64,000 nt of DNA from the NCBI RefSeq assembly GCF_000016645.1, contig NC_009441.1, forward strand, positions 6,014,001 to 6,078,000. The letters are read 5' to 3'. Origin of the DNA: Flavobacterium johnsoniae UW101. Its GTDB lineage: Bacteria; Bacteroidota; Bacteroidia; Flavobacteriales; Flavobacteriaceae. The notes beneath the pieces are model-generated. The model made no database searches. It had not been told where the DNA came from and saw only the letters and a program-made list of their open reading frames with translations. This document shows, piece after piece, positions 1-64,000 of the stretch; position 1 is the stretch's first letter; each line of letters starts with the position of its first letter. Both the position numbers and the translations under genes were made by a program.

Positions 1-186
1 AGAAACCTGAGCGATCAATTGCAGCGCGTTATTGATTTACAATGCGAACTGTTCCCAAATAACAGTCTGCAGGAACGTCAAAGTAATTTTTCTGAATTTT
101 ATCTGGAAAAAGGCGAACAATTAGTACCGCTTTTATTACAGAAACTGAAACCTTTAGAAATGAATTTTAACATTATAACAATTTAA
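1..186 (+). CDS. bshC: C-terminal end of BshC-like bacillithiol synthase (partial)
   Basis: An open frame runs from the window edge in frame 1 to a TAA at 184-186 and gives the last 61 residues of a protein. The segment with LQERQSNFSEFYLEKGEQL followed by a short LKPLEMNF tail resembles the extreme C-terminus of Bacteroidota BshC, the putative cysteine ligase that adds Cys to GlcN-malate in the last step of bacillithiol synthesis. Only this tail is visible, so neither the catalytic region nor the start can be checked. The call rests on recognising the tail motif and is an inference; the full gene would lie upstream of this window. Confidence 0.65.
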   Translation, partial: RNLSDQLQRVIDLQCELFPNNSLQERQSNFSEFYLEKGEQLVPLLLQKLKPLEMNFNIITI

Positions 187-300
187 AAAAATAAAGTAAT
201 AATGCTGAGAACCAAATAACCACCTATCTCTCTAAATTATTATTCTTCAAACCAAATAGCGATTTTTAAAATTATTAACTAACCAATTTACCCAAAACCA

Positions 301-1572
301 ATGGTAAAAGAACGCTTAATTTCGCTAGATGTCTTTCGTGGACTAACAATTTTATTAATGACAATCGTAAACAATCCCGGTGACTGGGGAAATGTTTATC
401 CGCCATTATTACACGCCGAATGGCACGGCTGCACCCCAACTGATTTAGTATTTCCGTTTTTCATTTTCATCATGGGAGTTGCTGTTCCGCTTGCAATGCC
501 TGATAAATTTTATGACAGCACAACATTCAATAAAATCTTAGTTCGTTCTTTACGAATGCTTTGTTTGGGGATTTTCTTTAACTTTTTTGGAAAAATCCAG
601 CTATTTGGACTCGAAGGTATTCCGCTTTTAATAGGCAGACTGGCAATAACCATTGCTGTAGGTTATGCCTTAATGGGAAGTTTTAGTTCAAAAGTCAAAA
701 ACATTCTGGCATTTTCGATTCTGTTTATTTATCTGTTTTTAGCTTACAGTGGTATCGAAGCCTATCATGATGTAAGACTTCCGGGAGTTTTGCAGCGAAT
801 TGCAATTGTGTATTTTGTAGTTTCGCTTTTGTATTTAAAAACCTCTCAAAGAACCCAGATCATAACCGGAATTGTTTTATTATTGGGTTATTGGGCAATC
901 ATGACTTTAATTCCTGTTCCCGGAATCGGCGAAGCCAATCTTGAAAAAGGGACCAATCTGGCTTCCTGGCTTGACAGCGTTTTGTTAAAAGGCCACATGT
1001 ACCGCGGTACCATAACCTGGGATCCGGAGGGAATTTTAAGTACACTTCCATCAATCGTAAACGGAATTATTGGTTTACTAATCGGACAGGTTTTACAGCG
1101 TGATACAACTAAAATTCTAAAAGCCCAGAAAATGGGAATTGCAGGAACGATTCTTATATTTTTTGGATTAATGTGGGATTTGGTTTTTCCAATTAATAAG
1201 TCGCTTTGGACTAGCAGCTATGTTTTATATACAACAGGATTGGCAACAGTATTCCTGACAATTTTATATTACACCATCGATATTGCAGATTATAAAAAAG
1301 GATTCAAACCATTTTTAATCTGGGGTGTAAATCCAATGATTGTTTTCTTTACTTCTCAGATTATTCCACAGGCATTAGTAATGATCGAGTTTCAAAACCC
1401 GCATAATCCTTCAGAAAAAATCAACTTATTAAATTATCTGTACAGCTTTTGCATTGCACCGTTTTTCAACAATCCAATGACTGCTTCACTCGCAGGCGCA
1501 TTAGTTTACGTGTGCATCTGGACCTTTATTTTGTGGATATTCTACAGAAACAAATTAATATTCAAAGTTTAA
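301..1572 (+). CDS. HGSNAT/NagX-like integral membrane acyltransferase (DUF5009 type)
   Basis: This 423-aa protein is almost entirely hydrophobic, with about 10-12 predicted membrane spans. It opens with the family signature LDVFRGLTILLM (about residues 9-20), followed by a short loop rich in W, H and G and by DLVFPFFIFIMG. Both are typical of bacterial relatives of heparan-alpha-glucosaminide N-acetyltransferase, also called the NagX or DUF5009 family. Known members are thought to move an acetyl group from cytoplasmic acetyl-CoA to a sugar across the inner membrane, but most bacterial members have no proven substrate. It is a single gene with its own terminator at 1591-1619. A second, diverged member lies at 14554-15741. 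The family is confident; the substrate is unknown. Confidence 0.85.
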   Translation: MVKERLISLDVFRGLTILLMTIVNNPGDWGNVYPPLLHAEWHGCTPTDLVFPFFIFIMGVAVPLAMPDKFYDSTTFNKILVRSLRMLCLGIFFNFFGKIQLFGLEGIPLLIGRLAITIAVGYALMGSFSSKVKNILAFSILFIYLFLAYSGIEAYHDVRLPGVLQRIAIVYFVVSLLYLKTSQRTQIITGIVLLLGYWAIMTLIPVPGIGEANLEKGTNLASWLDSVLLKGHMYRGTITWDPEGILSTLPSIVNGIIGLLIGQVLQRDTTKILKAQKMGIAGTILIFFGLMWDLVFPINKSLWTSSYVLYTTGLATVFLTILYYTIDIADYKKGFKPFLIWGVNPMIVFFTSQIIPQALVMIEFQNPHNPSEKINLLNYLYSFCIAPFFNNPMTASLAGALVYVCIWTFILWIFYRNKLIFKV

Positions 1573-1590
1573 AATTTTCATCATATATGT

Positions 1591-1619
1591 AGAGGCGCAC
1601 AGTTGTGCGTCTTTTTTTT
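1591..1619 (+). terminator. Rho-independent terminator after the HGSNAT-like gene
   Basis: A GC-rich stem (GAGGCGCACA against TGTGCGTC, with a two-base loop and one wobble pair) is followed directly by a run of eight T. It begins about 20 bases after the stop codon at 1572. Confidence 0.8.
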
Positions 1620-1684
1620 GGTTAAAACATCATTCTAACGTGTTTTAATTACGAATTAATTAAAATCAATTCACAAAAAAAGTC

Positions 1685-1692
1685 TACTTTTG
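1685..1692 (+). promoter_or_regulatory. Promoter -7 box upstream of ndk
   Basis: TACTTTTG matches the Bacteroidota -7 consensus TAnnTTTG and lies 23 bases before the ATG of ndk. I see no clear TTTG -33 box at the usual 17-23 base spacing, so only the -7 element is claimed. Confidence 0.55.
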
Positions 1693-1715
1693 CACAAAAT
1701 TTAATAAAATAGAAA

Positions 1716-2135
1716 ATGGCAACAAATAGAACTTTTACAATGATTAAGCCAGATGCTGTTGCAAACGGACACATCGGAAATATCTTAGCAATGATCACTA
1801 ATGGTGGTTTCAAAATCGTTTCATTAAAATTAACTCAATTAACTGTAGCTGATGCTAAAGCATTCTACGCAGTTCACGCAGAAAGACCTTTCTACGGAGA
1901 ATTAGTTGAATTCATGTCACGCGGACCAATTGTTGCTGCAATTTTAGAAAAAGACAACGCAGTAGAAGATTTCAGAACTTTAATTGGAGCTACAAATCCA
2001 GCTGAAGCTGCTGAAGGAACTATTCGTAAAGCATACGCAACTTCTATTGGAGAAAATGCAGTTCACGGTTCAGACAGCGACGAAAATGCTGCTATCGAAA
2101 GTGCATTCCACTTTGCCGGAAGAGAGCAATTCTAA
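1716..2135 (+). CDS. ndk: Nucleoside diphosphate kinase
   Basis: This 139-aa protein is the normal length for bacterial Ndk. It begins with the family start [11 protein letters not shown], and the catalytic histidine is visible in [10 protein letters not shown] (H117), the residue that carries the phosphate between nucleoside triphosphate donor and diphosphate acceptor. It acts in the cytoplasm to balance NTP and dNTP pools. The gene stands alone between a promoter box at 1685 and a strong hairpin terminator at 2184-2220. Its codon use looks more biased than its neighbours, as expected for a highly expressed housekeeping gene. Confidence 0.97.
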
Positions 2136-2136
2136 T

Positions 2137-2275
2137 AATTAGTTTTCAGTCACAGTCACAGAATTCAGTGATTGTAAATCATAAAAAAAATCCTGTTTGT
2201 TATACAAACAGGATTTTTTTTATTCCCTATAATAGATCAAGACTGAAAACTGTCACTGAAAACTGCGACTAAAAA
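2137..2275. repeat. CAGT-family intergenic repeats flanking the ndk terminator
   Basis: Short degenerate units of the form AGTTTTCAGTCACAGT occur on the left (about 2142-2170), and their inverse, ACTGAAAACTGTCACTG, on the right (about 2238-2270). They bracket the terminator. The same unit recurs after several other stop codons in the window (14478, 21066, 25739, 29612). Confidence 0.7.
2184..2220. terminator. Bidirectional terminator between ndk and the DUF721 gene
   Basis: AAAAAAATCCTGTTTGT pairs perfectly with its inverse around a three-base loop, giving a T run on either strand. It serves ndk on the plus strand and the DUF721 gene, which ends at 2277, on the minus strand. Confidence 0.9.
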
Positions 2276-2276
2276 A

Positions 2277-2573
2277 TCAGCGTAATACTACATCCCTCAC
2301 AACATCACGTCCTAATTCTTCATTAATCATTTTAACGATTTTTGATTTTCCGTGACTTAACTCTTCTCTTAGAACAGCCGAACCAAGTTCAACATAAAGC
2401 GTACTTCCTTTTAAAACAACATTTCTGGTGTATGTATTCACGCCATTTCCCATTAGTTGTCTCCAAGCCTCACGCACATCAATTTGATCCATTCCAGGCT
2501 GTAATTTATTCACCTGAATAATCTGTTGCAAAACAGCCCCAATCGTACTTTCGTTATTTAGTCTTTTTGCCAT
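2277..2573 (-). CDS. DUF721 (DciA-like) domain protein
   Basis: This 98-aa basic protein consists of one DUF721 domain: an N-terminal helix (STIGAVLQQII), the conserved WRQLMG, and a beta region GSTLYVELGSAVLREELSH. The DUF721 superfamily includes DciA, the ancestral replicative helicase loader or operator, and short stand-alone versions are usual in Bacteroidota. A role near DnaB is therefore plausible but not shown here. Its start overlaps the 3' end of the upstream lipoprotein gene by 20 bases, so the two are probably co-transcribed and translationally coupled. The bidirectional terminator at 2184-2220 follows. Confidence 0.85.
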   Translation of the reverse strand: MAKRLNNESTIGAVLQQIIQVNKLQPGMDQIDVREAWRQLMGNGVNTYTRNVVLKGSTLYVELGSAVLREELSHGKSKIVKMINEELGRDVVRDVVLR

Positions 2574-2994
2574 CGTTTAAAATATTTACTGGTCCTGTTT
2601 TTTTATAATGATATTCTTTGTTCTGATCATTTTTTACCACAAAAGTTTCGTCTGAAATCGAAATCAATTCCTCACTCCATTTTGCGTAATCTGTTTTGTA
2701 ATCCAGAAAAGTTCCTTTGTCTGTAAATCGAACCGAAACATTTTCAAAAGTATCTGTTGTCAAAAAAGTGCCGTCAAGCTGCGCCATTACTTTTGTACGC
2801 GTTCCTTTATTGCCTTTAATCTGGAAATAATCAAAATTCTCGTTCATGCCGTAAACCTTATCTTCACCTTTATCAAAAACCACTTTTTCAATTTCCCAAT
2901 ATCCGTTTAGTTTTGCAATATCTGCCGGTTTTATTTCCTGTTTACAGCTTACAAACAAAAGCGATAAAACCAAAATCATAAAAGTGTTTTTCAT
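2554..2994 (-). CDS. Small lipocalin-like lipoprotein, function unknown
   Basis: This 146-aa protein has a lipoprotein signal peptide ending in LLFVSC (lipid-modified Cys17). The mature part starts with LNGYWEIEKVVF, a G-x-W pattern like that of small lipocalin-type domains in Bacteroidota, followed by several predicted beta strands. It is probably anchored in the outer membrane facing the periplasm. The gene overlaps the DUF721 gene by 20 bases, but this coupling does not suggest a shared function. No specific ligand or role can be assigned. Confidence 0.75.
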   Translation of the reverse strand: MKNTFMILVLSLLFVSCKQEIKPADIAKLNGYWEIEKVVFDKGEDKVYGMNENFDYFQIKGNKGTRTKVMAQLDGTFLTTDTFENVSVRFTDKGTFLDYKTDYAKWSEELISISDETFVVKNDQNKEYHYKKTGPVNILNDGKKTK

Positions 2995-3020
2995 AATAAT
3001 TATAATATTAATAAGGAGCT

Positions 3021-3105
3021 GATCCTGCTGTCTGCTATATCTTTTCCCGGCTAAAGAAGCCCAAAAAAGGATACCGCTCCCATCAGGGCTGTGGCTTCCG
3101 TTTTC
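3021..3105 (+). repeat. GGATACCGC-type intergenic repeat, copy 1
   Basis: The region contains TGCTATATCTTTT, then a central hairpin with arms GGCT and AGCC, then AAAAGGATACCGCTCCCAT and CAGGGCT. The order (CTAT...ATCTTTT, hairpin, AAAGGATAcCG, C/GGGG block) matches copies at 5590-5665 (inverted) and 31165-31252. This copy lies between the divergent lipoprotein and serine hydrolase genes. The intergenic stretch 2995-3227 shows nothing else apart from the promoter box at 3191. Confidence 0.65.
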
Positions 3106-3190
3106 AAAAGAAATTTAGTGAATTACAAAGGTAACTTTATATCATTTAAAAGAAACAAAAAGATCATAAAACCCATTAAACTATTTTACA

Positions 3191-3198
3191 TATTTTTG
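3191..3198 (+). promoter_or_regulatory. Promoter -7 box upstream of the serine hydrolase
   Basis: TATTTTTG fits TAnnTTTG and lies 29 bases before the ATG at 3228. No convincing -33 element is visible. Confidence 0.5.
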
Positions 3199-3227
3199 GT
3201 CAAAGCCCTAAACCAAAAACATAAACC

Positions 3228-4298
3228 ATGACCAAAACCATCTGCACATTACTGACAGCCCTATTTTTAATAAGCTGCAGCAAAGATTCAGCCGAACCAG
3301 AGCAAAATCCAGACTCGGCAGAAACCATGTACTTTCCTCCATTAACAGGAACTGTCTGGGAAACAAAATCAATCGCCGACTTAAAATGGAATCAGAACGC
3401 CGTACAGCCGCTTTTAGATTATCTGGAACTTAAGCATTCTAAATCGTTTATTATTTTAGTAAATGGACGAATTGTTCTGGAAAATTATTTTAACGGACAT
3501 AGCGCCTCAACAAACTGGTACTGGGCGAGCGCCGGAAAAACGTTAACTTCGACAGTTACCGGAATTGCACAGCAGGAAAATCTGCTTAATATCAACAATA
3601 AGGTTTCACAGTATTTAGGAACCGGATGGACCAGTGAAACATTAGCACAGGAAAATTTAATTACCTGCAAACATTTACTCACAATGACATCTGGACTTGA
3701 TGACAGCACAGATGATGTTGATCCTGCCTCTTTAAAATACAAAGCCGATGCAGGAACACGCTGGGCCTACCATAATGTATATGTAGAACTGCAGGATGTT
3801 GTGGCAAAAGCAAGCGGACAAACCTGGGGGAATTATTTCAACGCTAAATTAAGAGACAAAATAGGAATGAATGGAACTTGGGTTCAGCTTGGCGTAAACA
3901 GCGTTTATACGAGCACAACAAGAAGCATGGCACGTTTTGGATTATTAATGCTGAATAAAGGAAAATGGGAAAACAATATTATTTTAAACGAAGCTTATTT
4001 TAACGAAGCAACAACCACTTCTCAAAATATTAATCTAGGATACGGCTATTTGTGGTGGCTAAACGGAAAAAGTTCTTATCATTTACCACAGTCACAACTT
4101 ACTTTTCAGGGAAGCATAATTCCAACAGGACCAAGCGATATGTTTATGGCTTTAGGAAAAAACGATCAAAAAATCTATGTAATTCCAAGCAAAAATATGG
4201 TTGTCATTCGAATGGGAGACGCAGCAGATGATGAAAACCTTGCATTATCTGATTTTGACAAAGTCCTCTGGGAGAAAATCAGTGCTTTATACAAATAA
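3228..4298 (+). CDS. Beta-lactamase-fold serine hydrolase lipoprotein
   Basis: This 356-aa protein carries a lipoprotein signal (LISC, Cys17). The rest is a class C beta-lactamase/DD-peptidase fold (Pfam Beta-lactamase). The catalytic SxxK motif is SAGK at residues 101-104 and the YxN motif is YHN at 181-183; a QGS segment near residue 285 may stand in for the third motif. Such proteins include esterases, D-aminopeptidases and PBP-like enzymes, and most are not drug-inactivating lactamases. It is probably anchored at the outer membrane or cell surface. It is transcribed alone, between its promoter box and the terminator at 4307-4357. The fold is sure; the substrate is unknown. Confidence 0.88.
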   Translation: MTKTICTLLTALFLISCSKDSAEPEQNPDSAETMYFPPLTGTVWETKSIADLKWNQNAVQPLLDYLELKHSKSFIILVNGRIVLENYFNGHSASTNWYWASAGKTLTSTVTGIAQQENLLNINNKVSQYLGTGWTSETLAQENLITCKHLLTMTSGLDDSTDDVDPASLKYKADAGTRWAYHNVYVELQDVVAKASGQTWGNYFNAKLRDKIGMNGTWVQLGVNSVYTSTTRSMARFGLLMLNKGKWENNIILNEAYFNEATTTSQNINLGYGYLWWLNGKSSYHLPQSQLTFQGSIIPTGPSDMFMALGKNDQKIYVIPSKNMVVIRMGDAADDENLALSDFDKVLWEKISALYK

Positions 4299-4306
4299 AA
4301 GCAAAT

Positions 4307-4357
4307 AAAAAATCCGAGAATACTTTATCAAACTAAAATATCCTCGGATTTTTTTTT
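4307..4357. terminator. Bidirectional terminator
   Basis: AAAAAATCCGAG pairs with CTCGGATTTTTT across a loop of about 24 bases, followed by T residues. It lies between the convergent serine hydrolase (ends 4298) and the minus-strand ftsY block (ends 4370). Confidence 0.8.
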
Positions 4358-4369
4358 AAACATAATGTT

Positions 4370-4549
4370 TTATCGCTTCGTTTTAAGTCTTTTTAAAATT
4401 CCCATAAAGAAAAAAACAACTCCCAAAACTAATAAAATATAGTAAAAAGAAAGGCTTTTATCTCTGGTAACATTTGCTAAAACAAAACACACAACACTCA
4501 CAAAATAAAAAGTAAGCGGTGTAATATTTTTAAAAGATTCTAAACTCAT
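4370..4549 (-). CDS. Small two-span membrane protein downstream of ftsY
   Basis: This 59-residue reading frame starts with ATG at 4549 and ends with TAA at 4370. It encodes two hydrophobic segments (about residues 11-25 and 35-50, the latter YYILLVLGVVFFFMGIL), with a basic tail LKRLKTKR that predicts a cytoplasmic C-terminus. It starts only six bases after the ftsY stop and precedes a terminator, so it is most likely the last gene of the rpmB-ftsY block. I do not recognise a family. The hydrophobic pattern and tight spacing support it as a real gene; a function linked to SRP-dependent targeting would be speculation. Confidence 0.75.
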   Translation of the reverse strand: MSLESFKNITPLTFYFVSVVCFVLANVTRDKSLSFYYILLVLGVVFFFMGILKRLKTKR

Positions 4550-4555
4550 TATAAA

Positions 4556-5509
4556 TTATTTAAAGAAACTGTCAACGAATTCATATTTATTAAAGACTTG
4601 TAAGTCTTCAATTCCTTCGCCTACACCAATATATTTTACCGGAATTTGAAACTGGTCAGAAATACCAATTACAACACCGCCTTTTGCTGTTCCGTCTAAT
4701 TTTGTAACTGCAAGTGAAGTTACTTCTGTCGCGGCAGTAAATTGTTTTGCCTGTTCAAAAGCATTTTGACCTGTTGAACCATCTAAAACCAAAAGTACAT
4801 CATGAGGCGCATCTGCAACTACTTTTTGCATAACACGTTTTACTTTAGAAAGCTCATTCATTAAATTGATTTTATTATGCAAACGTCCAGCAGTATCAAT
4901 AATTACAACATCTGCATTTTGAGCTACGGCAGACTGCAGGGTATCAAAAGCTACAGAAGCGGGATCACTTCCCATATTTTGTCTTACAATTGGAACATTT
5001 ACACGATCTGCCCAAACTTGCAGCTGATCTATCGCAGCGGCACGGAAAGTATCGGCTGCACCTAAAACAACTTTATAACCTGCTTTTTTGAACTGATAAG
5101 CCAGTTTGCCAATTGTGGTCGTTTTCCCAACACCATTTACTCCAACAACCATTAAAACATAAGGTTTTTTATCTTTTGGAATTTCAAATTCTGTTGCTTC
5201 ACCTGTATTGGTTTCAGACAATAAACCGCCAATTTCATCACGAAGAATTTGATTTAATTCATCTGTTCCTAAATATTTGTCTTCGGCAACGCGTTTTTCG
5301 ATTCTTTCGATAATTTTCAGCGTGGTGTTTACTCCAACATCTGAACCTACCAAAACTTCTTCAAGATTGTCTAAAACGTCATCATCGACTTTAGATTTTC
5401 CTGCAACAGCTTTGCTTAACTTAGAGAAAAAAGTAGTTTTTGTTTTTTCAAGACCTTTATCTAAAGTCTCTTTTTTTTCGGTAGAGAATAATTTTTTAAA
5501 AAAACTCAT
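4556..5509 (-). CDS. ftsY: Signal recognition particle receptor FtsY
   Basis: This 317-aa protein has a short N-terminal helical N domain (residues 1-100) and a full SRP GTPase NG domain. P-loop GVNGVGKTT is at 123-131, AADTFRAAAIDQL follows the insertion box, DTAGR is the G3 motif and TKLDGTAKGG the G4/G5 region. FtsY docks ribosome-SRP complexes at the membrane through the Ffh GTPase. The acidic A domain of E. coli FtsY is essentially absent, which is common outside proteobacteria. It follows rpmB, rpmG and the DUF4295 gene, the usual Bacteroidota arrangement, but a repeat and a terminator-like hairpin (5725-5755) intervene here. Confidence 0.97.
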   Translation of the reverse strand: MSFFKKLFSTEKKETLDKGLEKTKTTFFSKLSKAVAGKSKVDDDVLDNLEEVLVGSDVGVNTTLKIIERIEKRVAEDKYLGTDELNQILRDEIGGLLSETNTGEATEFEIPKDKKPYVLMVVGVNGVGKTTTIGKLAYQFKKAGYKVVLGAADTFRAAAIDQLQVWADRVNVPIVRQNMGSDPASVAFDTLQSAVAQNADVVIIDTAGRLHNKINLMNELSKVKRVMQKVVADAPHDVLLVLDGSTGQNAFEQAKQFTAATEVTSLAVTKLDGTAKGGVVIGISDQFQIPVKYIGVGEGIEDLQVFNKYEFVDSFFK

Positions 5510-5563
5510 TTTTAATTTATTGTTAGTTTTAGATTGTTCTTGAGTTTTGAAACAATCCTGATG

Positions 5564-5702
5564 TTTATAGAACGCGTATTGTTTTTAATCTAACCCCGAC
5601 AGGATCGATATCCTTTGCCTGGCTTTTTTTAGACAGGTAAAGATAAAGAGTATGGCGGGAACAAATGTTTAAAAAAAACACAATTTGTGGTGTTTCTATA
5701 AA
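5564..5702 (-). repeat. GGATACCGC-type intergenic repeat, copy 2, with flanking inverted repeats
   Basis: Read on the minus strand, the core (5590-5665) contains CCCGCCATACTCTTTATCTTT, an imperfect hairpin with arms CCTGTC and CCAGGC, AAAGGATATCGATCC and TGTCGGGG. It therefore follows the same order as copies 1 and 3. Outside the core, TTTATAGAA (5564-5572) and TTCTATAAA (5694-5702) form a 9-base inverted repeat. The end-to-end span is 139 bases, the same as for the copy at 31133-31271. It lies between the DUF4295 gene and ftsY; no gene is seen in this intergenic region. Confidence 0.6.
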
Positions 5703-5724
5703 ATTTTAAACAAATATAAAAATA

Positions 5725-5755
5725 AAAAAGCTACTTCCGAAAGAAAGTAGCTTTT
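5725..5755 (-). terminator. Terminator after the DUF4295 gene
   Basis: AAAAAGCTACTT pairs with AAGTAGCTTTT around a short loop, 20 bases beyond the DUF4295 stop on the minus strand, and is followed by an AT-rich tract. It would at least partly separate ribosomal protein transcription from ftsY. Confidence 0.75.
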
Positions 5756-5774
5756 CTATATATTGTATTTGTAA

Positions 5775-5927
5775 TTATTTCTTTTTCAAGAATTCATCAA
5801 CTAATTCAGGAGCCATAATAGATTCTACGAATATATATGCACCAGTTTTTGGAGATTTTACCATTTTGATGGCTTTTGATAATCTCTTAGAAGATGTTTG
5901 TAACGATGCTACGGTTTTCTTTGCCAT
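5775..5927 (-). CDS. DUF4295 small basic protein
   Basis: This 50-aa frame starts MAKKTVASLQTSSKRLSK, continues with KMVKSPKTGAYIF and VESIMAPELVDEF, and ends in three lysines. This is the DUF4295 family, a small, strongly basic Bacteroidota-specific protein normally encoded right after L33, so an association with the ribosome is likely but inferred from position and charge. It starts 75 bases downstream of the rpmG stop and is followed by its own hairpin terminator. The length is normal for the family. Confidence 0.88.
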   Translation of the reverse strand: MAKKTVASLQTSSKRLSKAIKMVKSPKTGAYIFVESIMAPELVDEFLKKK

Positions 5928-6002
5928 GATTCAAATGTTATTTGAAGTTTTTATAAAACTCAAATGGCAAACAACCATTGAGATTTACAAAATCTCTAAT
6001 TA

Positions 6003-6185
6003 TTACTTAATTTCTTTATGAACAGTTACTCTTTTTAAGATTGGATTAAATTTTTTAATCTCTAATCTGTCTGGAGTATTTTTTTTGTTCTTAGTTGTAA
6101 TATATCTAGAAGTTCCTGGAACACCAGAAGTCTTGTGCTCAGTACATTCTAAAATTACTTGGATTCTATTACCTTTCTTTGCCAT
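6003..6185 (-). CDS. rpmG: 50S ribosomal protein L33
   Basis: This 60-aa basic protein begins [18 protein letters not shown] and contains the L33 core [13 protein letters not shown] and [12 protein letters not shown]. It has one Cys (ILECTE), so this is the zinc-free form rather than the four-Cys version. It follows rpmB by 27 bases and is clearly in one operon with it. Confidence 0.97.
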
Positions 6186-6212
6186 CTTGCTATATATTTA
6201 TTTAGGAAAAGA

Positions 6213-6449
6213 TTATTTGATAAATCCTTCTGACTGTGCTTTTTTCAAAACAGCAGTGATTCCATTTTTATTAATTGTTTTTATCGTAGATGCTGCTACT
6301 CTAAGAGTAATCCATCTATCTTCTTCTGGAAGATAAAAACGCTTTTTAACTAAGTTTACAGAAAACTTTCTCTTAGTTTTGTTCATAGCGTGAGAAACGT
6401 TATTTCCTACCATCGCTCTTTTACCTGTAAGGTCACAAACTCTTGACAT
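6213..6449 (-). CDS. rpmB: 50S ribosomal protein L28
   Basis: This 78-aa protein begins [20 protein letters not shown] and continues with the conserved [18 protein letters not shown] and the C-terminal [14 protein letters not shown]. It is the first gene of the rpmB-rpmG-DUF4295 group, and its promoter should lie in 6450-6520. The length and sequence are normal for Bacteroidota L28. Confidence 0.97.
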
Positions 6450-6520
6450 TATACTTATCTTTTATCGTTATTCAAAATCAGGGTGCAAAGAAAAGAAAAA
6501 TAAACCATTGTAGCAAAAAA

Positions 6521-7807
<1,287 letters not shown>

Positions 7808-7899
7808 TTATTTATGAAGTAGGATTGCGGAAATGATTTGAGGCAGGAAACAAAGAAACCTTTGTTTATATGTGAAGTAAAATCGTAAACAGAGAAAAC

Positions 7900-7926
7900 A
7901 ACCCGCCTTTGGTTAAAAAGCGGGAT
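7900..7926 (-). terminator. Terminator after the Hpt gene
   Basis: AATCCCGC and GCGGGTT (minus-strand sense) form a stem, followed by GTTTTCT. It lies 10 bases beyond the stop of the Hpt gene at 7936. Confidence 0.65.
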
Positions 7927-7935
7927 TATTAAATT

Positions 7936-8280
7936 TTACAGATCAAAGTCTTTTTTTATTTCTTTGATCGCGTCTTTTACCTGAACTTTTATACTTTTAA
8001 AAGTTTCGATAATATCTTTTTTCTTTCCTTCTGCTTTTGTCCACGCTTCGACTTGCAGAATTTCTTCAAATGCCACATTCAGTCCCATTAAATCTAATGT
8101 AGGTTTGATTTTGTGCGCATACGAATAAGCATACTTATGATCCTTTTTCTTAATTCCTTCTTTGATTTGTTTTAAATCTTCAGGAACTTCTGTAACAAAT
8201 AGTTTAAGAATTTCGTTTACAAATTCGGGGTCATTGTCTGAAAGCGCATACACTTTCGAAAGATTGTACTTTAAAGCCAT
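7936..8280 (-). CDS. Stand-alone Hpt (histidine phosphotransfer) domain protein
   Basis: This 114-aa all-helical protein has the Hpt active-site motif YSYAHKIKPTLDLMGL, with phospho-accepting His56 in HKIKP. It is short and has no receiver or kinase domain, so it must relay phosphate between a hybrid histidine kinase and a response regulator encoded elsewhere. Its ATG overlaps the stop of the upstream FAH-family gene by one base (TAATG), so the two are co-translated. No two-component partner is adjacent. Confidence 0.88.
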   Translation of the reverse strand: MALKYNLSKVYALSDNDPEFVNEILKLFVTEVPEDLKQIKEGIKKKDHKYAYSYAHKIKPTLDLMGLNVAFEEILQVEAWTKAEGKKKDIIETFKSIKVQVKDAIKEIKKDFDL

Positions 8281-8891
8281 TATTTTACTTGTATTCTGAA
8301 TAATTTTTTATCTTCTAAAAAGCCTTCCAAAACATCATTTGGTTTTACCGGCCCAACACCTGCTGGTGTTCCTGTAAAAATAATATCTCCAATTTTTAAC
8401 GTAAAAAACTGCGATACATACGAAATCAGTTCATCAATTTTCCAAAGCATCAAACTTGTATTTCCTTTTTGAACGATTTCAGAATTTTTTTTGAGCTCAA
8501 ACGTAAGATTTTCTAACGAAACAAAATCACTTTTTGGTAAAAAATCTCCAATTACCGCAGAGCCGTCAAATGCTTTTGCTTTTTCCCAAGGCAGTCCTTT
8601 GGCTTTCAATTTATCCTGTAAATCCCTGGCAGTAAAATCGATACCTACACTGATATCATCATAATATTTGTTCGCAAACTTAGGTTCAATATACTTTCCT
8701 ACTTTGTTAATTTTCACAATTATTTCTAATTCGTGATGAACTTCTTCAGAAAATTCGGGAATTACAAACGGATGCTGTTTCAATAAAACTGCCGAATCCG
8801 GTTTCATAAAAACCACAGGTTCATCCGGACGCTCGTTTTTTAATTCCTCTATATGATTGGTATAATTTCTACCGATACAAATGATTTTCAT
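8280..8891 (-). CDS. Fumarylacetoacetate hydrolase (FAH) family protein
   Basis: This 203-aa protein begins KIICIGRNYTNHIEELKNE and has the FAH core: VFMKPDSA, the metal-binding HHELEIIVKI acid cluster, VGIDFTARDLQ, and the C-terminal GDIIFTGTPAGVGP. This short single-domain version matches YcgM/FAHD1-like acylpyruvases and oxaloacetate decarboxylases, which cleave C-C bonds in beta-diketo acids with Mg2+. It is the first gene of a two-gene unit with the Hpt protein. The exact substrate cannot be read from the sequence. Confidence 0.9.
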   Translation of the reverse strand: MKIICIGRNYTNHIEELKNERPDEPVVFMKPDSAVLLKQHPFVIPEFSEEVHHELEIIVKINKVGKYIEPKFANKYYDDISVGIDFTARDLQDKLKAKGLPWEKAKAFDGSAVIGDFLPKSDFVSLENLTFELKKNSEIVQKGNTSLMLWKIDELISYVSQFFTLKIGDIIFTGTPAGVGPVKPNDVLEGFLEDKKLFRIQVK

Positions 8892-8904
8892 TTTTTTTAA
8901 AGGT

Positions 8905-8978
8905 ACTGAGATACCAAGTTACTGAGCTGCTAAGGAAAAAAAACTTAGAACCATAGAAGCTCAGTAACTCAGAATCTT
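8905..8978. repeat. CTTAG-family intergenic inverted repeat
   Basis: AGTTACTGAGCT (8917-8928) and AGCTCAGTAACT (8958-8969) are a perfect 12-base inverted pair, embedded in AGGTACTGAG and CTTAGAACC units. The same vocabulary recurs at 25107, 33380, 41874, 42015, 43738 and 45066. Confidence 0.7.
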
Positions 8979-9747
8979 ATTTTGTATTTAATTTTCTCAA
9001 TTTAATCCCTGTCAGAACTTTTTTGGTGTACAAAGGAAAATCGGCGTTTTGAATCCAGCTGAAATATCCAGGCTCTGTTTCCAGTACTTTTTCAACTTTT
9101 GCCCCTTTGTGTTTTCCGAAAGTAAAGATTTCTTCATCATCATTATCAAAAGCGATCATTCCGGCAAAATCAGCAATTCGTTTACGAGTTGTAAACTCAG
9201 ACAATGATTTCATATCGTTTTCTAATTCCGGATAACGATCTAACTGCGCTTTTAAAATTTCGTAAGTTGCCATTGTATCCGCTTCTGCAGAGTGTGCATT
9301 ATCAAGACTTTTTCCGCAGTAAAACTTTAAAGCCGCACTTAATGTACGCTCTTCCATTTTATGAAAAATAGTCTGAACATCTACCGAAACTTTATTTTTC
9401 ATATCAAAATCAACTCCGGCACGAAGCAGTTCTTCTGCCAGCAGCGGAATATCAAAACGATCTGAATTAAAACCTGCAAGATCGCTGTCTTTTATCATAT
9501 TATGAACCAGCGGAGCAAGTTCGGCAAAGGTTGGTTCGTTGGCTACCTTTTCATCAGTAATGCCGTGAACCGCCGTAGTTTGTGGAGGAATTGGAATTGT
9601 TGGATTAACCAGCCAGGTTTTACTTTCTTTATTTCCGTTTGGAAAAACTTTAAATATCGAAATTTCTACTATTCGATCTTTACCGATATCAATTCCAGTT
9701 GTTTCAAGGTCAAAAAAGCAGATTGGTTTGTTAAGTTTTAATTCCAT
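8977..9747 (-). CDS. DEDDh 3'-5' exonuclease (Pol III epsilon-like)
   Basis: This 256-aa protein has an exonuclease domain (residues 8-175). Exo I is FFDLETTGIDIGKDRIVEI, the VHGITDE motif follows, Exo II is GFNSDRFDIPLL, and Exo III is AHSAEADTMATYE with the catalytic His and Asp. The C-terminal 50 residues (IFTFGKHKGAKVEKV and GYFSWIQNADFP) form the small domain often attached to exodeoxyribonuclease X-type enzymes in Bacteroidota. It could proofread for Pol III or trim DNA ends in repair; no other replisome gene is nearby. It is transcribed alone and the fold assignment is secure. Confidence 0.92.
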   Translation of the reverse strand: MELKLNKPICFFDLETTGIDIGKDRIVEISIFKVFPNGNKESKTWLVNPTIPIPPQTTAVHGITDEKVANEPTFAELAPLVHNMIKDSDLAGFNSDRFDIPLLAEELLRAGVDFDMKNKVSVDVQTIFHKMEERTLSAALKFYCGKSLDNAHSAEADTMATYEILKAQLDRYPELENDMKSLSEFTTRKRIADFAGMIAFDNDDEEIFTFGKHKGAKVEKVLETEPGYFSWIQNADFPLYTKKVLTGIKLRKLNTK

Positions 9748-9899
9748 TTTTAATTTTTATAAGATTACAAATGTAATTTTTTAAAGCCAAAGTTCCTGAG
9801 CAAATTCTTATTTTTTTGACCAAAATTGGCTTTTTTTGTTGGTTTTGAGTTTAAAATCAAACCAAAACGAGTTGTTTTTCTCCATTTTTTATAAACGAA

Positions 9900-9933
9900 A
9901 AAACCCGAAAAACTTTTAAATTTTTCGGGTTTT
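9900..9933 (-). terminator. Terminator after the E2 gene
   Basis: AAAACCCGAAAAA (9900-9912) pairs with TTTTTCGGGTTTT (9921-9933). On the minus strand it lies just past the E2 stop at 9954. The rest of 9748-9899 holds no gene that I can see. Confidence 0.85.
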
Positions 9934-9953
9934 CAAATTTTATTTTAAATCGA

Positions 9954-11309
9954 CTAGAAATCTCTTTCTACATCAAAAGCTTCTAAATATTCTGCTACTC
10001 TTTTCACAAAACTTCCTCCTAATGCGCCATCTACCACTCTATGATCGTAAGAGTGAGACAGGAACATTTTTTGACGGATTCCGATAAAATCTCCTTCTGG
10101 AGTTTCGATAACCGCAGGAACTTTACGAATCGCACCAAGAGCTAAAATTCCAACCTGTGGCTGATTAATAATAGGCGTTCCAAAAACACTTCCAAAAGTT
10201 CCAACATTTGTAACAGTGTAAGTTCCGCCTTGTGTATCATCTGGTTTTAGTTTTCCTGCTTTTGCACGGTTTCCTAAATCGTTAACTGCTTTTGCCATTC
10301 CAACAAGGTTTAACTGATCTGCATTTTTAATTACAGGAACAATTAAATTTCCGTTTGGCAATGCTGCTGCCATTCCTAAATTGATGTTTTTCTTTTTGAT
10401 GATATAATCACCATCAACAGAAATATTCATTCCAGGGAAATCTTTTAACGCTTTTGCAACTGCTTCCATCATAATTGGTGTAAAAGTCAATTTTTCACCT
10501 TCTCTTTTTTCGAAAGCGGTTTTAACTTTATCTCTCCATTTTACAATGTTGGTTACGTCAACCTCAATAAAAGATTGAACGTGAGCCGAAGTTTGTACAG
10601 AAGCTGTCATGTAACCTGAAATCAGTTTACGCATTCTGTCCATTTCCACAATTTCGTCACCACCGTTTACAGAAACCGGAACAGCCTGCTGGCTTTTTTG
10701 AGCGACTGGTTCTGCTTTTGGAGTTTCAACAACAGCCTTTGGTGTTTCAACCACTGCTTTTGGAGCTTCTTCAACTGCTTTTGGAGCTTGCACAACCCCT
10801 GACTTGCGGTCTTCTATATATTTAAAAATATCATCTTTTGTTACTCGGCCATCTTTTCCTGAACCTTGAATACTATCTAGTTCTGCAACAGAAATACCTT
10901 CTTCTTTTGCAATATTTTTTACCAGAGGAGAAAAGAATTTATCTGATCCTGCAAAATCCTGCGGAGCAGTTACGGTTTCTTTTACTGCTTCGATAGTTTT
11001 TTCTATTTCTACTGCTTCTGCAGGTACAGAAACTTCGACAACTGGAGTTACTGCAGGCGCATCACCACCTTCTGTTTCGATAATTGCAATAGTCTGCCCT
11101 ACCTGAACTAAATCATCTTTGCCAAATAATTGTTCAACTAAAATTCCTGATACTTCACTTGGCACTTCGCTGTCAACTTTATCAGTTGCAATTTCCAGTA
11201 CAGCTTCATCAGCTTCAATTTTGTCTCCCACTTCTTTCAACCAGTTAGTAATGGTTGCCTCAGCGACGCTCTCTCCCATTTTTGGAAGCTTTAATTCAAA
11301 TCTTGCCAT
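9954..11309 (-). CDS. 2-oxo acid dehydrogenase E2 (dihydrolipoyl acyltransferase)
   Basis: This 451-aa protein has the full E2 layout. An N-terminal lipoyl domain carries the modified Lys44 in EIATDKVDSEV. A peripheral subunit-binding domain sits around residues 128-165 (FFSPLVKNIAKEEGI and GSGKDGRVTKDDI). A proline/alanine-rich linker repeats APKAVVETPKAV units. The catalytic domain ends in SYDHRVVDGALGG, with the active-site His and Asp. The overall sequence fits a branched-chain or pyruvate-type E2; which one cannot be fixed without E1, which is not adjacent. It is a single gene with a terminator at 9900-9933. Confidence 0.93.
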   Translation of the reverse strand: MARFELKLPKMGESVAEATITNWLKEVGDKIEADEAVLEIATDKVDSEVPSEVSGILVEQLFGKDDLVQVGQTIAIIETEGGDAPAVTPVVEVSVPAEAVEIEKTIEAVKETVTAPQDFAGSDKFFSPLVKNIAKEEGISVAELDSIQGSGKDGRVTKDDIFKYIEDRKSGVVQAPKAVEEAPKAVVETPKAVVETPKAEPVAQKSQQAVPVSVNGGDEIVEMDRMRKLISGYMTASVQTSAHVQSFIEVDVTNIVKWRDKVKTAFEKREGEKLTFTPIMMEAVAKALKDFPGMNISVDGDYIIKKKNINLGMAAALPNGNLIVPVIKNADQLNLVGMAKAVNDLGNRAKAGKLKPDDTQGGTYTVTNVGTFGSVFGTPIINQPQVGILALGAIRKVPAVIETPEGDFIGIRQKMFLSHSYDHRVVDGALGGSFVKRVAEYLEAFDVERDF

Positions 11310-11392
11310 ATTATTATTCTAAAGGGTGATTTTGATTTTCTGATTGCGAAATTACTGAAATTTTTAAATATAAATTACACTTAATATAATTT

Positions 11393-12556
11393 TTACTCAA
11401 TTTTAATGATTTGCCCCCTGTCATTTCTTGAATTACTTCCAATAATATAACTTGCCTTTTTAGGTAAAATCTTAAAAGTAATGTTCTTATCTTTAAGAGT
11501 TTCTATGATATTGATACATTTTTTGAATGAAACATAGTGATTATCCAAAATGATCTCTGCCTTTTTGCCCTTTAAAATCAGGGACGAATTTACCATTTTT
11601 TCTTTTTTGAAATCTAAAAATCGAACTTTATTTTCTAAAATCGAAGCCAGTTTTTTAGTCAAATTCGTATTTTCGGAGTACAAAATATAACTTTCCGGCA
11701 GCGGTTTTTCTTTTGGTTTTCCCTGAAACATTTTTACAAAAGAGAAAAACCATGTTCCTATTTTGATGAAAAAACTAAAAAACCATGATTTTTTAAAATG
11801 CTTTTGATAGAAAAAGTTCATCGCATCCTGAAAGCGTTTCATATACAACTCGTCTTTTACCGTGCTTTCTCCTTTATAATGTAAAACGGTGGTTTCATGA
11901 AAATAATAGTTATTTCTTTTCATCTCAAGCGTACGGTAAGACAAATCGATATCATCGGCATACATAAAACAGTTTTCATCAAAACCATTTAATTTTTGGT
12001 ATAAATCTTTCTCTAAAAGCATAAATGCTCCCACCAAAATTTCAACTTTACCGGTTTGGTTTTCGTTTAAATGCTGGGCATAATAACGATTAAAGAGATT
12101 TGATTTTGGAAATATTTTATATAATCCGAAAATCTTTGTAAAAGCAACCCAAGGCGTTGGAATACCGCGTTTACTTTCGGGCAGAAAACTTCCGGTTCCG
12201 TCAATTAATTTACAGCCGACAATTCCCAGATCTTGTTTTTCTTCGGCGAAAGCCAAAATTTTAGTAAATGTATCTTCAGCAACGACAGTATCAGGATTTA
12301 AAATGCAGATATATTTCCCTCCTGCCTGATTAACGGCAATATTGTTTCCTTTTGGAAAACCGAAATTTTCTTTGTTTTCAATTAATTTAACTTCGGGGAA
12401 TCTTGTTTTCATCATCAAACAACTGTCATCAGACGAATTATTATCGACAACAATAATTTCGGCATCAAGACCAGAAATGGCTTCCTGAACACTTAAAACA
12501 CATTGTTCTAGAAAGTAACGCACATTATAATTAAGAATAACAACCGATAATTGCAT
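11393..12556 (-). CDS. Family 2 glycosyltransferase with extra C-terminal domain
   Basis: This 387-aa protein starts with a GT-A fold (residues 1-240): LSVVILNYNVRYFLEQC, IIVVDNNSSDDS, ICILNPDTVV and the acceptor loop MYADDIDLSYR. It resembles rhamnosyltransferase-like GT2 enzymes of envelope polysaccharide synthesis. A hydrophobic hairpin-like segment (WFFSFFIKIGTWFFSFV) follows, which could contact the membrane. The last 90 residues (KVRFLDFKKEKM to the terminal GQIIKIE) form an extra alpha/beta domain resembling the Rossmann region of sugar-phosphate transferases. It is followed, 31 bases downstream of the next start, by nothing clearly related on the same strand. Confidence 0.88.
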   Translation of the reverse strand: MQLSVVILNYNVRYFLEQCVLSVQEAISGLDAEIIVVDNNSSDDSCLMMKTRFPEVKLIENKENFGFPKGNNIAVNQAGGKYICILNPDTVVAEDTFTKILAFAEEKQDLGIVGCKLIDGTGSFLPESKRGIPTPWVAFTKIFGLYKIFPKSNLFNRYYAQHLNENQTGKVEILVGAFMLLEKDLYQKLNGFDENCFMYADDIDLSYRTLEMKRNNYYFHETTVLHYKGESTVKDELYMKRFQDAMNFFYQKHFKKSWFFSFFIKIGTWFFSFVKMFQGKPKEKPLPESYILYSENTNLTKKLASILENKVRFLDFKKEKMVNSSLILKGKKAEIILDNHYVSFKKCINIIETLKDKNITFKILPKKASYIIGSNSRNDRGQIIKIE

Positions 12557-12586
12557 TGAAAATTTAAAATTTGATTTTGGGGAAAG

Positions 12587-13768
12587 TTAGAAATTTTCGG
12601 CTAAACCTAACCGCAATGACCAGTCGTTTTTACTAATTCCGTAATCTAGAACTAAATTACTATTGTTTTTCTTGTTCCATTTAATGCGTAATCCCGTTCC
12701 AATTGCCGGATTCCACTTTTTAAACTGATACGTTTCTAATTTTGAAACCGAGGAAATATTGGTAAAAAATACGGCACCCCAGAATCCGTTTTTTGAAATA
12801 TCAGTTCGGTATTCCGTTTCAAAATAAATCAGGGCATTACTTCGAAACCTGTTTCGGGTAAATCCGCGTCCGGTTCTGCCATCGCGATCCCAGCCAATAC
12901 TTGGCAGATCTAAATAATGAGGTTTTCCGCCAAAAGTAGACCAATAAAAGGCACGATAAGCTAAAACCCGATGTTTGTACTTATGAAAAGAATGGTATTT
13001 ACGGGCATCAAAATAAATTGAATTCCACTTTTTTCCTTCCACACCGCTTGTATTAATTCGGTAATCTGCCTCAACATACAAACCTTGTTCCGGATTTACA
13101 TTGTTTTCTCTGGAATCATAAAGTCCCTGAATGGCAGCCCCAAAAGAAGTTTCATCTGAAAAATCGCCATTCATATATTTAACATAATCTGTTACTTCAT
13201 CTATATAAGAGTCTTCGGAAATGTTTTGGTAATTATCCAGCAGCAATCCCAGTCCGAGTCTGAAATTACCAATTACTTTTCGGGTTGCAAACTGATAAAA
13301 ACGCCATTGCTGATAATCCAGAGTTGACATTTTTTCATCTGTATTATGTCCGCCCAAACCGTAAGTATCCTGCGGATAAATCATATATCGATAATCGCCT
13401 ATAAAATTCCATTTGTTATCTTTTGTATAAATATAACTTTGAACAGGAAAAACATATTGTTTGGTAAAACTAAAATAAGGCGAAAATGAAACCTGCGACA
13501 TTTTAGTCTTGTCGCTGTCGCCAAGATAAAAGGTAGTTAAAAACGACACGACCAAACCTGTATTTTTATCGGCATCTAGTGGTACTGGAAGCAGGGAAAA
13601 TGCTATTTTTTTATCCTCGCTTTTTCGTAATGAATCGTTTTTATTAAAAAGCTTATACAAAACATCGAGAATGTCTTTGTTATTTCTCGAAATAGAATCG
13701 TTTTGGCAATAGCAGACTTGCATTTGAAAAAAGAAAAAGAAACCCAATAGAAGTTTTGCATTTTTCAT
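12587..13768 (-). CDS. Omp85/BamA-like outer membrane barrel protein
   Basis: This 393-aa protein has a signal peptide (LLLGFFFFFQMQVCYC) and then mostly alternating beta-strand pattern. RENNVNPEQGLYVEADYRI and WDRDGRTGRGFTRNRFRS match the barrel signatures of the bacterial surface antigen (Omp85/BamA C-terminal) family, and it ends in Phe (LGLAENF), as outer-membrane barrels do. No POTRA domains are present, so it is a POTRA-less member, probably a transporter or assembly-related porin. It begins 30 bases upstream of the glycosyltransferase gap on the same strand, so the two may be co-transcribed. Confidence 0.82.
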   Translation of the reverse strand: MKNAKLLLGFFFFFQMQVCYCQNDSISRNNKDILDVLYKLFNKNDSLRKSEDKKIAFSLLPVPLDADKNTGLVVSFLTTFYLGDSDKTKMSQVSFSPYFSFTKQYVFPVQSYIYTKDNKWNFIGDYRYMIYPQDTYGLGGHNTDEKMSTLDYQQWRFYQFATRKVIGNFRLGLGLLLDNYQNISEDSYIDEVTDYVKYMNGDFSDETSFGAAIQGLYDSRENNVNPEQGLYVEADYRINTSGVEGKKWNSIYFDARKYHSFHKYKHRVLAYRAFYWSTFGGKPHYLDLPSIGWDRDGRTGRGFTRNRFRSNALIYFETEYRTDISKNGFWGAVFFTNISSVSKLETYQFKKWNPAIGTGLRIKWNKKNNSNLVLDYGISKNDWSLRLGLAENF

Positions 13769-13888
13769 ATCTTAAGCTTTTCAAAAACAATATCTTACAA
13801 ATTTAAAATTTTATTCAGAATAGACGTTCTTTTAAAAATAATAAAAAGAAAATTCTATTTTTGAATACAGTAAACAATTTCTCTTTTG

Positions 13889-14479
13889 ATGAAAAACAAA
13901 ACTCTGGCTTTTTTAAGTTTCTTTCTTTTCCTGACTGTATGGTTTGGAATATTAGGTTTCGCTGCTATAGAAAAAACTTCGAATTCCGGTCTTGATTTGG
14001 TAAAAACCTCAACCTGGTATATTGCCGGTCCAGCCCTGGAAAATCAGGAAACGATTAACAGGATTCGAAAAGAAAAAGGAATTGTAAAAGTTACTGCAAA
14101 AGATAATCCGATTGGAGAAATCGAACTGAATGTAATGATTACAGAAGCAGATTCTAACGACGGCGCTCCGACGAATTTGTCTGAAAATTCAAAATACCTC
14201 AGTATTACTTACAAATCTTCTCATCTTATAAAAATCCAGGCAAGAGAAGGAAACGCAGAAGGAACTGGCTGCATTCATGGCGGTTCGCACCCCAGAGTTG
14301 ATTTACCTGTTTCTGCCAAAAAATTTACAACGATAAAAATCCCATGGACGGATTTTAAACAAGACGGTGATCCAAACGGAAAAACATTAAATATTCATAA
14401 TCTCTGTAAATTCAATTTTGTGAATTATAATCCGGTTTCGGGAGCGAGTCTGGAGATAAAATCTGTTGTTATAGAATAG
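13889..14479 (+). CDS. Secreted beta-sandwich protein, CBM11/CIA30-like
   Basis: I place the start at ATG 13889, because an in-frame TTG directly before it adds only one residue. The 196-aa product has an N-terminal signal or anchor segment (residues 5-27). The mature part contains YKSSHLIKIQAREGN, GCIHGGSHPRVDLP and FTTIKIPWTDFKQDG, a pattern like the jelly-roll carbohydrate-binding CBM11/CIA30 family, where a W-x-D-F motif follows an IPW strand. Carbohydrate binding is therefore a reasonable guess, not a demonstrated role. It is monocistronic, and its stop codon is immediately followed by a CAGT-family repeat. Confidence 0.7.
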   Translation: MKNKTLAFLSFFLFLTVWFGILGFAAIEKTSNSGLDLVKTSTWYIAGPALENQETINRIRKEKGIVKVTAKDNPIGEIELNVMITEADSNDGAPTNLSENSKYLSITYKSSHLIKIQAREGNAEGTGCIHGGSHPRVDLPVSAKKFTTIKIPWTDFKQDGDPNGKTLNIHNLCKFNFVNYNPVSGASLEIKSVVIE

Positions 14480-14552
14480 TATTCAGTCTCAGTCTACAGT
14501 ATTCAGTCACAGTTTACAGTTTACAGTCTCAGACTGAATACTGTGACTAAAA
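14478..14552. repeat. CAGT-family intergenic inverted repeat
   Basis: AGTATTCAGTCTCAG (14478-14492) and CTCAGACTGAATACT (14528-14542) are inverted with one mismatch, with further ACAGT units between them. It separates two convergent genes and may act as their shared terminator, although there is no T run. Confidence 0.7.
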
Positions 14553-14553
14553 A

Positions 14554-15741
14554 TTAAAGATGAAGCTGAATTTTAAATCTATTAAAGATTTTCATTACGT
14601 AAAGCATTATAATCGAAAACACTAAAGACCAAAGAATTCCAGGAACGCCTTCTCTAAAATATCCTGGGATTATATGAAGATTGACAACTTTGCAGAAATA
14701 ATAAATAACACCCGGCAGAATATAAATTAATAACGGATTTGCTGCGGCAGGCATAAAAAACTCACTCCATTTAGTTTGTTTTTTAACTTCCATTAACCAA
14801 TACAAAAAGTAAAACAGAACGGTGCAGATTCCAGCAGAAATTAGTGTCCATGCAGGAGTTCCATGTATTTTTGAAATTCCATAATATTGACGCAGAAAAA
14901 ATCCAGCGGCAAAAAACAAAATTATAAAACCTATTACCGGCCAATTGATTTTGTTTTCGATTTTTCTATCAAAAAACAAAAGCGAAATTACGATTCCGGC
15001 TGATACTAATGTAGCATGGGTTAAATGGCCTGCAATAAATCCCAGCCATTCCGGCATATTTACACCTGGGGTCAGGTTTGCTGAATTTCCGACAACGCAG
15101 ACTATCAGAAAAACAATCATTGCCCATAATTTTCCCGAAACCAGCCAATAGTAAATTACTGAAATAAGATAAGCCCAGCCTATTAAACCCAGAATTCCCC
15201 ACCATTTTGGCGTGATTCCTATTTTTCCTGTTTCTTCCTGAACATATAAAAAATAAAGTGCAATTAAAACCACCATACCGCCATATTGCAGAATGGATTT
15301 TAATACAACCGAAAAGTCTTTTGGATATTTATTCCAGATAGGAATTGGCATTGAATAAGCTAAAAGTCCCCAAAAAGCTGGTGTTATTATCATTTTTGAG
15401 GCGTCGTAACCTTCACTTGAATTAACCATATAAACACCAATTATGATTAATGCTAAAGCACGTTTTAAGGTATGAGTCCAGATTACTTTTGGACTGTCGC
15501 CTTTTATTAATCTGGCGTTAAATGCAAATGGAACTGACATTCCAACTATAAATAAAAAAGCAGGGAAAACTAAATCGACAAAGGTCATCGCATCTGCATC
15601 TGCAGGCATGTGTTTCATCCATTGAGGTACATTTTGGATGCTTGCAAGCTCATTTACAAATATCATTACAAAAATGGTAATTCCACGTAAAGCGTCAATC
15701 GAAATAATCCTTTGATTATATAAATTCTCTTTAATTTTCAT
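14554..15741 (-). CDS. HGSNAT/NagX-like integral membrane acyltransferase, second copy
   Basis: This 395-aa protein has about 10 hydrophobic spans and opens with IISIDALRGITIFVMIFVNE, then FVDLVFPAFLFIVGMSVPFAF, the same signature regions as the protein at 301-1572. The remainder is clearly diverged, so it is a paralogue rather than a recent duplicate. The conserved His expected in the loop after the first span is seen only as WMKHMP. It probably transfers acyl groups to glycans or glycolipids on the far side of the inner membrane. A separate tail of charged residues (MKIFNRFKIQL) ends the protein. Confidence 0.83.
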   Translation of the reverse strand: MKIKENLYNQRIISIDALRGITIFVMIFVNELASIQNVPQWMKHMPADADAMTFVDLVFPAFLFIVGMSVPFAFNARLIKGDSPKVIWTHTLKRALALIIIGVYMVNSSEGYDASKMIITPAFWGLLAYSMPIPIWNKYPKDFSVVLKSILQYGGMVVLIALYFLYVQEETGKIGITPKWWGILGLIGWAYLISVIYYWLVSGKLWAMIVFLIVCVVGNSANLTPGVNMPEWLGFIAGHLTHATLVSAGIVISLLFFDRKIENKINWPVIGFIILFFAAGFFLRQYYGISKIHGTPAWTLISAGICTVLFYFLYWLMEVKKQTKWSEFFMPAAANPLLIYILPGVIYYFCKVVNLHIIPGYFREGVPGILWSLVFSIIMLYVMKIFNRFKIQLHL

Positions 15742-15853
15742 AAAATATTACTTTTTTATCAAATATAATATAATTCTGAAATGTTGTTACATTGTTACAT
15801 TATTTTATTTTGAAGTATTTTGTTAAGCATAAATAAAAACGAGATCAATTCTT

Positions 15854-15861
15854 TACTTTTG
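15854..15861 (+). promoter_or_regulatory. Promoter -7 box upstream of the CpsB-like gene
   Basis: TACTTTTG fits TAnnTTTG and is only six bases before the ATG at 15867, so the transcript would have a very short leader or none. No clear -33 box is visible. Confidence 0.5.
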
Positions 15862-15866
15862 CACAC

Positions 15867-16604
15867 ATGTTAGCATTCTTTAAATCAAAACCTTTTTTAA
15901 AAGATCTTTTAGCGGGCGATTATGTCGACATTCATTCGCATTTGCTTCCGGGAATTGACGACGGTGCAAAGACGATTAAAAAAACGGTTAAACTGGCAAA
16001 AGCTTTTCAGGAATTGGGAATTTCTCAATTTGTAACTACACCGCATATTAACCATTATGTCTGGAACAATTCTGAACAGGATATTTTAGAGAAATTAAAC
16101 GAAACTCAGGTTTTATTAAAAGAAGAAAATATACCTATTCCGTTTAAAGCCGCTGCAGAATATTTTATGGATGACTGGTTTGAAAATCATCTAAAAACAG
16201 AAAAACTCCTCACTTTAAAAGACAATTATATATTGGTTGAAATATCATATTTAAGTGCGCCTTTCAACTTATATAAAATTATTTTTGATATTCAGCTTGC
16301 CGGCTATATTCCGGTTTTGGCACATCCGGAAAGATATACCTATTTTCATAAAAATTTTACAGAATATGAAAAACTGAAAAAATCTGGCTGTTTATTTCAG
16401 CTTAATTTATTGGCGACAGTAGGTTATTATGGAAGTGAAATTGCCAAAACTGCAGAACTTTTATTAAAAAAAGGAATGTACGATTTTACAGGAACAGATG
16501 TGCATCACAGCAGTCATATAGAATCTATGCATCAAAAAATCAAAATAGATGCGGCTTCAAACTTAAAAGAAGTTATTGCTAATAATCAGTTTTTTAAATT
16601 CTAA
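15867..16604 (+). CDS. CpsB/CapC-type PHP-domain tyrosine phosphatase
   Basis: This 245-aa PHP-fold metalloenzyme has VDIHSHLLPGIDDGAK (metal ligands His23 and His25), FVTTPHI, VEISYLS, LAHPERYTYF and the C-terminal TGTDVHHSSH. This is the CpsB/YwqE family of manganese-dependent protein tyrosine phosphatases that dephosphorylate BY-kinases controlling capsule or exopolysaccharide export. The BY-kinase itself is not in the window. The gene converges with, and overlaps by four bases, the initiating sugar-phosphate transferase at 16601-18013, which strengthens the polysaccharide link. Confidence 0.93.
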   Translation: MLAFFKSKPFLKDLLAGDYVDIHSHLLPGIDDGAKTIKKTVKLAKAFQELGISQFVTTPHINHYVWNNSEQDILEKLNETQVLLKEENIPIPFKAAAEYFMDDWFENHLKTEKLLTLKDNYILVEISYLSAPFNLYKIIFDIQLAGYIPVLAHPERYTYFHKNFTEYEKLKKSGCLFQLNLLATVGYYGSEIAKTAELLLKKGMYDFTGTDVHHSSHIESMHQKIKIDAASNLKEVIANNQFFKF

Positions 16605-18013
16605 TAGGCGTTTTCATCACCTTTAAGAATGTTTATTACAGTTCTCACTATGATTTTGATATCGAGAAGTAAACTCCAGTTTTCGATATACCAAATATCA
16701 TATTCTACTCTATTTTCCATATCAGAAAGTTCTTTTGTCTCGCCTCGATAACCGTTGACTTGTGCCCAGCCGGTAATACCTGGTTTTGCAAACTGGCGAA
16801 CTAAATAATTATTAATCAATTCGCTGTATTCTTTGGCCAGATTTATCATGTGCGGCCTTGGTCCAACTACTGACATATCTCCCCAAAATACATTAAAAAA
16901 CTGCGGCAGTTCATCAATACTGGTTTTACGAATAAAAGCTCCAAATTTTGTTACGCGGCTGTCTCCTTTTCCTGCCTGCTTATTGTGCGCAAGATCGTTA
17001 ACATACATGCTTCTGAATTTTAGACAAATAAAAGGTCTGTTGTCTCGTCCTGAACGTTTTTGCCTAAAGAAAACAGGACCTGGCGATTCTAATTTTATAA
17101 TCAGCATTACAATTGGAAAAAGCCACGGAAATATCAGCAAAATGACCAAGCCAGCAAAACAAACATCAAAAGCTTTTTTTATCAATTTATTGGTAACAAA
17201 CTCTAAAGGTTCTCGGCGGAGCATTAATACCGGAGTATTTTCATAAAAAGTAATTTCGACTTTACTTGATTTTGTGTACAACTGAAAATCAGGAACAAAT
17301 TTAATTCTCACCATATTTTGTTCACAGATTTTAACCAGTTTATTGATTACCGCAATATCATCTATATGCAGGGCAACGTACATTTCGTCTACTTCTTTTT
17401 GAACTATAAAATCCTGAATTTCATCAAAACCGCCAATTACCTGATCTGAAAAAATAGGATCGGCTTTTTCATCAAAAAAACCCAAAAACTTATAGCCGTA
17501 AGTCAAATCTTTAGCCAAAATTTTTCGCATTCTTTCGCCCGTTTCATTTGCCCCTACGATAATAATTTTTCTAAAATTATACCCTTTAGCTCTAATTTCT
17601 TTTAAAAGTTTCATTGAAATATATCTGGAAACCAATAAAATCACAAAAAAGAACAAATAGAAATATAACAGTCGAAGTCTGGAAAGATCAGAGAATTTTA
17701 GATATACTACAATAATTGAAATTATCGAAGCATGAATAACTACTTTTCTAATGGTTCGTTTTAAAATAGATTCAATACGTTCAATACGAATCATTCTGTA
17801 TGAATCCTTATTTAGCAATAGTCCTATCCAAATTAAGTTAGCCAGAACAGAAACTGTTTTTTCTTCTTTTATTAAAAGTTCGTCTAAACTTCCAAATCTG
17901 GCTAAAGAAGAAAGCAGTATCGCAGTATTTAACAAAATGACATCCCAGCATACAAACAAAAGTTTGAAATATCTGGACATTCTAAATCTTGACAGTTCTT
18001 CTAAAATTCTCAT
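16601..18013 (-). CDS. Polyprenyl glycosylphosphotransferase (initiating sugar transferase)
   Basis: This 470-aa protein has the usual WbaP/WcaJ layout. It has four N-terminal membrane spans, a central nucleotide-binding-like Rossmann region (KIIIVGANETGERMRKIL) and a fifth span (LVILLIFPWLFPIVMLII). The catalytic bacterial sugar transferase domain carries PVFFRQKRSGRDNRPF, KFRSM, RKTSIDELPQFFNV, GDMSVVGPRPH and KPGITGWAQVNG. It loads the first sugar-1-phosphate onto undecaprenyl phosphate to begin exopolysaccharide or O-unit synthesis. No cluster of glycosyltransferases follows, so the locus looks like a detached start of a pathway encoded elsewhere. Confidence 0.95.
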   Translation of the reverse strand: MRILEELSRFRMSRYFKLLFVCWDVILLNTAILLSSLARFGSLDELLIKEEKTVSVLANLIWIGLLLNKDSYRMIRIERIESILKRTIRKVVIHASIISIIVVYLKFSDLSRLRLLYFYLFFFVILLVSRYISMKLLKEIRAKGYNFRKIIIVGANETGERMRKILAKDLTYGYKFLGFFDEKADPIFSDQVIGGFDEIQDFIVQKEVDEMYVALHIDDIAVINKLVKICEQNMVRIKFVPDFQLYTKSSKVEITFYENTPVLMLRREPLEFVTNKLIKKAFDVCFAGLVILLIFPWLFPIVMLIIKLESPGPVFFRQKRSGRDNRPFICLKFRSMYVNDLAHNKQAGKGDSRVTKFGAFIRKTSIDELPQFFNVFWGDMSVVGPRPHMINLAKEYSELINNYLVRQFAKPGITGWAQVNGYRGETKELSDMENRVEYDIWYIENWSLLLDIKIIVRTVINILKGDENAY

Positions 18014-18110
18014 ATTTGGGGAAACTCAGTTTAAAGCTAAACTTACAGGTGCAAAATAACATTTTATTTATATTAATAATCTTATTTTTTCAGCTAATCT
18101 TTAAAAATTT

Positions 18111-18118
18111 TACTTTTG
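18111..18118 (+). promoter_or_regulatory. Promoter -7 box
   Basis: TACTTTTG matches TAnnTTTG, 20 bases before the ATG at 18139. Confidence 0.5.
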
Positions 18119-18138
18119 CTTTAACCAAAATTTAAGAT

Positions 18139-19110
18139 ATGGTAATATTGCGCATTCTATTCTTTTTTCTTTTTTCTGTTTTTTCGATTCAGGCCCAAAT
18201 TTCGGGCTGTACAGACCCTGTTTCTAAAAACTACAATCCAAATGCAACAGAAAATGACGGAAACTGCGTTTATAAAAATTTAAAGTTAAAACCTGAATAT
18301 TCAATAAAGCTGAGCGATTCTGTCAAAGAAACTTCGGGATTAATTGTTTTTGATAATTTATTGTGGACACATAATGACGATCATGACAAAACGATTTACG
18401 GATTAGATTCTTTAGGAAAAATCAAAAAGAAAATCATTCTTGAAAATATTACCAATCATGACTGGGAAGAAATTTCGCAGGACAGTACACATCTATACAT
18501 TGGCGATTTTGGAAATAACTACAGTGGAAACCGAACGGATTTAAATATTTTAAAAATCGAGAAAAAGTCGTTTTTAACACAGAATCCTATTATCGAAAAA
18601 ATTTCATTCACCTATTCTGACCAGACAGATTTATTAGCACAAAAACCAAACACTACTGATTTTGACTGTGAAGCTTTTATAGTTTCTAAAGACAGTATTT
18701 ATTTGTTTTCTAAACAATGGAAATCGTCTAAAACCAATATTTATGTTTTACCCAAACAACCCGGAAATCATATTGCGAAATTCAAAAACACTTTAGACAC
18801 AAAAGGTTTAGTAACTGGCGCGACTTATTTAGAAGATAAAAAAATCATCGCTCTCTGCGGTTATTCAAAAACCGGAAAAACCTTTTTATATCTTTTATAT
18901 GATTTTAAAAACAATGATTTTTTATCCGGCAATAAACGAAAAATCGACCTTAAACTTCCATTTCACCAAATAGAAGGAATTGCGACAAAAGACGGTCTTC
19001 ATTATTTTATTACAAACGAATCTTTGGTGCGGAAACCCATTTTAAATAATCCGCAGCAAATTCATTATATAGATTTGAGTTCAATCCTGAGTTTGTATCT
19101 CCATAAATAA
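18139..19110 (+). CDS. Secreted propeller-like protein with N-terminal calcium-type loop motif
   Basis: This 323-aa protein has a signal peptide (residues 1-20, cleaved near QAQIS). It is followed by GCTDPVSKNYNPNATENDG, a Cys-bounded, Asp/Asn-rich motif often seen in secreted Bacteroidota proteins, where it is thought to bind calcium. The rest has repeated strands with WTHNDDHDKTIYGLDS, HDWEEISQD and YIGDFGNN, suggesting a beta-propeller of the SdiA-regulated or esterase-like phytase type. No enzymatic residues can be identified. The gene is monocistronic. A distant resemblance in pattern, though not in sequence, exists to the protein at 56019-56855. Confidence 0.72.
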   Translation: MVILRILFFFLFSVFSIQAQISGCTDPVSKNYNPNATENDGNCVYKNLKLKPEYSIKLSDSVKETSGLIVFDNLLWTHNDDHDKTIYGLDSLGKIKKKIILENITNHDWEEISQDSTHLYIGDFGNNYSGNRTDLNILKIEKKSFLTQNPIIEKISFTYSDQTDLLAQKPNTTDFDCEAFIVSKDSIYLFSKQWKSSKTNIYVLPKQPGNHIAKFKNTLDTKGLVTGATYLEDKKIIALCGYSKTGKTFLYLLYDFKNNDFLSGNKRKIDLKLPFHQIEGIATKDGLHYFITNESLVRKPILNNPQQIHYIDLSSILSLYLHK

Positions 19111-19134
19111 TTCGCAAATCGTAAGATAAAAGTT

Positions 19135-19142
19135 TACTTTTG
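19135..19142 (+). promoter_or_regulatory. Promoter -7 box upstream of the ABC-F gene
   Basis: TACTTTTG matches TAnnTTTG and is 59 bases before the GTG start. The leader contains a tandem of CATAACTCATAATTTATAAC-like sequence of unknown role. Confidence 0.45.
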
Positions 19143-19201
19143 CAGAAAGTTATGTTTTTCAAAACACTCATAACTCATAATTTATAACTTACAATTACAA
19201 A

Positions 19202-21064
19202 GTGAATTACTTATCTGTAGAAAATATATCGAAGTCATTTGGCGAAAGAGTCCTTTTTGACAACATTTCTTTTGGAATCAATAAAGATCAAAAAATTGCT
19301 TTTATTGCCAAAAATGGGTCTGGTAAAACTACCATTATGAGCATTATTAATGGCTTAGACGAACCAGATACCGGACAGGTTGTTTTAAGAAAAGGAATTA
19401 GAATGGCATTTCTTTCTCAGGATAACAACCTTCAGGATGAACTTACAATCGAAGAAAGTATTTTCGCTTCAGATAATGAAACGCTTAAAATAATTGAAGC
19501 TTACGAAAAAGCATTAGAAAATCCAGATGATGAAGAAGCCTACCAAAAAGCTTTTGACGGAATGGATCAGCATAATGCATGGGATTTTGAAACGCAGTAC
19601 AAACAGATTCTTTTTAAATTAAAACTGGAAGATTTTAAACTGAAAGTAAAAAATCTTTCGGGAGGGCAAAAAAAACGTCTTTCACTGGCTATCATATTGA
19701 TCAATCGTCCAGATTTATTGATTCTGGATGAGCCTACCAACCATTTAGATCTTGAAATGATCGAATGGCTTGAAAGCTATTTTGCCAAAGAAAATATTAC
19801 CTTATTTATGGTAACGCACGACCGTTTCTTTTTAGAGCGTGTGTGTAATGAAATTATCGAATTAGACAACGGAAAATTATACCAATACAAAGGAAATTAC
19901 TCTTACTATTTAGAGAAAAAAGAAGAGCGAATTGCTTCTGAAAATTCGAGTATTGACAAAGCTAAAAACTTATTTGTAAAAGAATTAGAATGGATGCGAC
20001 GCCAGCCAAAAGCGAGAACAACCAAATCTAAATCACGTCAGGACGATTTTTACATTATTAAAGAAAAAGCACAAAGCCGACGTAAAGAAAATAAAGTCGA
20101 ACTTGAAATTAATATGGAAAGAATGGGAAGCAAAATTATTGAGCTTCATAAACTTTCTAAAAAATTCAAAGACCGTGTTATTCTGGATAATTTTAGTTTT
20201 GATTTTCAGCGTGGTGAAAGAATCGGGATTATTGGTAAAAACGGAACCGGAAAATCGACTTTCTTAAATCTGCTTACGGGTACAATTCCGCCAGACAGCG
20301 GACGTGTTGTAAAAGGAGATACAATTAAAATTGGTTATTACACACAATCCGGAATTAATCCAAAACCGGGACAGCGTGTTATTGATATTATTAAGGAATA
20401 CGGAGAATATATTCCGCTTGCAAAAGGAAAAATTATTTCGGCTTCACAATTGTTAGAGCGTTTTCTTTTTGACGCTAAAAAGCAATACGATTATGTCGAA
20501 AAATTAAGCGGAGGCGAATTAAAACGTTTGTATTTATGTACGGTTTTAATTCAAAATCCAAATTTTTTAATTCTCGATGAGCCTACAAACGATTTAGATA
20601 TTGTAACGCTTAACGTTCTGGAAAGTTTCCTTTTAGATTATCCGGGCTGTTTATTGGTTGTTTCGCACGACCGTTACTTTATGGATAAAATCGTCGATCA
20701 TTTATTTGTTTTTAGAGGACAAGGCGAAATCGAAAATTTCCCAGGAAACTATTCTGATTTCCGTGCTTACGAAGACAGTGCCGATGTTGCCCAAAAAGAA
20801 GAAAACAAAGCTGAAAAGAAAGACTGGAAACAAAATAACCCAACCGGAAATTTAAGCTTTAACGAACAAAAAGAATATCAAAAAATTGAAAGAGAAATCA
20901 AAGATTTAGAAATTGAAAAAGCTAAAATCGAACAGTTATTCTCTGATGGAAAAGTAGCCGATGCTGATATTGAGAAAAAAGCAAACGAGCTTCAAAATAT
21001 CATAAATAAAATTGATTTAAAAGAAGAACGATGGTTCGAACTTTCTGCAAAGATTGAAGGATAA
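19202..21064 (+). CDS. ABC-F family ATPase (Uup-like)
   Basis: This 620-aa protein starts at a GTG; no in-frame ATG upstream fits. It has two ATP-binding cassettes and no membrane spans. The first Walker A is AKNGSGKT (residues 37-44, with Ala in place of the usual first Gly) and its signature is LSGGQKKR; the second has GKNGTGKST and LSGGELKR. Between them is the charged ABC-F linker (RRQPKARTTKSKSRQ), and a C-terminal coiled coil spans about 540-620 (EIKDLEIEKAKIEQL). These features point to Uup or YdiF-like ABC-F proteins, which act on ribosomes or branched DNA, not in transport. A hairpin repeat at 21066-21124 follows the stop. Confidence 0.92.
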   Translation: MNYLSVENISKSFGERVLFDNISFGINKDQKIAFIAKNGSGKTTIMSIINGLDEPDTGQVVLRKGIRMAFLSQDNNLQDELTIEESIFASDNETLKIIEAYEKALENPDDEEAYQKAFDGMDQHNAWDFETQYKQILFKLKLEDFKLKVKNLSGGQKKRLSLAIILINRPDLLILDEPTNHLDLEMIEWLESYFAKENITLFMVTHDRFFLERVCNEIIELDNGKLYQYKGNYSYYLEKKEERIASENSSIDKAKNLFVKELEWMRRQPKARTTKSKSRQDDFYIIKEKAQSRRKENKVELEINMERMGSKIIELHKLSKKFKDRVILDNFSFDFQRGERIGIIGKNGTGKSTFLNLLTGTIPPDSGRVVKGDTIKIGYYTQSGINPKPGQRVIDIIKEYGEYIPLAKGKIISASQLLERFLFDAKKQYDYVEKLSGGELKRLYLCTVLIQNPNFLILDEPTNDLDIVTLNVLESFLLDYPGCLLVVSHDRYFMDKIVDHLFVFRGQGEIENFPGNYSDFRAYEDSADVAQKEENKAEKKDWKQNNPTGNLSFNEQKEYQKIEREIKDLEIEKAKIEQLFSDGKVADADIEKKANELQNIINKIDLKEERWFELSAKIEG

Positions 21065-21065
21065 T

Positions 21066-21124
21066 TTAGTTTTCAGTCGCAGTTAACACACAGACTGAAA
21101 ACTGCAACTGCGACTGAAAACTAA
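21066..21124. repeat. CAGT-family hairpin between the ABC-F and FKBP genes
   Basis: The 19-base arms at 21066-21084 (TTAGTTTTCAGTCGCAGTT) and 21106-21124 are perfect inverse complements separated by 21 bases. It could terminate transcription of the ABC-F gene. It belongs to the same degenerate family as 2137, 14478, 25739 and 29612. Confidence 0.8.
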
Positions 21125-21157
21125 TTTTATTAAATTAGCTCTTTAAAAAGATAAAAT

Positions 21158-21688
21158 ATGAAACAACTTTTAACTGCTTTACTTTCATTAACACTTTTTA
21201 TTTCTTGTTCTAAAGACAAAGATGAAGTCAAAGATTATACTGCTGAAAATGAGAAAGAGATTGTTGATTATTTAGCTCAGAATAATTTAACTGCACAAAG
21301 AACAAATTCTGGTTTATACTACATTATTACCAAAGAAGGTTCAAGTGAAAGCGAAGGAGAAAATCCAGGCGAGGAAGAAAACACAGGTGAAGGGGAAAAC
21401 ACAGAAGAAAATGAAAACGACGGACATCCTACATTAAATTCTAATATTACCGTTATTTACAAAGGTTATTTTACTAATGGGAAAGTTTTTGATGAAAGTA
21501 CAGAAGGAGTTTCATATTCGCTTCGTACTCTTATTCCGGGATGGAAAGAGGGAATTCCGCTTTTAAAATCAGGCGGCGAAATACAGCTTTTTGTACCTGC
21601 TCATTTAGGATACGGCAGCAATGGAAACAAAACTGTTCCCGGAGGCGCCGTACTGATATTTGAAATTACTTTAGTTTCTGTTAATTAA
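21158..21688 (+). CDS. FKBP-type peptidyl-prolyl isomerase lipoprotein with acidic linker
   Basis: This 176-aa lipoprotein (FISC, Cys17) has a short helical N-terminal part (residues 20-60). A strongly acidic low-complexity linker of Glu, Asn, Gly and Asp (about 61-89) follows, then an FKBP domain: VIYKGYFTNGKVFDES, LIPGWKEGIPLLKSGG, FVPAHLGYGS and GGAVLIFEITLVSV. Aromatic pocket residues (Y, F and D in YKGYF and VFDES; W in PGWKEG) are kept, so prolyl isomerase activity is likely. It should act on the periplasmic side of the outer membrane. The linker is encoded by a short imperfect GA-rich DNA repeat and is probably variable between strains. Confidence 0.92.
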   Translation: MKQLLTALLSLTLFISCSKDKDEVKDYTAENEKEIVDYLAQNNLTAQRTNSGLYYIITKEGSSESEGENPGEEENTGEGENTEENENDGHPTLNSNITVIYKGYFTNGKVFDESTEGVSYSLRTLIPGWKEGIPLLKSGGEIQLFVPAHLGYGSNGNKTVPGGAVLIFEITLVSVN

Positions 21689-21707
21689 GATCATATTTTA
21701 AACCCGC

Positions 21708-22487
21708 ATGTTGTTTCAAATCAAATCGTATTTAAATTTTCTTTGGCATTCTACAAACGAACACGGCGTACATTCGCCTTTTGTTTTTAATTTACTTACG
21801 AAATGTTTTTATGATAAAAAGCCAAAACCAGAATATCAAATTCTAACGAATTACAGAAATTCACTTCTTGAAAATAAAAATTTCATTGAAGTAACAGATT
21901 TTGGCGCTGGTTCAAAAGTTTTTAAATCAAACAAAAGGCAGATTTCAAAAATCGCATCAACTGCCGGAATTTCTCCAAAACGTGCCGAATTATTATTTCG
22001 TGTTACGAATTATTTTAAGCCGCAAAACATTCTAGAAATAGGTACTTCGCTGGGTTTGGCAACTTCTGCCCTTGCCCTTGGCAGCACAAATGCAAAAGTT
22101 ACTACAATAGAAGGCTGCCCGCAGACTGGAGGTACTGCCAAAAATCAATTAGATGAATTTGATTGTAAAAATGTCGAAAGCATAATTTCAGAATTTGAAT
22201 CTTTTTTGATTTCAGAAAATCTCAACTCTAAGATTTACGATCTGATATATTTTGATGGCAATCATTCTAAAAAAGCAACTTTAGAGTATTTTAATCTTTT
22301 ACTTCCAACAATAAACAACGATTCCGTCTTGATTTTCGATGACATTCATTGGTCTCCAGAAATGGAAGAAGCTTGGGAGATTATCAAAAATCACCCAAAA
22401 GTAAAAGTTACAATCGATACTTTTCAATGGGGATTTGTATTTTTTAGATACGAGCAGGAAAAAGAACATTTTGTAATTAGAGCATAA
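21708..22487 (+). CDS. Class I SAM-dependent methyltransferase
   Basis: This 259-aa cytoplasmic protein has a Rossmann methyltransferase core: NILEIGTSLGLATSALALG (motif I, about residues 110-130), VTTIEGCPQ (motif II), YFDGNHSKKATLEYF and LIFDDIHWS. The order resembles O-methyltransferases of the caffeoyl-CoA/TylF type. The N-terminal 30 residues (FLWHSTNEHGVHSPFVFNLL) are conserved in a Flavobacteriia-specific subgroup of unknown substrate. It begins 19 bases after the FKBP stop, so it may be in the same operon. Confidence 0.85.
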   Translation: MLFQIKSYLNFLWHSTNEHGVHSPFVFNLLTKCFYDKKPKPEYQILTNYRNSLLENKNFIEVTDFGAGSKVFKSNKRQISKIASTAGISPKRAELLFRVTNYFKPQNILEIGTSLGLATSALALGSTNAKVTTIEGCPQTGGTAKNQLDEFDCKNVESIISEFESFLISENLNSKIYDLIYFDGNHSKKATLEYFNLLLPTINNDSVLIFDDIHWSPEMEEAWEIIKNHPKVKVTIDTFQWGFVFFRYEQEKEHFVIRA

Positions 22488-22590
22488 AATTACTTCCTTT
22501 CACTTGAACATTTAAGAAAACAAATTAAGATAAACCATTCTAAATTTAGATATAATATCTGACAAAAAAAGATGTTTTATAAGATGTTTT

Positions 22591-22639
22591 TTTATCTTTG
22601 AAATTCAGATTTTTTAGTACAGATAGGTTTATCTTTGAA
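22591..22639 (+). promoter_or_regulatory. Direct repeats with promoter -7 boxes upstream of the XRE regulator
   Basis: TTTATCTTTGAA occurs twice (22591-22602 and 22628-22639), 37 bases apart centre to centre. Each copy contains TATCTTTG, a match to the -7 consensus. Upstream are two AAGATGTTTT units and the palindrome GATATAATATC. This is either a tandem promoter or an operator for autoregulation. Confidence 0.45.
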
Positions 22640-22662
22640 CCTCAAGAAAAACGACACTCATT

Positions 22663-23064
22663 ATGGAACAGAAAATTCATCAGGGAAGAAACGTAAAGCG
22701 ATTCAGAGAAATGCTTGGCATTAAACAAGAAGCACTCGCTTATGATTTGGGAGAAGACTGGAACCAGAAAAAAATTTCTATGCTCGAACAAAAAGAGGTA
22801 ATTGAAGACAATCTGCTGAAACAAATCTCTAATTCTTTAAAAATTCCTATTGAAGCTTTTCAAAATTTTGATGAAGAGCAAGCAGTAAATATTATTGCAA
22901 GTACGTTCAATGCCCATGATTACGCAACTGGATTAATAATCAACAACTACAATCCAATTGAAAAGATTATTCAATTGCATGATGAAAAAATTGCCTTATA
23001 TGAGCGTATGCTGAAAGAAAAAGACGAAATGATGGCAAAACTTGAAAAATTAATTGGCAAATAA
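22663..23064 (+). CDS. XRE-like helix-turn-helix regulator
   Basis: This 133-aa protein has an N-terminal Cro/CI-type helix-turn-helix (about residues 8-65: VKRFREMLGIKQEALAYDLG, then KKISMLEQKE and IPIEAFQNF). Its C-terminal tail is a short coiled coil (IIQLHDEKIALYERMLKEKD) that probably dimerises. This small architecture is frequent in Bacteroidota, often without a known target. The duplicated boxes just upstream suggest that it represses itself. No restriction or toxin gene is adjacent. The rest of 23065-23360 holds a palindromic repeat and no gene. Confidence 0.85.
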   Translation: MEQKIHQGRNVKRFREMLGIKQEALAYDLGEDWNQKKISMLEQKEVIEDNLLKQISNSLKIPIEAFQNFDEEQAVNIIASTFNAHDYATGLIINNYNPIEKIIQLHDEKIALYERMLKEKDEMMAKLEKLIGK

Positions 23065-23148
23065 ATTTTAGAATTATCTTTCATTAAAACATAAAAAGCA
23101 ACTGTCGCAAAAGTCAAAGCAGCATCATTTTATTTTACACATTTTTTT

Positions 23149-23305
23149 GTTCCATAGGAACATTTCATTGGTAGAAAATTATATTTTTTTCATCGTTTTA
23201 CGTTCCGTAGGAACGTTTGGTTATTAAAATCTGGCGTATCAAACGTTCCTACAGAACGTAAATCGCGCCCACCTCTATTCTTTCTACCTACGAAACATTC
23301 CTAAC
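23149..23305. repeat. Four-palindrome REP-like element
   Basis: Each of four small palindromes has a GTTCC-n-GGAAC pattern: GTTCCATAGGAAC (23149), CGTTCCGTAGGAACG (23201), CGTTCCTACAGAACG (about 23244) and ATTCCTAACGGAAT (about 23298). The inner pair also forms a 23-base inverted repeat (23197-23219 with 23240-23262, one mismatch). GGTAGAAA (about 23170) and TTTCTACC (23281-23288) form an outer pair. The whole could fold as a large cruciform. No transposase lies nearby. Confidence 0.75.
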
Positions 23306-23360
23306 GGAATGAAATCGTATATAAAAATCGACAAGTATAAGTTTACATTAAAAGCATAAA

Positions 23361-23390
23361 AAAAAGACGATCATTTCTGATCGTCTTTTT
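23361..23390. terminator. Bidirectional terminator
   Basis: AAAAAGACGATCA and TGATCGTCTTTTT pair perfectly around a four-base loop, with T runs on both strands. It mainly serves the minus-strand lipoprotein that ends at 23413. Confidence 0.92.
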
Positions 23391-23412
23391 CATTTCAATA
23401 AAAATTTAAACT

Positions 23413-24072
23413 TTATTTTTTAGCTTCTTTATTCTCTTCAGATTTAGCACCCATTCTGTTAACAGTATACATTGGTGCAAATTTGATTTTTAAACCGGCA
23501 ATTTTTCTGTTATCTTCTGCTGTAAGACCTTCTTTTTCAACTGTATTTTTACGGCTGTCAAGTGCTTCATACATCAGTTTAACTTCATCCCAGTCTTCTC
23601 TTGAATATTTATCTTTATTATTTTCTACAGTGTGAACGAACTGCTGATAAACGCTGTGAATATTTTTAGCATTTACCCAGCTGAAATTCATATCATCACC
23701 AATTTTTCCAGCACCAAATAAGGCATCTCTTAATTGTTGTTTTGGGCTTGGAGCCGGAGGGGCAAAAACGGTGGTCATCTCATTTTTAAACTCTTCATAT
23801 TTAATTTTGCTGGCGTTTATTTTTTCGGTCGCAGCCGAATTATCCTTAAGATCTGCCAGCGCTGTTTGAGCTTCTTGAGATTTTCTATCATATTCTGCTT
23901 CAACATTTTTCCAGTTTTCTTTTAAGTTATCTGCTGAAACATTTTTTACAGAATCGACGTAGGCTACATAAGAGTCGATTGTTTTTTGAGCTTTCTCTTG
24001 TTTTTCATCTTTACACGATGTTAATCCTAATACTAATAATGTAACTGCCGCAGCTATTTTTATATTTCTCAT
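23413..24072 (-). CDS. Helical lipoprotein of unknown function
   Basis: This 219-aa lipoprotein has a signal ending LVLGLTSC (Cys20). The remainder is strongly charged and helical, with a probable coiled coil in residues 25-100 (ENWKNVEAEYDRKSQEAQ). A Pro-rich break, FAPPAPSPKQQL (about 103-114), and a second helical region follow. The last residues are Lys- and Glu-rich. The pattern resembles a Bacteroidota lipoprotein family of unknown function (DUF6565-like); I am not sure of the family. It has a good promoter at 24099-24126 and its own terminator, so it is transcribed alone. Confidence 0.72.
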   Translation of the reverse strand: MRNIKIAAAVTLLVLGLTSCKDEKQEKAQKTIDSYVAYVDSVKNVSADNLKENWKNVEAEYDRKSQEAQTALADLKDNSAATEKINASKIKYEEFKNEMTTVFAPPAPSPKQQLRDALFGAGKIGDDMNFSWVNAKNIHSVYQQFVHTVENNKDKYSREDWDEVKLMYEALDSRKNTVEKEGLTAEDNRKIAGLKIKFAPMYTVNRMGAKSEENKEAKK

Positions 24073-24098
24073 AATGTTGATTGTTTTAATTAATTAAT

Positions 24099-24126
24099 CA
24101 AATGTACCAAATACCCACCCGAACAA
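24099..24126 (-). promoter_or_regulatory. Complete promoter for the helical lipoprotein
   Basis: On the minus strand, TACATTTG (-7, 24106-24099) is preceded by TTG (24126-24124) with a 17-base spacer, matching the Bacteroidota TTG-n17/23-TAnnTTTG pattern. The gene starts 26 bases downstream. The remaining part of 24107-24362 contains no recognisable gene. Confidence 0.65.
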
Positions 24127-24362
24127 TTTACATTATTAACACGTTTTTAAACTAAAAAACATCTTAATACTATAAAACTCTTAAAATAATGACAATTATA
24201 CAAAACTCAACCAAAATCATGTAACTATTTTATAGCTTAAAAAACATATTCTTTTTGGCACATATCTATAAAAAAGCTTTTGTAACAAAATCCAATTCTA
24301 AACTACTTATCATTTTTATTGAAAAGTGTTTTGTACTTTTAAATCCAAAATTGTAAAATAAA

Positions 24363-25055
24363 ATGGCAGATCCATTAATTAAAATAACCGACATACGACG
24401 AAATTTCATATTGGGCAATGAAACTGTATATGTTTTAAAAGGAATTAATTTAGAAATCAACAAAGGCGAATATGTCGCTTTAATGGGGCCTTCGGGATCC
24501 GGAAAATCAACTTTAATGAATTTATTGGGTTGTTTGGATACGCCTACTTCCGGAAGATATGTTTTGAACGGAAAAGATGTCAGCCAAATGCGCGATGATG
24601 AACTCGCCGGAATACGTAATACAGAAATAGGTTTTGTTTTTCAAACCTTCAATCTTTTACCCAGAACAACAGCTCTGGACAATGTTGCACTGCCAATGAT
24701 TTATGCCGGATATTCAAAATCAGATAGAAATGTAAGAGCCACCGAGGTTTTAAAACAAGTAAATCTTGCTGATAGAATGGACCACCAGCCCAATCAGTTA
24801 TCAGGAGGTCAGCGCCAGCGTGTTGCCATTGCCCGTGCCCTGGTAAACAAACCTTCGATTATTTTAGCCGATGAACCTACAGGAAACCTGGACAGTAAAA
24901 CCTCTGTAGAAATCATGAAACTTTTTGGAGATATTCATGCACAAGGAAATACTGTTATTCTGGTAACCCACGAAGAAGATATTGCTGCGTATGCGCACAG
25001 AGTTATTCGTTTACGAGACGGTTTAATTGAAAGTGACACGAGTAGATCTGTTTAA
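24363..25055 (+). CDS. LolD/MacB-type ABC transporter ATPase
   Basis: This 230-aa ATPase has Walker [10 protein letters not shown] (residues 42-50), Q-loop [10 protein letters not shown], signature LSGGQRQR (146-153), Walker [13 protein letters not shown] and H-loop VTHEEDIA. It is closest to the LolD/MacB/FtsE group, which couples to FtsX-like permeases for lipoprotein release or efflux. No permease is encoded next to it, since the next gene is a cobalamin adenosyltransferase, so its membrane partner must be elsewhere. Length is normal and the cassette is complete. Confidence 0.92.
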
Positions 25056-25106
25056 CCGTTTATTTGGTTAATTGTTTAATCGGAAAAAGAAAAACTAGAT
25101 TTTAGG

Positions 25107-25162
25107 TTAATTCAAAAGTAGAGAAACCTTAGAATCTTAGCATCTCAGAACCTTAGCATCTT
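25107..25162. repeat. CTTAG-family intergenic repeat
   Basis: ACCTTAGAATCTTAGCATC and CAGAACCTTAGCATC tandem units occupy most of the gap between the ABC ATPase and the adenosyltransferase. Confidence 0.65.
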
Positions 25163-25168
25163 TAAAAA

Positions 25169-25738
25169 ATGAAAGTATACACCAAAACAGGCGATAAAGG
25201 AACAACAGCACTTTTTGGAGGCACGCGTGTTCCTAAAGATCATATTAGAATTGACAGTTACGGAACTGTTGATGAACTTAATTCTTATATCGGATTAATT
25301 CGCGATCAGGAAATCGATTCGCATTATAAAACTATTTTAATAGAAATTCAGGATCGTCTTTTTACTGTAGGCGCCATTTTGGCAACACCGCAGGAAAAAG
25401 AAGTTTTAAAAAACGGAGAGCTTCGTTTAAAAAATCTCGGAATAATTGATTCTGATATTGAATTGCTTGAAAATGAAATAGACAAAATGGAAGAAAGCCT
25501 TCCGCAAATGACACATTTTGTTTTACCAGGCGGTCATCCTACCGTGTCACATTGTCATATAGCTCGCTGTATATGCCGTCGCGCAGAGCGTTTGGCAGTA
25601 CATTTAAGTCATAATGAACACGTTCCTGAAATCGCAATTATGTACTTAAACCGACTTTCTGACTATCTTTTTGTCTTGGCACGAAAGTTGTCCTCAGACC
25701 TTAAAGCGGAGGAAGTGAAATGGATTCCGCGTAAGTAA
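25169..25738 (+). CDS. Cob(I)alamin adenosyltransferase, PduO type
   Basis: This 189-aa protein matches PduO-type corrinoid adenosyltransferases. It has the ATP-binding N-terminus KVYTKTGDKGTTALFGG and YGTVDELNSYIG, and the C-terminal helix CRRAERLAVHL with conserved Arg and Glu. It converts cob(I)alamin plus ATP to adenosylcobalamin. This coenzyme is needed by methylmalonyl-CoA mutase, whose GTPase chaperone MeaB is encoded at 45347-46438 in the same window. The gene is probably transcribed alone, flanked by repeats on both sides. Confidence 0.95.
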   Translation: MKVYTKTGDKGTTALFGGTRVPKDHIRIDSYGTVDELNSYIGLIRDQEIDSHYKTILIEIQDRLFTVGAILATPQEKEVLKNGELRLKNLGIIDSDIELLENEIDKMEESLPQMTHFVLPGGHPTVSHCHIARCICRRAERLAVHLSHNEHVPEIAIMYLNRLSDYLFVLARKLSSDLKAEEVKWIPRK

Positions 25739-25860
25739 ACAGTCACGGTTTTCAGTTTTCAGACTGCAAACTCACACAAAAACTGAGTACTAAAAAAATA
25801 TAGCAATTAGCAGCAAATTTCAGTTTTTAAACTGAAAACTGGCACTGAAAACTGCATACT
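25739..25860. repeat. CAGT-family repeat cluster
   Basis: At least five AGTTTTCAG / CTGAAAACT units in both orientations fill the gap after the adenosyltransferase stop, including CAGTTTTTAAACTGAAAACTG. Several alternative hairpins are possible. Confidence 0.7.
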
Positions 25861-25904
25861 AGTAAAGACGTTCTTAAATTTTATTAAAATAAATCAAATT
25901 TTAC

Positions 25905-25934
25905 TTGTCTTTTTCAGTAAAAAATTTATTTTTG
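25905..25934 (+). promoter_or_regulatory. Complete promoter for the DUF2795 gene
   Basis: TTG (25905-25907), a 19-base spacer and TATTTTTG (25927-25934) match both Bacteroidota boxes at consensus spacing, 21 bases before the ATG at 25956. It may also drive secA, although a terminator-like hairpin lies between the two genes. Confidence 0.72.
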
Positions 25935-25955
25935 CACAAACTAAACAGATAACAG

Positions 25956-26177
25956 ATGTATTGGACATTAGAATTAGCATCTTATTTAAGTGATGCGCCA
26001 TGGCCTGCTAACAAAGACGAACTTATAGACTACGCTATTAGAGCTGGTGCTCCATTAGAAGTAGTAGAGAACCTTCAGTCAATCGAAGATGAAGGGGAGA
26101 TATATGAATCAATGGAAGAAATTTGGCCTGATTATCCAACAGACGAAGATTATCTTTGGAATGAGGATGAATATTAA
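25956..26177 (+). CDS. DUF2795 small acidic protein
   Basis: This 73-aa very acidic protein begins MYWTLELASYLSDAPWPANK and contains IDYAIRAGAPLEVVENLQS, the DUF2795 core. It ends in a run of Asp, Glu, Tyr and Trp. DUF2795 is a small family conserved across many bacteria, with no established function. In Bacteroidota it is often next to secA, as here. A strong promoter lies directly upstream, and the compact helical domain suggests a regulator or adaptor. Confidence 0.88.
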   Translation: MYWTLELASYLSDAPWPANKDELIDYAIRAGAPLEVVENLQSIEDEGEIYESMEEIWPDYPTDEDYLWNEDEY

Positions 26178-26181
26178 AAAA

Positions 26182-26225
26182 TAAACCAAAGGAAAAAGTC
26201 TCATCACAGAGGCTTTTTTTTTGGT
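26182..26225 (+). terminator. Terminator-like hairpin between the DUF2795 gene and secA
   Basis: AACCAAAGGAAAAAGTCTC pairs imperfectly with GAGGCTTTTTTTTTGGTT, with a T run in the descending arm. It would reduce read-through into secA. Confidence 0.65.
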
Positions 26226-26264
26226 TCAAATACACATTATATAATTATAGAAATACAATAAATT

Positions 26265-29200
26265 ATGAGTTTCATAAACAGCATCATTAAGGTATTTGTG
26301 GGTGATAAGTCTCAAAAAGACGTTAAAGCCCTGCAGCCTTACCTAAACAAAATTAAAACTTTCGAATCGAGCTTAATGAGTTTGTCTCACGACGAATTAA
26401 GAGCAAGAACAACATACTTTAAAGAAAGAATTAAAGAAGCAAGAGCAGATAAAGATGCTAAGATTGCTTCTCTTAAAGCCGAAGTTGAAAAAATTGAAGA
26501 TATCGACAAAAGAGAAGATATTTATGATGCGATAGATGCTCTTGAAAAAGAAGCTTATGAAATCTCTGAAAAAACTTTATTGGAAATTCTTCCGGAAGCG
26601 TTTTCTGTAGTAAAAGAAACGGCTCGTCGTTTCAAAGAAAACGCTCATATCGAAGTTACGGCTACTGCAAAAGACCGTGAGTTTTCTGCAACAAAACCAT
26701 ATATCGTTATTGACGGAGAAAAATCTATTTGGGCAAACAAATGGAATGCTGCCGGAAAAGACATCACTTGGGACATGATTCACTACGATGTTCAGTTAAT
26801 TGGTGGTATGGTACTGCACGAAGGTAAAGTTGCCGAAATGCAAACGGGAGAAGGTAAAACTTTAGTTGCTACACTTCCTCTTTACTTAAATGCCTTAACT
26901 GGAAACGGAGTTCACTTAGTAACAGTGAATGACTACTTAGCAAAACGTGACAGCACGTGGAAAGCACCTTTATTCGAATTCCACGGTTTATCTGTTGATT
27001 GTATTGATAATCACCAGCCAAGTACTGAGGCTAGAAAAAAAGCTTACGACGCAGATATCACTTACGGAACCAACAACGAATTTGGTTTTGACTACCTAAG
27101 AGATAACATGGCACACTCTCCTAGCGATTTAGTGCAGAGAAAACACAATTTTGCCATTGTCGACGAGGTCGATTCTGTATTAATTGATGATGCCAGAACA
27201 CCGCTTATCATTTCTGGACCAGTTCCTCAAGGAGATCGTCACGAATTCAACGAATTGAAACCAAAAATTGAAAACTTAGTTGCACAGCAGCGTCAGTTAG
27301 CAAATGGTTTCTTAGCCGAAGCTAAAAAATTAATCAAAGAAGGAAATACTAAAGAAGGTGGTTTCTTATTATTAAGAGCTTACAGATCTTTACCTAAAAA
27401 TAAAGCATTAATTAAATTTTTAAGTGAAGAAGGAATTAAACAATTACTTCAAAAAACTGAAAATCAATATATGCAGGACAACAATCGCGAAATGCATAAA
27501 GTTGACGAAGCTTTATACTTTGTGATTGAAGAGAAAAACAATCAGGTAGAATTGACAGACAATGGTATTAAATACCTTTCTGGAGATACTGATGCCGATT
27601 TCTTCGTTTTACCAGACATTGGAACAGAAATCGCTGCGATTGAAAAACAAAAATTAGACAAAGACGCTGAAGCGGAAGCTAAAGAAAGATTATTCCAAGA
27701 TTTTGGAGTAAAAAGCGAGCGTATCCACACTCTTACTCAACTTTTAAAAGCGTATGCTTTATTCGAAAAAGACGTAGAGTATGTTATCATGGACAACAAA
27801 ATTATGATTGTCGATGAGCAGACAGGTCGTATCATGGATGGACGTCGTTACTCAGACGGTCTTCACCAAGCGATCGAAGCTAAAGAAAATGTAAAAATCG
27901 AAGCTGCAACGCAGACTTTTGCTACTGTAACATTACAGAACTACTTTAGAATGTACAACAAACTGGCTGGTATGACGGGTACAGCGGTTACTGAAGCAGG
28001 AGAGTTATGGCAGATTTACAAATTAGATGTTGTTGAAATTCCGACAAACCGCGGCATTGCAAGAATTGATAAAGAAGATTACATCTACAAAACAACACGT
28101 GAAAAATTCAACGCAGTTATCGAAGATGTTACTGAATTATCGCAAGCTGGAAGACCTGTATTGATTGGAACAACTTCTGTAGAGATTTCAGAATTATTAA
28201 GCCGTATGCTTAAAATGAGAGGAATCACACACAACGTATTGAATGCTAAAATGCATAAGCAAGAAGCACAAATCGTTGAAGAAGCTGGTAAAGCCGGAGT
28301 TGTAACAATTGCAACAAACATGGCTGGTCGTGGTACCGATATTAAATTATCTCCAGAAGTAAAAGCTGCGGGAGGTTTAGCAATCGTGGGTACAGAGCGT
28401 CATGATTCTCGTCGTGTAGACAGACAGTTACGTGGTCGTTCTGGTCGTCAGGGAGATCCGGGAAGTTCTCAATTCTACGTTTCTCTTGAAGATAACTTAA
28501 TGCGTTTATTCGGTTCTGAAAGAGTTGCGAAAGTAATGGACAGAATGGGATTAAAAGAAGGTGAAGTTATTCAGCATTCTATGATGACTAAATCTATCGA
28601 ACGTGCTCAGAAAAAAGTAGAAGAAAATAACTTTGGTGTTCGTAAACGTTTATTAGAATATGATGACGTAATGAACTCTCAGCGTGAAGTAGTTTACAAA
28701 CGTCGTCGTCATGCATTGTTTGGAGAGCGTTTAAAACTGGATATTGCGAATATGCTTTATGATACTTGCGAATTAATCGTAAGCAACAGTAAAGTAACAA
28801 ATGATTTCAAAGGATATGAGTTTGATTTAATTCGTTATTTCGGAATCACATCTCCAATTTCAGAAGCTGATTTCATAAAATTAAATGACATCGAAATTAC
28901 TGGAAAAGTATACAAAGAAGCTTTAGCTTTCTACACTGAAAAAACAGAAAGAAGCGCAAGAGAAGCTTTCCCAATTATCAAAGGAGTTTACGAAGAGCCA
29001 AACAATCATTTTGAAAGAATTGTAGTTCCATTTACAGACGGAATCAAAACTTTGAATGTGGTTACAGATTTGAAAAAAGCTTATGACAGCGAAGGTGCTC
29101 AATTAATCGCTGATTTTGAGAAAAACATCACACTTTCTATTGTTGATGAAGCTTGGAAAAAACACTTACGCAAAATGGACGAATTGAAACAATCTGTTCA

Positions 29201-29609
29201 ATTAGCCGTTCACGAGCAAAAAGATCCATTGCTTATTTACAAATTAGAAGCTTTCAACTTGTTTAGAGGAATGCTTGACAACGTTAACAAAGAAGTTATT
29301 TCATTCTTATTCAAAGGTGATTTACCTGCTCAAAACGTTCCTGAAATTCACGAAGCAAGAGAAGTAGCTCGTCCAAAAGAAAATTTACAATTAAGTAAAG
29401 ACGAAATACCAAACAGCGAAAGTATTAATCGTGAAGCTGGAGAAACACAACAGCGTCAGGTTACAGAAACTATCGTTAGAGATATGCCAAAAATCAACAG
29501 AAATGATACTGTTACAGTTCAGGAAGTTGCAACTGGTAAAACAGAAACAATGAAATTTAAAAAAGCTGAAAGCCTTATCGCTGCAGGAACTTGGGTTCTT
29601 GTTAAATAA
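26265..29609 (+). CDS. secA: Protein translocase ATPase SecA
   Basis: This 1114-aa SecA is about 200 residues longer than the E. coli protein, as in other Bacteroidota. NBD1 has GEGKT (195-199), the [11 protein letters not shown] segment, [19 protein letters not shown] and the crosslinking domain. NBD2 has [39 protein letters not shown] and [14 protein letters not shown]. The preprotein domains and the helical scaffold follow. The C-terminus ([14 protein letters not shown] to WVLVK) has no Cys-rich zinc motif, so binding of SecB by that tail is not expected. Insertions lie near residues 50-100 and 340-440. A clear terminator is at 29670-29706. Confidence 0.97.
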
Positions 29610-29611
29610 TA

Positions 29612-29655
29612 ATTTTTAGTATTCAGTTTTCAGTCGGAGTTTTCAGACTGATAAT
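29612..29655. repeat. CAGT-family repeat after secA
   Basis: AGTATTCAGTTTTCAGTCGGAGTTTTCAGACTG units directly follow the secA stop, in front of the terminator. Confidence 0.6.
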
Positions 29656-29669
29656 CAAATTAAATATTC

Positions 29670-29706
29670 AAAACCGACAAGTTTCAAAAGCTTGTCGGTT
29701 TTTTTT
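29670..29706 (+). terminator. secA terminator
   Basis: AAAACCGACAAG (29670-29681) and CTTGTCGGTTTT (29691-29702) form a perfect stem followed by T residues. Confidence 0.9.
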
Positions 29707-29799
29707 ATTCAAATTACATTCATTTACAAAACATTAAAAAAAATAAAAAAAGCGCTAAAAAAAACTTAAAAATAAATTCGTTCTAAAATGAATATAACG

Positions 29800-29807
29800 T
29801 ATTTTTG
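29800..29807 (+). promoter_or_regulatory. Promoter -7 box for the MbnP-like locus
   Basis: TATTTTTG matches TAnnTTTG and includes the TTG at 29805. That TTG is therefore better read as promoter than as a start codon. Confidence 0.55.
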
Positions 29808-29831
29808 CAGTCGAAACAACGAAATCAACCT

Positions 29832-30209
29832 TTGAAGAAGTTTTTTATCATATTACTTTCTTGTATCCTTCTGGTGCCATCTTTTGGCAATTTCTTTGTT
29901 TACGCTTCTTTTAAAATCAATCAGGATGAAATTGTAAAAACTATCTGTGTGCAGCGCAAACAGGTTTTTAATACATGTAACGGTCGATGTGAACTTCAAA
30001 AAAGCTTAAAAAAATACGCTGATAACGAAAAGAAAATGCAGGACAATCTAAAAGAGAAATCAGAGATTGTTTACATTCAAAATACAACAACTGCACAATA
30101 CAAATTAATTGCACCTGTTGAAACAACAACCGGAAACTTTTCGTTTTTAGACAAAAAACCAGTTTCTGTTTCAATTGCGGCTTTTCATCCGCCTTCCCTT
30201 TTTATATAA
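29832..30209 (+). CDS. Small exported protein with C-x-CNGxC cysteine motif
   Basis: The chosen start is TTG 29832, which gives KKFFIILLSCILLVPSFGN, a normal signal peptide; an earlier in-frame TTG overlaps the promoter box. The product is about 125 aa. The mature part contains ICVQRKQVFNTCNGRCELQK, three cysteines with CNGRC spacing, followed by a Lys-rich helix. Small Bacteroidota proteins with this CNGxC signature tend to lie beside metal or TonB-dependent genes and may bind Cu+ through the cysteines. That is inference from motif and neighbourhood: the next genes are MbnP-like and MbnH-like. The start codon is uncertain. Confidence 0.65.
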   Translation: MKKFFIILLSCILLVPSFGNFFVYASFKINQDEIVKTICVQRKQVFNTCNGRCELQKSLKKYADNEKKMQDNLKEKSEIVYIQNTTTAQYKLIAPVETTTGNFSFLDKKPVSVSIAAFHPPSLFI

Positions 30210-30321
30210 TTTTTTAAATTCTTATTTCAATTTTATTGAAATCAATTTTCATTGTTTTAAAATCAATGAAAAAGCGTTTACGCATACTTTAAATTTAAAT
30301 TTTTATATAAAAATCCTTAAA

Positions 30322-31122
30322 ATGAAAAACATACTATACAAAGCTTTCGCTATTGCAGCAATCTCTCTATCATTAATTTCTTGTTCAAGCGATGACAACG
30401 AAGAAGCAGCAGGAAACGGAAATATTACATTAAAATTTGACAACGCTTACGGAACAAACGACCTTATTTTAAACACTCAGGGAAACACAACTTCTAACAA
30501 TGAAGTATTAAAAATAAGCCTTGTAAAATATATTGTAAGCAATGTAGTTTTTACAAAAGCTGACGGAAGCACTTTTACTTACCCAAAAAGCAAAAGCTAT
30601 TTTATTGCTGACGAATCTACTGCAGCCGGACAGCAGTTTAAACTAACAGATATTCCTGCCGGAGATTACGTAAAAGTAAAATTTGGAATTGGAGTTGATG
30701 AAGAACAATGGAAATTAGGAGCTGCTGGTCAGGGAGATTTTCTTGCACAGGCAGATGCTGCAGGTATGATGTGGTCTTGGGCTGCAGGTTACAAATTCTT
30801 TGCTCTTGAAGGAACTTTTACTTCGCCTACTGTTACAACTGCAACTCCATTTATGATTCATACCGGAAAAACTGGAACTGACTACAACTATACTGAAGTA
30901 ACTATAGATTTCCCTACTAAAGCTTTGGTTCGTACTAACATTACTCCTGCTGTTCACATCATTACAGATCTTTCTAAAGTTATCGACGGTACAAACAAAA
31001 TCAAACTTTCTGACAACAACTCAGGCGGAATGGGCGCTATGATTATGGGTGGTGCAAACTTACCTTTAATTACTCAAAACTTCAATACTATGTTTAGAGT
31101 AGACCACGTACATAACGACTAA
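30322..31122 (+). CDS. MbnP-like lipoprotein
   Basis: Start at ATG 30322; the longer in-frame extension upstream has no signal peptide and overlaps the previous gene. The 266-aa lipoprotein (LSLISC, Cys21) has two-part beta-sandwich features of the MbnP family: NITLKFDNAYGTNDLIL, SLVKYIVSNVVFTKADGS, LTDIPAGDYVKVKFGIGVD, MWSWAAGYKFFALEGTF and ATPFMIHTGKTG. It ends VDHVHND. In methanotrophs MbnP binds copper and has a Trp oxidised to kynurenine by the di-heme enzyme MbnH. The Trp-rich MWSW segment is the obvious candidate site. A di-heme gene follows directly, which supports the pairing. Confidence 0.85.
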   Translation: MKNILYKAFAIAAISLSLISCSSDDNEEAAGNGNITLKFDNAYGTNDLILNTQGNTTSNNEVLKISLVKYIVSNVVFTKADGSTFTYPKSKSYFIADESTAAGQQFKLTDIPAGDYVKVKFGIGVDEEQWKLGAAGQGDFLAQADAAGMMWSWAAGYKFFALEGTFTSPTVTTATPFMIHTGKTGTDYNYTEVTIDFPTKALVRTNITPAVHIITDLSKVIDGTNKIKLSDNNSGGMGAMIMGGANLPLITQNFNTMFRVDHVHND

Positions 31123-31132
31123 ATTTATTTTC

Positions 31133-31271
31133 AGAAGCACAAAAGTTATAGTTCTTAAGAACTCACTTCCCGCTATCCGCTTTATCTTTTGCGTTTGCTG
31201 CTGCAAACACAAAAGGATACCGCGTATCCCGATTGCCATCGGGAGGGCTAAACCAGAACTTTTGTGCTTCT
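31133..31271 (+). repeat. GGATACCGC-type repeat, copy 3, with 15-base terminal inverted repeats
   Basis: The core (31165-31252) reads CCCGCTATCCGCTTTATCTT, a hairpin (GTTTGCTG/CTGCAAAC), AAAAGGATACCGCG and CCATCGGGAGGGCT. Perfect 15-base inverted repeats, AGAAGCACAAAAGTT (31133-31147) and its complement (31257-31271), bound it. The palindrome GTTCTTAAGAAC sits just inside the left arm. It lies between the MbnP-like and MbnH-like genes, its right arm reaching to within 16 bases of the next start. Confidence 0.75.
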
Positions 31272-31287
31272 TAAAAACTCAAAAATC

Positions 31288-32331
31288 ATGTTGAAAATAA
31301 AATATTTTCTATGGCTGATTATTCCGTTGTTATGGAGCTGTTCTAATAATGAGGATGAAGAATATGTAAATGTACCTTTAGAATTTAAAGTACCATCTAA
31401 CTTTCCTGCTCTGGCTTATAACATCGAACTAAATCCACCTACAGAAAAAGGATTCGAATTAGGAAAAAAATTATTCTATGACGGTCGTTTAGCTTCAGAC
31501 GGAGTTGTTTCTTGTGGTTTCTGCCATATACAAGCCAATGCTTTTACGCATCACGGACACACCGTAAGCCACGGAGTAAACGACGCACAAGGAACAAGAA
31601 ATACGCCGTCAATTCAAAATTTAGCGTACCAAAACATTTTTATGTACGATGGCGCAGCAGATCATTTAGATTTACAGCCAATTATTCCGCTTACAAGTAT
31701 TATTGAGATGAATGGCGATTTAAATGCCATTTTAAAAATGATGAAAGCTGATAAAGAATATCAAAAATTGTTTAGTCAGGCTTTTGACGATGGCGCAATC
31801 ACAACCGAAAATATGCTGAAAGCCCTTTCGCAGTTTATGGTTATGGTTGTTTCATCAAATTCAAAATTTGACAAATACAGAAGAAACGAAGCCGGCGGTA
31901 CTTTTACAAGTGAAGAACAGGCAGGATACGATTTATTTAAATCAAAATGCGCTTCGTGTCATGCTACTGATTTACAAACCGACAATTCATTTAGGAATAA
32001 TGGTTTAGCAGTAAATCCGGCTGTTAATGATGTAGGAAGATATAAAGTTACAGAGCTTGCATCTGACTATTATAAATTTAAAGTGCCAAGTTTACGAAAT
32101 GTAGAAGTTTCGGGTCCGTATATGCACGACGGAAGATTTGGAACTCTCGAAGGTGTTCTGGATCATTATGCCAGCGGTATTGAGGATTCTCCAACATTAG
32201 ACCCTATTTTAAAACAAAATGGAAAATTTGGAATCCCGCTTTCTGCAACTGAAAAACAGCAGATAATTGCTTTTTTGAAAACACTGACTGATACGCAGTA
32301 TTTGACAGATAAACGTTTCGCTGAATATTAG
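31288..32331 (+). CDS. Di-heme MbnH/MauG-like (cytochrome c peroxidase family) lipoprotein
   Basis: Start at ATG 31288, because an upstream in-frame GTG lies inside the preceding inverted repeat. The 347-aa lipoprotein (LLWSC, Cys18) has two heme c sites, CGFCH (76-80) and CASCH (221-225). Family motifs include LGKKLFYDGRLASDG, GTRNTPSIQNLAYQ and FKVPSLRNVEVSGPYMHDGR. This is the bacterial cytochrome c peroxidase/MauG/MbnH superfamily, which uses bis-Fe(IV)-type chemistry to reduce peroxide or oxidise protein Trp residues. Being next to an MbnP-like protein favours an MbnH-like role in oxidising that partner over a plain peroxidase, though this is not proven. Confidence 0.88.
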   Translation: MLKIKYFLWLIIPLLWSCSNNEDEEYVNVPLEFKVPSNFPALAYNIELNPPTEKGFELGKKLFYDGRLASDGVVSCGFCHIQANAFTHHGHTVSHGVNDAQGTRNTPSIQNLAYQNIFMYDGAADHLDLQPIIPLTSIIEMNGDLNAILKMMKADKEYQKLFSQAFDDGAITTENMLKALSQFMVMVVSSNSKFDKYRRNEAGGTFTSEEQAGYDLFKSKCASCHATDLQTDNSFRNNGLAVNPAVNDVGRYKVTELASDYYKFKVPSLRNVEVSGPYMHDGRFGTLEGVLDHYASGIEDSPTLDPILKQNGKFGIPLSATEKQQIIAFLKTLTDTQYLTDKRFAEY

Positions 32332-32413
32332 AATAAAAATACAGTCGCAGATTTCACAGATTAAAATACAAAGCTTAATCATATCAAAAATCTGAGGCAA
32401 AAAAATAATTAAA

Positions 32414-33373
32414 ATGAAAAAATTAATCGTAACATGTTTTCTTTTGGCTGGCTTTTCAGTCTTTAGTTTTACTGAAAAAGACAGTATTTCTGCTTTCACT
32501 TTTCATCGTTTAGAAATGATGGAAGATTTTGACTGTGATGCCTGCGGATGTTCTGCAAGCGGCGGAAGTATGGGTTTCAGTTCTATGCTAAACAACAACT
32601 TTGTAGGTTTAAGATACTTCAAACAAAGCTACACAAGCCGTGACGGAATTTTTGCTAATTCTCCGTGGATAGATGAAAACTTTAATACCATTCAGGCCTG
32701 GGCAAGAATTCCAATTACTGAGAAAATTCAGATTTCGGCTTTGGTTCCGTATCATTTTCATGAAAGAGAATTAACTGCCGGAACGCAAAGTATTGAAGGA
32801 TTAGGAGACATTACAATTATGGGACTTTATACGGTTTATGAAACTAAAAAAGACAGCACCGTTTTTACTCATAAATTAAATGTTGGCGGGGGAGTTAAAA
32901 TACCAACCGGAAAATTCAAAGAAATTAACAACCTGGGAACTATAAACCAGAGTTTTCAATTAGGAACCGGAAGCTGGGATTTTCCTTTAGTAACAGAATA
33001 TGTTATTAAACATAAAAATCTTGGTTTAAATACAACCGTAAATTATATCTTAAAAACAGAAAACACTAAAAATTACCAATACGGCGATCAGTTTAATTAT
33101 GCCGGTACTTTCTTTTATTTGTTTAATGCAAATGATTTCCAGATTGTGCCGCAGGCAGGTCTTGCAGGAGAAGTCTATCAGACTAATAAACAGTACAATT
33201 TAGATTTACCCAATACTGCCGGAGATATTTTGTTTGGAAAATTTGGCATCGAAGCAGGTAAAGACCGTTTTTCTATTGGTATAAATGCAATGCTTCCTAT
33301 TCAGCAGAATCTTTCAAATGGCAATATGGAAGCCAATTACAGATGGAGCATTAATTTGAATTATACTTTGTAG
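32414..33373 (+). CDS. Outer-membrane barrel protein with N-terminal CDACGC cluster
   Basis: This 319-aa protein has a signal peptide (residues 1-19). The mature N-terminus carries DFDCDACGCSASGGSMGFSS (Cys41, Cys44, Cys46), then NNNFVGLRYFKQSYTSRDG and repeated amphipathic strands that end in an aromatic NLNYTL. It looks like an outer-membrane transporter-type barrel with a soft-metal site facing the periplasm. Proteins of this type accompany MbnP/MbnH-like pairs in Bacteroidota, as I recall them. It begins 82 bases after the di-heme gene and is probably in the same operon. The terminator at 33418-33459 closes the unit. Confidence 0.78.
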   Translation: MKKLIVTCFLLAGFSVFSFTEKDSISAFTFHRLEMMEDFDCDACGCSASGGSMGFSSMLNNNFVGLRYFKQSYTSRDGIFANSPWIDENFNTIQAWARIPITEKIQISALVPYHFHERELTAGTQSIEGLGDITIMGLYTVYETKKDSTVFTHKLNVGGGVKIPTGKFKEINNLGTINQSFQLGTGSWDFPLVTEYVIKHKNLGLNTTVNYILKTENTKNYQYGDQFNYAGTFFYLFNANDFQIVPQAGLAGEVYQTNKQYNLDLPNTAGDILFGKFGIEAGKDRFSIGINAMLPIQQNLSNGNMEANYRWSINLNYTL

Positions 33374-33377
33374 TTTT

Positions 33378-33420
33378 TAGGTGCTAAGGTACTGAAGAAC
33401 TACGGTTCTAAGTTTTTTTA
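33378..33420. repeat. CTTAG-family repeat
   Basis: GGTGCTAAGGTACTGAAG and TACGGTTCTAAG units lie between the outer-membrane gene and the terminator. Confidence 0.55.
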
Positions 33421-33459
33421 GCCGTAAATTCGAATTCATAAATTCGAATTTACGGCTAA
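33418..33459. terminator. Strong bidirectional terminator
   Basis: TAGCCGTAAATTCGAATT (about 33419-33436) is perfectly inverted at 33441-33458 around a four-base loop, with T runs on both sides. It separates the MbnP-like locus from the convergent methyltransferase gene. Confidence 0.93.
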
Positions 33460-33474
33460 TTTTTATCTTGCAAT

Positions 33475-34137
33475 TTATCTTGGGTTATCCTGATAATAAC
33501 GTGCTTCGATTCTCTTAATATCTCTAATTGAATTTTTAGCCCAGTCAAGACGTTTTTGCAGTATTTCTTCATCAGACAGTTTCCATTTGATATCTGAATT
33601 TCGTAATCTGTTGGTTAAGTTTTGGATGATAATTGCAGCCGAAACAGAAATGTTCAAACTCTCTGTAAACCCTACCATTGGAATTTTAAGAAAACCATCT
33701 GCTTTTTCAAGAATTTCCGGCGAAAGACCATCTTTTTCAGTTCCAAAAAATAAGGCACTTGGTTTTGAAATATCAAAATCCTGAATCAAGCAGTCATTTT
33801 CGTGCGGCGTTGTCGCAATAATTTGATATCCTTTATCTCTTAAAGACGAAATACAGCCGTCGACAGTATCAAATCGGTTTATGTCAACCCATTTTTGAGC
33901 ACCCAAAGCGATTTCTTTATCGATCCTTTTTCCAAAACGCTGTTCGATAATATTAAGTTCCTGAATTCCAAAAACTTCACAACTGCGCATTACAGCACTC
34001 GTGTTATGCATTTGGTAAACATCTTCGACAGCAATGGTAAAATGCTTCGTACGATTTTCTAATACTTTTAGAAATTTCTCTTTTCGGTTATCTGTTAATA
34101 TATCTTCAAGAAATGCCAGGTAATCTAAATCAATCAT
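33475..34137 (-). CDS. SpoU/TrmH family RNA 2'-O-methyltransferase
   Basis: This 220-aa protein has the three SPOUT motifs. Motif 1 is NTSAVMRSCEVFGI, motif 2 is ALFFGTEKDGLS, and motif 3, the knot with the SAM pocket, is SLNISVSAAIII. The short N-terminal helical part and a basic C-terminal tail (RIEARYYQD) match TrmH-type enzymes, which methylate G18 of tRNA. The exact RNA target (tRNA or rRNA) cannot be fixed from this alone. It is transcribed alone, ending at the shared terminator. Confidence 0.9.
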   Translation of the reverse strand: MIDLDYLAFLEDILTDNRKEKFLKVLENRTKHFTIAVEDVYQMHNTSAVMRSCEVFGIQELNIIEQRFGKRIDKEIALGAQKWVDINRFDTVDGCISSLRDKGYQIIATTPHENDCLIQDFDISKPSALFFGTEKDGLSPEILEKADGFLKIPMVGFTESLNISVSAAIIIQNLTNRLRNSDIKWKLSDEEILQKRLDWAKNSIRDIKRIEARYYQDNPR

Positions 34138-34199
34138 TTTGTATGTATTTGGCGCAAAAATACATTAGAAATAAACAAAATGAAAATTGATTTGCATTT

Positions 34200-35168
34200 T
34201 CAACGTTCTGAGTACTCCAAAAGTATATTATTTAAATTCTCAAACAATCGGTTAACTTTTTCAAAATCAACTTCCAGCGCTTCTTCTTTAAAAGAATCTC
34301 CTTTAAAAACTACATTTCCATCTTTAGAATGCTTTTGTAAACGTTCAAACATTTTTTGACGTTCATCAAGACTATAATCGACATGAATAAACGATATGAA
34401 TTTTTCGATAACACTTTCCATTCCTCCATTATAATTCAAAAGCGTAACATTTTCATCTGTTTCATAAAAATCCAGAAAACCCTTAAAATATTTTTCCAAG
34501 ACCAAAGCTCCATATTGCTGAAAATTTGTCCCTTCCATTTCCTGAGCGGTGATTCCAAAAACGGTGGGCGGAATTAAATTAGGAACCATGTGCATTCCCA
34601 TTAACTTTTGGTGCGATTTTAAAACCTCAACGGGATTTCTGTAAAGCAGTGCAAAAGGAATTTCAGGAAAAATAGTTCTTAAATATCCTGCATTAAAAAT
34701 ATGCCAGGCATCGAGTTTTAAAATTAAATTCTTTTGTTCCGGAAATCTTTTTTGTCCCAGAAATTTTAGAACTGCTTTTAAAAGAGCCGCTTTTTTCTCT
34801 AAACCAAAATTATCGCTTCTTAAAATCTGGTCAAAAATTGGTCCTTCAGAAATCATAATATTTTCAGATGAAGTTGCCAGACACTGGCTCAACATAGTCG
34901 AACCACAACGGGAAACATGAAAAACCAGCGATTTTAATTCAACCGATTCTAATTCCTGAGACCATTCTATCAGGTTCTCAACAGAACTTGCCGCTTTTAT
35001 TATTTTAGAATTATATTGATGACTTTTACATTTGGAAATAGTTTCATCAAAAAAAGGCTCTGCAAATTTTATATCAGACACATAAAGCCATTCAAAATAA
35101 ACTTGGTTATCTTTTTCAATTAACTTATACGGAATCCAATTAAAAAGAGGATGATTTATATTTTCCAT
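34200..35168 (-). CDS. PAPS-dependent sulfotransferase
   Basis: This 322-aa protein has the PAPS-binding 5' loop VFHVSRCGSTMLSQCL (about residues 85-100), the 3'-phosphate region IPFALLYRNPVEVLKSHQK with the conserved Arg and Ser, and a typical alpha/beta sulfotransferase layout. No signal peptide or membrane span is present, so it works in the cytoplasm. It is the last gene of a minus-strand set: APS kinase, then the Asp-hydroxylase-like gene, then this gene 11 bases after it. The acceptor cannot be predicted, but a product of the neighbouring hydroxylase is the obvious candidate. Confidence 0.88.
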   Translation of the reverse strand: MENINHPLFNWIPYKLIEKDNQVYFEWLYVSDIKFAEPFFDETISKCKSHQYNSKIIKAASSVENLIEWSQELESVELKSLVFHVSRCGSTMLSQCLATSSENIMISEGPIFDQILRSDNFGLEKKAALLKAVLKFLGQKRFPEQKNLILKLDAWHIFNAGYLRTIFPEIPFALLYRNPVEVLKSHQKLMGMHMVPNLIPPTVFGITAQEMEGTNFQQYGALVLEKYFKGFLDFYETDENVTLLNYNGGMESVIEKFISFIHVDYSLDERQKMFERLQKHSKDGNVVFKGDSFKEEALEVDFEKVNRLFENLNNILLEYSER

Positions 35169-35179
35169 TTTAATGATGA

Positions 35180-35863
35180 TTATTTTGATTGAAGACTTGC
35201 AATAATTTTAGCATTTATTTCTGATGGTTCTTGCAGGGAAAGCTCCTCAATCATTCGCCGTTTCATTTCTTCTGAATATTCTTTTTTTGTCGAAGCATGA
35301 ATATCAAAACCCATTTCGGCAAACAATTTGTCAGACCATTCATTTCGAATACAATCAAGCGTTAGGTGAATTCTTGGTTCTGAACTTTTATTTTCTACAC
35401 TATGAGGCAGTTGAAAATTAGCATACCAGCACTCCCCCATTTTCATAGGAACCAATTTATGATCAACATAAAAAAAGACTTGTGAATTGGTTATTATAGG
35501 AATGTGAATTCTAAAAAATCCATCTTCATAAGACGTATCATTATCAACATGTTCTTTTATTTCGCTGTCCGGCCCCAAACGAAGCAGTCGTACAGCTTCT
35601 TTTTCGCATTGAAACCAATCCATAATTTCTTTAAAATAAACGCAGTGGTCCAAAAGCGGCGTATTTTGATATTCTTTGTTTGGAAAAGAAGTAATATCGT
35701 TTACCAAACCCGACTGTGATCTTAAAGCAACACTGGTCCAGTTTCCTTCGTAACGATGGGTATTAAAATGCGGCGTCCACAATTCGCTCTCACATAAGGC
35801 GAGTTCTTGCTGTAATTTATCTATTGAAAAAGTAATCGGAAGCTGGCTTGACGAAGGATTCAT
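35180..35863 (-). CDS. Aspartyl/asparaginyl beta-hydroxylase-like dioxygenase
   Basis: This 227-aa protein has the AspH/LpxO-type cupin core: LRLGPDSEIKEHVDND (HxD metal ligands), FFRIHIPIITNS, YANFQLPHSVENKS (distal His) and PRIHLTLD (Arg for 2-oxoglutarate). It is predicted to be a cytoplasmic Fe(II)/2-oxoglutarate dioxygenase that hydroxylates an Asp/Asn residue or a lipid or amino acid substrate. The HxD pair differs from the single-ligand mammalian AspH form. The gene is 11 bases upstream of the sulfotransferase and 123 bases downstream of the APS kinase, which points to a combined hydroxylation-sulfation pathway. Confidence 0.87.
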   Translation of the reverse strand: MNPSSSQLPITFSIDKLQQELALCESELWTPHFNTHRYEGNWTSVALRSQSGLVNDITSFPNKEYQNTPLLDHCVYFKEIMDWFQCEKEAVRLLRLGPDSEIKEHVDNDTSYEDGFFRIHIPIITNSQVFFYVDHKLVPMKMGECWYANFQLPHSVENKSSEPRIHLTLDCIRNEWSDKLFAEMGFDIHASTKKEYSEEMKRRMIEELSLQEPSEINAKIIASLQSK

Positions 35864-35986
35864 ATACTCTAAAGATTAAATTTGATATTGTGGCTTTTGT
35901 CTTGTAAATATATAATTTATAAGAATTTAAAAGCCGAATACATCAGCAAAATTTTACAAATTATAAATTTGATTTTTTTATGCAGA

Positions 35987-36511
35987 TTACGAAATAGCAG
36001 AAACTATAAATTCGTAAAGTTTATGAGTAGACAGCATCACCGATTCAGAATCAGTTTTAAGAATTAAATCGGCTTTTTGCGGGATTTCAAAAACATCACT
36101 TATGCCGGTAAAGTTTTTAATCTTTTCTTGATTTCCGTCTGGTAATAATGCTTTTCTGTACAATCCTTTTGGATCTCTTTCAATTAAATTATCGACTGAA
36201 CAATCTAAAAATACAGTTCTTACAAACTCATGATTTCGCAATTCGTTTCGAATATCTTCATACGGATTTATGACAGACATGAGAACAATGGTATTTTCTT
36301 CAACAAAATTTCGTCCCACATTAAAAAGACGTCTCACATTTTCACATCTGTCTTCTTTAGAAAACCCTAAATCTTTACAGATTGTTTTTCGGTAAACATC
36401 ACCATCAATGATTTCGACTTTATAATTATTTTCAATTAATAAATGCCGAACATTTTCTGCCAATGTCGTTTTTCCCGAACCCGATAATCCTGTAAATTGT
36501 ATTAAAAGCAT
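35987..36511 (-). CDS. cysC: Adenylylsulfate (APS) kinase
   Basis: This 174-aa kinase has P-loop GLSGSGKTT (residues 8-16) and EIIDGDVYRKTICKDLGFSK, ending in the conserved DRCENVRR signature. FLDCSVDNLIERDPKGLYRKA and the GISDVFEIPQKADLIL region complete it. It phosphorylates APS to PAPS. It is a stand-alone kinase, with no ATP sulfurylase in the window. It starts the three-gene cassette and would supply PAPS for the sulfotransferase two genes downstream. No second sulfate-assimilation gene is visible, so a dedicated role in sulfation is more likely than cysteine synthesis. Confidence 0.9.
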   Translation of the reverse strand: MLLIQFTGLSGSGKTTLAENVRHLLIENNYKVEIIDGDVYRKTICKDLGFSKEDRCENVRRLFNVGRNFVEENTIVLMSVINPYEDIRNELRNHEFVRTVFLDCSVDNLIERDPKGLYRKALLPDGNQEKIKNFTGISDVFEIPQKADLILKTDSESVMLSTHKLYEFIVSAIS

Positions 36512-36677
36512 TTAGAAATTTCTTTTCTTAATTGAGACGTTAAAACTAGATAATTTGCAATGCCCAAACAATAAGTAGAATTACGGTTTATGATGTCTGA
36601 AATTATTAAAAAAAGAACGCTGTAAAGATGTCTTACATTTTCGAAATTGTTATTTTTATCTTTTAATAAATTTCAAA

Positions 36678-37379
36678 ATGAAAAAGAAACTTGTGGTTTT
36701 AACCGGAGCCGGAATTAGTGCCGAAAGCGGTATTAAAACATTCCGCGACAGCGATGGTTTATGGGAAGGACATGACGTTATGGAAGTAGCAACTCCAGAA
36801 GGATGGCAAAAAAATCAGGATCTGGTTTTGGACTTTTACAATAAAAGACGTCAGCAGTTAAAAGAAGTACAGCCCAACTTAGGCCACCAGATTCTGGCTG
36901 AATTAGAAAAAGATTTTGATGTTTATATTATCACCCAAAATGTCGACGATTTGCACGAACGTGCCGGAAGCACAAAAGTACTGCACTTACATGGAGAATT
37001 ATTAAAAGTAAGAAGCACCCGAAATCCTGATCTGATTTTAGACTGGCAGGATGATTTGTTTACAGGTGATTTTGATGAAAACGGACATCAATTACGTCCG
37101 CATATTGTTTGGTTTGGAGAAATGGTTCCTGCTTTAGAAGAAGCCATCCCAATTGTAGAAAATGCTGATTATTTTGCCGTTATTGGAACTTCGCTTCAGG
37201 TTTATCCAGCTGCAGGTTTAATTTCGTACACATACAGTATTACTCCGGTTTTTTATATTGACCCCAAACCTATTTCTATCCCAAATATTCAAAACAAAGT
37301 TGAAGTTATCGCTAAAACTGCTACAGAAGGTGTTGCAGAAATGAGAACAAAATTGTTTGAGTTAGAAAATCTGTCATGA
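36678..37379 (+). CDS. cobB: Class III sirtuin (NAD-dependent deacylase) lacking zinc cysteines
   Basis: This 233-aa protein has the NAD site GAGISAESGIKTFRDSDGLW, TQNVDDLHERAG, catalytic His105 in LHLHGEL, and GTSLQVYPAAGL. Tyr54 and Arg57 (FYNKRRQQL) are the class III desuccinylase/demalonylase pair. Between residues 108 and 140, where CobB has four zinc-binding cysteines, there are none, and no Cys occurs anywhere in the protein. Its stop overlaps the next start (ATGA), so it is in an operon with the membrane hydroxylase. Fold and class are secure; the missing zinc site is unusual. Confidence 0.9.
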   Translation: MKKKLVVLTGAGISAESGIKTFRDSDGLWEGHDVMEVATPEGWQKNQDLVLDFYNKRRQQLKEVQPNLGHQILAELEKDFDVYIITQNVDDLHERAGSTKVLHLHGELLKVRSTRNPDLILDWQDDLFTGDFDENGHQLRPHIVWFGEMVPALEEAIPIVENADYFAVIGTSLQVYPAAGLISYTYSITPVFYIDPKPISIPNIQNKVEVIAKTATEGVAEMRTKLFELENLS

Positions 37380-38068
37380 ATGTAGAATCTCTATTACAGC
37401 AATTAGGTCAGTTACATTTCCTGGCTCAGTTTCTTATTTTTTCTCTCGAAAATATAAGTTTGTTATTGATTGCTGTTTTAATTGGAAAACTAATTGAACC
37501 TAAAAATACTGTTTTAAGCCGCCAAGATCAAAAATGGGTTATATCTACTCTCATTTGCAACATATTAATTACAGTTCTGGGTTTTGAATTGTATCAATTA
37601 GAAATAATTAAAATTGATTTCTCTCACAATATAATTTCTATTATTCTTGACACTTTACTGCTGGTTATTTTAATGGACTTTTTTATGTTCTGCTTTCATT
37701 ATCTGGCACATACTTTAAAATGGTTTCATCCAATTCACAAACTGCATCATACCCATGTCGATACCAATGTTTACAGTTTATTTGTACTTCATCCTGTAGA
37801 AACTTTCGGTTTTGGTTTTATCTGGCTCATTTTGATTTCTATTTTCCCTTTCAATTATATAAGTCTTATAATTTATTTGTTCCTGAATTTAATGTACGGC
37901 ATATTTGGTCATATCGAAAAAGATCTTTTTCCAGCGTTTTGGTACAAAAGTTATTTTACAAAATGGATTTCTACGACAAAATTTCATTCCGATCATCACA
38001 AGAATCAAGCTCATAATTTTGGATTTTATTTTACTTTTTGGGATAAAATCTTCAAAACCATGATTTAA
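37376..38068 (+). CDS. Sterol desaturase / fatty acid hydroxylase family membrane protein
   Basis: This 230-aa protein has about four membrane spans and the histidine boxes of the di-iron fatty acid hydroxylase family: HYLAH, HKLHHTHVD, and FHSDHHKNQAH near the C-terminus. Members hydroxylate or desaturate sterols, carotenoids or fatty acids on the membrane. Substrate is not readable here. Its ATG overlaps the sirtuin stop by four bases (ATGA), so translation is coupled. A link between deacylation and lipid modification is unclear. Confidence 0.85.
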   Translation: MNVESLLQQLGQLHFLAQFLIFSLENISLLLIAVLIGKLIEPKNTVLSRQDQKWVISTLICNILITVLGFELYQLEIIKIDFSHNIISIILDTLLLVILMDFFMFCFHYLAHTLKWFHPIHKLHHTHVDTNVYSLFVLHPVETFGFGFIWLILISIFPFNYISLIIYLFLNLMYGIFGHIEKDLFPAFWYKSYFTKWISTTKFHSDHHKNQAHNFGFYFTFWDKIFKTMI

Positions 38069-38125
38069 ATTGAAAGTTAAGGCATAATAAAGCTTCAGTA
38101 ATTTTCAGAAGTTTTAACAATCACT

Positions 38126-38133
38126 TATATTTG
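38126..38133 (+). promoter_or_regulatory. Promoter -7 box for purB
   Basis: TATATTTG matches TAnnTTTG and lies 24 bases before the purB ATG at 38158. The TTG inside it opens a longer in-frame reading, which I reject as start. Confidence 0.6.
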
Positions 38134-38157
38134 CACCTTTCGAAAAACAACATAACA

Positions 38158-39504
38158 ATGACTACTCTAAACGAATTGAATGCTATATCGCCAATTGACG
38201 GAAGATATAGAAATAAAACTCAAAATTTAGCACCTTTCTTTTCTGAAGAAGCTTTAATAAAATACCGTGTATTAGTTGAAATTGAATATTTCATCGCTTT
38301 ATGCGAAATTCCTTTACCACAGCTTTCTGGCGTAAATTCAGATTTATTCGACAGTTTGAGAAACATCTACAAAAATTTCTCTACTGAAGATGCGCTTTGG
38401 ATTAAAGAAACAGAAAAAGTAACCAACCACGACGTAAAAGCGGTTGAATACTTTATTAAAGATGCTTTCGAAAAATTAGGTTTGTCTCAATACAAAGAGT
38501 TCATTCACTTCGGATTAACATCTCAGGATATTAACAATACTGCAATTCCTCTTTCTACAAAAGAAGCTTTTGAACAAGTTTATATGCCGTCTTTAGTAGC
38601 TTTAATTGCTAAACTAAAAGAATTAAGCGTTGAATGGAAAGATATTCCGATGCTTGCCCGTACACATGGACAACCGGCTTCTCCTACTCGTTTAGGAAAA
38701 GAAATTCTTGTTTTTGTAGAGCGTTTAGAAGAGCAGATGCGTTTGTTATTCAATATTCCGTTTGCTGCTAAATTTGGCGGTGCAACCGGAAACTTTAATG
38801 CACACCATGTTGCATACCCGCAGATTGACTGGAAAAAATTTGGTGATAAATTTGTTGAAACTGATTTAGGCTTACACCACTCTTTTCCAACAACTCAAAT
38901 TGAGCATTACGATCATTTTGCTGCTTTTTTTGATGGTTTAAAAAGGATCAACAATATCATTATCGATTTAGACCGTGATATCTGGACGTATGTTTCAATG
39001 GATTATTTTAAACAAAAAATCAAAGCAGGAGAAATTGGTTCATCTGCAATGCCTCATAAAGTAAACCCAATTGATTTTGAAAATTCTGAAGGAAACTTAG
39101 GAATTGCTAATGCTATTTTCGAACATTTAGCGGCTAAACTTCCAATTTCAAGATTACAGCGTGATTTAACTGACAGTACAGTTTTGCGTAATGTTGGTGT
39201 ACCGGTTGGACATACTATTATTGCTTTTGAAGCTACTCTTAAAGGTTTAAACAAATTACTTTTAAACGAAAGCAAGTTTGCTGAAGACTTAGAAAAAAAC
39301 TGGGCAGTTGTGGCAGAAGCTATTCAAACAATCTTACGTCGTGAAGCTTATCCAAACCCATACGAAGCTCTAAAAGGTTTAACAAGAACTAATGAAGCAA
39401 TTGATAAAAATGCGATTCATAATTTCATTGCAACTTTAGAAGTTTCTGACGCAGTTAGAGCAGAATTAATGCAGATAACTCCTAGCAATTACACAGGAAT
39501 TTAA
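38158..39504 (+). CDS. purB: Adenylosuccinate lyase
   Basis: Start at ATG 38158 (TTLNELNAISPIDGRYRNKT), the normal N-terminus; an extension to a TTG at 38131 would begin inside the promoter box. The 448-aa enzyme has the fumarase-superfamily signature GSSAMPHKVNPIDFENSEGN, and LTSQDINNTAI and RTHGQPASPTRLGKE also match. It cleaves SAICAR and adenylosuccinate in purine synthesis and is cytoplasmic. The longer PurB form with HFGLTSQDINNT is that of gammaproteobacteria and Bacteroidota. It is monocistronic with a terminator at 39527-39560. Confidence 0.97.
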   Translation: MTTLNELNAISPIDGRYRNKTQNLAPFFSEEALIKYRVLVEIEYFIALCEIPLPQLSGVNSDLFDSLRNIYKNFSTEDALWIKETEKVTNHDVKAVEYFIKDAFEKLGLSQYKEFIHFGLTSQDINNTAIPLSTKEAFEQVYMPSLVALIAKLKELSVEWKDIPMLARTHGQPASPTRLGKEILVFVERLEEQMRLLFNIPFAAKFGGATGNFNAHHVAYPQIDWKKFGDKFVETDLGLHHSFPTTQIEHYDHFAAFFDGLKRINNIIIDLDRDIWTYVSMDYFKQKIKAGEIGSSAMPHKVNPIDFENSEGNLGIANAIFEHLAAKLPISRLQRDLTDSTVLRNVGVPVGHTIIAFEATLKGLNKLLLNESKFAEDLEKNWAVVAEAIQTILRREAYPNPYEALKGLTRTNEAIDKNAIHNFIATLEVSDAVRAELMQITPSNYTGI

Positions 39505-39526
39505 AGAAAACCTAGAATATTTTATC

Positions 39527-39560
39527 AAAAAAAGCTATCTTTATCGAGATAGCTTTTTTT
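39527..39560 (+). terminator. purB terminator
   Basis: AAAAAAAGCTATCT (39527-39540) and AGATAGCTTTTTTT (39547-39560) pair around a six-base loop. Confidence 0.92.
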
Positions 39561-39634
39561 ATTTAACCGGAACAGTTCAGTGAATCTATTTGAGATTAAA
39601 AACTGAATAGACTCCTGAAAACAAATACCACTTT

Positions 39635-41872
39635 ATGATTGCCTTAAATGCCGCTGCCGAATCGACACACCATTTGCAACCCCTTATCAGTGATCTGGGA
39701 TTAATTTTGATGACTGCCGGAATCGCAGTTCTTATATTTAAAAAAATGAAACAGCCCTTGGTTTTGGGTTACCTGATTGCAGGTTTTTTAGCCGGAAACC
39801 ATTTTGATTTTTTCCCTTCAATAACCGACATGAAAAGTGTTGAAGTTTGGGCAGAAATTGGGGTTATATTTTTATTATTCAGTTTAGGACTCGAATTCAG
39901 CTTTAAAAAATTAATGAAAGTCGGCGGGACATCTTCCGTCACCGCAATAACCCAGATTTTATTCATGACACTTATTGGATATTGTGTGGGCCAATGGATG
40001 GGCTGGGGACAAATGGATAGTATTTTTCTTGGTGCAACACTTTCGATTTCCTCAACAACTATTATTATCAGAGCTTTTGACGAATTAGGTGTAAAGGGAA
40101 AAAAGTTCGTTGGGATTGTATTTGGAGCCCTGATTGTTGAAGATATCGTAGCCATTTTAATGCTCGTATTATTATCGACCATTGCAGTGAGCGACCAGGT
40201 ATCTGGAGGCGAATTATTACAATCCGTTTTAAAATTAGTTTTCTTTTTAATTATATGGTTTTTGGGCGGAATCTTTATTATTCCTACCATTTTGAAAAAA
40301 GCCAAACATCTTTTAACCGATGAAATGCTGCTTATTATTTCATTGGCATTATGTTTAATGATGGTGATTTTTGCAGCAAATGTTGGTTTCTCTCCCGCTT
40401 TAGGAGCCTTTATAATGGGTTCTATTATTGCTGAAACTACAATGGCAGAAAAAATCGAACATTTAATTCAGCCCGTAAAAGATTTATTTGGTGCTGTTTT
40501 CTTTGTATCCGTGGGAATGTTAATTAACCCGGAAACATTGGTAACTTATGCCCTTCCGGTGGCTTTAATTACACTTTTAACCATTTTCGGAAAAGCGTTC
40601 AGTTCTTCTATCGGAGCTTTAATTTCCGGACAGCCTTTAAAACAATCTGTTCAAACCGGAATGAGTTTAGCACAAATTGGAGAGTTTTCTTTTATTATTG
40701 CAACACTGGGTATGACCTTAAAAGTTACAAGCGATTTCTTGTATCCTATAATAGTTGCCGTATCTGCTATTACAACTTTTACTACACCATTTTTAATTAA
40801 ATATTCCGAATCTTTTGCCCAGTTTCTGGAACAAAAAATGCCAAAAAGATGGGTTAAAAACATTAACCGTTACAGCGTAAATGCGCAGGCTATTAAATCT
40901 GTAAGCACCTGGCAGATTGTATTAAGATCATCAATTACACAAATTATACTGCACACTATAATTATTACGGCTATAATTTTATTATCGTCAAAATTTGTAG
41001 CACCATTAGTAGCCGATACACGATTTGGAAATACATTGGCCGCTTTATTGACATTGGTTGTAATTGCTCCGTTTTTATGGGCGCTTTCACTACGCCGTGT
41101 AAAAGTTGACGAAGTCGAAGCACTTTGGGAAGAACGTAAATACAGAGGCGCACTTTTAATGCTTATTTTAATTCGAATGAGCCTTGGATTATTTTTCGTT
41201 GGATTCTTATTGAATATTTTCTTCTCACCTTTAGTGGCTTTTGTAGCCTTGATTATTGCAATTGGAGCGTATCAAATTTTCCCTAAAAAACTAAACGAAC
41301 AATACCACCGAATTGAAAATCACTTTTTGAAAAACCTAAACGATCGTGAAAACAAAAAGATCGACAGACGATATGCTAATTTAATGCCATGGGACGGTCA
41401 CATGTCATTTTTTGATATTGGAAAAGAATCTAATTTAGCAGGCAAAACATTAGAAGAATTAAAGATTCGTGAACAATTAGGAATCAATATTGCCTACATT
41501 AAACGAGGTGAAGTAACCATTCCGATTCCTATGAAAACTGAACGTTTGTTTCCCGGAGATGAAATCTGTGTTATTGGTACTGATGCCCAAATTACTGAGT
41601 TTACCAAGTATTTAAACCACAATGAAACGGAAGCTCCGCCAAAAGTAGAGGAAACCGACATTGTACTGCGTCAGCTTGAAGTTTCTCAGGAAGAATTTAT
41701 TCAAAAAAGCATCGGCCAGTTTAGAGCCAAAACAAACGGAATGGTTGTGGGAATTGAACGAAACGGAAATCGTATCTTAAATCCTGAATCTAGTTTAATT
41801 TTAGAGAAAAACGACATTCTTTGGGTTGTAGGAGACAAAAAAAGAATGACCGCTTTGTTGACGGCAAAATAA
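39635..41872 (+). CDS. CPA2-type cation:proton antiporter with two RCK_C domains
   Basis: This 745-aa protein has a 12-span Na+/H+ exchanger domain (residues 15-385). It contains PLVLGYLIAGFLAGNH, LFSLGLEFSFKKL, the LGATLSISSTT ion pathway and VEDIVAILMLVLLS. A further membrane bundle (about 430-560) follows. The C-terminus holds two RCK_C-like domains: AGKTLEELKIREQLGINIAY to FPGDEICVIGTD, and FRAKTNGMVVGIERNG to ILEKNDILWVVGDK. It lacks the nucleotide-binding TrkA_N domain of KefB/KefC, so ligand control must act through the RCK_C modules. It probably exchanges K+ or Na+ for protons. It is transcribed alone. Confidence 0.9.
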   Translation: MIALNAAAESTHHLQPLISDLGLILMTAGIAVLIFKKMKQPLVLGYLIAGFLAGNHFDFFPSITDMKSVEVWAEIGVIFLLFSLGLEFSFKKLMKVGGTSSVTAITQILFMTLIGYCVGQWMGWGQMDSIFLGATLSISSTTIIIRAFDELGVKGKKFVGIVFGALIVEDIVAILMLVLLSTIAVSDQVSGGELLQSVLKLVFFLIIWFLGGIFIIPTILKKAKHLLTDEMLLIISLALCLMMVIFAANVGFSPALGAFIMGSIIAETTMAEKIEHLIQPVKDLFGAVFFVSVGMLINPETLVTYALPVALITLLTIFGKAFSSSIGALISGQPLKQSVQTGMSLAQIGEFSFIIATLGMTLKVTSDFLYPIIVAVSAITTFTTPFLIKYSESFAQFLEQKMPKRWVKNINRYSVNAQAIKSVSTWQIVLRSSITQIILHTIIITAIILLSSKFVAPLVADTRFGNTLAALLTLVVIAPFLWALSLRRVKVDEVEALWEERKYRGALLMLILIRMSLGLFFVGFLLNIFFSPLVAFVALIIAIGAYQIFPKKLNEQYHRIENHFLKNLNDRENKKIDRRYANLMPWDGHMSFFDIGKESNLAGKTLEELKIREQLGINIAYIKRGEVTIPIPMKTERLFPGDEICVIGTDAQITEFTKYLNHNETEAPPKVEETDIVLRQLEVSQEEFIQKSIGQFRAKTNGMVVGIERNGNRILNPESSLILEKNDILWVVGDKKRMTALLTAK

Positions 41873-41873
41873 A

Positions 41874-42060
41874 GGTGCTGAGATGCGCTAAGGTGCTAAG
41901 GTTCTGAGACACTAAGGTTCTGAGGGACTAAGTTTTTTTTATATAAAAGCGCAAGATTTCAATTTTGAAATCTTGCGCTTTGTTTATTTTCAGAAAAAAA
42001 ATACTAAAATTCTAAGAAAAAAACTTAGAACCTTAGTACCTTAGCAACTCAGAACCTCAA
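41874..42060. repeat. Inverted CTTAG-family repeats around a hairpin terminator
   Basis: AGGTGCTGAGATGCGCTAAG, CTAAGGTTCTGAG and GGACTAAG on the left are mirrored by CTTAGAACCTTAGTACC and CTCAGAACCTC on the right (42018-42058). In the middle, AAAGCGCAAGATTTCAA (41946-41962) is perfectly inverted at 41965-41981, a terminator for the convergent antiporter and peroxiredoxin genes. Confidence 0.8.
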
Positions 42061-42061
42061 A

Positions 42062-42700
42062 TTACTTATTAGGCTGCGGTGTCAATCTTAAGTAAGGTTT
42101 AATAGGCTTGTGTCCTTTTGGGAATTTTGCCGGAATATCGCTGTCAGGAATTGCAGGTGCAATTACTACATCTTCTCCATCTTTCCAATTTGCAGGAGTT
42201 GCAACGCTGTAATTTGCAGTTAATTGTAAACTGTCAATTACGCGAAGTAATTCATCAAAATTTCTTCCTGTCGAAGCTGGATAAGTCAATGTTAATTTGA
42301 TTTTTTTATCTGGTCCAATAACAAAAACAGAACGTACTGTAAATTTATCGCTTGCATTGGGATGAAGCATATCGTATAAATTCGCTACTTTTTTATCTTC
42401 ATCGGCAATAATTGGAAAATTCACTTCTGTATTTTGAGTTTCATTAATGTCTTTAATCCACTCTTTGTGAGAATCTAATCCGTCTACACTCAAAGCAATA
42501 ACCTTAGTATTTCTTTTGGTAAATTCCGGAACATAATTCGCTACTGTTCCCAACTCAGTTGTACAAACAGGAGTAAAATCTGCAGGATGCGAAAATAAAA
42601 CGCCCCAAGAATCTCCTAACCATTCATGAAAATTGATTGGTCCTTGTGTGGTTTCTGCGTGAAAATCCGGAGCTATATCGCCTAATCTTAATGTTGACAT
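42062..42700 (-). CDS. 1-Cys peroxiredoxin (Prx6 type)
   Basis: This 212-aa protein has the peroxidatic site HPADFTPVCTTELG (Cys46) and the Prx6-type C-terminal arm: TPANWKDGEDVVIAP and FPKGHKPIKPYLRLTP. It has only that single cysteine, so it must be recycled by an external thiol. It reduces peroxides in the cytoplasm. Bacteroidota often rely on such enzymes with bacillithiol or thioredoxin; the bshC fragment at the window start suggests bacillithiol is available. It has its own terminator pair with the convergent antiporter gene. Confidence 0.93.
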   Translation of the reverse strand: MSTLRLGDIAPDFHAETTQGPINFHEWLGDSWGVLFSHPADFTPVCTTELGTVANYVPEFTKRNTKVIALSVDGLDSHKEWIKDINETQNTEVNFPIIADEDKKVANLYDMLHPNASDKFTVRSVFVIGPDKKIKLTLTYPASTGRNFDELLRVIDSLQLTANYSVATPANWKDGEDVVIAPAIPDSDIPAKFPKGHKPIKPYLRLTPQPNK

Positions 42701-42811
42701 AATTTATATTTTTTAGTTCCTCTAAAATTAACTAAAAAATACATTTAGAAAACACGTAAGAATTAAAAAAAAGTTAAAATTCTATAAGCTCTATCTAATT
42801 ACTATTATAAA

Positions 42812-43723
42812 TTAAATAAAGCCAACTACAAAGTACCAGATGGCAAGGGTTACAAACGAAATAGGAATTCCAAAACCAATCATCATACTGCTTAATTTTG
42901 GTTTTAAGCCATAGGTAGAAGCGAGAATTGCACCTGTAATCATGGGTGCCATTGCAATTTCAATAATCGTAATTTTTATAGCTTCAGAATGCTGGTTGAA
43001 AATAAAAACATACAGAATAAAAATGATAAGCGGTGTTACGATCAGTCTAAAGAAAAGTCCGAGTCTTAAGAATTTCCAATGTTTGCTTTTTCGGTCAAAA
43101 GTCAGCTGCAGCCCAACCGAAAACAAAGCCAAAGGCGTAACCAGACTTCCTAATTTTAATAATAAAGACTGTATATTGAGATCTAAATCGTAATCTAAAA
43201 CATTTAATAAACACGAAACAACAAACGTAATAAAAGGCGGAAATAGAATTATCTTTTTCGCTATACTTTTAAAATCAGGACTTCCTTTTGAATAAAAAGC
43301 CGCTACAAAAACTCCTAAAGTCGAAACCACCACAAAAGTTCCCGGCTGATCTACCAGAACAGCAGTTTCTAAACCTTTTTTTCCAAATAAAGCTTCTACA
43401 ATTGGATAACCCAAAAAGGAGGAATTACTTAATCCGGCTGTTAAAACTAAGCATCCTATTAATTTATTAGACCAGCCCAGCCTTCTTCCTAAAAAATGAA
43501 AAAATACAAAAGCCAGAAAAAAACTAATCCACCCCGCTCCTATTGGAAACAGCAATTCGTTGCTCCATTTTATTTTCGGAATATGATATAAAGTAATCGC
43601 CGGAAGGCAGATGTAAATGACAATTTTATTAATTGTTTTATAAATATGAGTTGGAAACCGCTTTACATTTTGCAAAAGCAATCCTAAAAACAAAAAGAAG
43701 AATATTATAATAAAGTTATTCAT
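42812..43723 (-). CDS. AEC (auxin efflux carrier) family transporter
   Basis: This 303-aa protein has about ten hydrophobic spans in two inverted halves. The first half has RFPTHIYKTINKIVIYICLP and SNSSFLGYPIVEALFG; the second has LALFSVGLQLTFDRKS and EIAMAPMITGAILASTYGL. These match the bacterial AEC/Mem_trans family, which exports organic acids such as malate or malonate, as well as auxin in plants. It is divergent to the Rrf2 regulator, with a long inverted repeat between them. Confidence 0.88.
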   Translation of the reverse strand: MNNFIIIFFFLFLGLLLQNVKRFPTHIYKTINKIVIYICLPAITLYHIPKIKWSNELLFPIGAGWISFFLAFVFFHFLGRRLGWSNKLIGCLVLTAGLSNSSFLGYPIVEALFGKKGLETAVLVDQPGTFVVVSTLGVFVAAFYSKGSPDFKSIAKKIILFPPFITFVVSCLLNVLDYDLDLNIQSLLLKLGSLVTPLALFSVGLQLTFDRKSKHWKFLRLGLFFRLIVTPLIIFILYVFIFNQHSEAIKITIIEIAMAPMITGAILASTYGLKPKLSSMMIGFGIPISFVTLAIWYFVVGFI

Positions 43724-43737
43724 GTTTTTTAGTGCTT

Positions 43738-43883
43738 AGTAATTAGTCCTTAGCCCTTAGTTTTCTAATGGTTAGTATTTGGTGATTTCACGCAAAGATA
43801 TATTCATTTAGTTCTGGAAAAAAATCTGTAACAAATTACTTATTCTCCAAAAACTAATCACTAAGGACTAAGGACTAATTACT
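43738..43883. repeat. Long inverted repeat of CTTAG family between divergent genes
   Basis: Arms at 43738-43760 and 43861-43883 (AGTAATTAGTCCTTAG and onward, 22 of 23 bases matching) bracket about 100 bases that contain CTAATGGTTAG and AACTAATCACTAAG units. The element separates the AEC transporter from the Rrf2 gene. Nothing else is seen in 43761-43860. Confidence 0.8.
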
Positions 43884-43924
43884 AAAAAAAACCTAAAATT
43901 GCTCCATCATATAAAAAAAACCAT

Positions 43925-43949
43925 TACATTTGTAACATATTTTATTACA
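43925..43949 (+). promoter_or_regulatory. Rrf2 operator overlapping its promoter
   Basis: TACATTTG (43925-43932) is a -7 box, and the imperfect palindrome TGTAACATATTTTATTACA (43931-43949) overlaps it. A copy with 17 of 19 bases identical lies upstream of the next gene at 44382-44400. Binding by the Rrf2 protein just downstream would block transcription, giving autorepression. Confidence 0.65.
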
Positions 43950-43951
43950 GT

Positions 43952-44359
43952 ATGCTTTCAGGTAAATTTGCCATAACGATTCACATTCTTACTCTGCTCA
44001 ATAAATTTCCGAATGATTATTTATCATCTGAGTTTATTGCCGGAAGTATTAATTTAAATCCGGTTTTGGTTCGAAAAGAAATTGCCAACCTAAAAGCACA
44101 TCATATTGTAGAAAGTAAAGAAGGAAAAAATGGCGGAACGAAACTGGCCGTTGATTCTTCTAAACTGACTTTAAAAGAGATTTTTGAAATGACTTTTGAG
44201 ACCATTGGTTTAGGTTATGCTAAAAATCAGCCTAATCCGGATTGTCCTGTTGGAAAAAATATTAATCAGCATCTGGCGAATTTATATGCTGATATGAATG
44301 AGAAAGTGAGCGCACAATTAGAAGGAATTTCTTTAGAGGATTTTTCGAACCAATTTTAA
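43952..44359 (+). CDS. Rrf2 family transcriptional regulator (YwnA-like)
   Basis: This 135-aa winged-helix protein begins KFAITIHILTLLNKFPNDYL and has the Rrf2 recognition helix NLNPVLVRKEIANLKAHHIV and wing KEGKNGGTKLAV. Its only cysteine is in PNPDCPVGKN, and the three-Cys cluster of iron-sulfur Rrf2 members (IscR, NsrR) is absent, so it is of the YwnA/CymR-like, redox- or metabolite-sensing type. It sits between two copies of one operator and probably represses itself and the NmrA-like gene 58 bases downstream, an arrangement like ywnA-ywnB of Bacillus subtilis. Confidence 0.88.
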   Translation: MLSGKFAITIHILTLLNKFPNDYLSSEFIAGSINLNPVLVRKEIANLKAHHIVESKEGKNGGTKLAVDSSKLTLKEIFEMTFETIGLGYAKNQPNPDCPVGKNINQHLANLYADMNEKVSAQLEGISLEDFSNQF

Positions 44360-44381
44360 AAACTATTTTTTTACCCAAAAC

Positions 44382-44400
44382 TGTAACATTTTTTATTACT
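44382..44400 (+). promoter_or_regulatory. Second Rrf2 operator upstream of the NmrA-like gene
   Basis: TGTAACATTTTTTATTACT is identical at 17 of 19 positions to the site upstream of the Rrf2 gene and lies 17 bases before the ATG at 44418. Confidence 0.65.
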
Positions 44401-44417
44401 AAATAAATTTATATATT

Positions 44418-45059
44418 ATGAAAATCGCAATTATTGGAGCAACAGGATTTGTTGGCTCAGCAATTTTAAACGAATTGGCAGACAGAAAACATGATATTAC
44501 AGCTATTGCAAGAAACCCAAAAGACACAGCAAATGTGACATGGAAAAGTGCTGATATATTTAATGTAAATGAATTGGCAGAAATTTTAAAAGGAAATGAT
44601 GCTGTTATCAATGCGTATAATTCAGGATGGACAAACCCAAACATTTATGATGATTTTATTGCCGGATCAAAAGCCATTCAGGAAGCGGTAAAAAAATCAG
44701 GTGTAAAACGTTACATCACAATTGGCGGTGCGGGCAGTTTATTTGTAGCTCCGGGTTTACAAGCGGTTGACACACCAGATTTTCCAAAAGAATATCACGC
44801 AGGTGCTACGGCAGCAAGAGATTATTTAAATATCCTAAAAGAAGAAAAAGAATTAGACTGGGCATTTTTCAGCCCGGCATTTGAAATGCATCAGGGAATT
44901 ACAACCGGAAGAACAGGAAAATACCGTTTAGGTTTAGAAAATCCTGTTTTTAATGATGAGCAAAGAAGTATTTTATCTGTAGAGGATTTAGCAGTTGTTA
45001 TTGCTGATGAAGCAGAAAATCCAAAACACCACCAGGTTAGATTTACAGCGGCTTATTAA
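44418..45059 (+). CDS. NAD(P)-binding NmrA-like oxidoreductase (YwnB-like)
   Basis: This 213-aa protein is a Rossmann-fold atypical SDR: KIAIIGATGFVGSAILNEL (GxxGxxG) at the N-terminus, ITAIARNPKD, AVINAYNSGW and the YITIGGAGSL strand. No clear YxxxK pair at the usual spacing is present, as in NmrA-type NADPH sensors and the YwnB group. It probably binds NAD(P)H and may be a quinone-type or reactive-electrophile reductase. It is paired with the Rrf2 regulator, whose operator copy sits just upstream. Confidence 0.9.
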   Translation: MKIAIIGATGFVGSAILNELADRKHDITAIARNPKDTANVTWKSADIFNVNELAEILKGNDAVINAYNSGWTNPNIYDDFIAGSKAIQEAVKKSGVKRYITIGGAGSLFVAPGLQAVDTPDFPKEYHAGATAARDYLNILKEEKELDWAFFSPAFEMHQGITTGRTGKYRLGLENPVFNDEQRSILSVEDLAVVIADEAENPKHHQVRFTAAY

Positions 45060-45065
45060 TTATTT

Positions 45066-45100
45066 AAAAGGTGCTAAGGTTCTAAGATGCTAAGTTTTAT
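45066..45100. repeat. CTTAG-family repeat
   Basis: AAGGTGCTAAGGTTCTAAGATGCTAAG directly follows the NmrA-like stop. The whole intergenic region 45060-45346 also holds the terminator and the GTGTAAATTCGTGCAATTA unit near 45265, but no gene. Confidence 0.65.
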
Positions 45101-45134
45101 ATGATTTTGAGCTGGAAACGCTGCAATACTACTC

Positions 45135-45167
45135 AAACCCGACAGGTTTTAAAAACCTGTCGGGTTT
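45135..45167. terminator. Perfect palindromic terminator
   Basis: AAACCCGACAGGTTTT (45135-45150) is inverted at 45152-45167, followed by CTTTATG. Its core (CCGACAGG) resembles the secA terminator. Confidence 0.85.
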
Positions 45168-45346
45168 CTTTATGTTAAAAATTACTGCTAAACAATCTTT
45201 GTCGGGTCTTTTTGTATCAATTCTTCTACTTCGTTTAGAAACAAAAAATAGGATAACAAATTCGTGTAAATTCGTGCAATTACTGAATAACTAACCTTTT
45301 GAAACTGTTTTTGTTTTCTGTACTTTTACAATATTAAAAAAGTATT

Positions 45347-46438
45347 TTGTCAAGTTTAAAAAAACAGTCGGGAAGTTTAACTGAAAAAGCTGGAATTTCA
45401 TCTCCTGAAATTACCAATGTTTCGGCTATCAATCAAATTAAAAACAAACGCAGACAACAGCCTTCGACAGCAGAATTAATCAATGGAATTCTGGCAGGAA
45501 ATAGAACTGCATTAAGTCGAGCTATTACACTTGTTGAAAGCACTAATCCCGAGCATACGGCAAAGGCAGAAGAAGTTATAAATGGCTGTATTTCTTATGC
45601 CAATAAATCTATCCGAATAGGAATTACAGGAGTTCCCGGAGTTGGAAAAAGTACTTTTATTGAGGCTTTTGGAACTTCTTTAACTCAGACAGGAAAAAAA
45701 GTCGCTGTTTTGGCTGTTGACCCAAGCAGTTCAATCTCTCACGGAAGTATTTTGGGTGATAAAACCCGAATGGAAGAATTGGTAAAAGATGAAAATGCTT
45801 TTATCAGACCAAGTGCGTCTGGCGAAAATTTAGGCGGTGTTGCCCGTAAAACCCGCGAAACTATTATCTTGTGTGAAGCGGCAGGTTTTGACACCATAAT
45901 TATTGAAACTGTTGGAGTTGGCCAAAGCGAAACTGCGGTTCACAGCATGGTAGATTTTTTCCTTTTATTGAAAATTTCCGGTGCGGGTGATGAACTTCAG
46001 GGAATAAAACGCGGTATTATGGAAATGGCAGATGCCATTGTCATCAATAAAGCAGATGGTGATAATATTAAAAAAGCAAATCAGGCGAAACTTGAATTTA
46101 ACCGTGCTTTGCATTTATTTCCTCCAAAAAAATCAAGCTGGCAGCCAAAAGTGACCACTTGCAGTGCGATTACAAAAGACGGAATTTCGGAAATTTGGAA
46201 TACCATTTCTGATTATTTTGAAATGACTAAAGAGTCTGGCTTTTTTCAGGAAAAGAGAAACGAACAAAACCAGTTTTGGATGATGGAAACTATTAACGAA
46301 CAGCTGAAACAAAATTTCTACAATCAGCCTGAAATCATTTCATTATTGGAACAAAATAAAAAAGCGGTGCAAAATAATGAAATATCACCTTTTGCAGCCG
46401 CTCAGCTTTTATTAAACGAATATAAAAAGAGCTTCTAA
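45347..46438 (+). CDS. meaB: Methylmalonyl-CoA mutase-associated GTPase MeaB
   Basis: This 363-aa protein starts with a TTG; no in-frame ATG fits the conserved N-terminus. It has the MeaB/ArgK G domain: P-loop TGVPGVGKS (94-102), the VLAVDPSSSISHGSILGDKTRM segment (in parts), IIETVGVGQSET and INKADGDN. It guards methylmalonyl-CoA mutase, gating adenosylcobalamin transfer and removal of damaged cofactor. The mutase subunits are not in the window, but the adenosyltransferase that makes the cofactor is at 25169-25738. Length is normal. Confidence 0.93.
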   Translation: MSSLKKQSGSLTEKAGISSPEITNVSAINQIKNKRRQQPSTAELINGILAGNRTALSRAITLVESTNPEHTAKAEEVINGCISYANKSIRIGITGVPGVGKSTFIEAFGTSLTQTGKKVAVLAVDPSSSISHGSILGDKTRMEELVKDENAFIRPSASGENLGGVARKTRETIILCEAAGFDTIIIETVGVGQSETAVHSMVDFFLLLKISGAGDELQGIKRGIMEMADAIVINKADGDNIKKANQAKLEFNRALHLFPPKKSSWQPKVTTCSAITKDGISEIWNTISDYFEMTKESGFFQEKRNEQNQFWMMETINEQLKQNFYNQPEIISLLEQNKKAVQNNEISPFAAAQLLLNEYKKSF

Positions 46439-46465
46439 TTCCTTAAAGCTTTTTTACTATTTCAT

Positions 46466-46999
46466 TTATTTTACATTCATTGAAATTGTATAAGTATCTT
46501 CACTTTCTAAAATACGATATTTACCAGGAATTAAAATGTCTGAATTGAACTTAAGGGATTTAACTAATTCCGGAGCTATAGTCTGTCCTTCCGGAATTAC
46601 ATAAACGTCTCCATTTTGCAATAATACTTTTTTATGTTCTGCGGTTAAAGCACTTTTTTGAATTTCCATAACAAAATTCCCTTTTTCATTTGTAACACGT
46701 ACTGGTGTACCGCCAGGATTTGGTTTCGCAAAGCCATAGGTTCTCCATTCGTAATAAACAAAATTACAAAACCCTTCCGGCTGACTGCAGTCAATATTAT
46801 GCGCTCCCCAGGCTTGCACAATAACACCTTCATAGTGCGGTAAATATCTTTGAGTATTGGGTTGATTTTCCTGCTCTGTGTTTGATTGAGCATTTTGATC
46901 TTCACTAGAATCGTTGTTGCAGCTTATAAAAAAAGCGACAAACGCAAAAACTAAAATTGCTTGTAATACTTTCAATTTTGTTTGTTGTAAATTTTCCAT
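46466..46999 (-). CDS. Hypothetical lipoprotein
   Basis: This 177-aa protein has a hydrophobic signal segment ending FAFVAFFISC (Cys27), then a low-complexity Asn/Gln/Glu/Ser stretch (28-45). A beta-rich domain with HYEGVIVQAWGAHNIDCSQP and FCNFVYYEWRTYGFAKP follows. Two of its cysteines (CSQPEGFC) could form a disulfide. I do not recognise a family. It is an isolated gene between convergent meaB and the LTA-synthase-like gene, with no obvious link to either. Confidence 0.65.
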   Translation of the reverse strand: MENLQQTKLKVLQAILVFAFVAFFISCNNDSSEDQNAQSNTEQENQPNTQRYLPHYEGVIVQAWGAHNIDCSQPEGFCNFVYYEWRTYGFAKPNPGGTPVRVTNEKGNFVMEIQKSALTAEHKKVLLQNGDVYVIPEGQTIAPELVKSLKFNSDILIPGKYRILESEDTYTISMNVK

Positions 47000-47118
47000 A
47001 ATAAATTAATTTAATTGACCTTACTCTATTACTGGCTTTTCAGGTTACGCCTTTTGGTTTAGTGTATATCAATTAAATTTATTTTTTGTTACCCTTTTCG
47101 TTTGAATTTTAATACAAA

Positions 47119-47160
47119 AAAAAGCTGCTAAGTATGAAATTACACACCTAACAGCTTTTC
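47119..47160 (-). terminator. Terminator after the LTA-synthase-like gene
   Basis: AAAAGCTG (47120-47127) and CAGCTTTT (47152-47159) close an imperfect longer stem, followed on the minus strand by a T tract. Confidence 0.75.
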
Positions 47161-47179
47161 TTTTGAAATGAATTGAAAA

Positions 47180-49120
47180 TTATTTTTTCGTGTCTCTAAG
47201 CTTATATTTGTTTTCTTTATATAAATTTCCAGCCGTAATTACGTGTGCCAAAGCATCTTTTGCCAATTCTTCATTTAATTTTACCGGAATTAAAGTTGTA
47301 TCGTTTTTGATTTCAAACTGAAGCGGCTTCAAATTTGGCTGCATAATGACAACCTGATTTTCAACTCTAAAAGCATTAATATCATTAAACTGCATAATAG
47401 ATCTTCCCTGAACTTTTGGATCTAATCTGCTTAAATTTCTTCCTACCATTGGCGTTTCAAAAGGAATTCCTAAATAACTCAATAATGTAGGCGGAATATC
47501 AATCTGACTTGCCAGTCTGTCATAAACGGCACCTTTTGGAACTCCCGGCCCCATAATAAATGCCGGAATATGGAATTTATTAATTGGCACTAAATTCTTT
47601 CCGTATGTTCTGGTGTTGTGGTCAGCAATTACAATAAAAATTGTGTTCTTAAAATAGGGTTCTTTTTTAGCCATTTCAAAGAATTTCCCAATCGAGAAAT
47701 CGGCATATTTCATAGCGTTGTTTACTGTTGCCGGTTTTGCATCATAAGGTTTAATTCTTCCCGCAGGATATTCAAACGGCTCATGATTAGAAGTTGAAAA
47801 CATTAAAGAAAAGAACGGTTTATCGCCTTTTGATTTGAAATAATTATTGGCTTTCGTAACCAAATCTTCATCAGAATAACCCCAGGTTCCTTTGAAAGCA
47901 TATTTATTTCCGTCTGATTCAAAATCGGTCTGGTCTACGATGTCTGTAAAACCATTTCCATTGAAAAACGAAGCCATATTATCAAAATTAGCCATTCCGC
48001 CGTAAATGAAACTGGTATCGTAACCTTTATGTTTTAAAGCGTCGGCAAGTGTAAAAAATCCTTGCTGTGAGTTTCCAAGTTTTACAACACTTTCTGATGG
48101 TGATGGTAAAAATCCGGTTACAACGGCTTCGATACCGCGTACACTTCTGGTTCCTGTACAATATAAATTGGTGAACAATAATCCTTCTTTTGATAATTTA
48201 TCAAATTCTGGTGTTAATGGTTTTCCGCCTAAAATTCCAACGTATTCTGCACCTAAACTTTCTTGTAGAAATATTACCAAATTATATGGCTTTTTCATAA
48301 CAGAATCTGGCTGCTGTACATGCAAAAACGGAATTGCTGCATCTGTAAAATCATTTGGACCGGCGATCATGTATTTTTTCACACGCGCAATCGCTTCGGC
48401 TTCATCCATTTTACCGTACATTTTAGTATTTCCTTCGTTCTTAATTGAATAAGCGGCAAAAGCAACCGTATAAAATGAGTTTAATCCTAGAGTATTTGTT
48501 AATTGATCTGTTGAGAAAACGGCATTACTGGCATTAATAGGGCGTTTTGAAGTAAGGCTTGAACGCGCTCCAAAAAACAATAAAAAAGCAGCTAATGGAA
48601 AAACCATTAATTTGAATTTATATTGAGTGCTTGTAGTATGAAAATATTTTTTCCCTTTTTTGAAGGCAAAATAAATCACAACTCCCAAAATCAAAAAAGT
48701 CACGATAATAGAAGTCAAGTAACTTTTTAAAAGCATTCCCACTACTTCTTTTGGATAAATAAGATAATCTAAGAAAATCTTATTTGGACGTGTATCGTAC
48801 TGTTTTACAAAATCTGGTGAAGCCAGTTCTACAAAAAGTATTAAAAACAGAAACAAGAAACTGTAAATTACCAGAAACTTATTGGTGAATTTAATCCAGT
48901 TGTTTGGCAGAAAAGTGATTAAAACAGCCGGCAGAAATGACAAATAACAAAGTAAAATTAAGTCCATTCGCAAACCGATTGGAAAAATATACCAGAAATC
49001 TGGTGTCTGCTCTACTCTTTCTTTAAAAAGAAAAAACAAAAAGATTCGGCTTAAAGTCGTAATCAGTAATCCGATCAATATAAAATTGAAAATAGGTTTT
49101 AAGAAACTTAATTTTTTCAT
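47180..49120 (-). CDS. LTA synthase-like membrane sulfatase-fold enzyme
   Basis: This 646-aa protein has five N-terminal membrane spans (residues 10-205). A periplasmic alkaline phosphatase/sulfatase-fold domain (about 270-600) follows. Metal and active-site features are NLVIFLQESLGAEYVG, CTGTRSVRGIEAVVTG (nucleophile Thr expected here), FFSLMFSTSNHEPF and IVIADHNTRT. This is the lipoteichoic acid synthase/MdoB group, which in Gram-negatives transfers phosphoglycerol or phosphoethanolamine to glycans or lipids. A Gram-negative host has no lipoteichoic acid, so it probably modifies an envelope glycan or lipid. Confidence 0.9.
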   Translation of the reverse strand: MKKLSFLKPIFNFILIGLLITTLSRIFLFFLFKERVEQTPDFWYIFPIGLRMDLILLCYLSFLPAVLITFLPNNWIKFTNKFLVIYSFLFLFLILFVELASPDFVKQYDTRPNKIFLDYLIYPKEVVGMLLKSYLTSIIVTFLILGVVIYFAFKKGKKYFHTTSTQYKFKLMVFPLAAFLLFFGARSSLTSKRPINASNAVFSTDQLTNTLGLNSFYTVAFAAYSIKNEGNTKMYGKMDEAEAIARVKKYMIAGPNDFTDAAIPFLHVQQPDSVMKKPYNLVIFLQESLGAEYVGILGGKPLTPEFDKLSKEGLLFTNLYCTGTRSVRGIEAVVTGFLPSPSESVVKLGNSQQGFFTLADALKHKGYDTSFIYGGMANFDNMASFFNGNGFTDIVDQTDFESDGNKYAFKGTWGYSDEDLVTKANNYFKSKGDKPFFSLMFSTSNHEPFEYPAGRIKPYDAKPATVNNAMKYADFSIGKFFEMAKKEPYFKNTIFIVIADHNTRTYGKNLVPINKFHIPAFIMGPGVPKGAVYDRLASQIDIPPTLLSYLGIPFETPMVGRNLSRLDPKVQGRSIMQFNDINAFRVENQVVIMQPNLKPLQFEIKNDTTLIPVKLNEELAKDALAHVITAGNLYKENKYKLRDTKK

Positions 49121-49162
49121 TAGATGATTTAAATTAATTTTTGGTTGAAAAATACTGTATCG

Positions 49163-49390
49163 TTACTCTTCGTAACGATTTACTTCTCTGTCATAAAACT
49201 CGTTTGCTTTTTCAATTAAGCCTTCCATTTCCGCATTTAATTCTGCTTCATCAAGATCTTCAGCTTCTTCCAAAAATTCAACCTCATCATCTTTTAGGTT
49301 AATTATAAATCTAGGATAATCCAGGTGAATGATAAAAATATCATCTGGAAAATCAGTATTATCTCCGAGTAAAAATTTAGGTAATTCCAT
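49163..49390 (-). CDS. Small acidic protein of unknown function
   Basis: This 75-aa protein begins MELPKFLLGDNTDFPDDIFI and continues with IHLDYPRFIINLKDDEVEF, then a very acidic helix (LEEAEDLDEAELNAEMEGL). This looks like a Bacteroidota-conserved cytoplasmic small protein with no named domain. It starts about 120 bases after the MATE gene's stop on the same strand and ends 43 bases before the LTA-synthase-like gene, so it may be part of that transcript. I do not recognise a function. Confidence 0.75.
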   Translation of the reverse strand: MELPKFLLGDNTDFPDDIFIIHLDYPRFIINLKDDEVEFLEEAEDLDEAELNAEMEGLIEKANEFYDREVNRYEE

Positions 49391-49509
49391 ATTATTTAAG
49401 TTTATTTTTAGATGTTACAATTGTCTGTTATCAGACTCGTTTTTTGTTACAGATTAAAATGATTTTTCAATCCTAAAATCTGTTTTATATTATTATTCAA
49501 GCTTCAAAC

Positions 49510-50895
49510 TTAATTATTTAAAGGTGAATTTGCGATTAACTTCTTCGTTAGAAAATGAAAGCGAATATACAGAAAAATTGCTGCTGCTGTTAAACCTGCC
49601 AAAAGTCCTATCCAAACGCCTTGCGCTTTTAGTTCTGTATGCTCTCCTAAATAATATGAAATAGGAAAACCAATGATCCAATAAGCCACAAATGTAATAT
49701 ACATAGGCACTTTTACATCCTGTAAGCCACGCAGAGCGCCCAAAACTACAACCTGAATTCCATCAGAAATTTGGAAAACAGCCGCAATTAAAAGCAGTTT
49801 TGATGCAATTGCAATTACTTCGGTATTATCCAGAACCTGTCCTGTATTTTCCATATTTAAAAACATATGCGGCAGATAATTATGGAATACTATAAATAGA
49901 AGTGCAAAGAAAGTTTCGAGTATAATTGCCAGTAAGAAAATAGAACGGGCTACGACAATCAGCTTTTTATAATCGTTTAATCCTCTTTGGTTGCTGACCC
50001 TGATCATCGAAGTGACGCTCAATCCCATTGCAAACATAAAAGTCATCGAAGCCAGACTTAAAGCAATCTGATTAGCGGCCTGACTGGTTTTTCCAATATT
50101 ACCGCAAAGCCATATAGAAGCGGTAAACAAAACTACTTCAAACAACATTTGCATTGCCGATGGAAATCCAATGCTGATGATTTTTTTGATCGTTGCTTTT
50201 TTGATTTCATCAAAACTGAAACCTTTAAAGAAACGTTTTAAATCGTCTCTTCTTGACAACATTATATGCATAAACATTACCAAAAATATTCTCGAAATCA
50301 CAGTTCCCAATGCCGCCCCAATAATTCCCATTTTTGGAAAAATCCAGATTCCGTAAATTAAAACATAGTTTAACCCTACGTGCAGCACGTTTGCCATAAC
50401 CATGGCATACATAGAATATTTGGTAAGAGACATTCCGTCTGCAAATTGCTTATATCCCTGATACATAATTAAAGGAATCAACGAAAAAGCTACCCAGCCC
50501 AAATAAGGTTTTGCCAGAACAATAACATCTGCAGGCTGTTTTAATAATTCCATTATAGGTTTTGCAAACATGATTACAGTAAAAAGCACTAGTCCTAAAA
50601 TGGTGCATAAAAATAATCCGTGGTGAAAAGCAGAACGAATTTTACTGTCATTTTTTTCTGCATCGCCTTCGGCTACAATTGGAGTTATGGCAGTAGAAAA
50701 ACCAATTCCCAGAGACATTGCAATAAAAATCATGCTGTTTCCTAATGAAACTGCTGCTAATTCTGTACTGCCAATTTTCCCTACCATTATATTGTCGACA
50801 ATACCAATTAAAGTATGGCCAACCATTCCTAAAATAACAGGATAGGCAAGTTTAAAATTATATGAAAATTCTTTTGTGTACTGCTTTAAATTCAC
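49510..50895 (-). CDS. MATE family efflux transporter
   Basis: This 461-aa protein has twelve hydrophobic spans in two inverted halves. The MatE repeats are seen in LAYPVILGMVGHTLIGIVDN and GKIGSTELAAVSLGNSM in the first half, and in ISIGFPSAMQMLFEVVLFT and NQIALSLASMTFMF in the second. It is closest to the NorM-like Na+/H+-driven multidrug exporters, which expel cationic drugs. Its length is normal and the gene is transcribed alone. Confidence 0.93.
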   Translation of the reverse strand: MNLKQYTKEFSYNFKLAYPVILGMVGHTLIGIVDNIMVGKIGSTELAAVSLGNSMIFIAMSLGIGFSTAITPIVAEGDAEKNDSKIRSAFHHGLFLCTILGLVLFTVIMFAKPIMELLKQPADVIVLAKPYLGWVAFSLIPLIMYQGYKQFADGMSLTKYSMYAMVMANVLHVGLNYVLIYGIWIFPKMGIIGAALGTVISRIFLVMFMHIMLSRRDDLKRFFKGFSFDEIKKATIKKIISIGFPSAMQMLFEVVLFTASIWLCGNIGKTSQAANQIALSLASMTFMFAMGLSVTSMIRVSNQRGLNDYKKLIVVARSIFLLAIILETFFALLFIVFHNYLPHMFLNMENTGQVLDNTEVIAIASKLLLIAAVFQISDGIQVVVLGALRGLQDVKVPMYITFVAYWIIGFPISYYLGEHTELKAQGVWIGLLAGLTAAAIFLYIRFHFLTKKLIANSPLNN

Positions 50896-51085
50896 TTGTA
50901 TTCTTTTTTAGTGCGCAAAGATAATCAGAAGCTTCGAATTCTGATCTATTTATAAAAACATAAGCCAATATTAAGACTAAAATCAGCATACCATAATATT
51001 ATATAACGATTTTTAAAAATTATATAACAAGCTCAAAAGACCTCTATTTTACTTTTACATTATTAATAATTCAAAAATATTTGCC

Positions 51086-51601
51086 ATGAAAAAATTACAG
51101 ATTATATGCCTAGCTGCCTTTGCTTTTTTATACTCCAACACAACTTTCGCTCAAGACGCCGCAACAAATTACAATCAGGGATTTAGATTAGGTTTTGGGT
51201 TAAATGGCGGTATTCCAACCGATAATGATTATGACTGGTCACTTGGAGGAGACGTTCGTTTACAATATGATTTATCTAAAAAAACATCATTAACGCTAAC
51301 AACAGGTTTTACAAATTTATTTTTAGGAAAAGATGATTTAGGAAATGACATAAAAGATTTAGGATTTATTCCTGCAAAAGCTGGTTTTAAAGCTTTTATC
51401 TGGGAAGATCAATTTTATGTTTTAGGTGAAGTAGGTGCCGGTTTTGCTGTAACAAACGGTTATAACGACACTACTTTTTTATGGGCGCCTGGAATTGGGT
51501 ACGCCAACAAATACATTGATATAAGTGTCCGCTACGAGGACTACAACAAATTCAAAACCAACCAAGTGGCTTTACGTTTAGCCTATGGTTTTGATCTATA
51601 A
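51086..51601 (+). CDS. Small outer-membrane beta-barrel protein
   Basis: This 171-aa protein has a signal peptide (residues 1-22, cleaved after TTFAQ). It has eight or so amphipathic strands (LGFGLNGGIPTDNDYDWSLG, KAFIWEDQFYVLGEVGAGF) and a C-terminal strand LRLAYGFDL. It fits the OmpW/OmpX-like eight-strand barrels, which are common and of unknown role in Bacteroidota. A terminator at 51640-51673 follows, so it is separately transcribed from the next gene. Confidence 0.82.
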   Translation: MKKLQIICLAAFAFLYSNTTFAQDAATNYNQGFRLGFGLNGGIPTDNDYDWSLGGDVRLQYDLSKKTSLTLTTGFTNLFLGKDDLGNDIKDLGFIPAKAGFKAFIWEDQFYVLGEVGAGFAVTNGYNDTTFLWAPGIGYANKYIDISVRYEDYNKFKTNQVALRLAYGFDL

Positions 51602-51639
51602 AAAGAAAGGTTTATTTTATTTTTTTGTTTTTGGTAACA

Positions 51640-51673
51640 GACCCGGAAGTTTTCATAGTCTTCCGGGTTTTGT
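51640..51673 (+). terminator. Terminator after the small barrel gene
   Basis: ACCCGGAAG (51641-51649) and CTTCCGGGT (51660-51668) form a stem followed by TTTGT. Confidence 0.85.
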
Positions 51674-51681
51674 ATTTTATG

Positions 51682-51714
51682 CCATTGGTCAAAACAAAAT
51701 TACCATTAGTCAAA
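51682..51714 (+). promoter_or_regulatory. Putative LytTR operator upstream of the DUF6268 gene
   Basis: CCATTGGTCAAA (51682) and CCATTAGTCAAA (51703) are direct repeats with a 21-base period, the spacing known for LytTR-family dimers. Each half is close to the LytTR consensus, with A replacing G in the GTT core. A near-identical half-site (CCGTTGGTCAAAACAA) lies upstream of the histidine kinase gene at 54865-54880. It is about 55 bases before the ATG at 51770. Confidence 0.65.
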
Positions 51715-51769
51715 TGATTTTTCAGGATTGATTTAGATCGCGGTAATTCGCAGAAAAATTAATCAAATC

Positions 51770-52705
51770 ATGAACAAAACAGTTTTTTATCTATCGCAGC
51801 TTTTTCTTCTTTTATTGGTTTCTGCTGCAGCACAATCACAATCCGGAATTTCAGGCGAGTTTAAAGTCGATTATGTTCCTTTTTCTAAATATGTCCGGCC
51901 AATGGACAGCACCAGAACAAATGCCGAAAGCAATTTTAAAAGAGCCCAGATTGTTTTTGAAGTGCCAATTTCGTTAGAAACAGACAAATACAATAATCCC
52001 AGACTCTGGTCTGTTTTTGTAAATGGAAGTTATGCGAGAATGGAAAACAGAAACTACAATATTCAAGATCTCCCGACAGAATTTCAGACAGGATTTCCAA
52101 CTGAATTATTGAACACACAAGTTGGTATTAAACATTTACGATCTATTTCTCCATCCTGGTCTTTATTAATCCTGGCTTCTGTTGGAGTTTATACAGATAT
52201 GGTCGAAATTAACAAAGATGATGTCCTGATACAAGGAGGAGTGCTTTTTATCAAACAATTTAATCCTAATCTGGCTTTAGGTATAGGCCCGGTTTTAACC
52301 AATAGTTTTGGTGTGCCAATGGTATTGCCCGGAATTTATTTTAATTGGGAATTCAGAGGCGCCTTGCATTTTAAAGTTGCTTTTCCTGAAGGTGTGGAGT
52401 TTGGCTATAAAATGTCTGACAATCTTGATTTAAAGCTTGTGGGAGAATTAAGCGGTATGACGGCCGAAACCAAAATTGGAAATAAATCTTCGTTATTGGG
52501 ATATCAGCAGATACTTGCAGGTTTACGACCTCAGCTTAAGTTTGGCGAGCATTGGACTCTTGAACCTACTGCTGGAACTACTCTTCTTCGCAGTTTCTCT
52601 ACTACTAATAGAAAGATTAAAGATATTTTTAAAGAAAAAGATATAGCCGATCCAAGATTTACTACTACTTTTTACGGAGCAATAGCTCTAAAATGGAAAT
52701 TCTAG
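51770..52705 (+). CDS. DUF6268-type outer membrane protein
   Basis: This 311-aa protein has a signal peptide (cleaved near residue 22, AAAQSQ) and beta-strand repeats throughout, ending in FYGAIALKWKF with a terminal Phe typical of barrels. SGEFKVDYVPFSKYVRPMDS and LAGLRPQLKFGEHW match the DUF6268 family as I know it; the label is moderately sure. The gene converges on the LytTR regulator gene with only two bases between their ends. The operator-like repeat just upstream makes it a likely target of that system. Confidence 0.8.
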   Translation: MNKTVFYLSQLFLLLLVSAAAQSQSGISGEFKVDYVPFSKYVRPMDSTRTNAESNFKRAQIVFEVPISLETDKYNNPRLWSVFVNGSYARMENRNYNIQDLPTEFQTGFPTELLNTQVGIKHLRSISPSWSLLILASVGVYTDMVEINKDDVLIQGGVLFIKQFNPNLALGIGPVLTNSFGVPMVLPGIYFNWEFRGALHFKVAFPEGVEFGYKMSDNLDLKLVGELSGMTAETKIGNKSSLLGYQQILAGLRPQLKFGEHWTLEPTAGTTLLRSFSTTNRKIKDIFKEKDIADPRFTTTFYGAIALKWKF

Positions 52706-52707
52706 AG

Positions 52708-53421
52708 CTACCTGCTTAATAAGTTTTTATAGACTACCTCTTTCAATAATGCCTCGCGGCGGGTTCTTGAAATTGGTAGTTCTTGTCCTTTTATAAATAA
52801 TCGTCCGCCCGAAACAGAATCGATATGAGTGATGTTTACTAAAAATGATTTATGAATTCTAAAGAAAATCTCTGCCGGAAGTGTTTCTTCTAATGAAATC
52901 ATGGTTTGATGAATTACAATGACTTTTTCTTTAAAATGAAGTTTAGCATAATTCTGCATTCCTTCAATATATAAAATATCTACCCAGGAAATTTTCTGAA
53001 ATCCTTCTTCCTGACGCACATATAAAAACGGATCTAATTGATTTTGTTTTGGAGCGTGCATCATTTGATGCCATTGTCTGGCTTTTAAAGATGCCTGATA
53101 AAAGCGTTGAAACGTAATAGGTTTTAATAAATAATCTACAACCTGTAACCGATATCCGTCTAGAGCATGTTCTGAATAAGCAGTTGTAAAAATCACCAAT
53201 GGCGGATTATCTAATGCTTCCAGAAACTCTAATCCGGTAAGATAAGGCATATTGATATCGAGAAACATCAAATCGATTTGCTTTTCCTGAAGATACGAAG
53301 TCGCTTCTAATGCCGAAGCACATGTGCCTGCAGCTTCCAGAAAATCAATTTTAGAAATAAAATCTACGATTCCGTTTCTTGCAATAGGTTCATCGTCTAT
53401 AACGAGGCATTTCATGTTCAT
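52708..53421 (-). CDS. LytTR-type response regulator
   Basis: This 237-aa protein has an N-terminal receiver (residues 1-120; acidic pair Asp9/Asp10, phosphoacceptor Asp55 in LMFLDINMP, Thr and Lys in IFTTAYSEHAL and YLLKPI). A C-terminal LytTR DNA-binding domain (about 140-235) has DILYIEGMQNYAKLH, EIFFRIHKSFLVNI and ISRTRREALLKEV. LytTR proteins bind direct repeats of about nine bases. The cognate kinase gene is upstream at 53706-54755, across a 284-base repeat region. The convergent DUF6268 gene carries such a repeat upstream and is its probable target. Confidence 0.93.
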   Translation of the reverse strand: MNMKCLVIDDEPIARNGIVDFISKIDFLEAAGTCASALEATSYLQEKQIDLMFLDINMPYLTGLEFLEALDNPPLVIFTTAYSEHALDGYRLQVVDYLLKPITFQRFYQASLKARQWHQMMHAPKQNQLDPFLYVRQEEGFQKISWVDILYIEGMQNYAKLHFKEKVIVIHQTMISLEETLPAEIFFRIHKSFLVNITHIDSVSGGRLFIKGQELPISRTRREALLKEVVYKNLLSR

Positions 53422-53705
53422 AATATTGTTTTTGTTTCAGGTTTTCTTTGTTTCAGGTTTAATATTTTTTTAATCCTTTTAATCTGTGTAATCTGTGGCT
53501 AAAAAATTTAACCGCAAAGGACGCAATCCCGATAGCTGTCGGGATACGCAAAGTTCGCAAAGTTTTAAGTTTAATAAGAATGCAGACACAAAGCATTAGA
53601 TTAAAAATTCGTGCTAATTAGTGCAATTGCTTCACCTGTTCGCTATCGCTCGGGTCGTGGCAAAAATAAAATCTTTTTAATCATTTTAATCTGTGGCAAA
53701 AAAAA
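53422..53705. repeat. Mixed intergenic repeats between kinase and regulator genes
   Basis: AATCCTTTTAATCTGTGTAA occurs near 53473 and AATCATTTTAATCTGTGGC again near 53680. ATCCCGA (53526-53532) and TCGGGAT (53539-53545) form a hairpin within ACGCAAT...ACGCAAAG. Also present are GTGCTAATTAGTGCAATTGC and CTATCGCTCGGG. No reading frame of interest is seen. Confidence 0.6.
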
Positions 53706-54755
53706 TCATTTTAAATCTAAAACCACAATAACCGTAAAATCAGAATCGGTTTTATTGATATTGAATTGATGTTTTTCCGGATATTGAATCGCTAATCTTT
53801 TCTGTACGTTTTCAAGTCCTAATCCCTGACTTTTAGACGGAATTTTATATTGTTCTGTATACGAGTTTTCGATTCTAAAATTCAATTGATGATTTATCTG
53901 CTCGCACGATAAATGCACGTATCCTTTTTGATTTGGAAGTCGGGACACGTGTTTAAAAGCATTTTCAATTAAAGGAACCAAAAGCAATGGTACGATTTGA
54001 AGCTGTCCGTCTTCAATATTCCATTTACTTTTTACTTCCAGTTCATTTCCCCAGCGGGTTTCTTCAACAGCAAGCAAATCTTTCAAATATTTAATTTCAA
54101 GATGCAGCGGCACATATTCTTTGTTGCATTCATACAATTGATAACGCAGAATATCTGAAAACTGAACCAATAAAACTGACGCCAATTGTACGTTACTCTG
54201 CATTAGAATATGAATATGATTCAAAATATTAAACATCAAATGCGGATTTATCTGATCCTGCAAAATCTTGATTTGCGCTTCAAGGTGAACTTGCTGCAAT
54301 TGTGCATGATTTCTTTCGATGACATTATGCTCCTGATAAAACCGAAGTCCGCAGGCAGTACCGCAGATTAAAATCGCCGATGGAATGTTGCCGTAAAATC
54401 GTGACCACAGAAAATGAAGAGACTCCACATCAGCTTCTCCGGGATATGCTTTCCTTCTCAAAACCGAATCAGAAAAAACAATATAAATCAGTGACAGACA
54501 AAATGCCAAAAGCAGTACAACAATAACGCTTTGTACCGCAAACCAGTTCATTTTATTTTGTTTTAGTGCTTTAGGCAGTATAACATCACTTAAAATATGA
54601 GCTAAAACGGCAGAACAAAACAAAACTAAAACTGCCTGAATCGTGGCCGTCAAAAAATCGTAATCTTCAATCATCTGGGCCCAGATTGTCATGCCTAATA
54701 AGCTCCAGAAAAAGACTAAAAATATCCAATGGCTATTTTTATAATTTGCAACCAT
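53706..54755 (-). CDS. LytS/His_kinase family sensor histidine kinase
   Basis: This 349-aa protein has four hydrophobic segments (about residues 8-26, 38-60, 73-95, 122-140) and a short coiled region. The His_kinase (PF06580) motif follows, with phospho-accepting His172 in QINPHLMFNILNHIH, and a GHKL ATPase with VPLLLVPLIENAFKHVS and GLGLENVQKRL. There is no separate input domain, so it may sense through its membrane part. It is paired with the LytTR regulator downstream and has a strong promoter plus an operator-like site upstream, suggesting autoregulation. Confidence 0.92.
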   Translation of the reverse strand: MVANYKNSHWIFLVFFWSLLGMTIWAQMIEDYDFLTATIQAVLVLFCSAVLAHILSDVILPKALKQNKMNWFAVQSVIVVLLLAFCLSLIYIVFSDSVLRRKAYPGEADVESLHFLWSRFYGNIPSAILICGTACGLRFYQEHNVIERNHAQLQQVHLEAQIKILQDQINPHLMFNILNHIHILMQSNVQLASVLLVQFSDILRYQLYECNKEYVPLHLEIKYLKDLLAVEETRWGNELEVKSKWNIEDGQLQIVPLLLVPLIENAFKHVSRLPNQKGYVHLSCEQINHQLNFRIENSYTEQYKIPSKSQGLGLENVQKRLAIQYPEKHQFNINKTDSDFTVIVVLDLK

Positions 54756-54780
54756 CTAAATAATTTATAAGATTTACATT

Positions 54781-54815
54781 CAAAATTAACCTATATATTT
54801 TAAACAAACAGCAAA
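54781..54815 (-). promoter_or_regulatory. Promoter of the histidine kinase gene
   Basis: Minus-strand TAATTTTG (-7, 54788-54781) is preceded by TTTG at 54815-54812 (23-base spacing) and at 54808-54805 (16-base spacing). The start codon is about 26 bases downstream. Both spacings border the range reported for Bacteroidota. Confidence 0.6.
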
Positions 54816-54847
54816 GGAGCACAAACCACAATTGCTGTTAAAATTAG

Positions 54848-54880
54848 TTTGATGAACTACACTATTGTTTTGACCAACGG
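54848..54880 (-). promoter_or_regulatory. Putative LytTR operator upstream of the kinase gene
   Basis: On the minus strand, CCGTTGGTCAAAACAA (54880-54865) is followed, 21 bases on, by TAGTTCATCAAA (54859-54848). The first half matches 15 of 16 bases of the site near 51682 and, with the preceding T, every position of the published LytTR consensus. It lies upstream of the -33 box, a position suiting an activator. Confidence 0.6.
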
Positions 54881-54922
54881 AATTTTTGAAGGTATCTAAA
54901 TGAAAAACAATCCTTAAAACAA

Positions 54923-54988
54923 AAAAGCTCCAGAGGAGTGACATATATTTTTCTGTAATCTAAATATATGTCACTCCTATGAAGCTTT
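54923..54988. repeat. GGAGTGACATAT inverted repeat
   Basis: AGGAGTGACATATATTT (54934-54950) and its perfect inverse (54962-54978) form a 17-base stem around an 11-base loop, with an outer AAAGCT/AGCTTT pair. It lies between the kinase promoter region and the PPK2 gene. The intergenic region 54756-55046 has no reading frame of note. Confidence 0.75.
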
Positions 54989-55046
54989 ATAATGCAAACG
55001 TTTATTCTTTGCTATAAATATTTTGCTTTTCTGAAGCTTAAAAAAA

Positions 55047-55934
55047 CTATTTTTTTGCAAGCTGTTCTTTATAAAGCGCAAAATTGGCTTTTATCTTATC
55101 GTCCAGTTCCGGTTCTTTAATATCTGTGTACTGCTTCATTTCTTCCCAAATAATTTTGGCTACAATATAACGCGCCATATCTTTATCATCGGCCGGAATA
55201 ATGTACCATGGGGCATGTTCTTTAGAAGTTTCATTTATAGCTTCTTCGTAATACTTTTGATATTCATCCCAATGTCCACGCTCTTTAAGATCGCCCGGAG
55301 AGAATTTCCAATTGTGTTTTCCTTCTTCTAAACGGCGTAATAAACGCTGACGCTGTTCTTCTTTACTTAAGTTCAGAAAAAACTTCATGACAATAGTTCC
55401 GTTTTCGGCAATATGCTTTTCGAAGTTATTGATTTGTTCAATTCTATTTTTCCAGAATTTAGGTTTAATATCGTCAACAGAATTAATTCCGGGTAAATTC
55501 TCTGCCAAAATATATTCCGGATGCACACGTGTTACCAATACATTCTCATAATGCGTACGGTTAAAAATGGCAAACTTTCCTTTTTCCGGCAGGGCAATAT
55601 AATGACGCCATAAATAGTCGTGTTCCAGTTCTGAAGAATTTGGCGTTTTAAAACTATGCACCACAACTCCGCGCGGATTAAATTCTTTAAAAACTTCCCT
55701 GATTAAACTGTCTTTCCCGGAAGTATCCATTCCCTGCAGACAAATTAAAACAGCATATTTATTGTGTGCATACATTACATCCTGCAAATCACTCAATTTC
55801 GCCTGGACTTTGTCTAATTTTTCTTCTTTTTCATCAGCATCAGCATCGACTTTTAATAAAGTAGGAAGTTTACTTAATTTGATTTTGTCAGTAACTTTAA
55901 AATCTTTCGGATCTATTGATTTCATATTTTTCAC
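55047..55934 (-). CDS. Polyphosphate kinase 2 family
   Basis: This 295-aa protein has the PPK2 core: Walker A QGMDTSGKDSLIREV (68-76 for the P-loop), GVVVHSFKTPNSSELEHDYLW in two motifs, lid and Walker B FAIFNRTHYENVLVTRVHPEY, and the Arg-rich region QRQRLLRRLEEGKHNWKFSP. This arrangement fits PPK2 class I/III enzymes that phosphorylate nucleoside mono- or diphosphates with polyphosphate. It is cytoplasmic and monocistronic. The class cannot be fixed without alignment. Confidence 0.92.
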   Translation of the reverse strand: MKNMKSIDPKDFKVTDKIKLSKLPTLLKVDADADEKEEKLDKVQAKLSDLQDVMYAHNKYAVLICLQGMDTSGKDSLIREVFKEFNPRGVVVHSFKTPNSSELEHDYLWRHYIALPEKGKFAIFNRTHYENVLVTRVHPEYILAENLPGINSVDDIKPKFWKNRIEQINNFEKHIAENGTIVMKFFLNLSKEEQRQRLLRRLEEGKHNWKFSPGDLKERGHWDEYQKYYEEAINETSKEHAPWYIIPADDKDMARYIVAKIIWEEMKQYTDIKEPELDDKIKANFALYKEQLAKK

Positions 55935-56018
55935 ATTTATATCATAAATATACTACTTTTACGAATTCTGTCAGCTATCGGCATCACTATTAGCTGCCTG
56001 TTTTTCAAAATAACATTC

Positions 56019-56855
56019 ATGGAAAAATTTACATTAGAGATATTATTTCAAATCATCGGAATCGGTTCTGCATCAGGATTATTTTACAACAATGATGCCC
56101 TTTACATTATTGGCGACAACAGCGGATTTTTATACGAATACAACATGCAGAATCAGCAGTTGAATCAGCATGCTTTAATTGATAATCCAACGCAGAATAT
56201 CCCCAAAAATTTAAAACCAGATTTTGAATCTTTAACACATCACAACGATACGCTTTATGTTTTTGGTTCCGGCTCTACCGAAAACCGAAACAAAATGATT
56301 GAGTTTGATATTAAAAATAAAAACGTTTTACAAAAAAACAATTTAGTCGATTTATATGCCGTAATGCAGAATTTCGGTTCAATAAAACCAGAAGATTTTA
56401 ATCTGGAAGGAGCTGTCTTTGATGGTGAAAACTGGTATTTATTTAACCGCGGAAATGGCGTATCAAATAAAAACACCATTTTTACCATTCACGCCAAAAG
56501 TCTCGGTGATGAATTTGCTTTGGTTGCGACCAATTATAAACTTCCAAAAATAAAAGGCATTCGTTCCAGTTTTACTGATGCTGTTTTAGTCGAAGACAAA
56601 ATCTATTTTCTTTCAACCGTCGAAAACACAAAATCAACTTATGATGATGGTGAAATTTTAGGAAGCTTTATTGGCAGAATTGATCTTAAAACGATGAAAA
56701 TTGATTTTACTCAAAAAATTACTTCAACTAATAAATTTGAAGGTTTGACTTTCTATAAAAAAGAAAACAATAAAATCGAGTTTTTACTTTGCGAGGATAA
56801 TGATACGGAATTGTTAGAAACCAAAATTTTCAAATTGACTCTTCCAATTAAATAA
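56019..56855 (+). CDS. Beta-propeller-like protein (DUF6929 type)
   Basis: This 278-aa protein lacks a signal peptide. It has repeated four-strand units, e.g. GSASGLFYNNDALYIIGDNS, LKPDFESLTHHNDTLYVFGS and PEDFNLEGAVFDGENWYLFN. They suggest a beta-propeller of esterase-like phytase or SdiA-regulated pattern. I recall the family as DUF6929, but this label is tentative. No catalytic residues are clear. Its promoter would be in 55935-56018, and it is divergent to the PPK2 gene. Confidence 0.65.
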   Translation: MEKFTLEILFQIIGIGSASGLFYNNDALYIIGDNSGFLYEYNMQNQQLNQHALIDNPTQNIPKNLKPDFESLTHHNDTLYVFGSGSTENRNKMIEFDIKNKNVLQKNNLVDLYAVMQNFGSIKPEDFNLEGAVFDGENWYLFNRGNGVSNKNTIFTIHAKSLGDEFALVATNYKLPKIKGIRSSFTDAVLVEDKIYFLSTVENTKSTYDDGEILGSFIGRIDLKTMKIDFTQKITSTNKFEGLTFYKKENNKIEFLLCEDNDTELLETKIFKLTLPIK

Positions 56856-56931
56856 AATGTAACATTTTTCTTAAAATAACGTCTTTTATACCAAAACCAA
56901 GAACCAATAATTATAAATTTATTTAAAAATA

Positions 56932-59088
56932 ATGATCAAAAAAACCGCTTTCGCTCTTTTAGTTTTTATTACAAGTCAAGCTTCACAAGCCCAGTACAAA
57001 TACCCTGCAACTCCTGAACGTCCTGTTGTAGAGGATTATTTTGGAACAAAAATCACAGATTCATACAGATGGCTTGAAGACATGAACAATCCTGAAGTTC
57101 AAAAATGGTTCAAAGACGAATCGGATTATACCAACTCTATTGTGAAAACAATTTCTGGACGTGATGCTCTTTTTAACAGAATGAAAGAAATTCAAGCTTT
57201 GAGTGGAGATCAATACGGAACTATTAGACAAGTTGGAGATATTTATTACTATACAAAAAATAAAAAGAAAGAAAACATATATAAATTGTATTTCCGTAAA
57301 AATAGAAACGGAGCTGAAATTTTATTATTAGATCCCAGCACAATAACTAAAGGTGCCACTATAACCAGTTTTAATATTAGTCCTGACAATAAAAAATTGG
57401 CAGTAACTATATCTGAAGATGGCGCAGAAGTTTGCGATCTTAAAATTATGGATCTTGAATCAAAAAAATTCCTCTCAGATAAACTTACGCCTGTTTGGAG
57501 CGAATTCCCTTTTGAATTTACTCCAGACAGTAAAGCCATAACCTACACTCAAATGGTCACTAGAAATAATACAAGTGACGATTTTTTGAAGAACATGAAA
57601 TCGCTTATACATGTAATTGGCACTGATCCCAAAACAGATAAAATACTTGCTTCAAAAGAAAACAATCCTGAGTTAGAAATTTTAGCGGCACAATTTCCTT
57701 CTGTTAAGCTTCCTGATGATTATTCGTATGTCATTTTGGATATTGGATCTACAAAAAATGAAGAATTTTCTTTTTATGCCCCGTTTTCAGAACTGGGAAA
57801 ATCAAAAATTAATTGGAAACCATTAATAAAATATGAAGATGAAATAACTGACAGCCAAATTATTGGCGACAAAATATTTTTCCTTACTCATAAAAATACA
57901 CCTAATTATAAACTAGCATATACAAGTCTAAAAAATCCAGATTTCAACAATCCAACGATTCTTGTTCCTGAAAGCAATAAAATAGTACGAAGATTAAGAA
58001 AGTCTAAAAACTTCATTTACTATAATTTGAGTGACGGAATCAATCAGGAAATTTTTCAACTTAATGCCAAAACTTTAGAAATCAAAAAGATTCCAATACC
58101 TGCGGGTTCTAATGCCGGATATCCACTAAGTCCACGTTACAACGATGATCTGATGCTTTTTAACAATGGCTGGGTTACACCATCAACAGATTATGATTAT
58201 AACGGCTTAACAGGTAAATTAGAAAAAAGCAAAGAATTAACATCTAATGGTACATTCCCTGACTTTAGCAAAGATTATGTTGTAAAAGAAATAGAAGTAC
58301 CAAGTCATGATGGAGTAATGGTGCCTTTATCTATAATTTATCCTAAAAACATCAAAATGGATGGTTCTACATCTTGCTTTATTACAGGATATGGTGCCTA
58401 TGGAATTAGCCAATATCCGTATTTTGTCGGCCCTAGTTTAATGACTTTATTAGAACAGCATACTATTGTAGCTTTTACACACATAAGAGGCGGAGGTGAA
58501 AAAGGCAATCAATGGCATGTAGACGGAATGAAAGCTAAAAAACCAAATACATGGAAAGACTTTATTGCCTGTTCTGAATATTTGATAAAAGAAAAATATA
58601 CTTCTAAAGAAAAACTTATTGGAAATGGAGTAAGCATGGGAGGTGTATTGATTGGAAGAGCAATTACCGAACGCCCTGATCTTTACAAAGTGGCACTTGT
58701 AGAAGTAGGCTGCACAAACACCTTAAGAATGGAAACTACTCCTAATGGTCCAAACCAAATACCTGAAATTGGCTCTCTAAAAAATGAAGAAGATGTAAAA
58801 CATATATTAGAAATGGATTCGCAAAGCAAGGTAAAGAAAGGAGTAAAATATCCTGCGGTTTTAATTCGCACCGGTATTAACGACCCTAGAGTTACCCCTT
58901 GGGAGCCTGGTAAATTTGCAGCTATTTTACAAAATTCCACCAGCTCTGATAATCCGGTTTTACTGCATGTTAATTATGCCAATGGTCATCATTCTAATGA
59001 TTTGGATGTTACCTTTGGAGATGAAGCTGACATGTATGCCTTTGCATTGTGGCAGGTTGGAAATACAAAATTTCAAATTAAACCATAA
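56932..59088 (+). CDS. Prolyl oligopeptidase (S9A family) exported peptidase
   Basis: This 718-aa protein has a signal peptide (residues 1-20, ...ASQAQ), then the N-terminal seven-blade propeller (about 70-400). The alpha/beta hydrolase domain carries FITGYGAYGISQYPYF, the oxyanion loop and AFTHIRGGGEKGNQWH. The catalytic triad is Ser568 (GNGVSMGG), Asp651 (GINDPRV) and His686 or His687 (ANGHHSND). It cleaves short peptides after proline. The nucleophile context GVSMGG differs from the common GGSNGG of S9A. It is probably periplasmic or secreted. Confidence 0.93.
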   Translation: MIKKTAFALLVFITSQASQAQYKYPATPERPVVEDYFGTKITDSYRWLEDMNNPEVQKWFKDESDYTNSIVKTISGRDALFNRMKEIQALSGDQYGTIRQVGDIYYYTKNKKKENIYKLYFRKNRNGAEILLLDPSTITKGATITSFNISPDNKKLAVTISEDGAEVCDLKIMDLESKKFLSDKLTPVWSEFPFEFTPDSKAITYTQMVTRNNTSDDFLKNMKSLIHVIGTDPKTDKILASKENNPELEILAAQFPSVKLPDDYSYVILDIGSTKNEEFSFYAPFSELGKSKINWKPLIKYEDEITDSQIIGDKIFFLTHKNTPNYKLAYTSLKNPDFNNPTILVPESNKIVRRLRKSKNFIYYNLSDGINQEIFQLNAKTLEIKKIPIPAGSNAGYPLSPRYNDDLMLFNNGWVTPSTDYDYNGLTGKLEKSKELTSNGTFPDFSKDYVVKEIEVPSHDGVMVPLSIIYPKNIKMDGSTSCFITGYGAYGISQYPYFVGPSLMTLLEQHTIVAFTHIRGGGEKGNQWHVDGMKAKKPNTWKDFIACSEYLIKEKYTSKEKLIGNGVSMGGVLIGRAITERPDLYKVALVEVGCTNTLRMETTPNGPNQIPEIGSLKNEEDVKHILEMDSQSKVKKGVKYPAVLIRTGINDPRVTPWEPGKFAAILQNSTSSDNPVLLHVNYANGHHSNDLDVTFGDEADMYAFALWQVGNTKFQIKP

Positions 59089-59127
59089 CTTTTAAATTTT
59101 TGCTTTTTTATAAGATTCTATAAATGC

Positions 59128-59159
59128 TTGCGAAGACGTGCTGTAGTGCGTCTTCGCAA
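59128..59159. terminator. Hairpin after the prolyl oligopeptidase gene
   Basis: TTGCGAAGACG (59128-59138) and CGTCTTCGCAA (59149-59159) form a perfect stem with a ten-base loop. No long T run follows, so its terminator role is likely but not certain. Confidence 0.6.
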
Positions 59160-59247
59160 AATAATAAATAAAAAAATTAAACTTTTTTTCATCTGCGTCC
59201 CAACCTTTTTATCTTTTTAGCACTCTTTATAATTAAAGACCAAAATT

Positions 59248-59784
59248 GTGATAAACGAAACTCTAATTTCTAACTGCAAAAAAATGAACCGTGATGCCCA
59301 GCGTCAGGTTTATGAGCACATGGCTCCAAAATTGTATCGCGTCTGCAAACGATACCTAAAGAAAGAAGAAGAAATCGAAGAGGCGCTTGCCGATGCTTTC
59401 TATACCATATTTACAAAATTAGATCAGCTTAAGGAAGAAAAAGCCTTTGAAGCTTGGGCCAGAAAAATTGCCGTTAATTATTGTTTGGCATCAATCAAGA
59501 AAAACACAAACTTCAATATGTATCTTGATGATGTTAAGGTTCTTTCGCAGCCTTTTACAGAAGAAATGAACGCATTAGAAGAAGAAGATTTACTCAATTT
59601 ATTAAACCATATTCCAGACGGCTGTAAAACTGTTTTTAACCTTTTTGTTATTGAAGGTTACGGACATAAAGAAATTGCAGCTATGCTTAACATTTCTGAA
59701 GGCACTTCAAAATCACAATTGAATGCCTCAAAAACCAAGCTGAAGGAATTAGTAAATAAATTGTATTATCAAAAAGCAAAATAG
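59248..59784 (+). CDS. ECF-type RNA polymerase sigma factor
   Basis: This 178-aa protein uses GTG at 59248, which retains a usual sigma-70-like N-terminus (LISNCKKMNRDAQRQVYEH). Region 2 spans about 20-90 (LADAFYTIFTKLDQLKEEKA). Region 4 (about 120-175) has PDGCKTVFNLFVIEGYGHKE and the HTH ISEGTSKSQLNASKTKL. It is the first gene of a set with a membrane anti-sigma-like protein two bases downstream, so this is an ECF system of the envelope type. Its promoter lies in 59160-59247. Confidence 0.92.
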   Translation: MINETLISNCKKMNRDAQRQVYEHMAPKLYRVCKRYLKKEEEIEEALADAFYTIFTKLDQLKEEKAFEAWARKIAVNYCLASIKKNTNFNMYLDDVKVLSQPFTEEMNALEEEDLLNLLNHIPDGCKTVFNLFVIEGYGHKEIAAMLNISEGTSKSQLNASKTKLKELVNKLYYQKAK

Positions 59785-59786
59785 TC

Positions 59787-60764
59787 ATGGACAATCAAGA
59801 TAAAATATTCAACAGATTTAAGGAAGCTGCAGATAGTGCAGAAACCAAAGATTTTCCGGGAATGGAAAAAGTCTGGTCGCGCGTTGAAGAAAAACTCGAC
59901 AGAAAAGAAGACAGAAAAACCATTTCACTTTGGAAAAAAATTGCGGTTGCGGCTTCTCTTTTATTAGTAATCTCTTTAGGATACCAATTTTTAAAAACCG
60001 ATAAAAAAGCCGTTATCGAAACGCCAAAAGTTGTAGTTAACGAAGATGATAAACCAACAACAGAAGACCCGTCTTTTGAAGAAAACAAAGCAGTAGTTTC
60101 TTCAGATTCGCAATTGGTTCCAAAAGAAGAAGCCGTTAAAATTCTGGACAAACAAATTAAACAGCAAGAAAAAGTAGCGGTTCAGGAAGTACAAGCAGCA
60201 CCAAATGCAGTTTTAACTCCACCTGTTGTAACTGAAAGAGCAAATTATGATGCTATAATGGCAGTACCTTCTCCAGTTCGCGCAGAAGAAGAAGCGAAAG
60301 ACGAAGAAATTATGCTTTCAAAATCTAAAGTGCAGACAGAACCTGGTTTTGGTTATGCTAAAAAAGCATCAAAAGAATCTTTTAGTTCTTCTGCCGAAAA
60401 AGCAGCACAATCTCCTAGAAAAAGTGCTCCATTAGTTGTACTGAACGGCAATGCAATTTCTCACACCGATGATGTAAAAAGAGACAGAATGATGCAGAGA
60501 GAGCTTCCTAATCTGGAACCTTCAAATGTTGAGTCTCTTGTTATATTAGATGATCCGCTTTATATTATTGACGGAATATATTATTCAGAAAATGATTTAT
60601 TCGGAAAAAATCCAACAAGTCCATATGCTCCACTAAACGAGCAGGAAATTAAAACCATAACAATTCTACAGGATCTGGAAGCCACAGAAAAATATGGCGA
60701 AAAAGGAAAAAAAGGAGTTGTCATTATTACTACAAAAACAGGAAAACCGGCTCAGAAAAAATAG
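59787..60764 (+). CDS. Anti-sigma-like membrane protein with TonB-plug-like C-terminus
   Basis: This 325-aa protein has a cytoplasmic N-terminal segment (1-49; FKEAADSAETKDFPGMEKVW), one membrane span (50-68) and a long periplasmic part rich in E, K, P and A. Its last 70 residues (SNVESLVILDDPLYIIDGIY, then INEQ-type EIKTITILQDLEATEKYGEK and GVVIITTKTG) match the end of SusC-type plug domains, with the YIIDGI and ATEKYG landmarks. It overlaps the sigma factor operon (two-base gap), as expected for its regulator. No barrel follows the plug segment. The domain pairing is unusual. Confidence 0.75.
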   Translation: MDNQDKIFNRFKEAADSAETKDFPGMEKVWSRVEEKLDRKEDRKTISLWKKIAVAASLLLVISLGYQFLKTDKKAVIETPKVVVNEDDKPTTEDPSFEENKAVVSSDSQLVPKEEAVKILDKQIKQQEKVAVQEVQAAPNAVLTPPVVTERANYDAIMAVPSPVRAEEEAKDEEIMLSKSKVQTEPGFGYAKKASKESFSSSAEKAAQSPRKSAPLVVLNGNAISHTDDVKRDRMMQRELPNLEPSNVESLVILDDPLYIIDGIYYSENDLFGKNPTSPYAPLNEQEIKTITILQDLEATEKYGEKGKKGVVIITTKTGKPAQKK

Positions 60765-60843
60765 CCGAAAACAGTAAATCTTTGTCAAAGTTTTGAGCTT
60801 TGGTAAAGAAAAAAATCCGAACATTAATTTAAAACTTACTATC

Positions 60844-62973
60844 ATGAAAAGTCTAAAACTTATTTCATCAGCCATTGCTATGCTTATATGTTTCGTAACA
60901 ATGGCGCAGCAAAGAACCATTACAGGAACTGTTACAGATGAAAATTCAATTGCGCTTCCTGGAGTTAATGTCTACATGCAAAAAACAAAAACTGCTGCCA
61001 CAACCGATTTTGACGGCAAATACAGCATTCAGGTTCAAAAAGGAGATATTCTTGTTTTTAGTTATGTTGGAATGAACACGCAAACCGTTACGGTACAAGA
61101 TTCTAATATCATCAATATTACACTAAAAGAAAGTGGGAATCAGCTGCAAGAAGTTGTTACAGTGGGTTATGGGACTTCAAAATCCAGAAAGAAAATGGTA
61201 AAAGAATCCCGAATGATGGCACAAGGAAAAGTCTCAAGTTTACAAATCTCATCAAACAACCAATATACTCCGGCTCCAAATGTTTCTATGCCTGCTTCTG
61301 AATCTGCTGCGCCTAAAAACGAACCAATGTATATCGTAGATGGAGTTCCTATAAAAGCAGATCAAATGGCTAAAATTAATCCGAATGATATTGACGATGT
61401 AAAAGTTTTAAAAGATGAATCGGCTGCCTCAATTTACGGAAGCAAAGCTGCAAATGGTGCCGTTATTATTGCAACAAAAAAAGGACTTTACAAAAATCTT
61501 TCGGAGCAGGAATTAGATAAAAAACTAAATATTATCAGACCAAATCCAACTCTGCCAACTCAGGAAGATTATGATACTTTTGTAGAAAATGCTTTCGAAA
61601 GCCCGAAAACGGCACCGCTTTCTACTTTTTCTATTGATGTAGATAATGCTTCATATACTAACATCAGACGTTTTTTAAACAGCGGACAAGAAGTTCCAAA
61701 AGATGCTGTGCGTGTAGAAGAAATGGTAAACTTTTTTAAATACAATTATCCGCAGCCAAAAAATGAACATCCGTTTTCTATTAATACAGAATACAGCGAT
61801 TCGCCTTGGAACTCACAAAATAAGATTCTAAAAATTGGTTTACAGGGAAAAAACATTGCAACAAACGATCTTCCTTCATCAAATCTTGTTTTTTTAATCG
61901 ATGTTTCGGGTTCAATGGAAGACATGAACAAACTGCCTCTGCTAAAACAATCCATGAAAATATTGGTAAATGAATTACGCCCAACCGACAAAGTATCTAT
62001 CGTAGTATATGCAGGTGCAGCAGGAATGGTTCTGCCTCCAACATCTGGAAATGAGAAAAAAACAATAATTAAGGCTCTAGATCAATTAGAAGCCGGAGGA
62101 AGTACTGCCGGAGGTGCAGGAATTGAACTAGCTTATAAAATTGCCACAGAAAATTTCATTAAAGGCGGTAATAATCGTGTAATTCTGGCAACCGACGGAG
62201 ACTTTAACGTAGGAAGTTCGTCTAATTCTGATATGGAAAAACTAATCGAGGAAAAAAGAAAAACTGGTGTTTTCTTAACTTGTTTAGGCTACGGAATGGG
62301 AAATTACAAAGACAGCAAAATGGAAATCCTGGCTGATAAAGGAAACGGAAATTATGCTTATATCGATAACATTCAGGAAGCCAATCGTTTTTTAGGAAAA
62401 GAATTTAAAGGTTCTATGTTTGCAATTGCAAAAGATGTAAAAATCCAGATTGAATTTAATCCGAAACAAGTTCAGGCGTATCGATTGATTGGTTATGAAA
62501 ACAGAAAACTTCGTCCGGAAGATTTTAAAAATGATGCTATTGATGCCGGAGAATTAGGAAGTAATCATACTGTTACGGCTTTGTATGAAATTATTCCGGC
62601 TGGTGTAAAAAGCGATTTTTTAAATGTACAGCCAGATGATTTAAAATACACTAAAACCGAAACCAATTCTGCCAATTACAGCAATGAACTTGCGACAATA
62701 AAATTCCGTTATAAAAAACCTGACGGAGACAAAAGCATCGAAATGGTTCAGGTAATCAATACTAAATCGGTTAGTTTAGACCAAGCAAGTGATGACTTTA
62801 AATTCAGCACAGCCGTGGCCTGGTTCGGGTTAAAATTAAGAGATTCAAAATTAATTACTGATAAATCTTCAGAGAGTATTGCTGAATTGGCACAACAAGG
62901 AATGTCATTTGACAAAGGCGGTTACAAAGCCGAATTTATTCGTCTTGTCGAAACTTCTGAGCAATACAATTAA
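60844..62973 (+). CDS. VWA protein with CarboxypepD_reg and TonB-plug-like domains
   Basis: Start at ATG 60844, giving a signal peptide (1-20, MAQQR). An upstream in-frame TTG adds 17 residues without a signal. The 709-aa protein has, in order: a CarboxypepD_reg-like domain (TITGTVTDENSIALPGVNVY, 25-100), a plug-like domain (PMYIVDGVPIKADQMAKINP and DESAASIYGSKAANGAVII, 161-210), and a VWA N-terminal region (STFSIDVDNASYTNIRRFL, 260-300). A von Willebrand A domain follows, with MIDAS DVSGS at 353-357, and a DUF3520-like C-terminus. It probably binds ligands on the cell surface or in the periplasm. Confidence 0.88.
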   Translation: MKSLKLISSAIAMLICFVTMAQQRTITGTVTDENSIALPGVNVYMQKTKTAATTDFDGKYSIQVQKGDILVFSYVGMNTQTVTVQDSNIINITLKESGNQLQEVVTVGYGTSKSRKKMVKESRMMAQGKVSSLQISSNNQYTPAPNVSMPASESAAPKNEPMYIVDGVPIKADQMAKINPNDIDDVKVLKDESAASIYGSKAANGAVIIATKKGLYKNLSEQELDKKLNIIRPNPTLPTQEDYDTFVENAFESPKTAPLSTFSIDVDNASYTNIRRFLNSGQEVPKDAVRVEEMVNFFKYNYPQPKNEHPFSINTEYSDSPWNSQNKILKIGLQGKNIATNDLPSSNLVFLIDVSGSMEDMNKLPLLKQSMKILVNELRPTDKVSIVVYAGAAGMVLPPTSGNEKKTIIKALDQLEAGGSTAGGAGIELAYKIATENFIKGGNNRVILATDGDFNVGSSSNSDMEKLIEEKRKTGVFLTCLGYGMGNYKDSKMEILADKGNGNYAYIDNIQEANRFLGKEFKGSMFAIAKDVKIQIEFNPKQVQAYRLIGYENRKLRPEDFKNDAIDAGELGSNHTVTALYEIIPAGVKSDFLNVQPDDLKYTKTETNSANYSNELATIKFRYKKPDGDKSIEMVQVINTKSVSLDQASDDFKFSTAVAWFGLKLRDSKLITDKSSESIAELAQQGMSFDKGGYKAEFIRLVETSEQYN

Positions 62974-62985
62974 TAAATATTTTAT

Positions 62986-62993
62986 TACATTTG
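62986..62993 (+). promoter_or_regulatory. Promoter -7 box upstream of the LURP-like gene
   Basis: TACATTTG fits TAnnTTTG and lies 34 bases before the ATG at 63028. Confidence 0.5.
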
Positions 62994-63027
62994 CGCTTTA
63001 TTCGAAACACTAATTTTTTACAAACGT

Positions 63028-63615
63028 ATGAACCCAATTTTAAGCCAAAATCTATTTTTAGTTAAAGAACACATCGGAATGTTTAAAGCCGCAAACAACT
63101 ATGATATTTATGATCCAGAAACGAATCAAATTATAATGAACTGCCGAGAAAACAATCTTGGTTTCTTTACTAAAATATTTCGTTTTACAGATTATAAAAG
63201 AGCAACGCCTTTTGACATTGAAATTACAACGGCTTCTGGCGAGAAATTAATTTCTGTAAAAAGAGGAGTTGCCATTTTTCGCTCAACAGTTAAAGTTTTT
63301 GACGAGAAAGACAGATTACTTGGAACCTTCAAACAAAAGTTCTTTTCTATTGGCGGTAAATTTGACATCTTAGATAAAAATGAAAGACCGGCTGCAACAT
63401 TACAGGGAAAATGGACCGGCTGGGATTTTAAATTCTCGCATGAAAACAAACAGCTTGCTCAGGTAAGCAAAAAATGGGCAGGATTAGGTAAAGAGTTTTT
63501 TACAAGTGCAGATAATTATGTATTGAAAATTGAAGAAACCGTACCATCAGATAGTCCGCTTAGACAATTAATCCTTGCAGCAGTAATGTGTATCGACATG
63601 GTTCTAAAGGAATAA
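63028..63615 (+). CDS. LURP-one/scramblase-like domain protein
   Basis: This 195-aa protein has repeated beta strands consistent with the Tubby/LURP-one fold (LFLVKEHIGMFKAANNYDIY, FDIEITTASGEKLISVKRGV, FKQKFFSIGGKFDILDKNER). The last 20 residues are hydrophobic (LRQLILAAVMCIDMVLK), resembling the end helix of scramblase-like proteins. The family name describes plant and animal homologues; bacterial members have no proven activity. It is transcribed alone, with an inverted repeat immediately after it. Confidence 0.75.
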   Translation: MNPILSQNLFLVKEHIGMFKAANNYDIYDPETNQIIMNCRENNLGFFTKIFRFTDYKRATPFDIEITTASGEKLISVKRGVAIFRSTVKVFDEKDRLLGTFKQKFFSIGGKFDILDKNERPAATLQGKWTGWDFKFSHENKQLAQVSKKWAGLGKEFFTSADNYVLKIEETVPSDSPLRQLILAAVMCIDMVLKE

Positions 63616-63647
63616 GAAAGTTGTTAAACTTAGATTAAGAAAACATA

Positions 63648-63708
63648 AGAAAGCATCATTTTAGCTGGCAAAAGTTTTATTTTTGTTATACTTAAAATGA
63701 TGCTTTCT
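63648..63708. repeat. 16-base inverted repeat enclosing a promoter box
   Basis: AGAAAGCATCATTTTA (63648-63663) is perfectly inverted at 63693-63708. The 29-base loop contains TATTTTTG (63678-63685), a -7 match for the following gene at 63729. Confidence 0.75.
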
Positions 63709-63728
63709 GCATTTCTAAAAAACAAATC

Positions 63729-64000
63729 ATGACAGACTTAAAAAATAAAAATGCGTTTATTACTGGCGCTGGAAAAGGAATTGGAAAAGCAGTTGCAATT
63801 GCTTTGGCAAAAGAAGGTGTAAATGTAATTTTAGTTTCAAGAACGCAGGCCGATGTTGATCAACTGGCAGCAGAAACCAATAAATTGGGCGTAAAATCTT
63901 TGGCATTATCTGCTGACGTTTCTGATATCAATTCTATCAATTCAGCTGTTGAAAAAGCTTTAGCCGAATTTAAACATATCGACATTTTAATTAACAGTGC
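63729..64000 (+). CDS. Short-chain dehydrogenase/reductase (FabG-like), partial
   Basis: Ninety codons run to the window edge. The N-terminus MTDLKNKNAFITGAGKGIGK has the TGxxxGxG NAD(P) motif, followed by VNVILVSRTQADVDQLAAE and ILINSA, the conserved NAG-type position. This looks like a FabG/3-ketoacyl-ACP reductase-like SDR, one of many SDRs. The catalytic Ser-Tyr-Lys lies beyond the window, so the substrate cannot be judged. It begins 20 bases after the inverted repeat. Confidence 0.85.
   Translation, partial: MTDLKNKNAFITGAGKGIGKAVAIALAKEGVNVILVSRTQADVDQLAAETNKLGVKSLALSADVSDINSINSAVEKALAEFKHIDILINS

Follow-up and report, generated by a model that had tools for sequence, protein, structure and literature searches.

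A candidate nascent-chain copper sensor heading an MbnP/MbnH-type operon in Flavobacterium johnsoniae

The small CNGRC protein encoded by the first gene of an MbnP/MbnH-type operon in Flavobacterium johnsoniae UW101 is probably a nascent-chain copper sensor: a leader whose synthesis would control the MbnP, MbnH and barrel genes behind it, in the manner of CutF and CruR. The operon lies in the window analysed here, a stretch of 64,000 nucleotides (NC_009441.1, positions 6,014,001 to 6,078,000), and its features are collected in Table 1. Computation supplied the gene order, the conserved motifs and their spacing, the first-gene position, and a predicted stem with its covariation; a near-unconserved linker, a Pro-Pro just before the stop codon and covarying pairing of the stop region with the next-start region fit a regulatory leader.

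As proposed, transcription would begin at a promoter directly 5′ of the leader, and the C-x9-CxGxC site of the presumably exported chain would meet periplasmic copper, its presumed ligand, during synthesis and export. This site lies about 67 residues before the Pro-Pro, and a ribosome stalled on the (H/R/K)PP motif would cover the codons making up the stem's 5′ strand. With the ribosome stalled, the stem would be blocked and the MbnP start free (ON); with the leader finished and released, the stem, stop codon included, would form and cover the region where MbnP translation initiates (OFF). Low copper would bring stalling and the ON state, bound copper release and the OFF state, a direction suggested by the CruR analogy and by the uptake or scavenging look of the operon. 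MbnH would then mature MbnP by Trp oxidation at WxW. Counting against the stall, the motif is (H/R/K)PP and not the RAPP or RGPP shown to cause arrest.

Table 1. Features of the operon and its borders (window coordinates)
Feature	Position	Strand	Remark
Terminator-like hairpin, upstream border, 3′ of secA	29670..29702	+	secA by Pfam
TAnnTTTG box directly 5′ of leader	29800..29807	+	candidate promoter
Leader ORF, small exported-type CNGRC protein, 125 aa	29832..30209	+	start TTG 29832 probable
Codons of three invariant Cys, C39, C49, C53 (C-x9-CNGRC)	29946..29990	+	proposed metal site
Pro-Pro codons (FHPP-SLFI-stop)	30189..30194	+	proposed ribosome stall site
RNA element over leader tail and stop	30199..30313	+	ends 8 nt before MbnP start
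Outer 11-bp stem of RNA element	30199-30209 with 30303-30313	+	
Second stem of RNA element	30213-30220 with 30292-30299	+	
Hairpins inside RNA element	30224-30242, 30246-30272, 30274-30283	+	
MbnP-like lipoprotein with MMWSW	30322..31122	+	PF20243, 1.6e-43
MbnP Trp151 and Trp153 codons	30772-30774 and 30778-30780	+	
MbnH-like di-heme lipoprotein (MauG/CCP superfamily)	31288..32331, alternative GTG 31264	+	CCP_MauG 1e-48
Barrel-type outer-membrane protein	32414..33373	+	N-terminal CDACGC at 32534-32551
Terminator-like hairpin, operon end	33418..33459	+	

An initial annotation of this DNA had described four genes on a single strand, closed by a terminator. All four stand where it placed them, and terminator-like hairpins flank the set on both sides; such sites number 5 in the region against 2.9 expected. 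Lack of conserved pairing of the genes in other genomes had been named as a refutation, but the pairing is conserved. The same arrangement (small protein, MbnP, MbnH, barrel) is found again among 43 window-like MbnP loci (the window counted): MbnH is present in 42 and the small gene lies upstream in 39 (3 of them by motif only), with no leader detected in the remaining 4; the barrel gene occurs in 30, all 30 of which also have the small gene. Conservation of the four-gene set is far above chance. An Rfam scan of 29000-34200 gave nothing over the gathering score; the sole notable match, below threshold, was Flavo-1, between MbnP and MbnH. A sigma-70 promoter scan (19 found, 14.1 expected) was uninformative.

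The MbnP/MbnH pair of the initial annotation is supported. For MbnP the PF20243 score is 149.3 bits, over the curated cut-off of 27, and the TIGR04052 score 44.2 bits, under the cut-off of 140. Variable Trp residues had been named as a refutation; W151, W153 and H180 are invariant in the 42 aligned MbnP (the 43 window-like proteins without that of L075), and WxW is found in 43/43 window-like and 12/18 more distant MbnP, aligning in the window with the WNW of 7L6G. The sole Cys of the window MbnP is that of the lipobox; it lacks the four-Cys motif that the 7L6G entry names. The heme sites of MbnH are CGFCH and CASCH, and C76, C79, H80 and C221, C224, H225 are invariant in 30/30 MbnH; TIGR04039 matches at 6.1e-64 (216.2 bits, under its cut-off of 362.85), and among solved structures the di-heme enzyme 6E1C is its best relative (1.7e-42). 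7L6G and 6E1C are the MbnP and MbnH of methanotrophs. The window pair resembles the methanotroph pair (TIGR04052, TIGR04039) in adjacency, WxW, two CxxCH and PF20243, and differs from it in lacking the four-Cys feature, in scoring below both NCBIfam cut-offs, and in the absence of any MbnB-type (PF05114) gene from the F. johnsoniae genome, which agrees with the earlier statement that methanobactin genes are missing. For the barrel protein neither Pfam nor NCBIfam gave a match at E 1, and the label comes from its relatives, several of the 120 listed being named transporter by their sources and one carrying PF13557; the cysteine motif noticed on it is conserved, as CDxCxC.

The leader represents a Bacteroidota family that carries no name: its best hit in Pfam or NCBIfam reaches E 0.006, and it has 1887 relatives at E 0.001. 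Little is conserved in this family beyond the three Cys (Cx9CxGxC) and the late Pro-Pro. The start of the leader is likely TTG 29832, which gives the length of many 125-aa homologues; the ORF list begins it at TTG 29805, inside the TAnnTTTG box. The N-terminus, judged by eye, is hydrophobic after KK; the CNGRC codons occupy 29976-29990, and the third Cys codon 29946-29948. Among 33 diverse leaders only C39, C49, G51, C53, P120 and P121 are invariant, and L55 nearly so. All 54 leaders of a first set have Pro-Pro in the last 15 residues; 3 were added by that very motif, and because of this partial bias a profile of the N-terminus only served as the test. It found 124 distinct leader ORFs, every one with CxGxC; Pro-Pro stands at most 8 residues from the end in 119 and 9-17 from it in the other 5. 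Among 508 background ORFs 100-190 aa long, 9 have Pro-Pro at most 8 residues from the end. The spacing from CxGxC to Pro-Pro is 61-73 residues, and the context is mostly (H/R/K)PP. EF-P could relieve a stall at such a motif. Upstream, the TAnnTTTG box, the −7 box of Bacteroidota promoters, occurs 140-220 nt before CxGxC in 74 of the 124 ORFs, against 8.7 expected under mononucleotide shuffling; for a −33 element, no TTG was found within 29766-29800.

The RNA element folds at −28.1 kcal/mol (z −5.4), and 0 of 200 shuffles did as well. Over 138 junctions the leader end pairs with the next-start region over 8.39 nt (shuffles: 3.47); 58 junctions have fewer than 8 paired nt (L200 and L202 among them had wrong starts set). 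The outer stem does not vary across the 15 closest MbnP junctions, hence shows no covariation there; RNAalifold on a second alignment, of 19 mostly non-MbnP junctions, returned one hairpin only and did not recover the outer stem, a miss that we think reflects MAFFT misalignment. An alignment-free swap test was then used. In 108 junctions true partners pair at −7.87 kcal/mol and swapped ones at −5.62 (z −10.5, 0 of 20000); the true partner is the single best of 108 in 11 cases and within the top 10% in 37. Control junctions, MbnP to MbnH and MbnH to barrel, give z −0.02 (n = 34). Leader windows further upstream also deviate slightly towards better pairing (z −1.2 to −1.8; 124 to 326 of 3000), so a small part of the signal reflects shared composition or relatedness. 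Within the window's gene order the pairing is strong (z −10.2, n = 70), whereas elsewhere it is weak (z −2.3, 55 of 5000, n = 38).

Helices of at least 10 bp run through the stop codon in 31 of the 108 junctions; swapped sets average 4.5, with a maximum of 12 in 2000. Those of at least 8 bp run through the stop in 37/66 leaders with TAA, but in only 7/24 with TAG and 2/18 with TGA. When the footprint of a ribosome stalled at the Pro-Pro is masked, predicted accessibility of the next start rises by more than 0.1 in 61 of 122 junctions and falls in 3 (control mask: up in 5, down in 5); for the window's MbnP start it goes from 0.44 to 0.70. Structure near starts is tied to lower translation in F. 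johnsoniae.

The copper theme of the initial annotation is sustained by what the family heads elsewhere: MbnP, a YHS/SCO1/superoxide-dismutase set and TonB receptors; it heads YtkA operons as well. Of 60 leaders from the phylum, 59 are followed by an ORF of at least 150 aa, and the first such ORFs, 59 next genes in all, include Plug 26, MbnP 10, YtkA 6 and Phenol_MetA_deg 6. The TonB-copper model matches 15/59, with the lowest best E of the 25 models shown (1.2e-82); other TonB models, heme and siderophore models included, match as many or more. Most of the next genes are TonB receptors, for which copper is only a candidate substrate.

Two characterised leaders offer the closest parallels. CutF of Rhodobacter capsulatus (PMC9973294) is likewise small and exported-type, with CxxxC and a C-terminal Pro-Pro; it precedes copper genes, and RNA structure shields the next start. 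CutF-like proteins as defined there have under 150 aa and Pro-Pro in the C-terminal 15, a Sec signal peptide, a same-strand gene within 1000 nt, RNA shielding of its start and copper-dependent ribosome stalling; the leader has Pro-Pro four residues from its stop, MbnP 112 nt downstream on the same strand, and in silico shielding, while the hydrophobic stretch seen by eye makes a signal peptide no more than a candidate. Of the CutF-like list, 19% is from Bacteroidota, 40% when normalised (PMC9973294). The leader departs from CutF in its spacing (about 67 against 45 residues), its extra invariant Cys, the stem through its own stop codon, the operons it heads (MbnP/MbnH-barrel and TonB) and the absence of a DUF2946 match. 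CruR of Bordetella pertussis, a DUF2946 protein (PMC9426467), also combines a Cys site with Pro-Pro at narrow spacing and heads TonB and MbnPH-like copper operons, and the leader too is the first gene of a copper-type operon; CruR differs in having CXXC and RAPP 45 residues apart, where the leaders have CxGxC, mostly (H/R/K)PP and 61-73 residues, and in acting by Rho-dependent termination. Membership of DUF2946 was considered and rejected: no profile match arose in 33 leaders at E 0.1, and profile comparison, based on 5 ORFs that made a poor set and included a probably spurious one, gave a probability of 0.4%. DUF2946 is itself rare in Bacteroidota (4/99 genomes at E 0.001, 1 over the cut-off). 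HYC_CC_PP (NF047658), likewise small and from Bacteroidota, has Cys/His and a Pro-Pro late in the chain; it gave no match to the 33 leaders at E 0.1. In L079 an HYC_CC_PP protein stands upstream of MbnP.

The small protein might instead be a working periplasmic carrier handing Cu+ to MbnP or the barrel, much as the initial annotation had supposed in making it a partner that passes or imports Cu+. Its three invariant Cys, the copper-type genes of the operon and the names given by sources to some clusters (thioredoxin-related, heavy-metal-associated) speak for a carrier. Mean pairwise identity, though, is 15.8% in the linker and 12.6% in the tail against 77.9% for HPP; in 124/124 leaders the Pro-Pro is no more than 17 residues from the end, at a narrow spacing from CxGxC; the stop region covaries in pairing with the next-start region, and one leader family precedes differing gene sets. 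We consider a carrier improbable, and the annotation's view of this partner is not supported.

A regulatory leader need not sense copper. The stem might be opened by ordinary translation or slow export, and the leader couple or time expression, or report zinc, thiol redox or Sec load. The stem and stop coupling are seen independently of any ligand, CxxxC could respond to redox, and the prevalence of TonB receptors, matched as often by heme and siderophore models as by copper, suits this alternative; against it, MbnP, YHS/SCO1 and TonB-copper-model genes recur downstream, and CxxxC with Pro-Pro is the layout of the copper sensor CutF. We regard it as unlikely, if deserving real weight. Least probable, and distinctly doubtful, is that the leader stalls and senses copper by Rho-dependent intergenic termination as CruR does, the stem being secondary: the CruR precedent, the MbnPH-like genes among DUF2946-headed operons and leader-to-next-gene gaps of mostly 40-350 nt speak for this route, whereas in 28/46 helices of at least 8 bp the 3′ strand of the stem stops 4-7 nt short of the start, which points to initiation control.

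For the family as a whole, the balance tips modestly towards Bacteroidota owning a large copper-sensing family of arrest peptides, with the stop codon inside a start-hiding stem, that may control MbnP/MbnH, TonB, YtkA and YHS/SCO1 operons alike. Such a family would fill a gap, as a motif census found copper-related RAPP/RGPP leaders absent from Bacteroidota. RNA pairing would then explain the conserved protein tail after the Pro-Pro in close Flavobacterium relatives, and an unannotated family would gain a testable function and flag TonB receptors that may carry copper. Copper uptake and MbnP maturation in a very common environmental phylum would be governed by a protein sensed in mid-synthesis, its wiring legible in the sequence as Cys site, narrow spacing, Pro-Pro and stop-codon stem.

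The four-gene set lies in a genome of one contig (6.1 Mb), and the closest relatives found are from Flavobacterium. Its MbnP-like lipoprotein matches PF20243 at 149 bits and TIGR04052 at 44 bits (under the cut-off of 140); the di-heme partner matches TIGR04039 at 216 bits, likewise under the cut-off (362.85). The best solved relative of this MbnH is 6E1C (1.7e-42), and that of MbnP is 7L6G, a weak match (profile E 3.1e-4) with WxW aligned to WNW; both we take to be methanotroph proteins. The only cysteine of the window MbnP is that of the lipobox. The initial annotation had described a locus without methanobactin genes, and indeed no match to PF05114 (MbnB-type) occurs in the genome. The kynurenine work is reportedly that of Manesis 2021. 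According to the accessible part of a 2013 genome-mining study (PMC3621798), MbnP/MbnH pairs are conserved far outside methanobactin producers, their role being unclear.

Features of the four-gene locus and its surroundings (positions within the window)
Feature	Positions	Strand	Remark
Flanks of the four-gene set			secA on one side, SpoU-type methylase gene on the other (Pfam)
Terminator-like hairpin	29670-29702
Small protein gene	29832-30209	+
Outer stem, 5' strand	30199-30209		last codons and stop of the small gene
Outer stem, 3' strand	30303-30313		right before ATG 30322
MbnP-like lipoprotein gene	30322-31122	+
Flavo-1 RNA family, sub-threshold match	31162-31253	-	MbnP-MbnH gap; 36.9 bits, gathering 42, E 2.7e-05
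MbnH-like di-heme lipoprotein gene	31288-32331	+
Barrel-type protein gene	32414-33373	+
Terminator-like hairpin	33418-33459
Three neighbouring ORFs	34200-36511	-	sulfate-activation or sulfotransferase-like, judged by eye; one kinase-like with GLSGSGKTTLAE loop

PF20243 matches were found in 126 of 196 genomes of the window's order, Flavobacteriales. Around listed matches 59 regions were taken: all 19 from other genomes of the same genus or family, plus a choice of 40, mostly high scorers, from the many remaining ones; genes were called in them as ORFs rather than from annotation. Among the 43 MbnP places (window included) that reach 50 bits against the window protein, MbnH comes next in 42, the small gene lies upstream in 39 (36 by similarity; regions L052, L055 and L059 added by motif) and the barrel is found in 30, all of which have the small gene (two by motif). 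The 18 places below 50 bits have MbnH in 14, the small gene in one and the barrel in none. The 30 barrel loci share without exception W151, W153 and H180 in MbnP, the two CxxCH sites in MbnH, and C41, D42 and C44 in the barrel, whose C46 is present in 29; the three MbnP residues are kept throughout the wider alignment as well (42 of the 43 places, region L075 omitted), and WxW occurs in 43/43 similar and 12/18 more distant MbnP proteins. The conserved pairing and gene order, and the constant Trp, that the initial annotation looked for are thus borne out; with W151, W153 and the pairing all kept, neither want of pairing nor variable Trp stands against it. In Flavobacterium cheongpyeongense (fetched region L211, 7501-9348) a second, more distant MbnP/MbnH pair sits between the MbnH and barrel of the same operon.

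The small gene is probably a copper-sensing nascent-chain leader controlling the MbnP-MbnH-barrel genes. In 33 diverse members the only invariant columns are C39, C49, G51, C53, P120 and P121, with L55 nearly so; pairwise identity averages 55.6% over the Cys block and 77.9% at HPP, against 15.8% over the linker and 12.6% over the tail. The best Pfam or NCBIfam match to any of these 33 has E 0.006, and no match recurs in more than three. In 120/120 best homologues of the window protein, PP is followed by exactly four residues. A profile of the N-terminal columns only, built to lessen circularity, found 124 distinct ORFs in 111 loci (window excluded), all with CxGxC; Pro-Pro lies ≤8 residues from the end in 119 of them (9-17 in the other five), against 9/508 background ORFs, with some selection left in that the loci were picked via MbnP or the full profile. 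The distance from CxGxC to Pro-Pro is 61-73 residues, and PP is preceded among the 119 by H, R or K (94), P (15), Q (five) or another residue (five). Eleven places, matched by the whole profile over its N-terminal part only, all have Pro-Pro ≤9 residues from the end. A TAnnTTTG box, presumably the Bacteroidota -7 element, stands 140-220 nt 5' of CxGxC in 74/124 leader ORFs (8.7 expected); the leader gene would therefore often be first in its transcript. The window leader has the box, and lacks TTG for a -33 element in 29766-29800. The family occurs in 78/198 genomes of the phylum (E 1e-4), with one good copy in the window's genome.

Leaders head other genes too. Of 104 further listed leader places across the phylum, 60 were fetched, and the first same-strand ORF of at least 150 aa within 900 nt was found for 59, some picks perhaps skipping the true neighbour (regions L132 and L134, for example). 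Pfam matches among these next genes are TonB plug (26), MbnP (10), YtkA (6) and Phenol_MetA_deg (6); a TonB-copper model matches 15/59 (best 1.2e-82), and heme and siderophore models 20-21. Some loci have a second leader: in MbnP loci L064 and L068 it heads a YHS, SCO1 and Fe/Mn superoxide dismutase set (Pfam), in L031 a YtkA-like gene slightly below cut-off and in L037 a TonB receptor. In regions L131, L150, L162 and L165, barrel-type CDxCG genes (CDSCGG in L150) come right after the leader, with no intervening MbnP. Region L079, with a more distant MbnP at 5941-6900, carries upstream of it, in the leader's place, a HYC_CC_PP protein (NF047658, 52.9 bits), which suggests that another leader family likewise combines Cys with a late PP.

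The window RNA between the Pro-Pro codons and the MbnP start folds at -28.1 kcal/mol (z -5.4, beating 200/200 shuffles), with hairpins inside an outer stem that contains the leader's stop codon; the same layout is predicted in named Flavobacterium species. In region L041 the leader-MbnP gap is 279 nt, far longer than in close relatives, apparently through an insertion, yet the predicted fold still has the outer stem. In 15 MbnP junctions 96.9% of pair cells are kept, and inner hairpins change on both sides (covariation 0.127 vs 0.092 shuffled, 0/500); the outer stem is invariant and yields no covariation there. Among 19 junctions that mostly precede genes other than MbnP (by eye TonB-like, with two barrel-like), covariation is seen in one hairpin (0.429 vs 0.194 shuffled, 0/500), and the outer stem was not recovered in their alignment. 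Alignment-free duplex energies between leader end and next-start region were compared by swapping partners among 108 non-redundant of 122 junctions: true partners average -7.87 vs -5.62 kcal/mol for swapped ones (z -10.5, 0/20000), the true partner being single best in 11/108 and in the top tenth in 37/108. For leader windows farther 5' z is -1.2 to -1.8 (124 to 326 of 3000), and for control junctions, MbnP to MbnH and MbnH to barrel, -0.02 (34/41 kept, near-copies removed). Inside the window's order the effect is strong (z -10.2, n=70); outside, it is weak (z -2.3, 55/5000, n=38). Helices of at least 10 bp span the stop codon in 31/108 (swapped mean 4.5, maximum 12 in 2000); those of at least 8 bp pass through it in 37/66 TAA, 7/24 TAG and 2/18 TGA leaders, the 3' strand ending 4-7 nt before the start in 28 of 46. 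When 138 of 148 junctions were folded, at least 8 of the last 20 leader nucleotides paired with the next-start zone in 80 and fewer in 58 (mean 8.39 vs 3.47 shuffled), with starts chosen by script and wrong in at least two of the 138; these were set by hand for the swap, helix, masking and in/out-of-order comparisons.

The footprint of a ribosome halted at Pro-Pro would extend about 15 nt downstream, over the 5' strand of the stem; in 60/65 strong stems pairing begins ≤9 nt past the second Pro codon. With that footprint masked, the 20 nt preceding the next start become more accessible by over 0.1 in 61/122 junctions and less accessible in three; a control mask gives a rise in five and a fall in five. 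In the window accessibility goes from 0.44 to 0.70, the gain being 0.1-0.24 when the 5' part is trimmed at various points. As far as the available text of PMC6847099 goes, the phylum of F. johnsoniae is without Shine-Dalgarno sequences, and structure around the start correlates in this species with lower translation. Because masking the footprint makes many next starts more accessible and start structure goes with lower translation, a stall would expose the MbnP start (ON), and completion of the leader would let the stem shut (OFF). The Cys site, some 67 residues from Pro-Pro and so probably past the translocon, would read periplasmic copper.

In the two precedents copper acts in opposite directions. 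In CruR it relieves the stall and turns an uptake operon off (PMC9426467, in part); in CutF it prolongs the stall and opens a detoxifying operon (PMC9973294, in part). The CruR direction, ON at scarce copper, is a guess by analogy, and one we favour because MbnP, MbnH, the barrel and TonB receptors lie downstream.

Parts of this picture have precedents. Roy et al., in the accessible text, list MbnPH-like genes among DUF2946-headed operons (PMC9426467). Bacteroidota make up 19% of CutF-like proteins, 40% normalised, in the portion available of Ozturk et al. (PMC9973294), so the general idea is already known for the phylum, and Sec-related arrest peptides ending in Pro occur there (PMC10987492, in part). 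Copper TonB transporters are the subject of a 2026 paper (PMC12914433), which mentions CruR and, in its accessible portion, not the present leaders. The literature searched, with supplements and most subscription papers outside it and several sources available in part, yielded no description of the leader family or of the flavobacterial four-gene set. A 2025 census found RAPP/RGPP leaders of Cu-related genes missing from Bacteroidota, by its accessible text (PMC12992588); leaders of the present kind, mostly (H/R/K)PP, would have escaped it. The modest TAG and TGA helix counts and partner ranks slightly lower the odds both of the leader reading of the small gene and of the broader one, towards which we lean by a little: that Bacteroidota own a copper-sensing arrest-peptide family whose leader stop codon lies inside the stem that hides the next start.
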